DNA from: a virus
Strand: one strand, 5' to 3'
IMG/VR virus record: IMGVR_UViG_3300049482_000043
Location: 1-41,619 of that record
Length of the DNA: 41,619 nt
Of this stretch, positions 1 to 41,619 are shown one piece after another. Both the position numbers and the translations under genes were made by a program. A model generated the notes under the pieces. That model was not told the origin of the DNA and did not search any database. It worked only from the letters and a program-made list of their open reading frames with translations. Numbering within the stretch: the stretch's first letter is position 1; each line of letters starts with the position of its first letter.

Positions 1-26
1 CGCTTGGCCGCCGCCTGCGCCTCGGT
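1..26. other. Inverted fragment at the left end (probable assembly chimera)
   Basis: These 26 bases are the exact reverse complement of 41459-41484 near the other end. They join the true sequence at a shared CGGT (23-26, also 41494-41497). A fold-back chimera at a 4-base microhomology would give this. The bases should not be treated as native left-hand sequence. Confidence 0.8.
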
Positions 27-148
27 ATGGGCCACAACAAGCCGCCAGAGGCAATGGCGAAGGAGCCCGAGAAGGCCGCGGAGAAGGCCGAGCGCACCAG
101 CAAGCCGTCTGAGGCGCAGCAGCGATACCGCGAGGCCGGCAAGTTCGC
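23..148 (+). repeat. Direct terminal repeat, left copy (126 bp)
   Basis: Identical to 41494-41619 with an offset of 41471. The same coding frame runs through both copies. This is what an assembler leaves when a circular or circularly permuted genome is linearised. It implies a unique length of about 41,471 bp. Confidence 0.9.
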
Positions 149-1100
149 CCGTGATCCGGCGAAGCCAGCCCCCGAGCAGCCGGCGGCCGAGGCGCGAGCC
201 ACGCCAGGACAGCAGCAGCTACCGCTGGAGCCGGCCAAGCCGGCCATCAAGCCGCTGGACGAGCGCGCGCCGTACCGCGAGCCGCCGGGGCGCTTCAGCG
301 AGCAGGCCAAGCAGGAGTGGCACTCCTCGCCCGAAAGCGTGCGTGGCGCCGTCTACCAGATGGCCCGCGAGTTCCAGGGCGCCTACGAGAAATACAAGGG
401 CGACCACACGGTAATGGAGGAACTGCGCCCCTATCAGGACCTCGTCACCAAGCAGAACACGTCGATCCGCAAGGCGTTGGATAACTACTACGGGATCGAG
501 CAGAAGATCCGCCAGGACTGGGTTGGCGGCATCGACATCGTTGTGCAGAACGTGGCGCGCGCCAACGGCTGGAAGCGTGCCGACGGCAGCCCCATCACGG
601 TTCAGGACTTCGCCCATCACGTCTTGAGCATGACGCCGGAACAGCACCAGATGTCGCGGCAGCAGAACAGCCAGACATCCGCGGAAATGCGGATCGGACA
701 ACTACACCAGCAGGTCGAGGAGCAGAACCAGATCCTGCGCCAGATGGTGTATCAGCAGAAGTTTGCCGGCACCCGCGCCGAGGTGGATAAGTTTGCCGAG
801 CAGCACCCGCGGTTCGACGAACTGGCCGATCAGATCAAACTGGAACTTGATCTTGGCTTCCCGTTGGAGCAAGCTTACGCTCGCGCGGATAAGCTTAGGC
901 CTTCCAGCGCACCACAGGCGGCTCAGACCCGCACACACTCGGCTCAGACCCGAAAGACCTCGATCAGCGGCGCTCCAGACGGCAACGGTGTTGCCACCAC
1001 ACGCCCCTCAGCCGGGCAGCGGCGCAACGGGGAAGCGAAACACCCAACGATACAGGAGTCGCTCGAGCGAGCGGCGCGCCGTGTCGGTAATGGCGTGTAG
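27..1100 (+). CDS. Scaffolding-like capsid assembly protein, C-terminal 357 residues
   Basis: This is the larger part of a gene whose real start is at 41264; the two pieces join in frame across the circle for about 435 residues. The protein is Ala/Pro/Lys/Glu/Gln-rich with long helical, coiled-coil stretches and no globular domain I recognise. The C-terminal part has the pattern FAEQHPRFDELADQIKLEL followed by LEQAYARADKL (about residues 250-290 of this piece), which I associate with short-tailed phage scaffold proteins. It lies directly before the major capsid gene, the usual place for a scaffold. The ATG at 27 is an internal methionine, not a start. The scaffold role is inferred from position and composition. 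Confidence 0.75.
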   Translation: MGHNKPPEAMAKEPEKAAEKAERTSKPSEAQQRYREAGKFARDPAKPAPEQPAAEARATPGQQQLPLEPAKPAIKPLDERAPYREPPGRFSEQAKQEWHSSPESVRGAVYQMAREFQGAYEKYKGDHTVMEELRPYQDLVTKQNTSIRKALDNYYGIEQKIRQDWVGGIDIVVQNVARANGWKRADGSPITVQDFAHHVLSMTPEQHQMSRQQNSQTSAEMRIGQLHQQVEEQNQILRQMVYQQKFAGTRAEVDKFAEQHPRFDELADQIKLELDLGFPLEQAYARADKLRPSSAPQAAQTRTHSAQTRKTSISGAPDGNGVATTRPSAGQRRNGEAKHPTIQESLERAARRVGNGV

Positions 1101-1153
1101 GGGGCTGTAACAACGCTCGTCCTGCGCGCCGGTAAATCGCAAAGGACTGAGCC

Positions 1154-2173
1154 ATGCCTATTCTTCCGGTTGGAACCGAAAGCAATATTCCCTATCAGCA
1201 GATCCTGTCGATGGCGATCGAGGATCGGTCATCGAGCTATCAGGATCTCGTCTCCGACAACAACGCACTTCTGGCGGTGATGCGTGACAAGGGCCTGTGG
1301 GAAACCTACAGCGGCCCGCGCATTCGTCAGACGCTGCAGATCGCCAAGCAAACCGCGCAGTGGTACTCCGGCTACGATGTTTTGCTTAACCCGGCGATCG
1401 ATCTGTTCGCCGACGCCTGGTTCGAGCCGAAATTTGTGGCCGTGCCCATCATCCTGTCGAACCAGGAGATCCTCAACAACGAGGGCCAGGCCCAGGTCAT
1501 GGCAGTGCTCTCCAGTTATATGGCCGCCGCTGAGCGAGCGCTGGAAGACGCCATGGACTCCGCGCTGCACGCTGCCGGCGGCGGCAAGCAGCTCACCGGA
1601 CTGCAGACGGCGATCCCGACTGCAAACACCACGGGCGTCTACGGCGGCATCGACCGCGCGCAAAACACCTGGTGGCAGACGCAGTACTTCAACGTGCAGT
1701 CGTATATGGCCGGCGTGACGCAAGTCACCTCGACCACCGTGCGTCCGCTGCTCAACCGCATCATGACGGCGCAGTCGAGAGGCAAGGACTACGCCGATCT
1801 GCTGCTGATGTCGCCGCAGCACTACGAGGCCTACGACGCCGCGACCATCGCCATCCAACGCCAGACCACCGGCACGCTTGGCAAGCTTGGCTTCTCGACG
1901 CTGGAATATATCGGCGGCGGCAAGCGCAGCACCATTGTGCTGGAAGGCGGCATCGGCTCCGACATGCCGGCCGACACCACCTACGGCCTGAACACCGACA
2001 GCTTGCGGCTGCGTTATCACCCGAGCCGTAACTTCGACAGTCTGTTCAAGGGGCAAGGCCAGATGCCAATTGATAAGGACGCCATAGCGCAATTTATTGG
2101 CTGGGCCGGCGAGCTCACAATGACGAACCCGAAGTTCAATTGGAAGATGTACGACCCGACGCCGGGTTCGTAA
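1154..2173 (+). CDS. Major capsid protein
   Basis: 339 residues, the right size for an HK97-fold major capsid protein of a short-tailed phage. The start follows an AAAGGA ribosome site. It lies right after the scaffold gene and before head-completion genes. The sequence fits known podoviral capsid proteins: an N-terminal helix, a long central helix with WYSGYDVLLNP, and a late segment with HPSRNFDSLF. A strong hairpin with a T run follows the stop, as expected for a highly expressed gene with controlled read-through. The capsid call rests on overall resemblance plus context; no catalytic motif is expected. Confidence 0.85.
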   Translation: MPILPVGTESNIPYQQILSMAIEDRSSSYQDLVSDNNALLAVMRDKGLWETYSGPRIRQTLQIAKQTAQWYSGYDVLLNPAIDLFADAWFEPKFVAVPIILSNQEILNNEGQAQVMAVLSSYMAAAERALEDAMDSALHAAGGGKQLTGLQTAIPTANTTGVYGGIDRAQNTWWQTQYFNVQSYMAGVTQVTSTTVRPLLNRIMTAQSRGKDYADLLLMSPQHYEAYDAATIAIQRQTTGTLGKLGFSTLEYIGGGKRSTIVLEGGIGSDMPADTTYGLNTDSLRLRYHPSRNFDSLFKGQGQMPIDKDAIAQFIGWAGELTMTNPKFNWKMYDPTPGS

Positions 2174-2219
2174 CTGATCTTGCGATCCGGTTTGTTGACG
2201 CGGGCTGGGTCGAAAGAGG

Positions 2220-2272
2220 GGCGGGTGCCGGGGCGTTTGATGGCCTTCCGGCGTCTTTGCATCCGCCTTTTT
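2220..2272 (+). terminator. Terminator-like hairpin after the capsid gene
   Basis: The arms GGCGGGTGC (2220-2228) and GCATCCGCC (2259-2267) pair over 9 bases with one G-T wobble. A smaller CCGG/CCGG pairing lies inside the loop, and TTTTT follows at 2268-2272. This looks like an intrinsic terminator between the capsid gene and the next gene, perhaps giving partial read-through. Confidence 0.6.
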
Positions 2273-2294
2273 AACAACAGGAAGGGCAAACGAA

Positions 2295-2996
2295 ATGGCT
2301 GTACCGAATGACAAGGGCGTGGTCGCGGTGTTCCGCAACGACGTCGTGAAAAACCCAGTCAAGTCGGCCGAAGCTGGTCGTCCAATATACGACGACGTCG
2401 AACTGGTCGAGCTTCGTCATCCCGGCTCGAAGGACGTTGGCGTGTATCCGGCCATGGAGGGATCGCACTGGGGCGACGACCCGGTCACGGGCGAGCACCG
2501 CCGCATCACCTTCGCCGAGCGGTTCAAGCAACAGTATCAGCAATTCAAGGCACACGACCGGCAGACCAAGTCAGGCACGCCGCTCGACTATCTGCAGTTC
2601 CTGACGGCAGCGAAGTGCGCCGAGCTTCGCGCGCTGAACATCTATACCGCCGAGGCCCTGGCGATCATCGACGGCAACGAGTTGAAGAACCTTGGCCCTG
2701 GCGGACGAGAGTTCAAGAACCAGGCCATCGCGTTTCTGGAGAGCAGCAGCGACATGGCGAAAGTCACCAAGCTGGAGGCCGAGCTTGAGGCGATAAAGGC
2801 ACGCAACCAGGTGCTGGAGGACGATCTCAGGGCGTTCCCGGCAGCCAAGGAGCCGCCAACCGAATACGACAGCATGACCGACGACGAGATCAAGGAACAC
2901 CTCAAGGCGCTCACCGGCATGATGCCGCGCGGCAACCCGTCACGCAGGACGCTCATTCGCATGGCGCAGGAGCAGAAAGGCAACGTGGCGGCATGA
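2295..2996 (+). CDS. Head-region protein of unknown function
   Basis: 233 residues, starting after an AGGAAGGG ribosome site. The N-terminal half is globular with many charged residues. Around residues 105-135 the stretch LRALNIYTAEALAIIDG precedes a coiled coil at about 150-185, and the C-terminal third ends in a basic segment. Similar proteins sit after the capsid gene in other phages, but their function is not known to me. The gene overlaps the following adaptor gene by 4 bases (ATGA), so the two are probably made together. A head assembly or minor virion role is inference from position only. Confidence 0.65.
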   Translation: MAVPNDKGVVAVFRNDVVKNPVKSAEAGRPIYDDVELVELRHPGSKDVGVYPAMEGSHWGDDPVTGEHRRITFAERFKQQYQQFKAHDRQTKSGTPLDYLQFLTAAKCAELRALNIYTAEALAIIDGNELKNLGPGGREFKNQAIAFLESSSDMAKVTKLEAELEAIKARNQVLEDDLRAFPAAKEPPTEYDSMTDDEIKEHLKALTGMMPRGNPSRRTLIRMAQEQKGNVAA

Positions 2997-3721
2997 CTAT
3001 CTTGTCGGTGGTGAAAGACGTTTGCATGGCAAACGGCGTCAACCCGCCGACAACGATGTTTGGCACATCAACCCAGCCTCGCACGCAGGCTGAGATGCTG
3101 TCGCTCGCCAATGAGACGGCGCAGAAAATTGCCTACGACGTCCGCGAGTGGCGTGCGTTGAAGTCAATTGCCGTGTTTGCCGGCCCTGGAGTTGTCGATC
3201 CGCCGCCAGCGATGCCGACCAGCCGTTTTGCCTTGCCGGCAGACTTCAAGCGGCTGCTGCTGACTTCCCAGGTCTATCCGTCTGTGTCTACGCGAACGCC
3301 CTTGAAGTTTGTGCCTGACGCCAACGAGTGGCTGCTGCGCAGGATAAACAACTATCAGGATGGTTGGGGCGAGTGGACGCTGATAGGCGACGAGATGCTG
3401 ATATTCCCAGTACTGTCCGTTGGGCAAAGCGTCACGTTTGCGTATCTGAACAAGAACTGCATCACACTAGCGTCTGGCGGGTTTGGCGATGCGTTCCTGG
3501 CCGATGGCGATGCGTTTCGTATCGACGAACGCCTGTTGAAACTTGGAATGATCTGGCAGTGGAAAGCCAACAAGGGAAGCCCATACGCCGAGGACATGGG
3601 TACCTATTCGGATGCTCTGGTAAACGTCGCTGGCGCCGACACGCCTGCCCCGATCATTGTTGATCGCGGTTGGGACAGAGGTTGGACGAGAGTGGCCAAT
3701 GCCAATATCATCCAGCAGTAA
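2993..3721 (+). CDS. Head-tail adaptor protein (P22 gp4 / T7 gp11-like role)
   Basis: 242 residues. It has the layout of podoviral adaptor proteins that dock under the portal: an N-terminal helical part beginning TILSVVKDVCMANG, a middle segment with FALPADFKRLLL, and a C-terminal part containing VTFAYLNKN and ERLLKLGMIWQWKANKG. Proteins with these features act as the ring between portal and nozzle. It overlaps the preceding gene by 4 bases and lies between the capsid and tail genes, which fits. The specific family name is an inference from pattern recognition. Confidence 0.7.
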   Translation: MTILSVVKDVCMANGVNPPTTMFGTSTQPRTQAEMLSLANETAQKIAYDVREWRALKSIAVFAGPGVVDPPPAMPTSRFALPADFKRLLLTSQVYPSVSTRTPLKFVPDANEWLLRRINNYQDGWGEWTLIGDEMLIFPVLSVGQSVTFAYLNKNCITLASGGFGDAFLADGDAFRIDERLLKLGMIWQWKANKGSPYAEDMGTYSDALVNVAGADTPAPIIVDRGWDRGWTRVANANIIQQ

Positions 3722-5267
3722 TTCGTTCAGCCCGCCTGCATTCAATGTAGCCCTGGAAGGTCCGCAGGGGCCGCCGGGACAGCCTGGACCGACAGGGCCA
3801 ATTGGGCCTCCCGGTGTAGACGGCGCAAATGGCTCACCTGGGGCGACTGGGCCACCCGGTGCTACTGGAGCTACAGGCGCCACTGGTGCTACTGGCGCCC
3901 CAGGCGCGCCTGGAGCAGGCACTCCCGGCACTGCACTGCCGTTAATGAACGGCACGGCGACAGTTGGCACCTCGACGCTGTTTTCGCGCGAGGAGCATGT
4001 TCATCCGAGCGATACCACCAAGCAGTCAACGGCGTTCACGCCGTCAGGGAATATCGCGGCCAGCACGATCTCTGGTGCGATAGCTGAGCTTGATACCGAG
4101 AAGCTCGCCAAGGCTGGCGATACGATGAGCGGGCTGCTCACATTGAGCGGTGATCCAGACACCGCGCTGAAGGCTGCCACCAAGCAATATGTTGACAACA
4201 GCATCAGAGCCTACGCCGCGCCGTTCGCGGCGATGGACAGCGGTATGCAGATCAACGGCTCGATGGAGGTTAGTCAGGAATATGGCACGACCGGAACACT
4301 TATTCCCATGCTGGCGTCCGGCAGTGGTTGGGGCAAATATATTATGGACGGCTGGAGGGTTGAAGGGAATGGCGGCGGAACTGGAAGCAATCTTGTTTGT
4401 CATTCGACCGGGCCAGCGACGGGAATTACCGGGTTTGCAAAATTCTTGCAGGTTTATCCTGATAACCACGGGTTCGTAATTAGCTCAACCACTGAAAATT
4501 GCGTAGTGCGCCAATTTATCGAGGGGTATCGCATTTCTCGGTTGGCGTTTGGAACGGCTGGTGCCCAGCCTGTAACGCTTGCGTTCTGGATCAATGTGCC
4601 AGTGGCGGGGCAGATGGGCATTACACTGCGGAATGCCGATGTATCGCGCAATATAACCAAAAACGTCACGGTGGCTGTCGGTTGGAATTTCAGGACAATA
4701 ACATTTCCCGGCTGTACGGACGGGACATGGGATAGCGGCAATGGCAAGGGACTGTGGATAGATTTTTGTTTGCTGACAGGTACGAGCGGCCTTGCTACGC
4801 CGGATGTATGGTCATCAACGGTTGGATTTGGATCAACCGGGCAGACAAATTTTCTAGCAGCCGCTAATGCGCCAGTTCAACTAACGGGAGTTGTCGTTCT
4901 CCCCGGCACGCAAGCACCCACCGCCGCGCAGTCGCCGCTGATCATGCGCCCGTATGATCAGGAGTTGCTGACGTGTCAGAGGTATTACCAAAAATTTTCT
5001 GATGCCAACTCGTTCCTATCGGTAAGCGGTTATGGTCTTGCTGGTTCACAACCGCAGTTTGCATTCCCGCTTGGGGTGGAAATGAGGACGTCTCCAACAA
5101 CAGCAATTCTTACGGGTACTTGGAGCGTTATAAACGCTAGTCAACCAGGGGTTCTTTTGCCGAGAGCGCGTTCTTTTGGGTTGTATCTCACGGTCACCGC
5201 TACCGGCACATTTCTTGCCAACAATAACGCTGCTGGCGCAGGTATAACGTTCGATGCGAGGCTGTGA
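3699..5267 (+). CDS. Collagen-like tail fibre or appendage protein
   Basis: 522 residues from the ATG at 3699. A TTG at 3657 would lengthen the overlap with the adaptor gene and adds 14 residues of unlikely sequence. Residues 21-74 are 18 uninterrupted Gly-X-Y triplets with seven prolines in the Y position. A linker and phage-fibre motifs follow (REEHVHPSD, AGDTMSGLLTLSGDP and a KQYVD segment). The rest is beta-rich and repeat-poor and resembles a binding head. Collagen triplets form trimeric stalks in many phage fibres. The protein is probably a trimeric receptor-binding fibre or a head fibre. Whether the prolines are hydroxylated is an open question, since a 2OG oxygenase is encoded at 34929. 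Confidence 0.8.
   Translation: MPISSSSNSFSPPAFNVALEGPQGPPGQPGPTGPIGPPGVDGANGSPGATGPPGATGATGATGATGAPGAPGAGTPGTALPLMNGTATVGTSTLFSREEHVHPSDTTKQSTAFTPSGNIAASTISGAIAELDTEKLAKAGDTMSGLLTLSGDPDTALKAATKQYVDNSIRAYAAPFAAMDSGMQINGSMEVSQEYGTTGTLIPMLASGSGWGKYIMDGWRVEGNGGGTGSNLVCHSTGPATGITGFAKFLQVYPDNHGFVISSTTENCVVRQFIEGYRISRLAFGTAGAQPVTLAFWINVPVAGQMGITLRNADVSRNITKNVTVAVGWNFRTITFPGCTDGTWDSGNGKGLWIDFCLLTGTSGLATPDVWSSTVGFGSTGQTNFLAAANAPVQLTGVVVLPGTQAPTAAQSPLIMRPYDQELLTCQRYYQKFSDANSFLSVSGYGLAGSQPQFAFPLGVEMRTSPTTAILTGTWSVINASQPGVLLPRARSFGLYLTVTATGTFLANNNAAGAGITFDARL
3759..3920 (+). repeat. Collagen Gly-X-Y coding repeat
   Basis: 54 codons encode 18 consecutive Gly-X-Y triplets, with a run of GAT triplets late in the block. 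This is a low-complexity, recombination-prone segment inside the fibre gene. Confidence 0.85.
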
Positions 5268-5542
5268 TGGCAGACTATCAACTCACCACCACCGACAGCG
5301 TCATCCGCACCGCAGACGGCGCGTGCATTCCAGCCGACTTGGCCAACCGCGACTACGTCGAGTATCTGGAGTGGATTGAAGATGGCGGTGTGCCTGATCC
5401 ATACGAGCCGCCGCCCGATGTGCCACCTGAGCCGACGACCGGGCAGACAATTATCTACGAACACGAGAACCGCATCCGTGCGCTGGAAGGCCAGCCGCCG
5501 CTGACACTGGTGGACTTCATAACCAAGGTTGATGCGCAATGA
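5267..5542 (+). CDS. Small fibre-associated protein
   Basis: 91 residues from the ATG at 5267, which overlaps the fibre stop as TGATG; a GTG three bases upstream is the alternative start. The chain is acidic with a Pro-rich centre (PDPYEPPPDVPPEP) and a C-terminal helix. The segment NRDYVEYLEWIEDGG resembles small proteins encoded directly after tail fibre genes, some of which act as fibre assembly factors. Its position between the fibre and nozzle genes, with 1- and 4-base overlaps, suggests it is made with them. The function is inferred from position. Confidence 0.6.
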   Translation: MADYQLTTTDSVIRTADGACIPADLANRDYVEYLEWIEDGGVPDPYEPPPDVPPEPTTGQTIIYEHENRIRALEGQPPLTLVDFITKVDAQ

Positions 5543-7233
5543 GTGGACACGCAGCATTCCGCCGTCAGCCCGTCCCCAGCGAGATGGCGGTTAGCTACCA
5601 GACGACGACGCTGCCGGCGCCGATCCGCGGCATCATCGAGGTAGAGAACTGGGCCTATGTCAAGCCCGGCTGCGCCAACGTCATCGACAATTGGTTTTGC
5701 ACCCAGAAGGGCCTGAAGCTTCGCGGCGGCACCGAGCGGTGGGCGCAACTGCCCGATCCGGTCGAGGTTGTGCGTTCCGGCTTCGACTATGTGAGCGGCA
5801 CCGTCAACCGCATGTTCTGCGCCACCGGCACGCGGATATTCGATGTGTCGTTTGCCGACAACCCGGTATTGCAGACAGGTGTTGGTACCGTCGCCAACGG
5901 CAACTTCAGCACGGCGCAGTTCGCCACCCAGGGCGGCGACTGGCTGCTCGCCGTCAACGACCTTGGCGACTACGTCCGCCGGTTCAATGGCACGATCTGG
6001 GAATACCTCAACACCGCCTATGCCGGGACACCGGGGCGCATCAAAGCTGTCGCGCCTGCACCGGCGGTTATCCAAGACGGACGCGGGTTGACCTACGTCT
6101 GGAAATACCGCGACCGGCTGTTCTTCATTCAGGGCGGCACCATGAACGCCTGGTGCCTGCCGACACACGCCGTTGCCGGCGACTTGATCAACATCCCACT
6201 GTCTGGCGCCGCCAAGCGCGGTGGCTCGCTGTTGTTTGGCGCAAGCTGGTCAACCGGCAACAGCGGCGACGGCATCGACGACAAGTGCTGCTTCTTCACC
6301 GATCAGGGCGAGGTGCTGGTGTTTACCGGCACCGATCCGACTGCCGTGGCCAACTGGAGCCAGGAAGGCCGCTACGACATCAGCAAGCCACTCGGCAAGA
6401 ACGGCCATCAGCAGCTTGGCGGCGACGTGCTGGTTATCACGGTAGACGGCATCGTGCCGCTGTCGGCGGCGATCCAGAAAGACGTGTCGGCACTGTCGCT
6501 GGCCGCCATCACCTACAACATCGAGCCGATGTGGATGCGTGAGCTAAGGACCAAGGATGTCTATCCCTGGACGATCGCCAAGTGGGACGAGGGCGACGCG
6601 TTGTTTGTTACGTTCCCTGGCGGCAGTACCCACGCCACCCAGACGGTGGGCGTCAGCAACCTGCACACTGGTGCGTGGTCGCGGTACGTTGGCTGGGACG
6701 CCATGTGCTTCATGCGCCTGCGCGGCAATTTGTTCTTTGGCACACAGGACGGGAAGATACAGCAGATCGAGAGCACCGGCCTCGACGATGCTCACTTTGA
6801 CGTTGGTTTGGCTAAAAACGTAGGCGATGCCTACGTCTGCAAACTGGTAGGCGGCTGGGAGATGTTTCAGTCACCGCCAAACCAGGTGACGTGGTTTCAG
6901 GCCCGTGCGGTGTTTTTCAGTTCCGGCAAAGAGACATTCGAGCCGCAGCTTGCCGCCACCACCGACTATGAGTTCAGAATACCGCCAGTCCCAAATGCCG
7001 GCGAGGACCCTGGCGTGCTGGACGTGTGGGACCAGGGGCTGTGGGACAACGCACTGTGGGACGCAGCCGGCGCCGGCCTTACGCCAGTGCGCAATACCAT
7101 GTGGGTATCGATCGGCGAGACGGGGTTCAGCCACGCGCCGATCGTGCAAGCCACCATCAGCCAGCAAGTGCGCCCTGACGTTGAGCTGGTTTCTATTTCC
7201 GCAACGTTCATTCGCATGGCAGCAAACGTATGA
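5539..7233 (+). CDS. Tail nozzle / packaged-DNA stabilisation protein (P22 gp10 or T7 gp12-like role)
   Basis: 564 residues. The N-terminus has the typical start of this class, with the line NWAYVKPGCANVIDNWFCTQ followed by GLKLRGG. The chain is almost entirely beta strand with repeating aromatic and glycine positions, consistent with the beta-propeller folds of podoviral nozzles. Such proteins form the hexameric tube closing the portal channel. It overlaps both neighbours by 4 bases (ATGA) and lies two genes after the adaptor, the expected order. I recognise the class with good confidence but cannot tell the gp10 lineage from the T7-type tube B. Confidence 0.75.
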   Translation: MSGHAAFRRQPVPSEMAVSYQTTTLPAPIRGIIEVENWAYVKPGCANVIDNWFCTQKGLKLRGGTERWAQLPDPVEVVRSGFDYVSGTVNRMFCATGTRIFDVSFADNPVLQTGVGTVANGNFSTAQFATQGGDWLLAVNDLGDYVRRFNGTIWEYLNTAYAGTPGRIKAVAPAPAVIQDGRGLTYVWKYRDRLFFIQGGTMNAWCLPTHAVAGDLINIPLSGAAKRGGSLLFGASWSTGNSGDGIDDKCCFFTDQGEVLVFTGTDPTAVANWSQEGRYDISKPLGKNGHQQLGGDVLVITVDGIVPLSAAIQKDVSALSLAAITYNIEPMWMRELRTKDVYPWTIAKWDEGDALFVTFPGGSTHATQTVGVSNLHTGAWSRYVGWDAMCFMRLRGNLFFGTQDGKIQQIESTGLDDAHFDVGLAKNVGDAYVCKLVGGWEMFQSPPNQVTWFQARAVFFSSGKETFEPQLAATTDYEFRIPPVPNAGEDPGVLDVWDQGLWDNALWDAAGAGLTPVRNTMWVSIGETGFSHAPIVQATISQQVRPDVELVSISATFIRMAANV

Positions 7234-8801
7234 GCATTGAAGACTTCATCAAGCTGCATTGGATGGCCGTCGAGCGCCTCGACTGCACCAGCCCGTTTGT
7301 CTGCTTCAATGACGGCGACGGCGATGGTGACGGTGGTGGCGGAGACGGTGGTGATGGCGGCGACGATGGCGACGATGGTGATGATGGCGATGATGGCGGA
7401 GACGATGAAGGCGGCGAGGGCGAAGCAGGTGCAGAGGGTGAAGCAGGCGCAGAAGGCGAAGCGGGTGGTGAGGGTGCAGAAGGAGAGGTAGAAGGCAATG
7501 AGGCTGCTTCAGACATCGATGCCGATCCTGAGTCTGACTTTGACTTCAGCGACGATCCTGGCGGGTATGGCGCTAATGCTCAGGGCAGCCTTGCAGACCT
7601 TCCTGGGGGAGTTCCAGAGACAACGACAGAAGTGCCAGAGACAACGACAGACGTGCCAGAGACAACATTTGATGTTCCAGAGATCGAAGTTGTAGGCGGC
7701 GGGCCAGCCGCTGGTGCAGCCGGCCCGGGCGGCCAGGGCGGTCACGGCGGTGAACCGGACGATGAGGGCACCGCGTCTGGAGGCTTTGGCGGGTTCGGTG
7801 GCTTTGGCGGACTAGGTGACATTGCCGGCGGGTTAGGTGGGTTTGTTGGCAGTGCCGGCGCCGCAGAGTTGGGGCCAGCACTTGATCCGTTTGGGACAAA
7901 AGACCCAAGCAAGGATCAAAGCAGGCCTGGGTTCTCCAACCCGCAGAACGCGCCGCCGGTATCGTTGCCGAATACGATCACGTTGCCACCGTTGCCCACG
8001 ATCAACATCAGCAACAGGTCAAGTCGGGGGACGCAGACCGGCCCTACTGGGCGCGGAACATCACCGACAACCGATCCGTTCGATCAACTCAACGATATGG
8101 ACCTGGGCGGCTTGGGCGATCGTGGCGGCAGCCTTGGTGTCGGGTCGAGTCTGGGCCTGCCATCGCAAGACCCGCGCGCCATTCCTGCTGATCGATCGGC
8201 TGGGGCCAGTTTTGGGCAGCCAGAAATTGTCGTCAACGCTTTGCCGCAGGCGTTACCGGGGCTCGGGCGAGGCGTTCGGACATTCTCTTATGCTCGCGAC
8301 TCATCGAACCGGGACAAGATCGAAAGCCCGTCCTTATCCGTTAGCCGTGGGTATGTGGCTGCAAGAGAAAACCCAGATTTTCAGTTTGGGTTTGACGTTC
8401 CTGATCCGCAGTCGCCGCCATCACAGTCACCGCAAACCGTAGCCAATGTTGGTGCAACTCCTAACACGGGGTTTCCAGATCCTGGGCCGTTGCAGATTGA
8501 GGTGACCACAAACAATCCAGTAGCTGGGTTGCCGGAAACAGGGCCAGCCGTAGCCGGAACACCAGGAGCAGCGCCCGGAGGCGTGGCCGGAGCAGCGCCC
8601 GGAGGCGTGGCCGGAGCAACGCCTGGAGGCGTAGCTGGAGTGGACCTAGGAGGTATGGCTGGAGCGTCGCCAGACTTTGGCGGTGGCGGGCCAATTACGC
8701 CAGAGGTGGTGATGGCTCTGCGTAAAAAGCAGGAACAGGAAAAGAGAGACGCCATTGCCGCGTCAATTATGGGACAGCCTGGCGGAGGCATGTTCGGATG
8801 A
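7230..8801 (+). CDS. Acidic Gly/Asp-rich repetitive virion-region protein
   Basis: 523 residues of mostly disordered, repetitive sequence. A 27-residue ordered start is followed by a Gly/Asp tract (about residues 28-62) and a Glu/Ala/Gly tract to about residue 90. Three to four seven-residue units of the type PETTTEV follow (about 129-150), then Gly-rich linkers, and near residues 450-480 an eight-residue unit of the type GAAPGGVA. The C-terminus has a short charged helix (ALRKKQEQEKRDAIAAS). It sits between the nozzle and ejection genes with ATGA overlaps on both sides. I do not recognise a family. A disordered linker, a Ca2+-binding Asp-rich segment or a DNA-mimic role are all possible and untested. 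Confidence 0.7.
   Translation: MSIEDFIKLHWMAVERLDCTSPFVCFNDGDGDGDGGGGDGGDGGDDGDDGDDGDDGGDDEGGEGEAGAEGEAGAEGEAGGEGAEGEVEGNEAASDIDADPESDFDFSDDPGGYGANAQGSLADLPGGVPETTTEVPETTTDVPETTFDVPEIEVVGGGPAAGAAGPGGQGGHGGEPDDEGTASGGFGGFGGFGGLGDIAGGLGGFVGSAGAAELGPALDPFGTKDPSKDQSRPGFSNPQNAPPVSLPNTITLPPLPTINISNRSSRGTQTGPTGRGTSPTTDPFDQLNDMDLGGLGDRGGSLGVGSSLGLPSQDPRAIPADRSAGASFGQPEIVVNALPQALPGLGRGVRTFSYARDSSNRDKIESPSLSVSRGYVAARENPDFQFGFDVPDPQSPPSQSPQTVANVGATPNTGFPDPGPLQIEVTTNNPVAGLPETGPAVAGTPGAAPGGVAGAAPGGVAGATPGGVAGVDLGGMAGASPDFGGGGPITPEVVMALRKKQEQEKRDAIAASIMGQPGGGMFG
7311..7411 (+). repeat. Gly-Asp coding microrepeat
   Basis: An irregular array of GGCGAT/GGCGAC-type hexamers encodes alternating Gly and Asp. 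Such tracts change length easily by slippage. Confidence 0.75.
7611..7688 (+). repeat. 21-bp tandem repeat
   Basis: Three to four copies of a 21-base unit related to GTGCCAGAGACAACGACAGA encode PETTTEV-type heptads. The last copy is degenerate. Confidence 0.7.
8567..8640 (+). repeat. 24-bp tandem repeat
   Basis: About three copies of a 24-base unit beginning GGAGCAGCGCCCGGAGGCGT encode GAAPGGVA octads. The first two units are nearly identical, which suggests recent duplication. Confidence 0.7.
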
Positions 8802-9262
8802 TCGAGTTCGTCTACGGCCACGACAAGGAAGTCACGCAATTCATGGCGCAGCTCATACCGTCTGGAGATGACATAAGCCGTTGCAAGACTATTGGTGTGG
8901 TCGATCAGGACGGCAGTTTGATCGCCGGAATGTCTTACTTCAATTACGACCCTGATGCCGGCACGATGGAGTGGGGTGTGGCGTCAACCACTCCACGCTG
9001 GCTCAGCCGCACCACCTACCGGCGCATGTTCGAGTATCCGTTTATTGAGTGCGGCTGTCAGATGCTCAGAACCTACGCGCGCATCGATAACGAGAGAATA
9101 CTCAGTTTGCTTGCTCGAATGAACTTTAATTTCACGATCGTGCCACGGTGGTTTGGACGCGCCGAAGATGGTGTGCTTTGCACGCTAACCGACGATCAGT
9201 GGTTAGACGGCAGAATTGCAAAGTGGATCTATCGCGATGTGCGGAACAAGGAGGCGGCATAA
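8798..9262 (+). CDS. GNAT-like acetyltransferase-fold protein
   Basis: 154 residues. The order of elements resembles a GNAT domain: strands around residues 30-60 (TIGVVDQDGSLIAGMSYFNY and EWGVAS), a helix, then TYARIDNERILSLLARMNF at 93-110, which looks like the late GNAT segment with Asn98 before a helix. Proteins of this type occur among structural genes of several podoviruses with no known substrate. The acetyl-CoA loop (Q/R-x-x-G-x-G/A) is not clearly present, so enzyme activity is uncertain. It overlaps its neighbours by 4 bases and 1 base. An AAGGAGG ribosome site for the next gene lies inside its end. Confidence 0.6.
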   Translation: MIEFVYGHDKEVTQFMAQLIPSGDDISRCKTIGVVDQDGSLIAGMSYFNYDPDAGTMEWGVASTTPRWLSRTTYRRMFEYPFIECGCQMLRTYARIDNERILSLLARMNFNFTIVPRWFGRAEDGVLCTLTDDQWLDGRIAKWIYRDVRNKEAA

Positions 9263-10530
9263 TGCCAAATCTATTTTCTACCCCTGATCCTCCAGACCCT
9301 ATCGCCACGGCTGCCGCGCAGACCGGCACCAACGTCAACACGGCGCTCGCCAACACTGCGTTGAGCCAAGTCAACCAGGTTACGCCGCAGGGGAATTTAA
9401 CTTATTCCCATACTGGGGATACCCCATTCACCGATCCTGTAACCGGCATCACCTATCAAATTCCGCAGTCCACTGCGACACAAACGTTGACGCCGACCGG
9501 CCAGGGCACGTTTGAGCAGTCGCAGTTAGCGCAGTACAACCTTGCATCTTTAGGGAACGAACAAGCGTGGCGGCTGCGTGGCCAGTTTGCCGACCCATTC
9601 AGCATAGCCGGGGCTCCAGCTTTTGGTGATGTCAACAGCCTGAGGAACGCACCGCAGGCGCAGTCATCGTTCGGTGGAACAGCCGGCGGCATCAACTATG
9701 GGTTTGGCGACGCCGGCCAGATAGGTACGACATTCGGGGCGGCGCCTGACGTGCAGCAGACCTACCAGCACGGTGACGACTTCTCCGCCGATCGGCAGCG
9801 CATCGAGAGCGGGTTGATGGAGCGGCTTAACCCGTCGCTGGCCATCGAGCGTAACAAGTACGAGCAGCAGCTTGCCGATCAGGGTATTCGCTACGGCTCG
9901 CCGGCCTACGAAAACGCCATGCGCAATTATTCCATGCAGGCCAACGACGCCCGGCTTGGCGTGATCGGCCAGGGTGGCGCGGAGCAGCAGCGGCTGTCGG
10001 AGATGGCGCGGGCTGCCGGCGAGTTCGGCAACAAGGCGCAACAGCAGATCTACGAACAGGCCAAGGGCCGCGGCGAGTTCGCCAACACCGCACAGCAGCA
10101 GCAGTATCAGGACTTGTTCGGCCGGGCGCAGCTTGGCAACGCCGCACAGCAGCAGGACTTCTCGCAAGCCGCCCAGCGCGGCACATTCAACAATGCGGCG
10201 CTCGCGCAGAACTTCCAACAGGCCGGCACGGCGTTCAACGCCGCCAACGCGGCAAGGCAGCAGTACCTCGACGAGCAGTTTGCGTTGCGCAACCAGCCGA
10301 TCAACGAGATCAGCGCGTTGCTGTCAGGCTCGCAAGTGTCGAAGCCCAACTTCCTCAATACCGGCGGCGCCACGATCCCGACAACCGATGTTGCCGGGTT
10401 GATCAACCGCAACTTCGACCAGCAGATGGCGGTGTCGAACCAGCAGTCGGCCACCGCCAACAACATCATTGGCGGACTGTTTGGCTTTGCCGGCGGCCTG
10501 GGGCGCGGCGGGTTCTTTAACGCGAAATAA
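9262..10530 (+). CDS. Internal virion / DNA-ejection protein
   Basis: 422 residues starting at the ATG that overlaps the preceding stop (TAATG), with AAGGAGG just upstream; an upstream in-frame extension would overlap the GNAT-like gene and is rejected. The start MPNLFSTPDPPDP followed by Asn/Thr-rich sequence is common in this class of podoviral protein. From about residue 240 to 370 there are degenerate units of roughly 17-20 residues with the pattern A-Q-Q-Q-x-x-F/Y...R-G-x-F-x-N, giving long amphipathic helices. The C-terminus is Gly/Phe-rich. It is followed by two more large candidates for ejected proteins, so a role in the periplasm-spanning injection channel is likely but inferred. Confidence 0.65.
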   Translation: MPNLFSTPDPPDPIATAAAQTGTNVNTALANTALSQVNQVTPQGNLTYSHTGDTPFTDPVTGITYQIPQSTATQTLTPTGQGTFEQSQLAQYNLASLGNEQAWRLRGQFADPFSIAGAPAFGDVNSLRNAPQAQSSFGGTAGGINYGFGDAGQIGTTFGAAPDVQQTYQHGDDFSADRQRIESGLMERLNPSLAIERNKYEQQLADQGIRYGSPAYENAMRNYSMQANDARLGVIGQGGAEQQRLSEMARAAGEFGNKAQQQIYEQAKGRGEFANTAQQQQYQDLFGRAQLGNAAQQQDFSQAAQRGTFNNAALAQNFQQAGTAFNAANAARQQYLDEQFALRNQPINEISALLSGSQVSKPNFLNTGGATIPTTDVAGLINRNFDQQMAVSNQQSATANNIIGGLFGFAGGLGRGGFFNAK

Positions 10531-10538
10531 GGTGCAAA

Positions 10539-12617
10539 ATGCCTGACGAATATTCCAGCATTTTCTCCTCAGACCCCAGTACGGGTGCGCTCACCTATCC
10601 GCAGCTCGAGGCGCGGCGCAGGATCGCCATTGCACTCGCTACACGCAACCGGCCGTACCCCAAGACCATTGGCGAGGGCCTGACGGCATTGGGCGAGGGG
10701 CTTGGCGAAGGCTACATGAACCGCGGCCTGGAGCGGGCTGAGGGCGCGCAGCGTGCTCGCGACACCGCGGCAACAAGCCTGCTGATGGGTGGTGCTCCAC
10801 CGGCAGCGGCTCCTGGCCGTGTTTCGGAAGCAGCACCAGAAGAAGCGTTGCCGCCGGCAGTGGCGACGGCTGATGCGCAACCACCAAGCATGCCGATCGA
10901 AGAATGGAAGCAGCGCATTGCCCGCAACGAGAGCGGCGGCGCAAAGGATGCCTACTCACTGGTTGGCGAACGCTCGCGCCGCGGCGACTATCCCTACGGC
11001 AAGTACCAGGTGATGGGCGAGAACGTCCCGAAGTGGACAAAGCAGTTCGTCGGCCGCGAGATGACGCCGGAAGAATTTCTCGCTGATAAGGACGCGCAGG
11101 AGACGGTCGCGACCGGCATGGGCGGCAAGTACCTCGCCAAGTACGGACCAGAAGGCGCGGGGGCTGCGTGGTTTGCCGGCGAGAAGGGAATGAACGACCC
11201 CAACCGCAAGGACACGCTAGGCACGCATGTCGCTGAATACCGGCGGCGGTTCAACATTCCACTGGTGTCGCGCGATCAGGTTGTAGCGTCTGCCGCAAGA
11301 ACGCCGGCTGCTGCGCCGCCGTCTGCGTTTGCTACTGCGCCAGAGATGCCGCCAGAAGCCGCTAGCGCAATGGCGTATGCGCCGGAAGGCGCTGCAGCAG
11401 AAGGCGCGGAAGGTCTTGGTGCAGGCATGCTCGCCAACCTGACGAACCCACAGCCGCCCGGCCTGGGGCTTCGTGGCCCATCCGACAGCACGTTCCCGGC
11501 ACCGGCTGCGCCAGCCGTGTCACGGGACAGCATCGCCGCTGCAGTGGCGGCGCAGAATGGAATTGTGCCGCCGCAGCAAGTCGCGGCGGGACCGGCACCC
11601 CTGCCGCAGGCTCCTCCCGCGGCGCCATCGATCGCGCCGCAGCCTGCGCCCCAGGCACCACCGCAGCCGGTCAGTCCGGGGCCGGAGCCGCAACTGCGGA
11701 GCTTCATCGAGGGCAACCCGCAGCTCAAGACACAGATGGACAATGCCAGGCGCATTGCGCTCGACCCTGGCTACAGTCCGCAGATCCAGGCCCAGGCGCA
11801 GGCGGCCTACAGCGAACTGGAAAAGCGCGCCAACGATGCCTTCACAAAGCAGTGGACGATCTGGCACGAGCGCACCAAGACCAAGGAGGCCTGGGACCTG
11901 GCGGCCGAGTCGCGTCAGCAGACGCGCGAGACGCACCAGCAGAAGACAATACCAGGTGTGGGCGGCGCCCAGGCGCCGGGCCAACCCCAGCCCGGGCAGG
12001 ATCCGCGGATCGGCACGCCGGCAAGCCCGCAGCGCACCGGTGTCCCGTCGCCGGATCCGATGCCAGCAGGAGTGTCACCGGAAAAATGGAGCGAGCAGCA
12101 GACCAAGCGCATGGCAAGCGCAAACGAGGCCGTGGAGAAAGCCGTCCCGGCGTTCGACGACGCGATCAAGGCCATCCAACTGGCGCGGCAACATCCTGGC
12201 CGCGAGTTTGGCGTTGGCGTGACCGGCGACATCGCGCAGAAGCTGCCGTGGACCGACGCTGCCGGGTTCGGCAAGATCATGGAACAGATCAAGGGCAAGA
12301 ACTTCCTCTCCGGCTACCAACTCCTGAAGGGCGGCGGCTCTATCACGGAGATCGAGGGCAGCAAGACGGAGCAGGCGCAGGCCAGGGTTTCCACCGCACA
12401 GAAGATGGACGACTGGAAAAAAGCGATGGATGACCTCGAGCTTTCAATGCGCCGCGATCTGGAACTGGCACAGCGCAAGGTCAACCACCCGGTCACGGCA
12501 TGGCGTGCGCCCGGCGACAACGCTTCCTATGCTCCTGATGTCGGCGAGCGGCGCGGCGACAAGGAATATATCGGCGGCAACCCCGCAGATCCGATGAGTT
12601 GGAAACGCACCCAATGA
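10539..12617 (+). CDS. Internal virion protein with lytic transglycosylase-like domain
   Basis: 692 residues. An N-terminal helical part (1-80) and a low-complexity linker lead to a lysozyme-superfamily domain at about 118-230. It contains RIARNESGG with Glu131 as the likely catalytic acid, then YPYGKYQVMGENV, and a late helix with GAAWFAGEKGMN. Residues 250-400 are Ala/Pro-rich and disordered. The rest is helical (EAVEKAVPAFDDAIKAIQLA) with a conserved-looking C-terminus. Such proteins are packaged in the head and locally open peptidoglycan during DNA entry. It ends with an ATGA overlap into the next gene. Domain assignment is from motif reading; activity is inferred. Confidence 0.7.
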   Translation: MPDEYSSIFSSDPSTGALTYPQLEARRRIAIALATRNRPYPKTIGEGLTALGEGLGEGYMNRGLERAEGAQRARDTAATSLLMGGAPPAAAPGRVSEAAPEEALPPAVATADAQPPSMPIEEWKQRIARNESGGAKDAYSLVGERSRRGDYPYGKYQVMGENVPKWTKQFVGREMTPEEFLADKDAQETVATGMGGKYLAKYGPEGAGAAWFAGEKGMNDPNRKDTLGTHVAEYRRRFNIPLVSRDQVVASAARTPAAAPPSAFATAPEMPPEAASAMAYAPEGAAAEGAEGLGAGMLANLTNPQPPGLGLRGPSDSTFPAPAAPAVSRDSIAAAVAAQNGIVPPQQVAAGPAPLPQAPPAAPSIAPQPAPQAPPQPVSPGPEPQLRSFIEGNPQLKTQMDNARRIALDPGYSPQIQAQAQAAYSELEKRANDAFTKQWTIWHERTKTKEAWDLAAESRQQTRETHQQKTIPGVGGAQAPGQPQPGQDPRIGTPASPQRTGVPSPDPMPAGVSPEKWSEQQTKRMASANEAVEKAVPAFDDAIKAIQLARQHPGREFGVGVTGDIAQKLPWTDAAGFGKIMEQIKGKNFLSGYQLLKGGGSITEIEGSKTEQAQARVSTAQKMDDWKKAMDDLELSMRRDLELAQRKVNHPVTAWRAPGDNASYAPDVGERRGDKEYIGGNPADPMSWKRTQ

Positions 12618-14284
12618 GCGCCGAGAAGCCGTGGGAGGACTATGCCGATCCGCTGGCTGCGTCTGTTGTGCCCGGCGCGCCTGCAATGGCTGCGGCTGCG
12701 GCGCCGCCGGTTGGCTACGGCGAGGATATCGTCAAAGGCGCTGCCGGCGGGCTGGGGCGAGGCTTTGCCGGGCTTGCCGGCTTGCCGGGCGACATACCGG
12801 AATACGGTGCGCGCGGCCTTGACTGGGCGACTCGCAAGGTTGGCGGCGTTCTAGGTTCCGACATTGCGCCTCGCCAGGCGCAGGAGCCGAGCTACGGCTC
12901 CGCTGCCGCCAAGAGAACGCTCGAGGGCGTCACCGGCCCGCTCTACGAACCAAAAACCATTCCTGGGCAGTACGCTTCGACCATTGGCGAGTTTGCGCCG
13001 GGTGCGTTGATCCCCGGCAGTGCGGCGGCGAGAGTGGCTAACACAGTTATTCCTGCGCTTACTTCCGAGACAGCAGGACAGATCACCAAGGACACCGCAG
13101 CCGAGCCGTGGGCGCGCGCTATCGGCGGCTTAGTAGGCGCCCCGTTGACGGCCAAGCTGATCACGCCAGCGGCGCCTGCGACGGCAGCGCACCAGGCTGC
13201 CGTTGCCACCCTGGAACGCGAAGGCATTCCACTCACCGCAGGCCAGCGCACGGGTTCCAGGCCCATTCAGTGGGCGGAAAGCGTCGCCGCCGACATGCCG
13301 GGCTCCGGAACCGCCGCCAGGAATTTATATGGCAAAGGCAAGGACGCCTACGACCGTGCCTTCACCGAAGAACTGTACGACCGCAAGGAACTTACAGCGC
13401 GTGGCGTGCCGCCGGATGTCAATTTGCCTGATGCCCAGGTAGCTCGCGCCGGTCCGAAGTCACTGAGCGACGAATACACGCGCATTACCCAGAACGACCT
13501 TGTCGCCAACCCGCAACTCTTGACCCGCATGGGGAAGGCACAGAGCGAGTACGAGCGTCTGGTATTGCCCAGTGAACGCGCCACCAAGGTGGCCGATACC
13601 TACAACGACATTATCGACAAACTGGTGGCCGGCCAGGGCCGCATGAAGGGCGACGAATATCAGTCGATCCGCTCCCAGCTTGGTACAGCTTCGAAGGCCG
13701 CCACTAACCCCAAGGAAGCCGCTGCGCTTCGCGAAATGAAGCACTCGCTGGACGAGGCATTTGGGTCCAGCGTCGGGCCGCGAGACGCGGCTGCTCTGGC
13801 ACTCAACAATCAACGCTACGGCAACATGAAACAGACGCAAGATGCAGTCGCCGCGGCTAATACCGGCAACCTGTCGCCGGCACGAATGGCGCAGGCGGTG
13901 CGCGCAGGGCGTGGCGGGCAATATTCAGCGCAGACCGGCAACCTCGATGAGCTGACGCGGGCCGCTGCGATGGTAATGAAAGACTTGCCAAACAGCGGTA
14001 CCGGCCCGCGTACTGGAATGCAGACACTGTTCAATGTTCCAAACGCATTGGCAGCAGGCGGCGCAGCGGCCGGAAGTCCGTTTGGACTAGCGGGTGCAGC
14101 TATTGGCGCCGCCGCTCCGTTCGCTGCCTCGCGCGCGGTCGTTTCCGGGCTGGGGCAAAAGTATCTTGGAAACCGTGCGCTGCCGCAGAATACTCGTGAT
14201 GTCTTAGCGCAGACGCTGCTCCAGCAGGCGATCTCGCAAGACCGCAAAGACCCGCTGCGCATCACAGTTCATCCTAGAAGGTGA
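12614..14284 (+). CDS. Large internal / injection protein
   Basis: 556 residues from the ATG overlapping the previous stop (ATGA); a TTG at 12599 is the rejected alternative. The N-terminus is Ala/Pro/Gly-rich. Residues 40-60 (IVKGAAGGLGRGFAGLAG) form a small-residue hydrophobic helix of the type that could enter membranes, and a second one lies near the C-terminus. The middle is helical and charged. The order of three large helical proteins between the nozzle and fibre genes matches the podoviral ejection-protein set. No enzymatic motif is seen. Confidence 0.6.
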   Translation: MSAEKPWEDYADPLAASVVPGAPAMAAAAAPPVGYGEDIVKGAAGGLGRGFAGLAGLPGDIPEYGARGLDWATRKVGGVLGSDIAPRQAQEPSYGSAAAKRTLEGVTGPLYEPKTIPGQYASTIGEFAPGALIPGSAAARVANTVIPALTSETAGQITKDTAAEPWARAIGGLVGAPLTAKLITPAAPATAAHQAAVATLEREGIPLTAGQRTGSRPIQWAESVAADMPGSGTAARNLYGKGKDAYDRAFTEELYDRKELTARGVPPDVNLPDAQVARAGPKSLSDEYTRITQNDLVANPQLLTRMGKAQSEYERLVLPSERATKVADTYNDIIDKLVAGQGRMKGDEYQSIRSQLGTASKAATNPKEAAALREMKHSLDEAFGSSVGPRDAAALALNNQRYGNMKQTQDAVAAANTGNLSPARMAQAVRAGRGGQYSAQTGNLDELTRAAAMVMKDLPNSGTGPRTGMQTLFNVPNALAAGGAAAGSPFGLAGAAIGAAAPFAASRAVVSGLGQKYLGNRALPQNTRDVLAQTLLQQAISQDRKDPLRITVHPRR

Positions 14285-14287
14285 TCC

Positions 14288-15808
14288 ATGCCCCAAGACG
14301 GTTCAAACAATTACTACTATCCGCCCGGCACGCGCGGCGTTCCCGATACGACGATCGAGAGCGAAGCATACAACACGTTTCTCGACGATCTTGTCATCAA
14401 TGATCTCAATGCGGCGCGTCCTATCACTCGCGGCGGCACGGGTGCCGTCAATGCACACGATGCGATGATCAATTTGAATGGGGAGATCAGCAACCAGTTA
14501 GTCACCAACTACGACACCCATCCCTGGGTGAATGGATCATTCGCCTCTGCGCCAGGAGCGACAGCCGCACCGGAAAGCGCAAATTGGTATAGCGGTATCG
14601 TTTATACGCTTGGCGGAAACCCAGACTACATCACATTGGAAGCGCATAGTTTTGGCGGAGTACCATGGTCAAGATCGAAAGTCAGTGGTGTCTGGCAGGC
14701 GTGGCAGCAACAGCCCGGCTCGCTTGCCGATCTAACAGCCGCAATGGCCGCCGGTCTTGCGTTAAAGGTGGCCAAAGCCGGCGATACCATGACCGGCCCA
14801 CTGACAGTCAACAGCACTGTCACAGCTAACCCGATAGCCTTGAACGCAACTAACATCGCATACACCGACGGCACTAATTACCTGCTTCGCAGCAATGCTA
14901 AGATCATTTTCCAGCGTGCTTCTGACGGGTTCTCTTGGGGTGCGGTCGACATCAACGGCCTGGTTATGTCCTACGGCGGCATATCGACGCCAGGGAGTAT
15001 ATCGGCATCCGGGAATATATCGTCATCCGGCTCTATCAGCGCAGGAGGCATCAGCACCACTGGATCAATCAACGCCAGTGGCACAATTACCGGCGGCATT
15101 ATGTCCAGCGGTACATACTCTGGAGGATCGTTTACCGGCAGCTTTGTAAATACCGGGCCGATCAACGGCAGCACAATAGGTGCTTCTTCCGAAATAACGT
15201 CGCAAGCAAACGTAATTGCCGCTGGAGCCTTCTACGGCGGCGGCGGCACAATGACGCTCAACTGGCCGACAAATAATCGCGGCGTAGTATGGGACCCCCC
15301 TGGGCAAAACATGATCCTTAAGGGGAACAGCGATGTAGTCATTCAATATGACGGCAAGGTGCGAGTTGGCCGGGGTATCTGCTCAAGGACCGGCCTCAAC
15401 GGCACCGACGGCCCGGTAGCCTACACTCTGGATCACGTTAGTGGTTCCGGGTTCTATCTGCGGGCCGACGATACCGGGCTTGGTTTTATTTCCACAACCT
15501 CCGACTACCGCATCAAGAAAGACGTTCTCGACCTTCCCAACACCTGGGACATCGTCAAGGCGTTGCGTCCGGTCAAATACACGCAAGCCAATTTCGGTAC
15601 TGGCCCGGCAAAGGTTGTTGCCGACAACATAGAGCGGTGGGGCTTTATCGCGCACGAGCTACAAGAGACGACGATCATGAGCGCAGCCACCGCACAAAAG
15701 GACGCGCCAAACGATCTGCAAAGCCCCAACCACTGGACAGTCATAGCGGCACTGACAAAAACAATTCAGGAGATGCAGGCACGCATCGAGGCATTAGAGA
15801 ACGGATGA
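14288..15808 (+). CDS. Tail fibre with pyocin-knob-like and S74 self-cleaving chaperone domains
   Basis: 506 residues. Residues 43-60 carry the fibre motif ITRGGTGAVNAHDAM. Residues about 80-141 resemble a pyocin-knob carbohydrate-binding domain (ending SGVWQAWQQ), followed by AGDTMTGPLTVNS. Residues 215-300 are Gly/Ser/Ile repeats typical of a trimeric beta-helix shaft. From about residue 402 the C-terminus is a peptidase S74 intramolecular chaperone with SDYRIKKDV (Ser405 as likely nucleophile, Lys410 nearby) and a final coiled coil (IQEMQARIEALENG). This domain helps trimer folding and then cuts itself off. The protein is a candidate receptor-binding fibre. It overlaps the holin candidate by 4 bases. 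Confidence 0.85.
   Translation: MPQDGSNNYYYPPGTRGVPDTTIESEAYNTFLDDLVINDLNAARPITRGGTGAVNAHDAMINLNGEISNQLVTNYDTHPWVNGSFASAPGATAAPESANWYSGIVYTLGGNPDYITLEAHSFGGVPWSRSKVSGVWQAWQQQPGSLADLTAAMAAGLALKVAKAGDTMTGPLTVNSTVTANPIALNATNIAYTDGTNYLLRSNAKIIFQRASDGFSWGAVDINGLVMSYGGISTPGSISASGNISSSGSISAGGISTTGSINASGTITGGIMSSGTYSGGSFTGSFVNTGPINGSTIGASSEITSQANVIAAGAFYGGGGTMTLNWPTNNRGVVWDPPGQNMILKGNSDVVIQYDGKVRVGRGICSRTGLNGTDGPVAYTLDHVSGSGFYLRADDTGLGFISTTSDYRIKKDVLDLPNTWDIVKALRPVKYTQANFGTGPAKVVADNIERWGFIAHELQETTIMSAATAQKDAPNDLQSPNHWTVIAALTKTIQEMQARIEALENG
14998..15160 (+). repeat. Degenerate Gly-Ser-Ile shaft repeats
   Basis: Short irregular units encode patterns such as GSISASG and GNISSSG about every 5-8 codons. 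They form the repetitive shaft of the S74 fibre. Confidence 0.6.
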
Positions 15809-16071
15809 CAACCACGGCGCTGTCATGGGTCAAGGAGAACTACTTCCTGGGCGGCTTGGCTATCGCGTTGTTTTCTATCACCGCCTACGTTGTGAAGCTG
15901 GAGACGCGCGTGGCGCTTTTAGAAACGCGCGGTTCCAGCCATTTGGAGCAAATAAACACACGTTTGACTGTTACGGAGAAAGAGACACAACAGAACGATC
16001 TTCGTCTCAAGAAGATCGTTGAGATCATGACACGCGAGTTGCACATCGCGCCATCGAGGGTCCAACCATGA
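15805..16071 (+). CDS. XhlA-like single-membrane-span protein, holin candidate
   Basis: 88 residues from the ATG overlapping the fibre stop (ATGA); longer in-frame starts lie inside the fibre gene. One membrane segment spans about residues 13-30 (FLGGLAIALFSITAYVV). A charged heptad-like coiled coil follows (32-75) with a basic tail. This layout and the ATGA coupling to the endolysin fit the XhlA-type lysis accessory proteins or single-span holins. The alternative is a regulatory antiholin. Confidence 0.65.
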   Translation: MTTTALSWVKENYFLGGLAIALFSITAYVVKLETRVALLETRGSSHLEQINTRLTVTEKETQQNDLRLKKIVEIMTRELHIAPSRVQP

Positions 16072-16520
16072 TCCCGGCATGGCTAGAGTTTGCGCGCCGC
16101 TGCGTCGGCATCAAGGAAGCCGCCGGTAGCGCCAACCACCCGCGCATCATGCGGGCGCCGCAGATCATCGCTGCGACCTATCCCGAGATGAAGGACTATT
16201 GCGCCTGCTACACGGCCGACTCGATCGCCTGGTGCGGGCTCGCGGTGGCGGCCTTTGTCACCAGCGCGGGCTTCCGTCCTGTCTACGGCAAGGACGACGT
16301 GCATCGCTTTCTGTATGCGGCGGCCTGGAAGGACTGGGGCGATAAGCTGACGCAACTAAAGCAAGGTGCGATCGTTGTGCTCGATCATCACGTCGCCCTG
16401 TACGAGCGCACGGAAGGCAGCAGCGTTGTCCTGCTGGGTGGCAACCAAAGCGATCAGATCAAGGAAAGCAAGTTCGCGAAGTCAGGCATCCTGGCGATAC
16501 GCTGGCCGCACGGCGGTTAA
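16068..16520 (+). CDS. Endolysin, TIGR02594/CHAP-like cysteine amidase or peptidase
   Basis: 150 residues, the usual size of the TIGR02594 family. The start MIPAWLEFARRCVGIKE is typical. The expected catalytic elements are present: Cys56 in SIAWCGLAVAAFV, His108 in DHHVALY and Asn126 in LLGGNQSD. No signal peptide is seen, so release would depend on a holin. It lies between a membrane-spanning protein and further tiny membrane proteins, so the assignment to the lysis cassette is secure. The exact bond cut (amidase or endopeptidase) cannot be read from sequence. Confidence 0.85.
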   Translation: MIPAWLEFARRCVGIKEAAGSANHPRIMRAPQIIAATYPEMKDYCACYTADSIAWCGLAVAAFVTSAGFRPVYGKDDVHRFLYAAAWKDWGDKLTQLKQGAIVVLDHHVALYERTEGSSVVLLGGNQSDQIKESKFAKSGILAIRWPHGG

Positions 16521-16535
16521 GCAAAGGAGGACGCT

Positions 16536-16706
16536 ATGTCTATCGGTCTGTTGTTCTGGGTTCTCATGGTTCTGTGGTTCGTGTCCTGGCTCGGCGCCGT
16601 CTACGGTCCCGGCCAATACCCTTGGGTGCATGCCAGCAACGTGCTGTTCTTCATCCTGCTGTTTCTGCTCGGGTGGCACGCTTTCGGGTTTGTCATTCAC
16701 GCTTGA
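16536..16706 (+). CDS. Two-span small membrane protein, possible holin
   Basis: 56 residues with an excellent AAAGGAGG ribosome site at 16523-16530. Two hydrophobic segments (about 4-20 and 34-52) are separated by a short loop with GPGQYPWVH, rich in Trp and Phe. The size and topology fit a class II holin or pinholin. Its position just after the endolysin makes it an alternative holin to the protein at 15805. Confidence 0.65.
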   Translation: MSIGLLFWVLMVLWFVSWLGAVYGPGQYPWVHASNVLFFILLFLLGWHAFGFVIHA

Positions 16707-16725
16707 CTACTTTGGTGCTGCGGCG

Positions 16726-16848
16726 ATGCGGATGACAGACAGACATGACCGTGTTGCCAGTTATCTGCTATACGGCATGCTGCTCACCATTGTGGTGTCG
16801 GCAGTCTTGCTGGCGTTTCTGATCAGTGCAGGGATCATGGTGAAATGA
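16726..16848 (+). CDS. 40-residue single-span membrane protein
   Basis: The ATG at 16726 (or in-frame at 16732) opens a 40-residue chain with a charged start MRMTDRHDR and one hydrophobic span at about 12-37. It ends with an ATGA overlap into the next gene. It is a further small membrane protein of the lysis region. No clear ribosome site is seen. Confidence 0.45.
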   Translation: MRMTDRHDRVASYLLYGMLLTIVVSAVLLAFLISAGIMVK

Positions 16849-17033
16849 GCAAGCCGCCCCAGGACGTGTTTCATCTGCCCGACGAGACTATCGTCAAGCC
16901 GCTGACGCCGCGCATCGAGGTGGCGCTGACGGTACCGGATGGCGTTGACATAGCGATAACCATCAATGGAATAGGGGTATTGCTGGGGAGTGACGAAGAG
17001 GACGAGGTTGATCCCGACGCCAACCGGCCATGA
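16845..17033 (+). CDS. Small soluble protein of the lysis region, unknown
   Basis: 62 residues, overlapping both neighbours by 4 bases. The chain has a strand-rich middle (IEVALTVPDGVDIAITINGIG) and a very acidic end (GSDEEDEVDPD). I do not recognise a family. The double coupling supports that it is expressed. Confidence 0.55.
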   Translation: MSKPPQDVFHLPDETIVKPLTPRIEVALTVPDGVDIAITINGIGVLLGSDEEDEVDPDANRP

Positions 17034-17119
17034 CGTGGCGGGATCTGGTCATCACGTTCATCGCCCTCGCCATCGTTGGCGCGTTCGTCATAGCACTCGC
17101 ATTCATCGTCTCTTTATAA
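17030..17119 (+). CDS. 29-residue single-span membrane peptide
   Basis: The ATG at 17030 overlaps the previous stop (ATGA). The product is MTWRDL followed by an unbroken hydrophobic span to the end (ITFIALAIVGAFVIALAFIV). It is the last rightward gene before the convergent junction. Such tiny spans can be holin inhibitors or signal-arrest peptides, but nothing specific can be said. Confidence 0.5.
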   Translation: MTWRDLVITFIALAIVGAFVIALAFIVSL

Positions 17120-17121
17120 GC

Positions 17122-17544
17122 TCACTTGAAGACGTAGCTGCCAGGTATGCGCGGGTGCTCGACCGCCTCCGCACTGTCCCGCCGCAGCCGCGGCTTCATG
17201 GCGTGCTTGCGGTAGTGTTCGACCCTGTCGCGCCATTCTTCTGGCGGCGGCAAGTCTGGGATCGGCGTCAGGGTGACGGGTGCCGGCGGCGGCGCTAGCA
17301 GGCACTGGTCGCGACTGATGAGATCGTAGACTGCCTGCAGGCGAGCAGCCTCGTCTTTGCGAAATATCTTCTCTGCGGCGATGAACTCCGGTGTGTCTAT
17401 CTCAAGGTCGCACATTCCATCGAAGCTTGGCGCTACCTCTGCCAGTGTCGCCTTGGCGAGTTTGGCGGCGCGGATGCAGATCACGCAGGCGCACGGGTTT
17501 TGCGCCAGGATCGTGAGCTTGGTTTCCAGATCGAGCAGGGTCAT
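17122..17544 (-). CDS. Unknown protein with a Cys pair, last gene of the leftward block
   Basis: 140 residues. The start MTLLDLETKLTILAQN is followed by PCACVICIRAAKLAKA with three close cysteines (about residues 18-23), then a helical middle and a Pro-rich region (APPPAPVTLTPIPDLPPPEEW). A final part WRDRVEHYRKH is basic and helical. It overlaps its upstream neighbour by 4 bases. Its stop is two bases from the stop of the rightward block. No function is recognised. Confidence 0.6.
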   Translation of the reverse strand: MTLLDLETKLTILAQNPCACVICIRAAKLAKATLAEVAPSFDGMCDLEIDTPEFIAAEKIFRKDEAARLQAVYDLISRDQCLLAPPPAPVTLTPIPDLPPPEEWRDRVEHYRKHAMKPRLRRDSAEAVEHPRIPGSYVFK

Positions 17545-17759
17545 TTGTGGCCCCTCTTCTCAAGATCAATAAGGCGGCAAACCTCGTCAACGCTTTCCTG
17601 CATTCCAGACACGAGGAAGCCATTCCATGAGATGCTGGGAGCAAGCGACTGCTTGCGCAAGTGCTCGATCTCGTCAGCGGCCTCAATGACCAGCGACTTG
17701 GTTGGTCCCTCGCCATCCACGGCCACGCTGGCCCATAGCCGTTCAACGATGTCGGTCAT
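17541..17759 (-). CDS. Small helical protein, MTDIVERL family copy 2
   Basis: 72 residues from the ATG at 17759; longer versions of the frame overlap the neighbour. It starts MTDIVERLWASV and contains IEAADEIEHLRKQ. It is a diverged sister of the adjacent gene at 17743-18048: both share the first eight residues and an A-A-D-E-I-E-x-L-R helix. A 23-base DNA repeat covers both starts. Proteins with MTDIVERL...EAADEIERLR are common small phage genes of unknown role. Confidence 0.7.
   Translation of the reverse strand: MTDIVERLWASVAVDGEGPTKSLVIEAADEIEHLRKQSLAPSISWNGFLVSGMQESVDEVCRLIDLEKRGHK
17737..17759 (-). repeat. 23-bp direct repeat at the start of twin genes, copy A
   Basis: Identical to 18026-18048. 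It covers the start codon and first seven codons (MTDIVERL). It marks gene duplication or a conserved start region. Confidence 0.8.
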
Positions 17760-18048
17760 GGCTGTTTCGTTCCGTTGCTGTCGCATCAAGTGGTTGCTCC
17801 CATGGCGCGGGGCCGGAAGCGCAAGCGGCGGCGGCCCGCAACACCCCAAGATGAATGTCCACCTTTTCGAAGTCCGGTAATTCCGGTTTGTAATAGGCGG
17901 CTTGCGCAGCGACGATCCGGTGGCAATTGCCAAGGCGCGCGACTTCCGCCCGCAGCCGCTCGATCTCGTCGGCGGCCTCCTCCACCCACCCGCCGTTGAG
18001 AATGCCCATGTTAGCCAGACGGCGCAGCCGTTCAACGATGTCGGTCAT
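17743..18048 (-). CDS. Small helical protein, MTDIVERL family copy 1
   Basis: 101 residues from the ATG at 18048. It begins MTDIVERLRRLANMG and has the helix EEAADEIERLRAEVARL (about 25-42), then a second half with CHRIVAAQAAYYKPELPDF and a variable end. It overlaps the twin gene by 17 bases and its upstream gene by 4. This layout is familiar from phage-borne genes of unknown function. Confidence 0.7.
   Translation of the reverse strand: MTDIVERLRRLANMGILNGGWVEEAADEIERLRAEVARLGNCHRIVAAQAAYYKPELPDFEKVDIHLGVLRAAAACASGPAPWEQPLDATATERNSHDRHR
18026..18048 (-). repeat. 23-bp direct repeat at the start of twin genes, copy B
   Basis: Identical to 17737-17759, including the ATG of the twin gene. Confidence 0.8.
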
Positions 18049-18326
18049 CGCAGCCACCCCATGGCGGGGACAACCATTGGCCACGCCTTCGGTTGCTTGT
18101 CGAAAGGTGTCCCATCCCAACGATCCTGAAACGCCAGCGGCTGTCGCTGGCCATCCCGCCATATATCAATTGTCGCCAGGTTCGGGACAGCAGGCACCCG
18201 GTCATGGAATTTTTTGATCGACTGCGGCGGCGGCGGCTGCGGTGTCGGTTCCATGGCGGCTGCGCTGAGAATAACTGACAGCATTAAGCAGGCGGCTATG
18301 CCGACTATTTGACTGCGGTACTTCAT
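18045..18326 (-). CDS. Small exported protein, unknown
   Basis: 93 residues from the ATG at 18326, preceded by AAGG. The N-terminus MKYRSQ plus the hydrophobic stretch IVGIAACLMLSVILSAAA is a signal peptide with a likely cut after Ala-Ala-Ala near residue 24. The mature part is Pro-rich at first (PTPQPPPPQSIKKF) and later has WRDGQRQPLAFQDRWDG. No lipobox Cys follows the hydrophobic segment at a usual spacing. The role is unknown; a superinfection or envelope function is possible. Confidence 0.6.
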   Translation of the reverse strand: MKYRSQIVGIAACLMLSVILSAAAMEPTPQPPPPQSIKKFHDRVPAVPNLATIDIWRDGQRQPLAFQDRWDGTPFDKQPKAWPMVVPAMGWLR

Positions 18327-18374
18327 GGCCTTAAGTTCCCGATATGTTGCGTCAGCGTTGTGTCCCGGTGTAGG

Positions 18375-18413
18375 CACCCGGCAGCGCGGCCCCCGTCCGC
18401 TGCCGGGTGTTTT
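18375..18413 (+). terminator. Strong rightward terminator
   Basis: A perfect 12-bp inverted repeat, CACCCGGCAGCG (18375-18386) and CGCTGCCGGGTG (18398-18409), with an 11-base loop, is followed by TTTT on the plus strand only. On the minus strand no T run follows. It therefore acts on rightward transcripts, which would reach here only by crossing leftward genes from 17122 onward. Confidence 0.8.
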
Positions 18414-18650
18414 CTATTCGATCCGCCAGCAACGCCATTTGTCTTGCCACTGCCGGACCGTGAACTTGCCCTTGTGTTTTCTGGCGTAGGCCACCGCGGA
18501 AAGTCGTATCTTTTGACAGTCAGGCTTGTTGTCAATTTCGAAACTGTCCCCCGCCTCCATTTGATAGAACGGATATTTCCACTTGGGGCCTGGAGCAAAC
18601 TTGGGGACTTCGATCCCCTTTACGATCTGGTAGTCCTTCCCATTCTTCAT
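18414..18650 (-). CDS. Small phage protein (DUF7303-like)
   Basis: 78 residues from the ATG at 18650 with GGGAGGGG upstream. The pattern YPFYQMEAGDSFEI then SAVAYARKHKGKFTVRQW and a final WRCWRIE matches a widespread family of small phage proteins that reads roughly F-P-F-x-x-M-x-x-G-D-S-F ... A-x-x-x-G-K-K-F-x-x-R ... V-W-R-V/I. Its function is not known to me. It is flanked by hairpins on both sides, so it may be a separate transcription unit. Confidence 0.7.
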   Translation of the reverse strand: MKNGKDYQIVKGIEVPKFAPGPKWKYPFYQMEAGDSFEIDNKPDCQKIRLSAVAYARKHKGKFTVRQWQDKWRCWRIE

Positions 18651-18671
18651 TGTTCCCCTCCCCAACAATTC

Positions 18672-18712
18672 ACCGGGCGCAGCCTGTCGGTCAGCGCCAG
18701 ACTGCGCCCGGT
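18672..18712. terminator. Hairpin below the PEP-CTERM gene
   Basis: An 11-bp perfect inverted repeat (ACCGGGCGCAG at 18672-18682, CTGCGCCCGGT at 18702-18712) lies just downstream of the leftward PEP-CTERM gene. Neither side has a clear T run, so a terminator or mRNA-end stabiliser is a guess. Confidence 0.4.
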
Positions 18713-18750
18713 TTCACACGGCAGCGATGCGGGTCGCCGCTGTGCTACTA

Positions 18751-19485
18751 TCAAGCTGCGAGCTGTTGCTGTTGCTGCTTCCTGCGACGCAGCTTCAACA
18801 TTCCCAGGCCGGCAATGCCCGAGCCAAACAGCCACGCCGCAGCCGGAACAGGAACCGCTTGCACGTTCGGGTTGGCGACGATGTAGAAGCTGTCGCCACC
18901 GTCCGTTGCGCCGGCAAACTGCGCGCGGAAGATGAGCCGGTCGCCGGCATTGAGGCCGGTGAGGTTAAAGCCGGTCAGCAGATAGTCACCCTTGCCGTTG
19001 CCGGGGCGGATGTCGGGCATCAAGTAGGTCTGGTCGATGTGCGCCAGCCGGTCGATGGTGGTGAGGTTGGCATCGACGCGGAACAGGTCAAAGCCGATCA
19101 GCGACATGATGGTTGGCGGGTTGCCGCCTTCCGCACTGTTCACGTCGATGGCGACACCAAACGAGAAGTTGGTAGAGAACGCCGCGAGCTGCCCCACGGT
19201 ATAGGGCAGTGCGCCAAGTTCGACACCGTCAGCCAACGAGCCGCCGACAAGGTTCGTGGAGAAGAACGTGCCGGTTCCGGTCTGGCCGTTCGACACGAAG
19301 TTGTTGAAGCCGAATAGCGGAGGGTTGCTGGCCTGGGTGGCGCAGATGATGCAAGGCGCGGACTGGCTTTGCGGCACCACGGCGCTGGACGGCAGCGCCC
19401 CGAATGACAGCACGGTGTCTGCATTTGCAGGCATAGCGATAGCAAGCAGAGACGCTGCGAGCGCAGCGCCGAGTAGTCGGCTCAT
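18751..19485 (-). CDS. PEP-CTERM exported protein, probable lysogenic cargo
   Basis: 244 residues from the ATG at 19485, preceded by GAGGAA. The N-terminus MSRLLGAALAASLLAIAMPANA is a Sec signal peptide with a cut after ANA. The mature part is beta-rich with two close cysteines (APCIICATQ). The C-terminus has the PEP-CTERM tripartite tail: VPVPAAAW, a hydrophobic span (LFGSGIAGLGMLKL) and an Arg/Lys cluster RRRK, then a Gln run. Such tails are recognised by host exosortases, which process and deliver the protein to the outer surface or matrix. The gene is separated from the integrase by attP, so in a lysogen it sits at the other prophage end. It has no obvious virion or replication role. Confidence 0.85.
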   Translation of the reverse strand: MSRLLGAALAASLLAIAMPANADTVLSFGALPSSAVVPQSQSAPCIICATQASNPPLFGFNNFVSNGQTGTGTFFSTNLVGGSLADGVELGALPYTVGQLAAFSTNFSFGVAIDVNSAEGGNPPTIMSLIGFDLFRVDANLTTIDRLAHIDQTYLMPDIRPGNGKGDYLLTGFNLTGLNAGDRLIFRAQFAGATDGGDSFYIVANPNVQAVPVPAAAWLFGSGIAGLGMLKLRRRKQQQQQLAA

Positions 19486-19510
19486 GGTTGTGGTTCCTCT
19501 GTGTGGCGAG

Positions 19511-19523
19511 TGGATGGAATTTC
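19511..19523. repeat. Possible integrase arm-type site 1
   Basis: TGGATGGAATTTC matches TGGATGGAACTTC at 19629-19641 in 12 of 13 bases, with the same orientation. Both lie close to the attP core on the side away from the integrase gene. Repeats in this position can be arm-binding sites; this is a suggestion only. Confidence 0.35.
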
Positions 19524-19628
19524 GCGGAGCGCCACGCGCCGCAAGCTGGGAGTACGGACGCAGAACTGTCCGCACGTCAGGCGCACGTCCGGCCGTGCCG
19601 GCTAATGCCGGTTGTTGCCGTTCTGTGC

Positions 19629-19641
19629 TGGATGGAACTTC
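19629..19641. repeat. Possible integrase arm-type site 2
   Basis: TGGATGGAACTTC, a one-mismatch copy of 19511-19523, 16 bases from the attP core. Confidence 0.35.
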
Positions 19642-19657
19642 AAAAAGGCCAGTAAAA

Positions 19658-19707
19658 TGGTGGGCGCTGAAGGGATCGAACCTTCGACCTTTCCCGTGTG
19701 AAGGGAC
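19658..19707 (-). other. attP core: 3' half of tRNA-Val(CAC)
   Basis: On the minus strand this reads from the anticodon stem to CCA of a tRNA. The parts are: stem GTCCC, loop TTCACAC with anticodon CAC at 19700-19698, stem GGGAA, variable AGGTC, T stem GAAGG with loop TTCGATC and CCTTC, the acceptor strand AGCGCCC, then A and CCA. No D arm or 5' acceptor strand precedes it, so it is not a whole tRNA. Tyrosine integrases commonly use the 3' half of a tRNA as attachment core, and this lies 26 bases from the integrase stop. Confidence 0.88.
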
Positions 19708-19732
19708 TGCCGAGTGGTGGTTTTTCATGGGG

Positions 19733-20761
19733 TTAGCCCGCGCTCTTTTTGTGTCGCACGTCGCCCGCACGTTTCGGTGTCGGCAGTTCGGCGGCGCGGC
19801 GGGCCTCCGCGGTGGGCTCGCTGTGGCTGTAACGCTCGACTGAGGCCATGTCCGCCCACGCGCCAGTCCTGGTGAGCCCCAGGGCGTCCAGGCCGCCGTA
19901 GAGACGCATCCACGTCGCGTAATTATGCCGAAAGACATGAAACGCCGTACGGTGCGGTAAAACGACTCCAGCGGCCTCGCTGGCCATCTCAAGCATATCC
20001 CGCAGCCGGCCGCCGTTGTGGAACCGAAACAGCCTGCCGCGCCTGTCCATGCCTCTGGGGTGGTTGGCGAGTGCCGCGACGAGGACTGGCGGCAGGTAGA
20101 CGGCGCGGGGCTCGCCCGTCTTGGTGTCGGGGATATAGGCGAACTCGCGGCGCAGCTCGACTTGCTCGCACTGCAGGCCCAGCCCCTCAGACAGCCGCAG
20201 GCCGGTGTAGTTCAGAGCTAAGCAAAGCAGCCCAAACTCAGGATCGAGCTTGGTGGCGGCCTCGATCAGCGCAAAGGCCTGTTCCGGTTTGAGCCAGAAC
20301 GTGCGCTTGTTGCCGCGCCAGCCCTTCGGGCGCTTGATCTTGCGATCCTGCCCGACATGCTTCAGGACGGCCGAGACGGGCGTGTAGACCTGGCGGTTGC
20401 GCGTCGAGGCCGGCGCCGCCGGGTACAGCTCGTTGGCCAGCGTGTCGATCGCGATCTGATCGATGTTGTGCAAGAGCTTGTCTTTCCACCGCGTTATGAT
20501 CGGATCAAGGTACTGGCGCTCGCCGCCTGCGTCCATGTACGCGACAGCCGCGGCAATGAAATAGTCGGGCTCACTTACGGGGTCCGGGCGTTTGGAAAAC
20601 TCACCACGTTCGGCTTGCTTTTTCCATGTGGCGAAGATCGCCTGGGCCGCCCGGCGCTCAGCAGTGCCTGTGCTCTTGTCCAGTGCAATGCCAAGGTACT
20701 TGCCCCGGACGAACCAGTAGGGCGAGCGGCCTTCGCGCGGTGGGGTGAGCTTCCAGGGCAT
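19733..20761 (-). CDS. int: Tyrosine site-specific integrase
   Basis: 342 residues. The N-terminal third holds the arm/core-binding region. The catalytic domain shows the full residue set: Arg189 in NYTGLRLSEGLGL, Lys214 in DTKTGEPR, His275 and Arg278 in HVFRHNYATWM, Trp302 in GAWADM, and the nucleophile Tyr311 in VERYSH. It would insert and excise the phage at a host tRNA-Val; attP lies directly after its stop. The start MPWKLTPPREGRSPYWFVRG is typical. The first 187 bases overlap the excisionase-like gene in another frame. Confidence 0.93.
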   Translation of the reverse strand: MPWKLTPPREGRSPYWFVRGKYLGIALDKSTGTAERRAAQAIFATWKKQAERGEFSKRPDPVSEPDYFIAAAVAYMDAGGERQYLDPIITRWKDKLLHNIDQIAIDTLANELYPAAPASTRNRQVYTPVSAVLKHVGQDRKIKRPKGWRGNKRTFWLKPEQAFALIEAATKLDPEFGLLCLALNYTGLRLSEGLGLQCEQVELRREFAYIPDTKTGEPRAVYLPPVLVAALANHPRGMDRRGRLFRFHNGGRLRDMLEMASEAAGVVLPHRTAFHVFRHNYATWMRLYGGLDALGLTRTGAWADMASVERYSHSEPTAEARRAAELPTPKRAGDVRHKKSAG

Positions 20762-20919
20762 GGCAAGGCCTCGATCAGGCGGTTGATGTCTTCACGCGAA
20801 AACAGCTTCCTGCGGCCAAACGTCCGATAGTAGGGGTGGACGCGCAGAAAGTCCTGCAGGGAACGGCGACTTATCCGCAGTTCGCTCGCCGCCTCGTCCA
20901 TTGTGAATAACGCTGTCAT
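20575..20919 (-). CDS. Excisionase-like helix-turn-helix protein
   Basis: 114 residues. The first 55 residues form a MerR/HTH_17-type DNA-binding domain: TMDEAASELRISRRSLQDFL, then HPYYRTFGRRKLFSREDINRL with the wing. This is the form of many recombination directionality factors. The remaining half is read from the same DNA as the integrase start in a different frame and is Ser/Pro/Arg-rich, so it is likely a passive tail. Directly upstream of the integrase, it probably controls excision. It overlaps its upstream neighbour by 4 bases (ATGA). Confidence 0.75.
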   Translation of the reverse strand: MTALFTMDEAASELRISRRSLQDFLRVHPYYRTFGRRKLFSREDINRLIEALPCPGSSPHRAKAARPTGSSGASTLALHWTRAQALLSAGRPRRSSPHGKSKPNVVSFPNARTP

Positions 20920-21062
20920 TTCTGGCGTCGCGGTTTTGTTTTTGTTATGCGCCCGGTGAGGATGTTCAGCCAGCCGATGAAGTACATGACAGTTTGGCCG
21001 CGTCGCATCTTTGTGCCGTAATGGCGGATCACCTCTGGAAGCTTATAGTCGCGATGTTTCAT
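20916..21062 (-). CDS. 48-residue basic protein, unknown
   Basis: The ATG at 21062 opens MKHRDYKLPEVIRHYG, with a short hydrophobic middle (VMYFIGWLNILTG) and a basic end. It overlaps the excisionase-like gene by 4 bases. There is GGAGC upstream. No family is recognised. Confidence 0.5.
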   Translation of the reverse strand: MKHRDYKLPEVIRHYGTKMRRGQTVMYFIGWLNILTGRITKTKPRRQK

Positions 21063-21084
21063 TGGTGCTCCTTGGCAATATGGC

Positions 21085-21465
21085 TCATTTCCGGCACCGC
21101 CACCGTGGCCCGTCGTACACCTTGCGTAGGTTGTGCTGGGCGCAAATGTCGCTGGCAACCACCGCGGCCTTGCGCCTTGGCAACGGCGCGGCTGCCATTG
21201 GCTCTGTGGACAACGCCATCATCAGCGGATCTCGCTCTATCGGCTTGATGCTTTCGGTCTGCACTAGTTTCGGCATGTTCAATGCCTCAAGCCGCGCCGA
21301 TGTCAGCGCCAGCGTGGCCATGTCTTCGCGCCAGACATCGTCCTGAAACGGCTTGTCGCGAAACGTATGTGCCGGCACCGGGCCACGGCCCATCGCAACC
21401 GTCCCCGCGATCGCCGCCATGACGACACCGCCGATCAGCACGCTGCGGGCCAAGGTGTGCATCAT
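21085..21465 (-). CDS. Membrane-anchored small protein, unknown
   Basis: 126 residues from the ATG at 21465, which overlaps the previous stop as ATGA. A hydrophobic segment lies at about residues 10-25 (VLIGGVVMAAIAGTVA), so the protein is anchored or secreted. The C-terminus has CAQHNLRKVYDGPRWRCRK with two cysteines, a pattern I have a vague memory of from rhizobial phage-like loci. The function is unknown. Confidence 0.6.
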   Translation of the reverse strand: MMHTLARSVLIGGVVMAAIAGTVAMGRGPVPAHTFRDKPFQDDVWREDMATLALTSARLEALNMPKLVQTESIKPIERDPLMMALSTEPMAAAPLPRRKAAVVASDICAQHNLRKVYDGPRWRCRK

Positions 21466-21800
21466 TCGGCCGACTGCGTCACCAGCGGCGCGGCCGGCAC
21501 ATCGAAGGCACGCAACTGCGCCTGGATCGAAATAAACAACGCCTCCCATTTGGCGCGCTCGGCGATCGCCCTGTCGCGCATCAACATGGCTGTCTGCTCG
21601 TTCGAGCGCAGTTCCGCGATCTCGCTATGCCGCGCCTCGATCTCGACTTTGTAGAGCACAATGTCGGACTTCAGCTTGGCATTGTCGGCGGCGAGCTGAT
21701 CGCGCTCGGCCGCTACCGCCATTTGCTGGCGGACGAACGTGTTTGCATAGGCCTCGTAGCGTTCCGGCAGTTCTGCCTTGTCGATGCCGTTGGTTGTCAT
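21462..21800 (-). CDS. Coiled-coil protein, unknown
   Basis: 112 residues from the ATG at 21800 with AGGAGAG upstream; a longer frame start upstream lacks a ribosome site. Most of the chain (about 25-95) is one long coiled coil (AAERDQLAADNAKLKSDIVL and following). It is part of the chain of small leftward genes. No specific role can be given. Confidence 0.65.
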   Translation of the reverse strand: MTTNGIDKAELPERYEAYANTFVRQQMAVAAERDQLAADNAKLKSDIVLYKVEIEARHSEIAELRSNEQTAMLMRDRAIAERAKWEALFISIQAQLRAFDVPAAPLVTQSAE

Positions 21801-21822
21801 GCTGCGCTCTCCTGTTGACTGT

Positions 21823-21963
21823 TTATCGTTCACGGCTCGCATGCCATGGACAGCCCTTCTTCTTAGCTGCGCGCCATTTCCTATCGCGCGCCTTGAACGC
21901 CTCTTTGTTCTTTAGATAATAGAGGTGCCGGGTGGCCTTATCTTTCTCCGGGTTCGGTCTCAT
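21823..21963 (-). CDS. 46-residue basic protein
   Basis: The ATG at 21963 overlaps the stop of the HNH gene (ATGA). The chain MRPNPEKDKATRHLYYLKNK and beyond is very basic, with CPWH near the end. The pattern Y-Y-L-K-N-K-E-A-F-K-A-R is seen near HNH/GIY endonuclease regions of phages. It may be a DNA-binding fragment or a small partner of the HNH protein. Confidence 0.5.
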   Translation of the reverse strand: MRPNPEKDKATRHLYYLKNKEAFKARDRKWRAAKKKGCPWHASRER

Positions 21964-22352
21964 GGAGGCCACCTCTCAACATTGCCGTTCATGCGCTTGC
22001 GGAGGCCTGACGCTCGCGTGCCGGCCAGCGGGCGGCTCGTTCTCTTGATGCCCATTGAACGCTCGCGGATGCGCTTGGACTTGGCTATGGCTGGAATGTC
22101 AGCCACGCGCGTCTTGTTGCGATGCTCTGCGATCGGTAGCGGATCAAGGTTCCACGCCTCGTCAGGCCCGCCATGAGCATGTGGGATCGGGTAATGATCA
22201 AAATGAAACAGCGATATTATCTGCTCGTCAGACATTAGCTTGGCGTGTTCGTGCGGGATGATGCGGGCAAACGTCCCGTCCCCGTTGGGCCGCAACATTT
22301 GCAATAGCGCGGATGCCAGTTTTGTTCTGAGGCCGATGGCTTTGCGGCTCAT
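21960..22352 (-). CDS. HNH endonuclease-like protein
   Basis: 130 residues from the ATG at 22352. The HNH core lies at about residues 50-80: HFDHYPIPHAHGGPDEAWN followed by LDPLPIAEHRNKT, giving His53, Asn68 and His77 as likely metal or catalytic residues. The C-terminus is basic. It overlaps the larger HNH gene upstream and the basic small gene downstream, each by 4 bases. A nickase or homing role is possible. In this context it could also assist DNA processing. Confidence 0.75.
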   Translation of the reverse strand: MSRKAIGLRTKLASALLQMLRPNGDGTFARIIPHEHAKLMSDEQIISLFHFDHYPIPHAHGGPDEAWNLDPLPIAEHRNKTRVADIPAIAKSKRIRERSMGIKRTSRPLAGTRASGLRKRMNGNVERWPP

Positions 22353-22966
22353 ATCCGGACCCCATCGACTGTCCACCCATTATTGATGCGCCATTTTGCG
22401 GTTGCGTAGTTTATTCCCGATAGTTCAACAGCCTCAACTAAAGTCATTTCCTTGCCGCGGAAAACAACAAGGCGGTTGCGGCGCATGTTTCGCATTTGCT
22501 CTTTTTGCGTTGCCCATCGGCAATTGCCCGGCAAATATCCTTTTGCGTTATCTATCCGGTCTATGCTGTGTTGAGGCGACGGCCTTGGCCCCATGTCGCT
22601 TTTGAAAGCCTCAAAACTGTCGCGCCAGCGTTTGCAGACTGCAATGCCTCTTTGAGCGTAGTTTTTTGCATTAGGGTTGGATGGAGAACATCGCGCGTTC
22701 ATCCCCATCCAAAGCATATACAACTGAGTGTTTGATGCGCCGTGCTTGTATAGCGAGTGGGACTTTCCTTTCGGGCGGGTGCAACCACAACCCTTGGAAT
22801 TTCCGCTTGTTAAGTGGCATCCCATGACAACGCGCTCTGTCCCGCAGTCACAAACGCAATTCCAGTGTGCGTGTCCGTTCCTATTTTCCGCCCGAGACAT
22901 GACAGTCCATGCGGCGAGTTTTTTGCCGAGTAAAGAGTTAACCAAAGGATGAAAAACACCGCTCAT
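22349..22966 (-). CDS. Homing-type HNH endonuclease with zinc-binding N-terminus
   Basis: 205 residues. The N-terminal part has cysteines CVCDCG (37-42) and GNSKGCGCT (55-63), a likely zinc site. The HNH core is HSIDRIDNAKGYLPGNCRWA (133-152), and the C-terminus has a helix-turn-helix-like stretch (MTLVEAVELSGINYATAKWR). These are features of phage selfish endonucleases. Base composition over 22380-22980 is more AT-rich than its neighbours, consistent with recent arrival. Yet it is joined to both neighbours by 4-base overlaps, so it has settled cleanly into the operon. Confidence 0.85.
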   Translation of the reverse strand: MSGVFHPLVNSLLGKKLAAWTVMSRAENRNGHAHWNCVCDCGTERVVMGCHLTSGNSKGCGCTRPKGKSHSLYKHGASNTQLYMLWMGMNARCSPSNPNAKNYAQRGIAVCKRWRDSFEAFKSDMGPRPSPQHSIDRIDNAKGYLPGNCRWATQKEQMRNMRRNRLVVFRGKEMTLVEAVELSGINYATAKWRINNGWTVDGVRI

Positions 22967-23142
22967 TTCGTGTCCGTCACTTTGACAACCGCACGCTTGA
23001 TCTCAAGCACGGCGTGTAATTCGTGCTCGATCATCGCCTCCGGCAATTGCAATGCGCGCGCCATGTCAACAGTGTCGAGGCGCTCGGCCCACATGCCGCG
23101 AATGCGGTGGCGCAGCTCCTTATATTCGTGATCGAGGATCAT
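22963..23142 (-). CDS. 59-residue helical protein
   Basis: The ATG at 23142 overlaps the NinB stop (ATGA), and the stop overlaps the HNH start the same way. MILDHEYKELRHRIRG is followed by MARALQLPEAMIEHELHAVL, a helix-turn-helix-like pattern. It is a small member of the recombination operon. Function unknown. Confidence 0.6.
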   Translation of the reverse strand: MILDHEYKELRHRIRGMWAERLDTVDMARALQLPEAMIEHELHAVLEIKRAVVKVTDTK

Positions 23143-23537
23143 GCGGCGCGCTTCCGTTCGTCGTGCAGCTTGACGCCGTTATTGGCGCACCAGGCCTGGA
23201 TAAACTCCAGCAACTCGCTCATTTCATGCTTCGATAAGTCGGACGATCGATGGCCCCACGGGATCAGCGTCGTCTGATCCAGCGACGGGATGAACTGCAC
23301 CTCCTGGCCGCAGGCGTGCATGAAAATGGACTTCCAAACGTCAGGCGTATATTTCCGGCCGCAGTGTTTTTTCTGAAGTGCGATCTGACTTAACGCGGCC
23401 CACAGAAAAGCATTTTGAGCGGTTGAACGCTTCGTTTGCTTCACCTCGACGCGCGTGCCATTGGGTGCGGCGGCGACGACCTTCATCGCACGCGCCCGAT
23501 CGGCAGCAGAGTTGAGAACGAAGGCGTAACGGCTCAC
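23139..23537 (-). CDS. ninB: NinB-like recombination protein
   Basis: 132 residues. It matches the lambda NinB family layout: an N-terminal strand-helix part, KRSTAQNAFLWAALSQIA (37-54), WKSIFMHACG (68-77) and the signature RSSDLSKHEMSELLEFIQAW (97-116). NinB helps recombination as a mediator that can replace RecFOR functions and binds ssDNA. It is coupled by 4 bases to the ERF gene, so annealing protein, exonuclease and mediator are made together. Confidence 0.85.
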   Translation of the reverse strand: MSRYAFVLNSAADRARAMKVVAAAPNGTRVEVKQTKRSTAQNAFLWAALSQIALQKKHCGRKYTPDVWKSIFMHACGQEVQFIPSLDQTTLIPWGHRSSDLSKHEMSELLEFIQAWCANNGVKLHDERKRAA

Positions 23538-24223
23538 GCAGCACTCCTCTTCAGCGCGTCGCTGGCTGTCTCGATGTTGGTGACGATCCTGTCATGTATT
23601 TTCGGGGCGTCGATCGCGACGTTGTCAAGCCGTGTGCCGTTGACATCCATCCACGCCTTGATCTCGTCGTCCGTCTTGGCCGCCTTGATCGCGGCGACGA
23701 ACTTCGCACCCCATTTCATGTCGTCGGGCTCAACGATGGCGTGCGGGCCTGCCTCGCCGGTTTCGGGGTGGACGGGGGGCTCGACGGAAACCGGCTTGAT
23801 CGGGGACTTGGCTGCCGGCGCAGAGTTGGTGTGCCCGTTCTGCCGCGCGCCCTCAGCGTCATCGTCCTCGTCGGCAGCAATGCAGGCCAGCGCGGAAAGG
23901 CTGTAACGACGAGCATAGCTTAGCGCGCTGCCGAGTTCTTGCGGCTTGAGGCCCGTTGGCAGCGGATACTCGGACGCGATCCATTGGCCGCTGGCATGAC
24001 GCAACGTCGTCACCAGCACGAAGCCGCCGTCCCTGATCTCGGTTGTCTGGGTATAGGACAGAGCGTTGTCGGACAGTGGCTTGCGGATCGCGTCAACGAC
24101 GGCTGCGAGGCTCGCATACTTGCTCTTGAAGTGCGGGTTCGTTTTGTCGAACTTCGCGGCCTGCATTGCGCCCTGCGCTTTCGCAAGGGCAGCGGCCAGT
24201 TCGTTGGTGTTCTCAGTCTGCAT
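23534..24223 (-). CDS. erf: ERF-family ssDNA-annealing recombinase
   Basis: 229 residues from the ATG at 24223; a longer frame start lacks ribosome-site support. The ERF domain covers about residues 8-130: FDKTNPHFKSKYASLAAVVD, LSYTQTTEIRDGGFVLVTTL and GSALSYARRYSLSALACIA with ADEDDDAE after it. The C-terminal part is a linker and a small helical domain. ERF proteins pair single strands during phage recombination and genome circularisation. It lies between NinB and the YqaJ exonuclease. Confidence 0.92.
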   Translation of the reverse strand: MQTENTNELAAALAKAQGAMQAAKFDKTNPHFKSKYASLAAVVDAIRKPLSDNALSYTQTTEIRDGGFVLVTTLRHASGQWIASEYPLPTGLKPQELGSALSYARRYSLSALACIAADEDDDAEGARQNGHTNSAPAAKSPIKPVSVEPPVHPETGEAGPHAIVEPDDMKWGAKFVAAIKAAKTDDEIKAWMDVNGTRLDNVAIDAPKIHDRIVTNIETASDALKRSAA

Positions 24224-24225
24224 GG

Positions 24226-25017
24226 TTATTCCTTTGTGCGGATCGACAGCGACCCGGCTTTGTTGCGTTTGATCTCGATGGACGCCCCGAAGCACCGTTC
24301 TGCGTCCGCCGGAACCAGAGCCTTCAACTCCCGTTCCGACTTTTCACAGTCCTTCTTGGCCTGGATGGTGCTGAGCCATGTGGCTGCGTGAGCCCACCAG
24401 GAGTTTGAACCCGTCATGTCGTAGACTTTTTCGGCTTTGACCGGCGCGGCGGCCGGCGGCGGCGCAACCGGCGGCGTCATGGTCTCGACGCAGAGCCAGA
24501 AGGCGCAGGCGCGTGTCAGTAGTTCTTTCGCGTAAGTCTCATCACGCTCGACGACATGGATGGTTGGCTCACGGCCGCCTTCGATGATCGTAAACACGCA
24601 TTTGCGCGCGCCCGTCACTTCCATCAACCAGTGAGCCTGCGGACAATAACGCGCCAACACTCTGTCGATCGGCTCAAAGCCGCCCACGTCCTTGGCCTCC
24701 AGCGGATGGCCGTCGCCCTCGATCCAGGCGTCGAGCGTTGCTGCCGCCCAGTCAAACTTTGGATGGACGACGACTTGGCCGTGTCGGGTGAGTTCCTTGC
24801 CGAATTTGTGGGTAAACCACCGGAGATTCAGCGGCTCAGTCGCCGTGCCCCGCTGAACGGCCCATACGTCGGACAGATCATGCTCGACATAGGAAGGGTC
24901 GCCTGACAGCAGCCGCCATAGCTCGAGAAGTTTTTGTTCATCGCCCGTCATCAATGGTGCAATGCGGCTTGCCGTGAGCCTGAAGGCGCGCTGGCGAATT
25001 TGATCGGGGCTCAGCAT
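24226..25017 (-). CDS. YqaJ/lambda-exonuclease-type recombinase
   Basis: 263 residues from the ATG at 25017. The N-terminus LTASRIAPLMTGD is typical of YqaJ proteins. The active-site elements of the PD-(D/E)XK fold are seen: Glu61 in RGTATEPLNLRWF, then a likely acidic residue near DAWIEGDG and the E-x-K pair Glu107/Lys109 in PLEAKDVGGF. Together with ERF this gives a two-component exonuclease plus annealase system. The C-terminal 80 residues are a separate helical part rich in Lys and Glu. Confidence 0.87.
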   Translation of the reverse strand: MLSPDQIRQRAFRLTASRIAPLMTGDEQKLLELWRLLSGDPSYVEHDLSDVWAVQRGTATEPLNLRWFTHKFGKELTRHGQVVVHPKFDWAAATLDAWIEGDGHPLEAKDVGGFEPIDRVLARYCPQAHWLMEVTGARKCVFTIIEGGREPTIHVVERDETYAKELLTRACAFWLCVETMTPPVAPPPAAAPVKAEKVYDMTGSNSWWAHAATWLSTIQAKKDCEKSERELKALVPADAERCFGASIEIKRNKAGSLSIRTKE

Positions 25018-25118
25018 TAGAGTGCGCCGCCCAAAACCAAAGCCCAAACCGCCAGAGCCGACAGGAACAGGCCGATGGATAGTGCCTCAGCGACGAGAGT
25101 AATTGCGAACACGATCAT
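25017..25118 (-). CDS. 33-residue membrane peptide
   Basis: The ATG at 25118 overlaps the upstream stop by 4 bases and its stop overlaps the exonuclease start (TAATG). The product MIVFAITLVAEALSIG... is hydrophobic nearly throughout, with two short spans. Perfect packing between coupled genes supports that it is translated. Function unknown. Confidence 0.5.
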   Translation of the reverse strand: MIVFAITLVAEALSIGLFLSALAVWALVLGGAL

Positions 25119-25366
25119 GCGGGCCCCTTTCTGAGCGCGGCACGGACTTCCGAGAGCAGCCGCATTTCGGTGTTGGGTGCGGGCACGCCATAGTCGCCGT
25201 CCACCACGTCGGCGCGGCCGTCAAAATATTCCTCGCACTGCTGGAGTGCCTCGCGCAGCTTGGCATTCTCGCGTTCGAGCTTCGCTACCTTGCCTTCCGC
25301 GATCAGCTTGTCGTGGTGCGGGCGCACGATGTCGGCGATGGTGTTGATGTCGAAGGGCATGTTCAT
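25115..25366 (-). CDS. Small coiled-coil protein
   Basis: 83 residues from the ATG at 25366. It starts MNMPFDINTIADIVRPHHD, with a heptad region (KVAKLERENAKLREALQQCE) at about 26-45. It overlaps both neighbours by 4 bases. Small coiled-coil genes of this type are common in leftward operons of rhizobial phages. Function unknown. Confidence 0.65.
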   Translation of the reverse strand: MNMPFDINTIADIVRPHHDKLIAEGKVAKLERENAKLREALQQCEEYFDGRADVVDGDYGVPAPNTEMRLLSEVRAALRKGPA

Positions 25367-25581
25367 AGTTCCAGTTCTTTGCGGACGCGCAGTTCGATCT
25401 CGTTGATGCGCAGGTGCCGCGCCATGTTGCGGGCGTTGGCCATGTGCTTGTCGATCTGCTTCGGGGTGAAGCCGGCAAATTCTAGGTGGCGGCGGCAGGT
25501 GTCCGGGTTGGACAGATCGGCCACCGTCTCGGCCAGAACCTTGGCCATGAAGCCGGGGTTGCTGTGGCGCGGCTTGCTCAT
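25363..25581 (-). CDS. Small helical protein (related to next gene)
   Basis: 72 residues, starting MSKPRHSNPGFMAKVLAETV. The later part CRRHLEFAGFTPKQIDKHMA followed by NARNMARHL resembles the C-terminal part of the protein at 25578 (CWQALRLAGFDSKNIGLHLD then AARDLARNV). The two are probably sister genes from one duplication. Role unknown. Confidence 0.65.
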   Translation of the reverse strand: MSKPRHSNPGFMAKVLAETVADLSNPDTCRRHLEFAGFTPKQIDKHMANARNMARHLRINEIELRVRKELEL

Positions 25582-25874
25582 GGCTCGGCCATGACATTGC
25601 GGGCGAGATCGCGGGCCGCGTCGAGGTGCAGGCCGATGTTCTTGCTGTCGAAGCCAGCGAGACGCAGGGCCTGCCAGCAGGCGATATCTGAGCCGGTTTC
25701 GCTTGCCTCAAGCAACGCCAGCGCCATCTCGTCGACGAGGCGATCGGGCTTTGCCGTGACGGCGACAGGCGGCCAAGGCCGCCGCTGCGCGCGGGCTACC
25801 ATTTCGTCGCGCGACATGGGTTGGATGGGCTTGGCCGTCAGGCTCAGCGCAGTGCGGGTGGTGTGGGATGTCAC
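25578..25874 (-). CDS. Small helical protein (sister of preceding gene), GTG start
   Basis: 98 residues from the GTG at 25874, which overlaps the upstream stop as GTGA; there is no ATG at a suitable place. The start is basic and Thr-rich, then a helical domain with LVDEMALALLEASETGSDIA and CWQALRLAGFDSKNIGLHLD. The last 35 residues match the neighbour's C-terminal part. Unknown role. Confidence 0.6.
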   Translation of the reverse strand: MTSHTTRTALSLTAKPIQPMSRDEMVARAQRRPWPPVAVTAKPDRLVDEMALALLEASETGSDIACWQALRLAGFDSKNIGLHLDAARDLARNVMAEP

Positions 25875-26209
25875 AACACTGCCTCGCGGTTGAGAATTTC
25901 GATGATGTTCTTGCAGGCCTGCTGTAGCTTGGCGTTGGCGGCTTCCAAGCCCTCGCAAGCGCGGATCGCTTCGGTGCACTGCTGTTCGGTCAGGAGGAGA
26001 TCCGGCTTGGACTTGCGTCCGGACGAGAGCCATTCCTGTTCGATGTCGAGGATGACAGCCAAGCTGCGCAGGTTGTGCTGTGTAGGTTCGGCGCGGCCGG
26101 CGAGCCAATTAGAGATCGCCTGCCGTTTGACGCCGATCCGGCGCGCCAATTCGGCACCGTTGATCGCCTTGGCCGTCATCGACTTACGTAACCGTTTCGG
26201 CAAGCCCAT
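25871..26209 (-). CDS. XRE-family regulator heading the leftward early operon
   Basis: 112 residues. A Cro/CI-type helix-turn-helix spans about 12-60: NGAELARRIGVKRQAISNWL and a second helix region LRSLAVILDIEQEWLSSG. The C-terminal half is a coiled coil (AANAKLQQACKNIIEIL). The start may be the ATG at 26209 or an in-frame ATG 10 codons later. It lies just below a 127-base AT-rich spacer and heads the run of recombination genes, so it may repress that promoter. Confidence 0.78.
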   Translation of the reverse strand: MGLPKRLRKSMTAKAINGAELARRIGVKRQAISNWLAGRAEPTQHNLRSLAVILDIEQEWLSSGRKSKPDLLLTEQQCTEAIRACEGLEAANAKLQQACKNIIEILNREAVL

Positions 26210-26336
26210 ACTGCGTTCCCCTGTTCGATGGGGACAATGAAAGCATAGCTTTAGTCATAGCGCAAGCCTAAAACAAAGTATTGCTTTATAATTTTGTGGA
26301 AATTGAAAAGCCTAGATAATGTGGGACTTTAGCGGC
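26210..26336. promoter_or_regulatory. AT-rich control region of the leftward operon
   Basis: 127 bases without genes, clearly AT-richer than the flanks. It contains a TAGTCATAG-type element around 26248-26260, which on the minus strand reads CTATGACTAAAGC. The same TATGACT core recurs at 26998-27004 between the divergent regulators. This looks like an operator shared by both control regions. Promoter boxes are not clear. Confidence 0.4.
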
Positions 26337-26939
26337 CTAGCGGCGGGCGCGGATGCCGGTGACCCTGGCGGCCCATTCGATCCTGACGTTCTTGATCGGG
26401 CGCACTTGCTCGTCGTTTGACAGCAAATGCAGGGCTTTGCCGACCCGGACAACCTTCTTGATGAGGATGCGGCCGTCGTCCAGGCCCACGACACAGAGTT
26501 GGTTCAGCAGGTCGTCGGTAAATGGGCGCCGAACGTCGTCGTAGATGGCATACCAGCGGTCAAATACCTTGCCGAGCGACTTGCCGCGAATTTCGACGGC
26601 TACCGCATGGGCGGGATCGAGGTCCGAGGCGTGGATATGGTCGAGTTCGCCGGCTGGGTAGAACGTGGTTTCGCCGCCGGCACTGACGTAGCCAACCACG
26701 CGCAATTCCTTGCCGTGTCCGGGCTCGGCCTGATCTGTCTCGCTTTCGAGCAGCCAGTCGGTGGTAGTGTCCAGCAGGACGGCCAGCGATCCGACCCGAT
26801 CAACGTCCGGGCGATCGGTGCCGCGTTCCCAGCCTGATATGGCCTGCGACGATATCCCGAAATAGTCGCCGATATCCTTCTGCGTCAGGCCCTTGGCACG
26901 ACGCGCTTTCAAAAGCCTGTCTTTGAACGCCATCCACAC
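26337..26939 (-). CDS. CI-like repressor, XRE plus S24 peptidase
   Basis: 200 residues. The helix-turn-helix is at about 10-60 (KGLTQKDIGDYFGISSQAIS then GWERG). The S24 part begins after about residue 78. VVGYVSAGGE has the Ala87-Gly88 pair at the cleavage position, Ser121 lies in EIRGKSLGK and Lys161 or Lys162 in ILIKKVVR. Together these indicate a repressor that can cut itself when RecA is activated. It faces a Cro-like gene across a short spacer. The first ATG (26939) and one two codons later are both possible starts. Confidence 0.9.
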   Translation of the reverse strand: MWMAFKDRLLKARRAKGLTQKDIGDYFGISSQAISGWERGTDRPDVDRVGSLAVLLDTTTDWLLESETDQAEPGHGKELRVVGYVSAGGETTFYPAGELDHIHASDLDPAHAVAVEIRGKSLGKVFDRWYAIYDDVRRPFTDDLLNQLCVVGLDDGRILIKKVVRVGKALHLLSNDEQVRPIKNVRIEWAARVTGIRARR

Positions 26940-27016
26940 AGGATAAAGACCAGCTTAAGGTGGATAAACAAAGCGCTACTTGCTTTTAGTTGTCAAGTAT
27001 GACTTTAGTGTTTGCC
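26940..27016. promoter_or_regulatory. Divergent repressor/Cro control region
   Basis: 77 bases between divergent regulators. For the leftward repressor, the minus strand has a perfect -35 box TTGACA (26996-26991) with TTTGTT (26972-26967) 18 bases on. The plus strand holds TATGACTTTAGTG (26998-27010), related to the CTATGACTAAAG element in 26248-26260. These are candidate operator half sites. The rightward promoter is not obvious. Confidence 0.5.
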
Positions 27017-27241
27017 ATGAAAACCCGGAAAAAACGTGATCGGGCGCTTGAGCGCGCAATTGAAAAACTCGGCAGTTCGGCGCGGCTTGCCGCCCGGATC
27101 GGCATCACCGAACAGGCAATTTCGCAATGGCGGCGGGTGCCGTACTTGCGCGTGCTTGAGATCGAGCGCGCCACCGGCATTCCTCGCACCGAGCTTCGCC
27201 CGGATATTTACCCACCGGAACTTGAACGCGGTGTCGCATGA
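27017..27241 (+). CDS. Cro/YdaS-like DNA-binding protein
   Basis: 74 residues from the ATG at 27017; an ATG at 26999 or a TTG at 26990 would add 6-9 residues. Helix-turn-helix at about 12-45 (LGSSARLAARIGITEQAISQ then WRRVP), followed by VLEIERATGIPRTELRPDIY, the common C-terminal pattern of YdaS/Cro-type proteins. It faces the CI-like gene and begins the rightward operon, so it is the likely lytic-side regulator. No strong ribosome site is seen. Confidence 0.8.
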   Translation: MKTRKKRDRALERAIEKLGSSARLAARIGITEQAISQWRRVPYLRVLEIERATGIPRTELRPDIYPPELERGVA

Positions 27242-28149
27242 CAGAACTCGTTAGAGCGAAGGCCAATGCGCTCACCAATTTCAAGCCGGAGCAGTCGGCT
27301 GTCCGTATCGCCGCGATCGACGCAGCGCGCAAACATGCCAAGCGGATCAAGGACTGGGAAACCCTCACCGACGCCGTGACGCTGCAAATTGCCGAGCAGG
27401 CTGCGTTTGTGAAGTGGTGGGATGGGGCGGTGGGGGTGAGGAAGAGCCCCGGTGGAAAGGACAAAGCATTAAACGCAGACCGGCGTTCGATGCTTTCCAA
27501 AGACAACGCCGAAGCCGAAACCGAGATCAGGCAACAGCAAGTCTCGCGCTGGCGCAAGTGGCTGCAAACCGAGGACAAGTATCAGGCGGTGCTGTATGGC
27601 GCGGCCTACCGCAAGGCGATGGCCGAGAAGACGGATCAGCGCGGCGCGAGCGGGACAGGCGAGAACGAGTGGTACACGCCGGACGAGTATTTAGCGGCGG
27701 CGCGCGACGTTCTGGGCGGTTTCGATCTCGATCCCGCCAGCAGCGACAGGGCGCAAGAGAACGTCCGGGCCGAGAAATATTTCACGGCAGCGCAGGACGG
27801 CCTGCGCCACGAATGGCATGGCCGGGTGTGGCTCAACCCGCCCTATGCGCAGCCGCTGATCGCTGAGTTTGTTTCAAAGATGATCGTCGAGCGCGAACTG
27901 CGGCGCGTCACCGCGGCCATCATGCTCACGCACAATTACACCGACACGGCATGGTTTCATGAAGCTGCGTCCTGCGCGGATGCAATTTGCTTCACCCGTG
28001 GGCGCATCAAGTTCTACGACAACGACGGCAACATCGCTGCGCCTACACAAGGGCAGGCGTTTTTCTATTTCGGCGAGGAGGTTGCGTCATTTGCCGATCG
28101 GTTCCAGTCGATCGGCTTCGTTGTCGAGCCGTATGTAGACATTGGATAG
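27238..28149 (+). CDS. Phage DNA N6-adenine methyltransferase
   Basis: 303 residues. The first 130 are helical and unlike the methylase, perhaps a DNA-recognition part. The catalytic part starts near 140 with NEWYTPDEYLAAAR, then GGFDLDPAS (161-168) and RVWLNPPYAQPL with the N-P-P-Y motif at 200-203. This is the Dam-type phage methyltransferase family. It may protect phage DNA or mimic host methylation. It is coupled by ATGA to the Cro-like gene. The recognition sequence cannot be read from the protein. Confidence 0.85.
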   Translation: MTELVRAKANALTNFKPEQSAVRIAAIDAARKHAKRIKDWETLTDAVTLQIAEQAAFVKWWDGAVGVRKSPGGKDKALNADRRSMLSKDNAEAETEIRQQQVSRWRKWLQTEDKYQAVLYGAAYRKAMAEKTDQRGASGTGENEWYTPDEYLAAARDVLGGFDLDPASSDRAQENVRAEKYFTAAQDGLRHEWHGRVWLNPPYAQPLIAEFVSKMIVERELRRVTAAIMLTHNYTDTAWFHEAASCADAICFTRGRIKFYDNDGNIAAPTQGQAFFYFGEEVASFADRFQSIGFVVEPYVDIG

Positions 28150-28152
28150 CCA

Positions 28153-28737
28153 ATGTCGTTTGACGAGCAGTTACGCCAAGGCCAGATCGGCGAAAGCATC
28201 ATTGCAAGATGGTGCCGTTCGCGCGGCAATAGCGTGCTGCCGGTTTATGAAAAGGAGATCGACACCGGCAAGGGGCCGCGCTTCTTCGCGTCGGAGCAGT
28301 TCGCGGCGCCCGACATGTTCGTGTTTCCGGCGATGCACTGGATCGAGGCCAAGCACAAAACCGTTTTTACCTGGCATCGCGCGTCGCGGCGGTGGTGTAC
28401 CGGCATCGATCTGCATCACTACAAAGACTACTTGCACGTTGGCGAAATTTCACAGTGCCCGGTGTGGCTGCTGTTCCTGCACAGAAGCGACAAGCCCGAC
28501 GCGAGAGACATTGCCGGCGGATGTCCGCCGACCTGTCCGGTTGGTTTGTTCGGTGGCTCGCTGGCTTCCCTGAAGTGGAACGAGAACCACCGTCACGAGA
28601 ACTGGGGCCGCCACGGCATGGTGTACTGGGCGGAAGACACATTGCAACGCCTCGCCACGCTTGACGATCTTATTTTGGATAACCCATGCGCGACGCCACA
28701 AGCTTCGACTGGAACGCCGACGCCATCGAGACGCTAA
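28153..28737 (+). CDS. PD-(D/E)XK-like nuclease
   Basis: 194 residues. N-terminal QGQIGESIIARWCRSRGNSV resembles the first helix of resolvase-type nucleases. The likely catalytic line is APDMFVFPAMHWIEAKHKTV (51-70), with an Asp, then E-A-K. The later part has two cysteines and WNENHRHENW. It may act on branched or modified DNA in replication. The end overlaps the gcrA gene by 52 bases. Confidence 0.65.
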   Translation: MSFDEQLRQGQIGESIIARWCRSRGNSVLPVYEKEIDTGKGPRFFASEQFAAPDMFVFPAMHWIEAKHKTVFTWHRASRRWCTGIDLHHYKDYLHVGEISQCPVWLLFLHRSDKPDARDIAGGCPPTCPVGLFGGSLASLKWNENHRHENWGRHGMVYWAEDTLQRLATLDDLILDNPCATPQASTGTPTPSRR

Positions 28738-29123
28738 AGACGATGCTCGCGGCCGGCCGCTCGTCCCGCGAGATCGCCGAGGCGCTCGGCGTCACCCGCA
28801 ATGCCGTGATCGGCAAGTCGCGCCGCATCGGCCTGAACTTCGCCGCACCGCCAGGCAAGCCGCCCAAGCCGCGCCCCAGCCGCCGCAAGCCGCCACCACC
28901 GAAAGCCTCGTTTCCGTTCCTGCGCCGCCCCAAGCCCAAGCCGGCCGGCCCGGTGCATTTCAAAGATCTCGAGCCGCACCACTGCCGGTGGATACAGAAC
29001 GCGCCCAGCAGCCAACTGTACTGCGGCGCCGAGCGCGTCGAGGGCTCGTCGTATTGCAACGCACATACCCGCGCCAGCTATGTGCCCAATTCCAAGCTAT
29101 CGAGGCAACTATGGGCCTCTTGA
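28686..29123 (+). CDS. gcrA: GcrA-family cell cycle regulator
   Basis: 145 residues. The N-terminal domain (10-50) contains WNADAIETLKTMLAAGRSSR and EIAEALGVTRNAVIGKSRRI, the GcrA signature. A Pro/Lys-rich linker (55-95) follows, then a C-terminal part with CRWIQNAPSS, YCGAER and SYCNAHTRASY. GcrA in Caulobacter binds RNA polymerase sigma-70 and responds to CcrM adenine methylation to drive cell-cycle genes. A phage copy next to a methyltransferase suggests control of host or phage promoters. The family is restricted to alphaproteobacteria and their phages. Confidence 0.9.
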   Translation: MRDATSFDWNADAIETLKTMLAAGRSSREIAEALGVTRNAVIGKSRRIGLNFAAPPGKPPKPRPSRRKPPPPKASFPFLRRPKPKPAGPVHFKDLEPHHCRWIQNAPSSQLYCGAERVEGSSYCNAHTRASYVPNSKLSRQLWAS

Positions 29124-29629
29124 AATGGCACAAGCGCGATCACAACGCGGCATTGCGCGGGATGATGATGCTGACGCTAGAGGAACGCGGCGCATACAAC
29201 ACAATACTCGATCTGATCTATGCGCACGATGGCGAGCTTGAGGACAACGAAGCTGAAATCTTACGTTGGTTGCACGTTGACCCGCGTGTGTGGCGGCGGC
29301 TGCGCTTACGGCTGTTGAGCCTCGGTAAGTTGTACGTTCGCGATGGTGTTTTGCGTAACGAGCGGGCTGACGACGAAATCCGTCAGGCCGCAACTAGGGT
29401 GCTAGTTGCAAGGCAAGCTAACGACAAACGATGGGCCACATTGAGGGAAATCAAGGGGTTACGAGATCGGTCAGGAGTCCTAACTACAACTACAAAGAAA
29501 GAAAGCTTAAGAGCAAATGTCGTGCCAATTGCCAAGCGGACTTCCGATGTAAGCAAACAAGAACTGGAAGAACTGTACGAGCGCAAGCGCGGCGCCACAC
29601 CGCCAAAGGATATTTCAGGTGAAACTTGA
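29111..29629 (+). CDS. DUF1376-type replication protein
   Basis: 172 residues from the ATG at 29111, which lies inside the gcrA end. The first 90 residues have the DUF1376 pattern: WHKRDHNAALRGMMMLTLEE, RGAYNTILDLIYAHDGELED and a winged-helix-like end with LLSLGKLYVRDGVLRNERA. Such domains are found at the start of phage replication-initiation proteins, often with a DnaC-like partner. Here no ATPase loader follows. The C-terminus is Lys/Arg/Ser-rich and irregular. Confidence 0.75.
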   Translation: MGLLKWHKRDHNAALRGMMMLTLEERGAYNTILDLIYAHDGELEDNEAEILRWLHVDPRVWRRLRLRLLSLGKLYVRDGVLRNERADDEIRQAATRVLVARQANDKRWATLREIKGLRDRSGVLTTTTKKESLRANVVPIAKRTSDVSKQELEELYERKRGATPPKDISGET

Positions 29630-29668
29630 GCGCAGCGCGCGTATTGTGGCGCGCACGCGGGGCATACC

Positions 29669-29893
29669 ATGACGGCCAAGCTCATCCCGATCATCGACAG
29701 TCCCATGGAAGCCGGCGACTACGCCGTGATCGAGGAGGCCTGCGCCGTGCTTGCCGCCCGAGATGATGTTTTCATGGCGCGCGTCGACGAGATCGACGCC
29801 AAGCTGACGGCGCTTGAACATAAACTCAATGCGAAGATCGCACAGTTGATCAAAGCTATCGAACAGGAGGAGGGTAACCCCTCAAGCCATTGA
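29669..29893 (+). CDS. Small coiled-coil protein
   Basis: 74 residues. The first half is globular (SPMEAGDYAVIEEACAVLAA), the second a coiled coil (ARVDEIDAKLTALEHKLNAK). Its stop overlaps a TTG start. Function unknown. It stands at the front of the packaging genes. Confidence 0.55.
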   Translation: MTAKLIPIIDSPMEAGDYAVIEEACAVLAARDDVFMARVDEIDAKLTALEHKLNAKIAQLIKAIEQEEGNPSSH

Positions 29894-30129
29894 CTAAAAA
29901 GAAAGAACGCATTGCAGATCCTCAGTCTTTGGCGCGTAACCACACGGTGCGCGCCATCCAGGTGCTGGCTGGCATCATGGACAATGGCTCGTCAGAGAAG
30001 TTGAAGATGGATGCAAGCGATATTTTGCTGCAGCGCGGCTGGGGCCGCCCGGCGCAGCCGGTAACCGGCGAGGACGGCGAGGGCGCCATCGAGATCACCG
30101 TGCGCCACATCATCGAGGGCAAGAAATGA
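29890..30129 (+). CDS. Small packaging-region protein, possible small-terminase partner
   Basis: 79 residues, using a TTG start at 29890 coupled to the previous stop (TTGA). The chain has a lysine-rich start, a helical part RNHTVRAIQVLAGIMDNGSS, then DASDILLQRGWGRPAQP and an acidic strand end. Genes of this type lie just upstream of terminase in many phages. A small-subunit role is possible but no helix-turn-helix is clear. Confidence 0.5.
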   Translation: MTKKKERIADPQSLARNHTVRAIQVLAGIMDNGSSEKLKMDASDILLQRGWGRPAQPVTGEDGEGAIEITVRHIIEGKK

Positions 30130-30320
30130 GCGACTTGTCATGCCCACATTGCAAGACGTGCGGTGAGCCCGACTACGCTTGCAATTGCGAGGACAGCGAG
30201 TTCACAGAGCCTGCAATTACTTATGTGCTGAAGGGCGAGCGCATCCCTGGCGATCATCCGTTCCGGCTCAACCGCGAGAAGCATGGGCTGCCGATGTACG
30301 GCGAGGACGAGAAGAAATGA
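30126..30320 (+). CDS. Cysteine-rich small protein, likely zinc ribbon
   Basis: 64 residues. CPHCKTCG and CNC near the N-terminus supply a possible zinc site, then ITYVLKGERIPGDHPFRLNR. Overlaps at both ends (ATGA) tie it to the terminase gene. Function unknown. Confidence 0.6.
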   Translation: MSDLSCPHCKTCGEPDYACNCEDSEFTEPAITYVLKGERIPGDHPFRLNREKHGLPMYGEDEKK

Positions 30321-31690
30321 TCCGCGTGCGGCTTCCCAACAACGAGTGGACGCCGCGGCCGCACCAGATCGAACTGTGGAAGTACCTGCGCAATGGCGGC
30401 AAGCGCGCAATGGCCGTCTGGCACAGGAGGGCTGGCAAGGACGATGTTTGTCTACACCATACTGCGTTGGCGGCGAACGTGGATCGTGTGGGTAATTACT
30501 GGCATTGCACTCCAGAGTATGCACAGAGCCGAAAGGCGATCTGGACGGCGATCAACCCGCACACCGGCAAGCGCCGTATCGATGAAGCGTTCCCACTGGC
30601 ACTGCGCGCTAATACCAACGACAGCGAGATGTTCATCCGCTTTAAGAACGGCTCGACGTGGCAGTGCATTGGCAGCGACAGATACGACACCACAGTTGGC
30701 TCAGGCGCCGCCGGCATCGTCTACAGCGAGTGGGCATTGGCCAACCCGAGTGCGTGGGCGTATCACCGCCCGATGCTCGAGGAGAACAACGGCTGGGCCG
30801 CATTTATCACCACACCGAGGGGCAGGAACCATGCATTTACGATGTTCCAGCACGCCTCGCAGTCCAAGGAGTGGTTTGCTGAACTGAAGACGGCGAGTGA
30901 CACGGAGGCGCTAAGCGATGACGCGCTCGCCGAGGCGCTGTCCGAGTACACGGCGCTGTACGGCGAGGACGTAGGGCGAGCGCAATACAGGCAGGAATAT
31001 TTCTGCGACTTCCAGGCGGCGATCCTGGGCGCCTTCTACAGCCTTGAAATGGCGAACGTGCGCAACGAGGGCCGCGTTGACGCGATCGAGGCGCTGCCGG
31101 ATCAGTACGTGCACAGGGCTTGGGACTTGGGCGTGACGGACGACACGTCGATCTGGTGGTTTCAGGTGGTGGGCGCGCAGCTCTTCGTCCTCGACTGCTA
31201 CTCCTCGAGCGGCGTCGGCGTCGAGCACTACGCCGAGGAGATCAAGAAACGGGAGATGCAGCATGGCTGGCGGCACGGCACAGACTTCGTGCCGCACGAT
31301 GCGAAGATCAAGGAGTGGGGTTCGGGACGGACTCGTGTTGAGACGATGCAGGCTCTTGGCCTTAAGCCCTTTCTTGTGCCTATGGCTTCTATTGCTGACG
31401 GGATCAACGCGGTGCGGCGTACGCTGCCCCTGTGCGTGTTTCACCCGCGTACCGAAGAGCAGGGCATCAGTGCGCTCGAACAATATCGGCGTGAGTGGGA
31501 TGATGACAAAAAAGCGTTCCGAGCGACTCACGTCCATGACTGGACTTCGCACCCGGCTGACGCCTTTAGATATCTTTCGCTGGCGTGGCGGCATATCCCA
31601 CGACAGCCTATCGAGACTAAGATCGAGCCAGGCTCATGGATACTGCCGCCGCCGACAGACGAGCGCGACATGAGGGGGCTGCGGCTGTGA
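30317..31690 (+). CDS. terL: Terminase large subunit
   Basis: 457 residues from the ATG coupled to the previous stop. The ATPase part has a Walker A-like VWHRRAGKDD (35-43), and Walker B GIVYSEWALANP (133-144) with Glu138. ITTPRGRNH follows as the coupling motif region. The nuclease part begins near 265 with HRAWDLGVTDDTSIWWFQVV and contains further acidic residues. The final HDWTSHPADAFRYLSLAW is common in this family. It packages DNA into proheads through the portal encoded two genes on. Confidence 0.93.
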   Translation: MIRVRLPNNEWTPRPHQIELWKYLRNGGKRAMAVWHRRAGKDDVCLHHTALAANVDRVGNYWHCTPEYAQSRKAIWTAINPHTGKRRIDEAFPLALRANTNDSEMFIRFKNGSTWQCIGSDRYDTTVGSGAAGIVYSEWALANPSAWAYHRPMLEENNGWAAFITTPRGRNHAFTMFQHASQSKEWFAELKTASDTEALSDDALAEALSEYTALYGEDVGRAQYRQEYFCDFQAAILGAFYSLEMANVRNEGRVDAIEALPDQYVHRAWDLGVTDDTSIWWFQVVGAQLFVLDCYSSSGVGVEHYAEEIKKREMQHGWRHGTDFVPHDAKIKEWGSGRTRVETMQALGLKPFLVPMASIADGINAVRRTLPLCVFHPRTEEQGISALEQYRREWDDDKKAFRATHVHDWTSHPADAFRYLSLAWRHIPRQPIETKIEPGSWILPPPTDERDMRGLRL

Positions 31691-32334
31691 TGGGGCGCAA
31701 GGCAGTGCATGCGTTGTCGCAGCACGAGCGTCTCAGGGATGAGGCGATCAAGCCGGATATCGCGTGCCTGTTCTATGGCGATATCAGCGTCGAGACGCCC
31801 GAGCAGTTCATCCTGCGCCAGGAGGAGGCCACGCTGCTGCAGCGTGCCATCGATCGGCTCGAGCCGAAGTATTCCTATGTGCTGCATTGCCGGTATGGCA
31901 TTGGCTGCGAGCCAATGCAGCTCGCCGAGATAGGCGAGCAGTTGGGCGTTACGCCGGAATGCATCCGAATAAGACAGCATCATGCCGAGCGCAAGCTACG
32001 GCGGCTCCTTAAGACTGACTTCATCGATCGTGAGATGGCTTGCCGCAAGAGGTTCGATCCGAAGCCTGAACGCAGCCCGCTCGATGAAGCCAAAGTGTGG
32101 TGGGAAGAACGCACGCGATATCAGCAGCTAGAGCGGGCAAGGCAAGAAGCCGAGGCGGCCAGGCAGGCTGTCCAAGAGGCCGAGGCGTACAGGAATTTCC
32201 CCACGCAGTTTGCCAAGCCGGCATGCGACGATCCCGTCAACCGATACTGCCATTTCTACACATGGCGTGTTACCGATACAGCGACCGGCGAATGGGAGTG
32301 GGTGAAATATGACCCCCGCACAACGCAAGTATGA
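31690..32334 (+). CDS. Sigma-70 region 4-like DNA-binding protein
   Basis: 214 residues from the ATG overlapping the terminase stop as TGATG; a GTG three bases upstream is the alternative. Residues 50-107 follow sigma region 4: LQRAIDRLEPKYSYVLHCRY, then GIGCEPMQLAEIGEQLGVTP and IRIRQHHAERKLRRLL. No region 2 is present, so it is not a complete sigma factor. The C-terminal half is a charged coiled coil and a final Trp-rich segment. It could act as a late-gene activator at the polymerase beta flap, or be a DNA-binding packaging partner. Confidence 0.7.
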   Translation: MGRKAVHALSQHERLRDEAIKPDIACLFYGDISVETPEQFILRQEEATLLQRAIDRLEPKYSYVLHCRYGIGCEPMQLAEIGEQLGVTPECIRIRQHHAERKLRRLLKTDFIDREMACRKRFDPKPERSPLDEAKVWWEERTRYQQLERARQEAEAARQAVQEAEAYRNFPTQFAKPACDDPVNRYCHFYTWRVTDTATGEWEWVKYDPRTTQV

Positions 32335-32536
32335 TCAGGACCTGGTTGCCTCGATGCGCCGCATGGCGCAGCGGATCGAGCCGCGATCGCGACAGCTATC
32401 GGATGCCCTGAAGCTCGCCGCCACGCGCATTGACGCATTGAGTTCTGCCGCGCCAGTTGAGCCGGCACCCAAATTGGCCCAGGATGGCCAGATAAATAAC
32501 CAGCCCGCGTCATCACCGGATCAAGCGACAGCTTGA
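32309..32536 (+). CDS. Small helical protein before portal
   Basis: 75 residues starting 26 bases inside the sigma-like gene. MTPAQRKYDQDLVASMRRMA and LSDALKLAATRIDAL are helical, then a Pro/Gln/Asn-rich end. Unknown role. Confidence 0.55.
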   Translation: MTPAQRKYDQDLVASMRRMAQRIEPRSRQLSDALKLAATRIDALSSAAPVEPAPKLAQDGQINNQPASSPDQATA

Positions 32537-32550
32537 ACCAGTGAGGGGTT

Positions 32551-34932
32551 ATGGCAGACGAGGACAGAAGCCTGGAGCCGGCTGAGGAAGAGCTTGCGCC
32601 GACAGGTGAAGACGAGCGCGCTGGTGACGCCGAATACAACCCAGCCATGGAGCCTGAGAAGGCCAAGGCATGGTTGAACATGCTGCAGGAGTCCGAGAAG
32701 GCGTTCGAGGAGTGGAACGAGAGTTGCGACAACATCGAGCGTATGTACGCCAACCTGTCGTTCCTGCGCTCAACCACGCGCGATCGCCAGTTTGGCCTGT
32801 TCTGGGCGAACTTGGAAATATTAAAGCCCAGCATTTACGCCAAGCCGCCGGTCCCCGTGGTGGTGCCGAAATTCAAGGATCGGCGGCCGCTCTACCAAAC
32901 CACCAGCGAGTTGCTGGAGCGGTGTTCGGTGGTGGCGTTCGATCTGACGCGCATTGACGATCTGCTGAAGCTGGTACGGGACGATCTGGCCACCACGGGC
33001 CGCGGTGTTGCGTGGTGCCGGTACGAGCCGGCCGACAAGGACCGCGACAAGTCGGAATACGTCTGCGTCGATCACAAGGGCCGCAAGGACTTCCTGCACT
33101 CGCTGTCGCGCAACTGGCGTGAGGTGACATGGGTTGCGGCGGCGAGCTACATGACGCGGGCGCAGGCCAAGGCGCGGTTCAGCAAGTACAGTGACGACGA
33201 GTACACCAAGGCCGAGTACAAGGTTGACAAGGACTTGCAGGAGCTTGGCGGCGCCGACAACCGCGAGCGGGCGCAGTTCTGGGAGATCTGGCATCGCGGC
33301 TTGAACAAGGTTGTCTGGGTGGCCGAGGGCTGCGAGGACGTGCTCGACAGTGCAGAGCCGAGCGAGCTTGCCAAGCTCAACAACTTCTTCCCGTGTCCGC
33401 AGCCGGCCTATTCGGCGACGCAGCCGGGCAGCCTGATCCCGGTCCCCGACGTGTTGCAGTACAAGGATCAGCTCGACGAGGTGAACACCTTGACGGGGCG
33501 CTTGCACGCGCTGGCGCAATACCTCGAGGTGAAGGGCTTCTATCCGGCCGGCTCAGCCGAGATCAGCGATGCGGTGCAGGCGGCCGTCAAGATGAAAAGC
33601 CCTGGCCGTGTACTCGTTCCGATCAGCAATTGGGCGGCGTTCGGTGGCAGCAAGGAAGTGATCATCTGGATGCCGATCGACATGATCGCCACCACGATCA
33701 CGGCGGTTATCGCCACGCGCAAGCAGATCATCGAGGACATCTACCAGATCATGGGGCTGAGCGACATCATGCGCGGCTCGACTGATCCGTCCGAGACGCT
33801 GGGCGCGCAGCAGCTCAAGTCGCAGTTCGGCTCCGTGCGCATCCGCGACAAGCAGGGCGAGATGGTGCGGGTGGCGCGCGACATCGAGGAGATCATCGCC
33901 GAGATCATGTGCAGCGACTTCGACTTTGGCACGCTGCTGCAGATGTCGCAGATGGAGATCCCGAGTGAGGCCGAGCAGCAGCAGAAGATGTTTGCCATGG
34001 CGCAGCAACTGCAGATGATCCAGCAGCAGGGCATGCAGATGATGCAGCAGGCGCAAGCCGCACCGCAGGCGCAGGCGATGGCGGTACAGCAGAACCCGCA
34101 GGCCATGCAGGAGATGATGCAGCAGTACACGCAACTGAAGGGCAACATCGAGGACGAGCAGCAAAAGCCCACGCAGGAACTGATCGAGCAGTTCATCCGC
34201 GACTATCGCACCACGGCGTTCGTGCTCGACATCGAGACAGACAGCACGATCCAGGCCGACGAGAACGCCGAGAAGCAGCGCCGCGGCGAGTTCATGGGCA
34301 TGATGGCGCAGTTGCTGCCGCAGTTGGGTGCGCTGATCGCGTCGCAGCCTGGCGCGGCCGAGTTCTGTGGCGAACTGCTGAAGTTCTCGGTGGCGCCGTT
34401 CCGGGTTGGCAGGACGTTGGACGGATCGATCGACAACCTTGTCGAGCAGGTCGAGATGATGGCGTCACAGCGCATCGGCAAGCCCGATCCGAAGCTGGAG
34501 GCCGAGCAGAAGAAGCTCGACACCACGGCGCAGCTCGAGATGAAGAAGCTCGAGGCGCAGAAAGCCGAGAGCGACGGCAAGGCGCAGCTGGAGATGACAA
34601 AACTGCAGCAGCAGGGCGCGATCGAGCAGGCCAAACTGCAGGGCGAGCAGCGTGTTGCGATGTTCGAGGCCGAGAGCAAGCGCCGGCTCGAGGAGGCCAA
34701 GATGGGCCAGATGCACGTCAAGGCGCAGTTCGATCAGCAGCAGCACGAACAGAAGCTGCAGGAGGGCGAGCAGAAGATGCAGCTGCACACGCAAATGGCG
34801 CAGCAGAAGCAAGTGGATGCGCAGAACCGCCAAGCCGACATGGCGTCGAAGCGGCAGATAGCTGAGCGCGGGCAACTGTTCAAGGAGAAGCAGGCGGCGA
34901 TGAAGCCATATCCGACGGTGCTTGGCGGATGA
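32551..34932 (+). CDS. Portal protein with long glutamine-rich C-terminal extension
   Basis: 793 residues, in the range of large podoviral portals. The core covers about 20-480: DRQFGLFWANLEILKPSIYA, KPPVPVVVPKF, DLATTGRGVAWCRYEP and YQIMGLSDIMRGSTDPSETL, the last being a recognised portal segment. From about 475 to 545 the chain is Gln/Met-rich, and 650-785 forms a long coiled coil rich in Gln/Lys/Glu, probably the portal barrel extension inside the head. The start at 32551 follows GAGGGG. It lies between terminase and head genes, as expected. Confidence 0.88.
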   Translation: MADEDRSLEPAEEELAPTGEDERAGDAEYNPAMEPEKAKAWLNMLQESEKAFEEWNESCDNIERMYANLSFLRSTTRDRQFGLFWANLEILKPSIYAKPPVPVVVPKFKDRRPLYQTTSELLERCSVVAFDLTRIDDLLKLVRDDLATTGRGVAWCRYEPADKDRDKSEYVCVDHKGRKDFLHSLSRNWREVTWVAAASYMTRAQAKARFSKYSDDEYTKAEYKVDKDLQELGGADNRERAQFWEIWHRGLNKVVWVAEGCEDVLDSAEPSELAKLNNFFPCPQPAYSATQPGSLIPVPDVLQYKDQLDEVNTLTGRLHALAQYLEVKGFYPAGSAEISDAVQAAVKMKSPGRVLVPISNWAAFGGSKEVIIWMPIDMIATTITAVIATRKQIIEDIYQIMGLSDIMRGSTDPSETLGAQQLKSQFGSVRIRDKQGEMVRVARDIEEIIAEIMCSDFDFGTLLQMSQMEIPSEAEQQQKMFAMAQQLQMIQQQGMQMMQQAQAAPQAQAMAVQQNPQAMQEMMQQYTQLKGNIEDEQQKPTQELIEQFIRDYRTTAFVLDIETDSTIQADENAEKQRRGEFMGMMAQLLPQLGALIASQPGAAEFCGELLKFSVAPFRVGRTLDGSIDNLVEQVEMMASQRIGKPDPKLEAEQKKLDTTAQLEMKKLEAQKAESDGKAQLEMTKLQQQGAIEQAKLQGEQRVAMFEAESKRRLEEAKMGQMHVKAQFDQQQHEQKLQEGEQKMQLHTQMAQQKQVDAQNRQADMASKRQIAERGQLFKEKQAAMKPYPTVLGG

Positions 34933-35516
34933 CGCTTGAACTTGAAAAACCGGCGCGGCATGAAAATGCGCTGCCCGAGGAGGTGCGCGGCAATGTGTAC
35001 AATTTTCTACATTTGCCAGGGTGGGAAACCGGATGGAAGTCAAATTCCAAGCGCGATGGCTATTCGTTTCTGCACAAGCACTATGCCGGGCACAGGAAGA
35101 CAAGCGCCGAGGCATACGACTGCGAGGTGGAGCTACAAGAAACTGCCCCGATCGTCCATGACGCCTGGCTCAGAGTCCGGGACAAGATATTTGCCGGCCA
35201 CAAGCTAGTGCGCTGCTACGCCAACGCGCTGGCGTACGGCATGGACGGCACGGTTCACTCTGACGCCAGCGAGCCCGGCAACTACACCGCCGTGTACTAC
35301 CCCCACGAGCGGTGGAGCCCAAACTGGGGCGGCGAGACGATGTTCTACAACCAAGGAGAGAACCGGATCGTCGCCTGCTTTTTTCCGAGGCCCAACAGCA
35401 TTGCCGTGTTCGATGGCCGCATACCGCACCGCGCCAATGGCGTGACACGAAGCTATCCGGGGATGCGGATAACCTTAATGTGGAAGACGGAGAAGCCCGA
35501 TGCCGCAACCGTATGA
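34929..35516 (+). CDS. 2OG-Fe(II) oxygenase, prolyl 4-hydroxylase-like
   Basis: 195 residues. The iron triad is readable: His110 and Asp112 in TVHSDASEPGNYTAVYY, and His167 in FDGRIPHRANGVTR. Arg180 in MRITLMWK fits the 2-oxoglutarate contact, and WGGETMFY is the expected strand between. These are traits of the P4H/2OG-Fe(II) family. Coupled to the portal by 4 bases, it is expressed with virion genes. Its substrate is unknown; virion proteins are plausible, including the collagen-like fibre at 3699. Confidence 0.88.
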   Translation: MTLELEKPARHENALPEEVRGNVYNFLHLPGWETGWKSNSKRDGYSFLHKHYAGHRKTSAEAYDCEVELQETAPIVHDAWLRVRDKIFAGHKLVRCYANALAYGMDGTVHSDASEPGNYTAVYYPHERWSPNWGGETMFYNQGENRIVACFFPRPNSIAVFDGRIPHRANGVTRSYPGMRITLMWKTEKPDAATV

Positions 35517-35901
35517 CGCAACCCGCGACGACATCGCCGGCGCACTGATGGGACAGAACCAGGGCGGGGCGCTGGGCGCCGGCCTGTCCGGCCTGGCCGG
35601 CGCCATGCCGGCCAACATGCCTACGGCGGCTCCTCCCGGCCTGCCGCAGACGCCTGCCGGTGGTGTCCCCGGAAGTGGGCTGGCACCGGCAGCGCCGTCC
35701 ATCATGCCGCAGCAGCCCATGCCGATGCAGCCGCGGGCGCAGGGCATGGGGACGATGCCTGAGCTGAGTTCTATCCCTTGGCAGGGCGGCGGCATGCCGC
35801 AAATGGGCGGCATCGGTGCAATGGGCATGCCTATGGGCGGAATGGGCGGAATGGGCATGCCCAAAGGTGGAATGGGCATGCCCAAACGGCGGACCTACTG
35901 A
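35500..35901 (+). CDS. Gly/Met/Pro-rich small virion-region protein
   Basis: 133 residues. After a short helical start (ATRDDIAGALMGQNQGG) the chain is low complexity: Ala/Pro/Gly, then Pro/Met/Gln, then repeats of the type GMPMGGMGG with a basic end PKRRTY. It overlaps the oxygenase gene by 17 bases and the next gene by 1. Such disordered proteins following portal genes are seen in several podoviruses. No function known. Confidence 0.6.
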   Translation: MPQPYDATRDDIAGALMGQNQGGALGAGLSGLAGAMPANMPTAAPPGLPQTPAGGVPGSGLAPAAPSIMPQQPMPMQPRAQGMGTMPELSSIPWQGGGMPQMGGIGAMGMPMGGMGGMGMPKGGMGMPKRRTY

Positions 35902-36131
35902 TGCTGACCAAATTGGACGCCATAGACGGCGAGTGCAGCGACGTTGGCGCATTGCAGAGAGCATTACGGGTTGTTCTGCTCAATTGCAGAAGAACGAACC
36001 TGGAAACCTACTCTGTGCCGTACCGGGCCGTGCATACGGCGGCAGAGGCTCTCGGCTGGGAAGAGACTGGAGGGAGCGGGCGACGGCGCAAACGCAGGCG
36101 GCGAGTGGGCATGATGAGCGACTGGATATGA
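35901..36131 (+). CDS. Small basic protein, unknown
   Basis: 76 residues from the ATG overlapping the previous stop (TGATG). Helical first part LTKLDAIDGECSDVGALQRA, then RAVHTAAEALGW and a very basic end (GRRRKRRRRVGMM). It overlaps the next gene by 4 bases. It could bind nucleic acid. Confidence 0.5.
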   Translation: MLTKLDAIDGECSDVGALQRALRVVLLNCRRTNLETYSVPYRAVHTAAEALGWEETGGSGRRRKRRRRVGMMSDWI

Positions 36132-36562
36132 ACGATCGGCAGCGCGAGTTCCTGATCGGCCTGGACGCCAACAAGACGCGGCACAGCGGACGCACGCTGT
36201 TCGAGCACCTGAAGGGCGTGCATGACTTGCTGCGCGACTGGGACAACGACTATGACGTGTGTCTCGCCGGCCTGTTTCACAGCATCTACGGCACCAAGGT
36301 GTTTAAGCACCAGTCGCTGCACGATCGCGGCGCGTTGGTGAACATGATCGGCGTCAAGGCCGAGCTGCTGGTACATCTGTTTGCTACCGGCGATCGTCCG
36401 CTGTTTACCAGCGTCGAAGACAAGGCGATGCGCAAGCAATTGATGGAGATCGAGGCCGCCAACCTGCTGGAGCAGGGCAGCACGTCGGGTGCGTTGCGCA
36501 AGCTATCGCGCATGAAGCTCAGCAACGGCGCCAAGGCGGCGTTGAGCGGCGAGGTGGTGTGA
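36128..36562 (+). CDS. HD-like phosphohydrolase-fold protein (DUF6817-like)
   Basis: 144 residues. The segment RTLFEHLKGVHDLLRDWDND followed by CLAGLFHSIYGTKVF (45-60) matches the DUF6817 pattern, a reduced HD-type fold: conserved His27, His32-Asp33 and His51. In true HD enzymes the doublet His-Asp lies where this has His51-Ser52, so metal binding may be altered. Bacterial relatives are uncharacterised. Its place among head genes is unexplained. Confidence 0.6.
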   Translation: MNDRQREFLIGLDANKTRHSGRTLFEHLKGVHDLLRDWDNDYDVCLAGLFHSIYGTKVFKHQSLHDRGALVNMIGVKAELLVHLFATGDRPLFTSVEDKAMRKQLMEIEAANLLEQGSTSGALRKLSRMKLSNGAKAALSGEVV

Positions 36563-36621
36563 TGGCGCGCGATGACGAGCGCATGGGGCAACTGGCGGCG
36601 CAGGATGAATACCGGCAGTAA
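36562..36621 (+). CDS. Possible 19-residue peptide
   Basis: The ATG at 36562 overlaps the previous stop (TGATG) and encodes MARDDERMGQLAAQDEYRQ. Its position exactly between coupled genes is the only support. Confidence 0.25.
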   Translation: MARDDERMGQLAAQDEYRQ

Positions 36622-36640
36622 GTTTAACCAGGAGGACGAC

Positions 36641-37243
36641 ATGATGGCGCGAACACCGACGAGGCCTACCAAGGACGAGGACGATGACACCGACGTGATG
36701 ACGAAGGCAATTCGGACGCGGGCCAAGGACGAAGACAAGGACGAGGACGAGGCCGTCAAGGCGAAAGCTGGCGTAGAGCCGTTCCTCGCCAGTGACGTGG
36801 CACCGGGCTTCACGGCTGGGCCGATCCCAGGTGCAGGCTCGATCTCCGCTATCAAGGTGGACACGGCCACCTACGGCACCGAGACGCCGCCGCGGCAGAC
36901 GCCGCCCACCAGCATCGAGAACTTCATGAAGCACTCGCCGCCGAGCTTCCACGACAGCAACGGTGCGAAGATCGTTAGCGTGGCGCCGACGCTGTCGGGC
37001 ATCTCGCCATCGACGGCCGTGGCGGTTACGGGGGCCGATCTGACGGTGACAGGAACCGGCACCAACTTCGACCGGGCGACGTTCCTGACTGCCGGCGGGG
37101 CAATTCTTACGAATACGCAGTATGTCAGCGCAACATCGCTAACCGCGGTGATCAGACCGGCACTGAACGTTCCCGGCGTTGTTCAGGTCACGGCGAAGAA
37201 CCCGGGCGGCGAGAGCGTGCAGCGCGCCTTTACGTTCACTTGA
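36641..37243 (+). CDS. IPT/TIG Ig-like domain protein, likely virion decoration
   Basis: 200 residues from the ATG at 36641, preceded by AGGAGG. Residues 1-50 are acidic and basic mixed and disordered; 55-115 form a linker with Pro/Thr. The C-terminal 85 residues read as one IPT/TIG domain: SVAPTLSGISPSTAVAVTGA, LTVTGTGTNFDRAT and VVQVTAKNPGGESVQRAFTF. Ig-like domains often decorate capsids or tails and bind surfaces weakly. Confidence 0.72.
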   Translation: MMARTPTRPTKDEDDDTDVMTKAIRTRAKDEDKDEDEAVKAKAGVEPFLASDVAPGFTAGPIPGAGSISAIKVDTATYGTETPPRQTPPTSIENFMKHSPPSFHDSNGAKIVSVAPTLSGISPSTAVAVTGADLTVTGTGTNFDRATFLTAGGAILTNTQYVSATSLTAVIRPALNVPGVVQVTAKNPGGESVQRAFTFT

Positions 37244-37260
37244 GAAACGAGGACACCGCA

Positions 37261-37390
37261 AGGTGCAATGGTTGTCTCTGTGAGAAAGCTCCACAAGCAA
37301 CTGGAGAGCGCATAGGTCGCGAGCATTCTCTATGCGCCTCACCTCGTTAGGGGAGCCGGTGGGTTCGAGTCCCACTGCTCCCCGCTAATT
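37261..37390 (+). ncRNA. tRNA-like structured spacer
   Basis: This gene-free 130 bases holds several foldable elements. GCGCATAG (37308-37315) pairs with CTATGCGC (37330-37337) around a 14-base loop. GGGGAGC (37350-37356) pairs with GCTCCCC (37377-37383), enclosing GTGGG-TTCGAGT-CCCAC, an exact T stem and loop. That gives an acceptor/T-arm minihelix of 7 plus 5 bp. A GCTC/GAGC pair resembles a D stem. No complete tRNA with a normal acceptor and anticodon loop can be drawn, and no CCA follows. It may be a decayed tRNA, a small RNA or a structured leader for the 37403 gene. Confidence 0.4.
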
Positions 37391-37402
37391 CTGGAGACTG
37401 AA

Positions 37403-40105
37403 ATGGGGCTCGTTGTCGTCACTGTTGCAAGCGGAGGGCTTCCGGTCGTTGAGACGCCTGGAGGCTATCCGGTAGCGGAAGGCCAGATGGGCGTTCCTGT
37501 CACGAAAGTCACCGGCAAGTATGGATGGCCGGTGACGTATACGGGCGGCAGCGGGCCGCCCAACTGGAGCAGTACGATCTTCCCCGGTTCGCTGCAGATC
37601 ACCGGACAGACCATCGCCGACTCCTATGACATTCACGCTTATCTCGAAACGATCACGCCAAACGTGACGCCCATTGGTGGCGCGACTGTCACGGATATCT
37701 ACGCGCCGGCCAGCGGCGGCGGGACGACGACAGTGACCGCACCAAACGGCATGAGTTGGACGTTCCCCGGCACCGTGACGAACGGCACGTATGTCAACGG
37801 TGATGTGTGGGTGTACACCACGTCAACACTGCCGATGCCGACGATGTCAAGTCCACCGACTGGAAGCGGCGCGACTGCGCGAAACGGCGGGATGATAAAC
37901 CCGACGTTTAATACGTTGGTCGAAACCAGCCCAATGGGCGAGGCCTACACGGCGTCGTTGAAGCAGGGCTACGATGGGCGGTCCAGCGAGAGTGGTGCCC
38001 TTGACTACGACGCGGCATCCAACGCGCACGTTAGCGCAGCAACGCTAAGCCCCGGAGATAGTCTCGTCTCTGCGGTAAGTATCAGTGATGCAGAGTATGC
38101 GGTGTTCACTTCCAACCACCGGGCCATTGGGCAAATGGCTTGCCTGACGGTTGTTAACTACATTCCAAACACGGACGAGTTCAGGCCACCTTATTTTGGC
38201 GCCACAAAAACCCGTTGGCGATGGAGCGATCTCAACCTCGCTCTGCTGCCCAACCGGACGGCGGCGTTCAACCCGAAGGGCACATCGTCGGACGACTTCC
38301 ACATCGACACTGCTTCAATTCGCGCCGACCCTGGCGTGGAAGACCCTTACATCACCAATACACAGGCGATGCGGTGCAATGCGCTGCCTGATCTTCAATA
38401 TTTTATCTATCCAATTATTGGGACCAACGTCGTCACGCTGATGGTCCCTTATAAGCAGCAGCATGGCTACCCGCGAGACCGTGGCGCGGCTTACGGGCAG
38501 TTGGCTTGCTATGTGGCGCATAACTTCGCCGATCGTGATGTGTTTCTTGCGCGCATCGTTCAAACCGGGATCGATGCCTACGCGGTCGCCACTGGCTTTG
38601 GCGGCAATACGCCGTTCGCTTGTGGGGCCGGGTTCTTCGCCACGCCGCTCTGGTACATTCGGTTTGCCGGACTTCTGCTTAACAATACAGGCATGAAGAA
38701 CGCAGTTAACATCTCAACCGGAAAAGTAGACTTTTACGGCAACCCATATCCAAAGTGGGGCGAGCGTATCATTTCTTATTACAGTGCATCCGCTTATTCT
38801 GGTTATTTACTGCCGCCCGGTTACAGTGGCTCCACGCCGTTATATGGGGCACAACCGCTTCAGGATGTGTCGGTATCGCAACCCGCTAATGGGACGTATC
38901 GCGATCCCAGCGGCGTGTACGATACTTATCCGTACCACGAGGCGTCCTCTCTTTGGTACGGAACCGTTGGGGCCAATTCCGCGAATGCAACCACGCTACA
39001 ATTAGATGCCGGCGTGCCGGGGGCATGGGGCGATGGGTTCTTCAACGGTTGTACAATTGAAGCGACACTGGACGGCAGCGTTCAGGTGCGGACCATCACC
39101 GGCTATGTAGCGTCCACCAGAACCGTCACAGTCGGCTCCGCTTTCTCTGTCAACCCGGACAACGACGACACTTTCATCATTCATCAGCTCGCATTCCCAA
39201 ATATTCTCGCGAGCACCTACGCGCAATATCCGCAACCGCATCCACCGGGGTGGCTTGGCTCATACGCCATTATGAACTTCGCCCACATTGGAAGTTTCAT
39301 GGCGAGTGTCGCGATGGCCGATGAAGCATTCTGGGGTGGCGCGGTTGCCGCCTACGATCGCCGTTGGGCCAATGACCGGCAGATGTGGGAAAACTGGGGT
39401 GTCCAGTTTGACTATAGTTCTACTGGATCGGGCTTCGACTATCAGCGGGACATCAAGGGGTTTGGCGGCAAGGGTAACGGCTGGATGCGCGGTCTTTGGG
39501 ATGTGTTGAACCCACCGACCGAGACGATCACAGCCGGTTCGCTGCCGATTGTCGGGCAGACGATCACGCCGGTCTGGGGGAGTGGCCCTAGTTATACGAC
39601 GATCTTCCAGGTCACACCGAATGCCAACGACCCTGGCTACCCTGGCTACGCGCTGCGCAGCACCGTTGTCGTTACTGGCGGGTCCGGGGGCACGAACAAA
39701 GTGCGGGTTACATTCGAGGCCGACAGTACACAGCCGATGTCTATCGATCATGCGTCTATTGGAATTTCAGTGGCAACTGACCCTGGCGACAGCAGCCGTG
39801 CAAATTGTACCGCCACCCCGGTTGAACTCACGTTTAACGGTGGTGGGCATGGCTTCGCCATTAGTGCAGGGCAAACCAAGGTCAGCGATGATGTCACGCT
39901 TGGAAGCTTTACCAGTTCAAACCTTCTGAATGTGACCATAGATTTCGGCGCTTCTAATCCAAACCCGCGAAAAACAGGTGGCCTTACAGGGCAAGGCATT
40001 GTGTCGTTCCAGGCTGCAACAGCATGGTATGCCACAGCGAGTGTGTCACCTACCGGCAACCTTTCAGCCCAGGTTCTGGGCTTCAACAAGATCGAAGTAA
40101 GCTAA
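37403..40105 (+). CDS. Large virion-type protein of unknown fold (900 residues)
   Basis: 900 residues, starting after GGAG. The N-terminal 190 are beta-rich with Gly/Thr/Pro and two small Ig-like stretches. Residues 200-450 are mixed, with HIDTASIRADPGVEDPYITN, YPIIGTNVVTLMVPYKQQHG and aromatic-rich helices. Residues 540-680 include QLDAGVPGAWGDGFFNGCTI and a WGGAVAAYDRRWANDRQMWE stretch. The last 180 are again beta-rich. It may be a spike, a head fibre or a glycan-active enzyme, but I recognise no catalytic motif. It is followed closely by a smaller virion-type protein, and both lie between portal and scaffold. Confidence 0.6.
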   Translation: MGLVVVTVASGGLPVVETPGGYPVAEGQMGVPVTKVTGKYGWPVTYTGGSGPPNWSSTIFPGSLQITGQTIADSYDIHAYLETITPNVTPIGGATVTDIYAPASGGGTTTVTAPNGMSWTFPGTVTNGTYVNGDVWVYTTSTLPMPTMSSPPTGSGATARNGGMINPTFNTLVETSPMGEAYTASLKQGYDGRSSESGALDYDAASNAHVSAATLSPGDSLVSAVSISDAEYAVFTSNHRAIGQMACLTVVNYIPNTDEFRPPYFGATKTRWRWSDLNLALLPNRTAAFNPKGTSSDDFHIDTASIRADPGVEDPYITNTQAMRCNALPDLQYFIYPIIGTNVVTLMVPYKQQHGYPRDRGAAYGQLACYVAHNFADRDVFLARIVQTGIDAYAVATGFGGNTPFACGAGFFATPLWYIRFAGLLLNNTGMKNAVNISTGKVDFYGNPYPKWGERIISYYSASAYSGYLLPPGYSGSTPLYGAQPLQDVSVSQPANGTYRDPSGVYDTYPYHEASSLWYGTVGANSANATTLQLDAGVPGAWGDGFFNGCTIEATLDGSVQVRTITGYVASTRTVTVGSAFSVNPDNDDTFIIHQLAFPNILASTYAQYPQPHPPGWLGSYAIMNFAHIGSFMASVAMADEAFWGGAVAAYDRRWANDRQMWENWGVQFDYSSTGSGFDYQRDIKGFGGKGNGWMRGLWDVLNPPTETITAGSLPIVGQTITPVWGSGPSYTTIFQVTPNANDPGYPGYALRSTVVVTGGSGGTNKVRVTFEADSTQPMSIDHASIGISVATDPGDSSRANCTATPVELTFNGGGHGFAISAGQTKVSDDVTLGSFTSSNLLNVTIDFGASNPNPRKTGGLTGQGIVSFQAATAWYATASVSPTGNLSAQVLGFNKIEVS

Positions 40106-40124
40106 CCTTAACAGGAGAGCAACA

Positions 40125-40556
40125 ATGCCAACCTTCACCGAGCCAGACGTTCTTTCTGCCGATATCACAAACAAGGTCCACAATTTTACTTCGGACACGA
40201 TCCGGCTGGCGCTGAGCAGCACTGCGCCCGCTCCCGGCACCACGTTCCTGCTGGCGAACGTGACGAACATCACCGCCGGCAACGGCTACATCGCCGCCGT
40301 GGAGGGTGCCGGTAAAGCCGCTCCGTTGACTGTCTCACGCAGCGGACAAACGACGACTGTAGCACACACTGCGACGGTCGTGTGGACCGCGACCGGCGGC
40401 CCAATTGCGGCATTCCGCTACGTCATTTGGTGGAACGACACGCCGACCTCACCTGCCAACCCGGTCATCGGCTGGATCGATCACGGCTCGACGATCAACA
40501 TGGCTGTTAGCGATACTTACACGCTGCCGGCGGCGGCGTTATTCACGATCAACTGA
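40125..40556 (+). CDS. Small beta-rich virion-type protein
   Basis: 143 residues, with AGGAGAG before the start. The pattern FTSDTIRLALSSTAPAPGTT, NVTNITAGNGYIAAVE and a C-terminal DTYTLPAAALFTIN is a familiar one for small phage structural proteins near head or tail fibres. All-beta. Probably a partner of the 900-residue protein just upstream. Confidence 0.6.
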   Translation: MPTFTEPDVLSADITNKVHNFTSDTIRLALSSTAPAPGTTFLLANVTNITAGNGYIAAVEGAGKAAPLTVSRSGQTTTVAHTATVVWTATGGPIAAFRYVIWWNDTPTSPANPVIGWIDHGSTINMAVSDTYTLPAAALFTIN

Positions 40557-40557
40557 C

Positions 40558-40803
40558 ATGGACTACGTTACCGACATAAAACGCCGGCCGCTCATCCTGG
40601 CGGATCGTACCATCTCAGCGATCCAGCTTCAGGTGCTTGGCAACATCAAAGACAACATCAGGATCGGTGTTACCGGTGCCGAGGTGCGCAGCGATGGATC
40701 TGTGGTGATAAACTTTGCGCCTGATCAGGCGCAGGCGTTGGCGAAGGAGCTAATGAACCTGGCGCGGAAGGGACGCTTCAGTGTCAACGGCCACACTGGT
40801 TGA
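40558..40803 (+). CDS. Small unknown protein
   Basis: 81 residues from the ATG at 40558. VTDIKRRPLILADRTISAIQ, then GAEVRSDGSVVINFAPDQAQ and a helical end. It overlaps the next gene by 23 bases. No family recognised. Confidence 0.55.
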   Translation: MDYVTDIKRRPLILADRTISAIQLQVLGNIKDNIRIGVTGAEVRSDGSVVINFAPDQAQALAKELMNLARKGRFSVNGHTG

Positions 40804-41122
40804 GATCGGGCCGGGGCGTTGGCGGTTTTGCAAGCCAGCGACGCCGCCTGCCCGCAGTAGTCTGCCGTGTCCGCATATCATCAGCGACATCATGGACCCG
40901 ACAGAACAGGTCGATGGTAATTTCTACACGTCCAAGTCGGCGTTCCGCCGGGTTGGAAGGCAACTTGGGCTAATAGAGGTGGGCAATGAAAAACCGAAAG
41001 CCAGGAAGAGGGCAAGCACTCAAGAAGGTGCTGAAAAGGCACGTCGAGAAGCGATCGGCAAGGCAGTCGCGCAATACCAAGCGGGCCGACGAGTTCAAGT
41101 TAATGCGCAAGAGGGTCGATGA
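40781..41122 (+). CDS. Conserved small phage protein, GTG start
   Basis: 113 residues from the GTG at 40781. The segment CPHIISDIMDPTEQVDGNFY and TSKSAFRRVGRQLGLIEVGN is common in podoviral genomes, where it reads S-D-I-M-x-P-T-x-H/Q ... F-Y-T-S-K-S-x-Y/F-R; it has no known role. The last 45 residues are basic and share DNA with the next gene in another frame (137 bases), so they may be less constrained. Confidence 0.7.
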   Translation: MSTATLVEIGPGRWRFCKPATPPARSSLPCPHIISDIMDPTEQVDGNFYTSKSAFRRVGRQLGLIEVGNEKPKARKRASTQEGAEKARREAIGKAVAQYQAGRRVQVNAQEGR

Positions 41123-41267
41123 GTTTGCCAAGACGCATCCCGGCTTCGACAAGCTCGCCAACGAGATCATTTTCTGGATCAACAAAAAGCTCAACCTCGA
41201 TGACGCCTATCTCGTAGCCAATGTGCTGGACAAGTTGAAGGTGAAATTAGGGAAGGCAGCACCATGA
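40986..41267 (+). CDS. Stand-alone scaffold C-terminal-domain-like protein
   Basis: 93 residues; AGGTGGG precedes the ATG. The N-terminal half is strongly basic (about 1-35). The C-terminal half VDEFAKTHPGFDKLANEIIF then LDDAYLVANVLDKL aligns with the scaffold's VDKFAEQHPRFDELADQIKL and LEQAYARADKL over about 40 residues. It is therefore a paralogue of the domain that in scaffolds contacts the capsid protein. Its ATGA overlap with the scaffold gene links their translation. Confidence 0.7.
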   Translation: MKNRKPGRGQALKKVLKRHVEKRSARQSRNTKRADEFKLMRKRVDEFAKTHPGFDKLANEIIFWINKKLNLDDAYLVANVLDKLKVKLGKAAP

Positions 41268-41619
41268 GCGACACACACGCACCATCAGCACCGCCACCGT
41301 CGGCACCCGCCCCCGCCCAGCCGGCGCCACCACAGCAGACCGATGTGCCGGTCAACGAGGCGCCGGTAAGCTCGCCGACGCCGATCGGCGATCAGGCACC
41401 GCCCAAGCCGGCGCATGTGGCGCGGCAGGAGTCGCTGGAGAAGGCGTTTGCCAAGGCCACCGAGGCGCAGGCGGCGGCCAAGCGCGAGCGCCCCGGTATG
41501 GGCCACAACAAGCCGCCAGAGGCAATGGCGAAGGAGCCCGAGAAGGCCGCGGAGAAGGCCGAGCGCACCAGCAAGCCGTCTGAGGCGCAGCAGCGATACC
41601 GCGAGGCCGGCAAGTTCGC
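41264..41619 (+). CDS. Scaffolding-like protein, N-terminal 118 residues (continues at 27)
   Basis: The real start of the scaffold gene: an ATG coupled to the upstream stop. The N-terminus is Pro/Ala/Gln-rich (APSAPPPSAPAPAQPAPPQQ) and disordered, then charged helices (ARQESLEKAFAKATEAQAAA). The reading frame runs to the window end and continues without change in the copy beginning at 27, so the full protein has about 435 residues. Confidence 0.85.
   Translation, partial: MSDTHAPSAPPPSAPAPAQPAPPQQTDVPVNEAPVSSPTPIGDQAPPKPAHVARQESLEKAFAKATEAQAAAKRERPGMGHNKPPEAMAKEPEKAAEKAERTSKPSEAQQRYREAGKF
41494..41619 (+). repeat. Direct terminal repeat, right copy (126 bp)
   Basis: Identical to 23-148. It is the other end of the assembly overlap and marks the circle closure inside the scaffold gene. 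Confidence 0.9.

Follow-up and report, generated by a model that had tools for sequence, protein, structure and literature searches.

A phage gene beside attP encodes a predicted exported protein with a PEP-CTERM-type tail and belongs to a nearly virus-specific family

The window (the whole stretch of 41,619 nucleotides analysed here, IMG/VR virus record IMGVR_UViG_3300049482_000043) has a 137-nt direct repeat of 98% identity at its two ends and, given this terminal repeat, is probably a complete phage genome that closes circularly. It encodes a major head protein (1154-2173, plus strand; phrog_9953, E-value 1.9e-74; 55% identity with the Rhizobium phage RHph_I3_18 protein), a large terminase and a portal, together with a tyrosine integrase (19733-20761, minus strand; PF00589, E-value 3.5e-12; 95% identical in L030-L032), an excisionase-like protein with an HTH motif, whose gene overlaps the start of the integrase gene (20575-20919, minus strand; phrog_66/phrog_1840, with an HTH_17 match of E-value 1.8e-5 that falls under its Pfam cut-off) and a CI/LexA-like repressor with HTH_3 and Peptidase_S24 domains (26337-26939, minus strand; PF01381, PF00717, phrog_4). 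With these genes and an attP, the window is apparently the genome of a temperate podovirus-like phage. The attP core corresponds to the 3' half of tRNA-Val(CAC) (19658-19706, minus strand; CCCTTCACACGGG...CGCCCACCA); the integrase relatives L030-L035 and G025 have it too, as do all close integrase relatives from the viral scan. ARAGORN also called an unusually long (97 nt) tRNA-Asn(gtt) on the plus strand (22077-22173), which overlaps the minus-strand ORF 21960-22376. Two minus-strand ORFs flanking the integrase (18045-18377 and 21085-21549) clustered with integrase-adjacent ORFs of G022 and G028 and with one G005 ORF.

On the minus strand the order is integrase, attP and then the gene studied here (18751-19485), which encodes a 244-residue exported protein and begins 172 nt from attP. 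Hence, as a preliminary description had stated, attP is all that separates this gene from the integrase. Scans for terminator-like or sigma-70-like sites between attP and the gene were empty, and no sigma-54 site of the sort that typically precedes proteobacterial PEP-CTERM genes was found upstream of it. By blastn, a 1.26-kb segment containing the gene and an ORF at 18414-18668 (18306-19569) is missing from the near-identical backbone of L032 and G022 and is replaced by 24 nt in L032, with flanks in the two relatives that are 92-93% identical on the right and 88-91% on the left; the integrase region of L032 is 92% identical to that of the window at the DNA level. L032 and G022 have their own homologue of the gene on the opposite side of the integrase. 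At this site, the gene is an addition relative to close relatives, as would be expected of a moron. A chromosome junction or an assembly artefact was considered and ruled out by the terminal repeat and by the same arrangement in G025/L033 and L035.

The N-terminus of the protein (MSRLLGAALAASLLAIAMPANA/D) reads by eye as a likely Sec-type signal that ends in ANA/D, and the corresponding signal peptide (residues 1-23, MSRLLGAALAASLLAIAMPANAD; 19417-19485, minus strand) coincides with a hydrophobic helix at residues 4-15 in an AlphaFold2 model. This model (65 homologues, mean pLDDT 81) places a beta-sandwich between the N-terminal helix and a C-terminal helix at residues 215-243; sequence inspection and the model agree in predicting membrane spans at the signal and the tail only, with none between them. 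The signal region MPANAD lacks the Cys of a lipobox. The body is low in basic residues and high in Asn, Ser and Thr, and a CIIC pair is conserved in the family. Fold searches returned no structure match for the body at E-value ≤ 0.001 and the family profile matched no PDB sequence, so no function can be read from the body fold.

The C-terminal tail (residues 211-244, VPVPAAAWLFGSGIAGLGMLKLRRRKQQQQQLAA; 18754-18855, minus strand) is tripartite, with VPVPAAAW followed by a hydrophobic span and RRRK. Against NCBIfam, residues 211-235 matched TIGR03370 (VPLPA-CTERM) at 27.1 bits, a thin margin over the cut-off of 25.35, and TIGR02595 (PEP_CTERM) at 16.2, a narrow pass over the cut-off of 16; the Pfam model PF07589 was sub-threshold (13.4 vs 20.7). 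By the curated NCBIfam cut-offs the tail is thus of the PEP-CTERM/VPLPA-CTERM exosortase-substrate type. The layout given in the preliminary description (a Sec signal, a beta-rich body and this tail) therefore agrees with the model and with the profile matches, and its proposed PEP-CTERM assignment holds at these scores.

A family-alignment scan of viral contigs recovered relatives in at least 265 IMG/VR viral stretches, of which 80 were retained. Seven close pairs gave dN/dS of 0.045-0.134, indicating purifying selection on the body. The number of relatives and these ratios confirm that the gene is more than a chance ORF, and the former refutes a one-off assembly join. By the same kind of scan, homologues were present in 2 of 84,980 bacterial and archaeal species genomes, both Comamonadaceae and both also encoding an exosortase. 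The Comamonas copy looks chromosomal, given its neighbours, ligA and a patatin gene. When 398 Pseudomonadota genomes were searched in full, the matches were otherwise at tail level only, and the GenBank phage and plasmid collections contained no homologue. The family is nearly confined to viruses and is common in soil phage contigs.

Tail classes were assigned by regular expression in 69 distinct homologues, giving 36 of VPxPA type, 15 of PEP/EP type and 18 with GPIVGAGxPG. At E-value ≤ 0.01, TIGR03370 matched 27 and TIGR02595 matched 11 of 65 members, many of them under the curated cut-off. The third class recurs as GPIVGAG(I/L)PGL, a hydrophobic stretch and RRRR (L030-L033, L035, L003-L006, L029 and others); among the members scanned, NCBIfam models failed to hit five of this class and L025 (VPIPAVGAGLPG), and the tail is possibly a sorting signal that has not been described. 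Nearly all homologues keep a Pro-rich motif before the helix, and each motif class changes as a whole. In a tree built from the bodies alone (a quick tree with SH-aLRT support only) we counted about 15 changes of tail class where the minimum would be 2, and the well-supported branches alone force 4-6 per class. Pairwise identities point the same way: the window protein and L200 share 30% of the body and 88% of the tail (amino acids), and the window protein and L006 share 68% of the body and 48% of the tail. From these comparisons we infer that tails are exchanged as modules. The signal regions probably are too, as the window protein and G028 are 79% identical in the signal region and 49% in the body (amino acids). 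Phages with this attP type carry either a VPxPA tail (the window) or a GPIVGAGxPG tail (L030-L033, L035), so tail class does not simply follow the host.

Integrases near the gene were located in the relatives by using a local integrase profile. Eight relatives with diverse integrases have one less than 1 kb from the gene (L157/G028, L005/G004, L006, L173, L184, L203, L033 and L035), so the integrase-adjacent position in the window, for which the preliminary description had proposed a survey of related prophages, is a recurrent one. In L030-L032 the integrase is on the other side, at a distance of 1.7-2.3 kb, and in L175, L198 and L199 it is 3.9-5.3 kb from the gene. G029, whose head protein is 84% identical, encodes two proteins with unrelated bodies and TPLPA tails, three genes from the integrase. 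No serine integrase was found in family-bearing phages, and G003 and G009 (both with terminal repeats) and other relatives retain the gene with no match to PF00589 or PF00239. Lysogeny therefore cannot be its sole setting. The earlier view of the gene as lysogenic cargo stands as far as the temperate phage and the attP-side location go, and is not supported as a general account, given these relatives with no detected tyrosine or serine integrase.

To identify candidate hosts, we searched genomes with a degenerate pattern covering the attP variants of the relatives. The att sequence was found exactly or with 1 mismatch in 56 of 392 genomes, in one alphaproteobacterial family (that of G075), and some of the positive genomes have duplicated att copies. 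Samples of Pseudomonadota and Alphaproteobacteria gave near matches only, and the best named plasmid match was a Bradyrhizobium plasmid (90%). Exosortase (PF09721) was detected in 1 of the 56 attB-compatible genomes, as a weak, partial match to a 99-position fragment, and strongly in 3 of 24 other members tested of the same family. No similar tail was present in the 800 kb sampled from each of two att-positive genomes, and no phage ORF matched a local profile built from two exosortases, which is a weak test. A host species cannot be named from an identical tRNA, and many of the genomes look fragmented; the rarity of PF09721 is therefore evidence against exosortase processing and does not disprove it. 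Processing of the tail by a host exosortase is thus unproven, and the dependence on such an enzyme that had been asserted for this protein is not supported in that form. The family of G712 was rejected as a host because it had no related integrase and almost no exosortase. Other elements have integrated at this tRNA-Val(CAC) site in alphaproteobacterial genomes: in host contigs L322-L324 they are bordered by an intact tRNA-Val on one side and by a duplicated fragment of att on the opposite side. Two members of the host-like family, G1240 (L330) and G1200 (L318), have exosortase loci with clustered PEPxTW-type PEP-CTERM genes.

Our tentative reading, held at less than even confidence, is that the gene is a phage moron for a Sec-exported beta-sandwich envelope protein with an exchangeable tail, most likely serving superinfection exclusion. 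The body would be exported via Sec, and the tail, with its Pro-rich motif, hydrophobic helix and basic cluster, would hold the protein at the inner-membrane/periplasm side, where a host sorting protease that acts on C-termini (an exosortase, in hosts that have one) could release it or display it at the surface. When recombination takes place in the 3' half of a tRNA gene, the host tRNA is restored on the side of the phage DNA that follows the core, so integration would leave the gene codirectional with, and 172 nt downstream of, an intact tRNA-Val(CAC) gene; to judge from the sequence, it would then lie at the prophage end, as had been proposed. Read-through from the tRNA promoter could then express it in a lysogen, and in the free phage it would lie downstream of the integrase. 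The altered envelope may keep competing phages out, whether the host is a lysogen or productively infected. Exclusion of other phages through a small exported protein placed in the host envelope is common (T5 Llp, PMC9586334), and we regard exclusion as the likeliest role by analogy with this usage and because it would serve temperate and non-integrating phages alike. Retention of the gene by phages with no detected integrase is what would be expected if it also acts in infection and not in lysogeny alone. Against this reading stand the scarcity of PF09721 among attB-compatible genomes, the lack of a similar tail in the 800 kb sampled from each of two of them, tail classes that vary among phages of this attP type, the thin margin of the tail score and the lack of a functional fold match.

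There are two serious rivals. The protein could be a plain membrane anchor with no sorting enzyme involved, the tail being a stop-transfer transmembrane helix and the body a periplasmic domain that, for example, blocks DNA entry or inhibits an envelope enzyme. The single weak PF09721 match among 56 attB-compatible genomes, the lack of NCBIfam matches for the GPIVGAGxPG tails scanned and the single long helix (215-243) of the AlphaFold2 model all suit such an anchor; a conserved Pro-rich motif and classes that switch as units exceed what a simple anchor needs, however, and the PEP and VPLPA classes match enzyme-specific models, which leaves this account doubtful. Alternatively, the protein may be sorted into the exopolysaccharide matrix as bacterial PEP-CTERM proteins are, and alter flocculation or biofilm in a way that aids the spread of lysogens or progeny phages. 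Bacterial PEP-CTERM proteins are needed for floc formation (PMC9850573), the body composition fits the few basic residues and many Asn, Ser and Thr described for them (PMC1569441), and the modelled beta-sandwich could bind sugar. Yet lectin and CBM fold matches were not significant, a recognised exosortase is mostly missing in the likely hosts, and the family also occurs in seemingly non-integrating phages, so we consider a matrix or aggregation role unlikely.

The remaining accounts fare worse against the conservation of the family. The phage might use the protein as a decoy substrate that floods or jams the host sorting enzyme and so lowers the display of EPS or surface proteins that block adsorption or lysis. 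Exchange of the tail across differing bodies, even unrelated bodies within one phage group, would fit a decoy, but strong purifying selection on the bodies is more than a mere decoy requires and the enzyme is mostly missing in the hosts; we regard this as very improbable. Still less credible is an accidental passenger, a bacterial PEP-CTERM gene that was acquired near attP and does not benefit the phage. The chromosomal homologue in an exosortase-bearing Comamonas genome and the position of the gene within an insertion beside attP are compatible with such an origin, which is nevertheless largely refuted by the spread over at least 265 viral stretches, the purifying selection and a body that is nearly virus-only.

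A broader proposal, which we consider rather doubtful, is that soil phages of several lineages encode a virus-specific class of exported proteins whose sorting tails are interchangeable, the GPIVGAGxPG tail belonging to an undescribed sorting system, and thereby remodel the envelopes of alphaproteobacterial hosts with no known exosortase.

Compared with PEP-CTERM/VPLPA-CTERM exosortase substrates (TIGR02595, TIGR03370, PF07589), the protein has a likely N-terminal signal of the same kind, a low-basic body of no known family and a Pro motif, hydrophobic helix and basic cluster at the extreme C-terminus, with NCBIfam scores that exceed the cut-offs. It differs in being phage-encoded, with a nearly virus-only body and likely hosts that mostly lack the partner enzyme; in its conserved CIIC pair, bacterial PEP-CTERM proteins being Cys-poor; and in that many relatives bear the GPIVGAGxPG tail, with no NCBIfam match in those scanned. 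Like the superinfection-exclusion lipoproteins T5 Llp, a periplasmic outer-membrane lipoprotein (PMC9586334), and Cor of T1/phi80, it would be a small phage-encoded envelope protein that uses a host export pathway and is kept in the envelope; unlike them, it has no lipobox, a larger beta-rich body and a C-terminal tail, and exclusion is here a proposed function. With lysogenic-conversion morons beside attP it shares the position of an extra gene adjoining attP, inserted relative to a close relative as a single-gene cassette, whereas relatives are also carried by phages in which no integrase was detected and, in L030-L032, lie across the integrase. GlyGly-CTERM/rhombosortase and LPXTG/sortase systems likewise use a tripartite C-terminal tail and include families with alternative tail types (PMC3237569), but they have no homology to this protein, which is phage-borne.

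Exosortase-type sorting is a bacterial system tied to exopolysaccharide. Tails of this kind are known; what is new is that a large family almost restricted to viruses uses them and swaps them, and this looks like an unreported phage means of altering the host cell envelope; our search of the open literature, a scope that leaves out most subscription journals, found no paper describing phage-encoded PEP-CTERM proteins. Such a family would mean that phages routinely use sorting systems of this type on host envelopes, and it offers a tractable route to the enzyme, so far missing, by which the GPIVGAGxPG tail would be read. The arrangement at attP also yields a concrete prediction, that the host tRNA promoter would switch on the phage cargo gene after integration.

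The preliminary description had called an exosortase-type substrate unusual for a virus; among soil phage contigs such genes are common, often with further PEP-CTERM-type genes in tandem. Tandem pairs of PEP-CTERM-type exported proteins with different bodies, their genes often overlapping, were observed in viral contigs L377, L379, L381-L384, L386, L390, L394-L398, L404, L176, L187 and L196.
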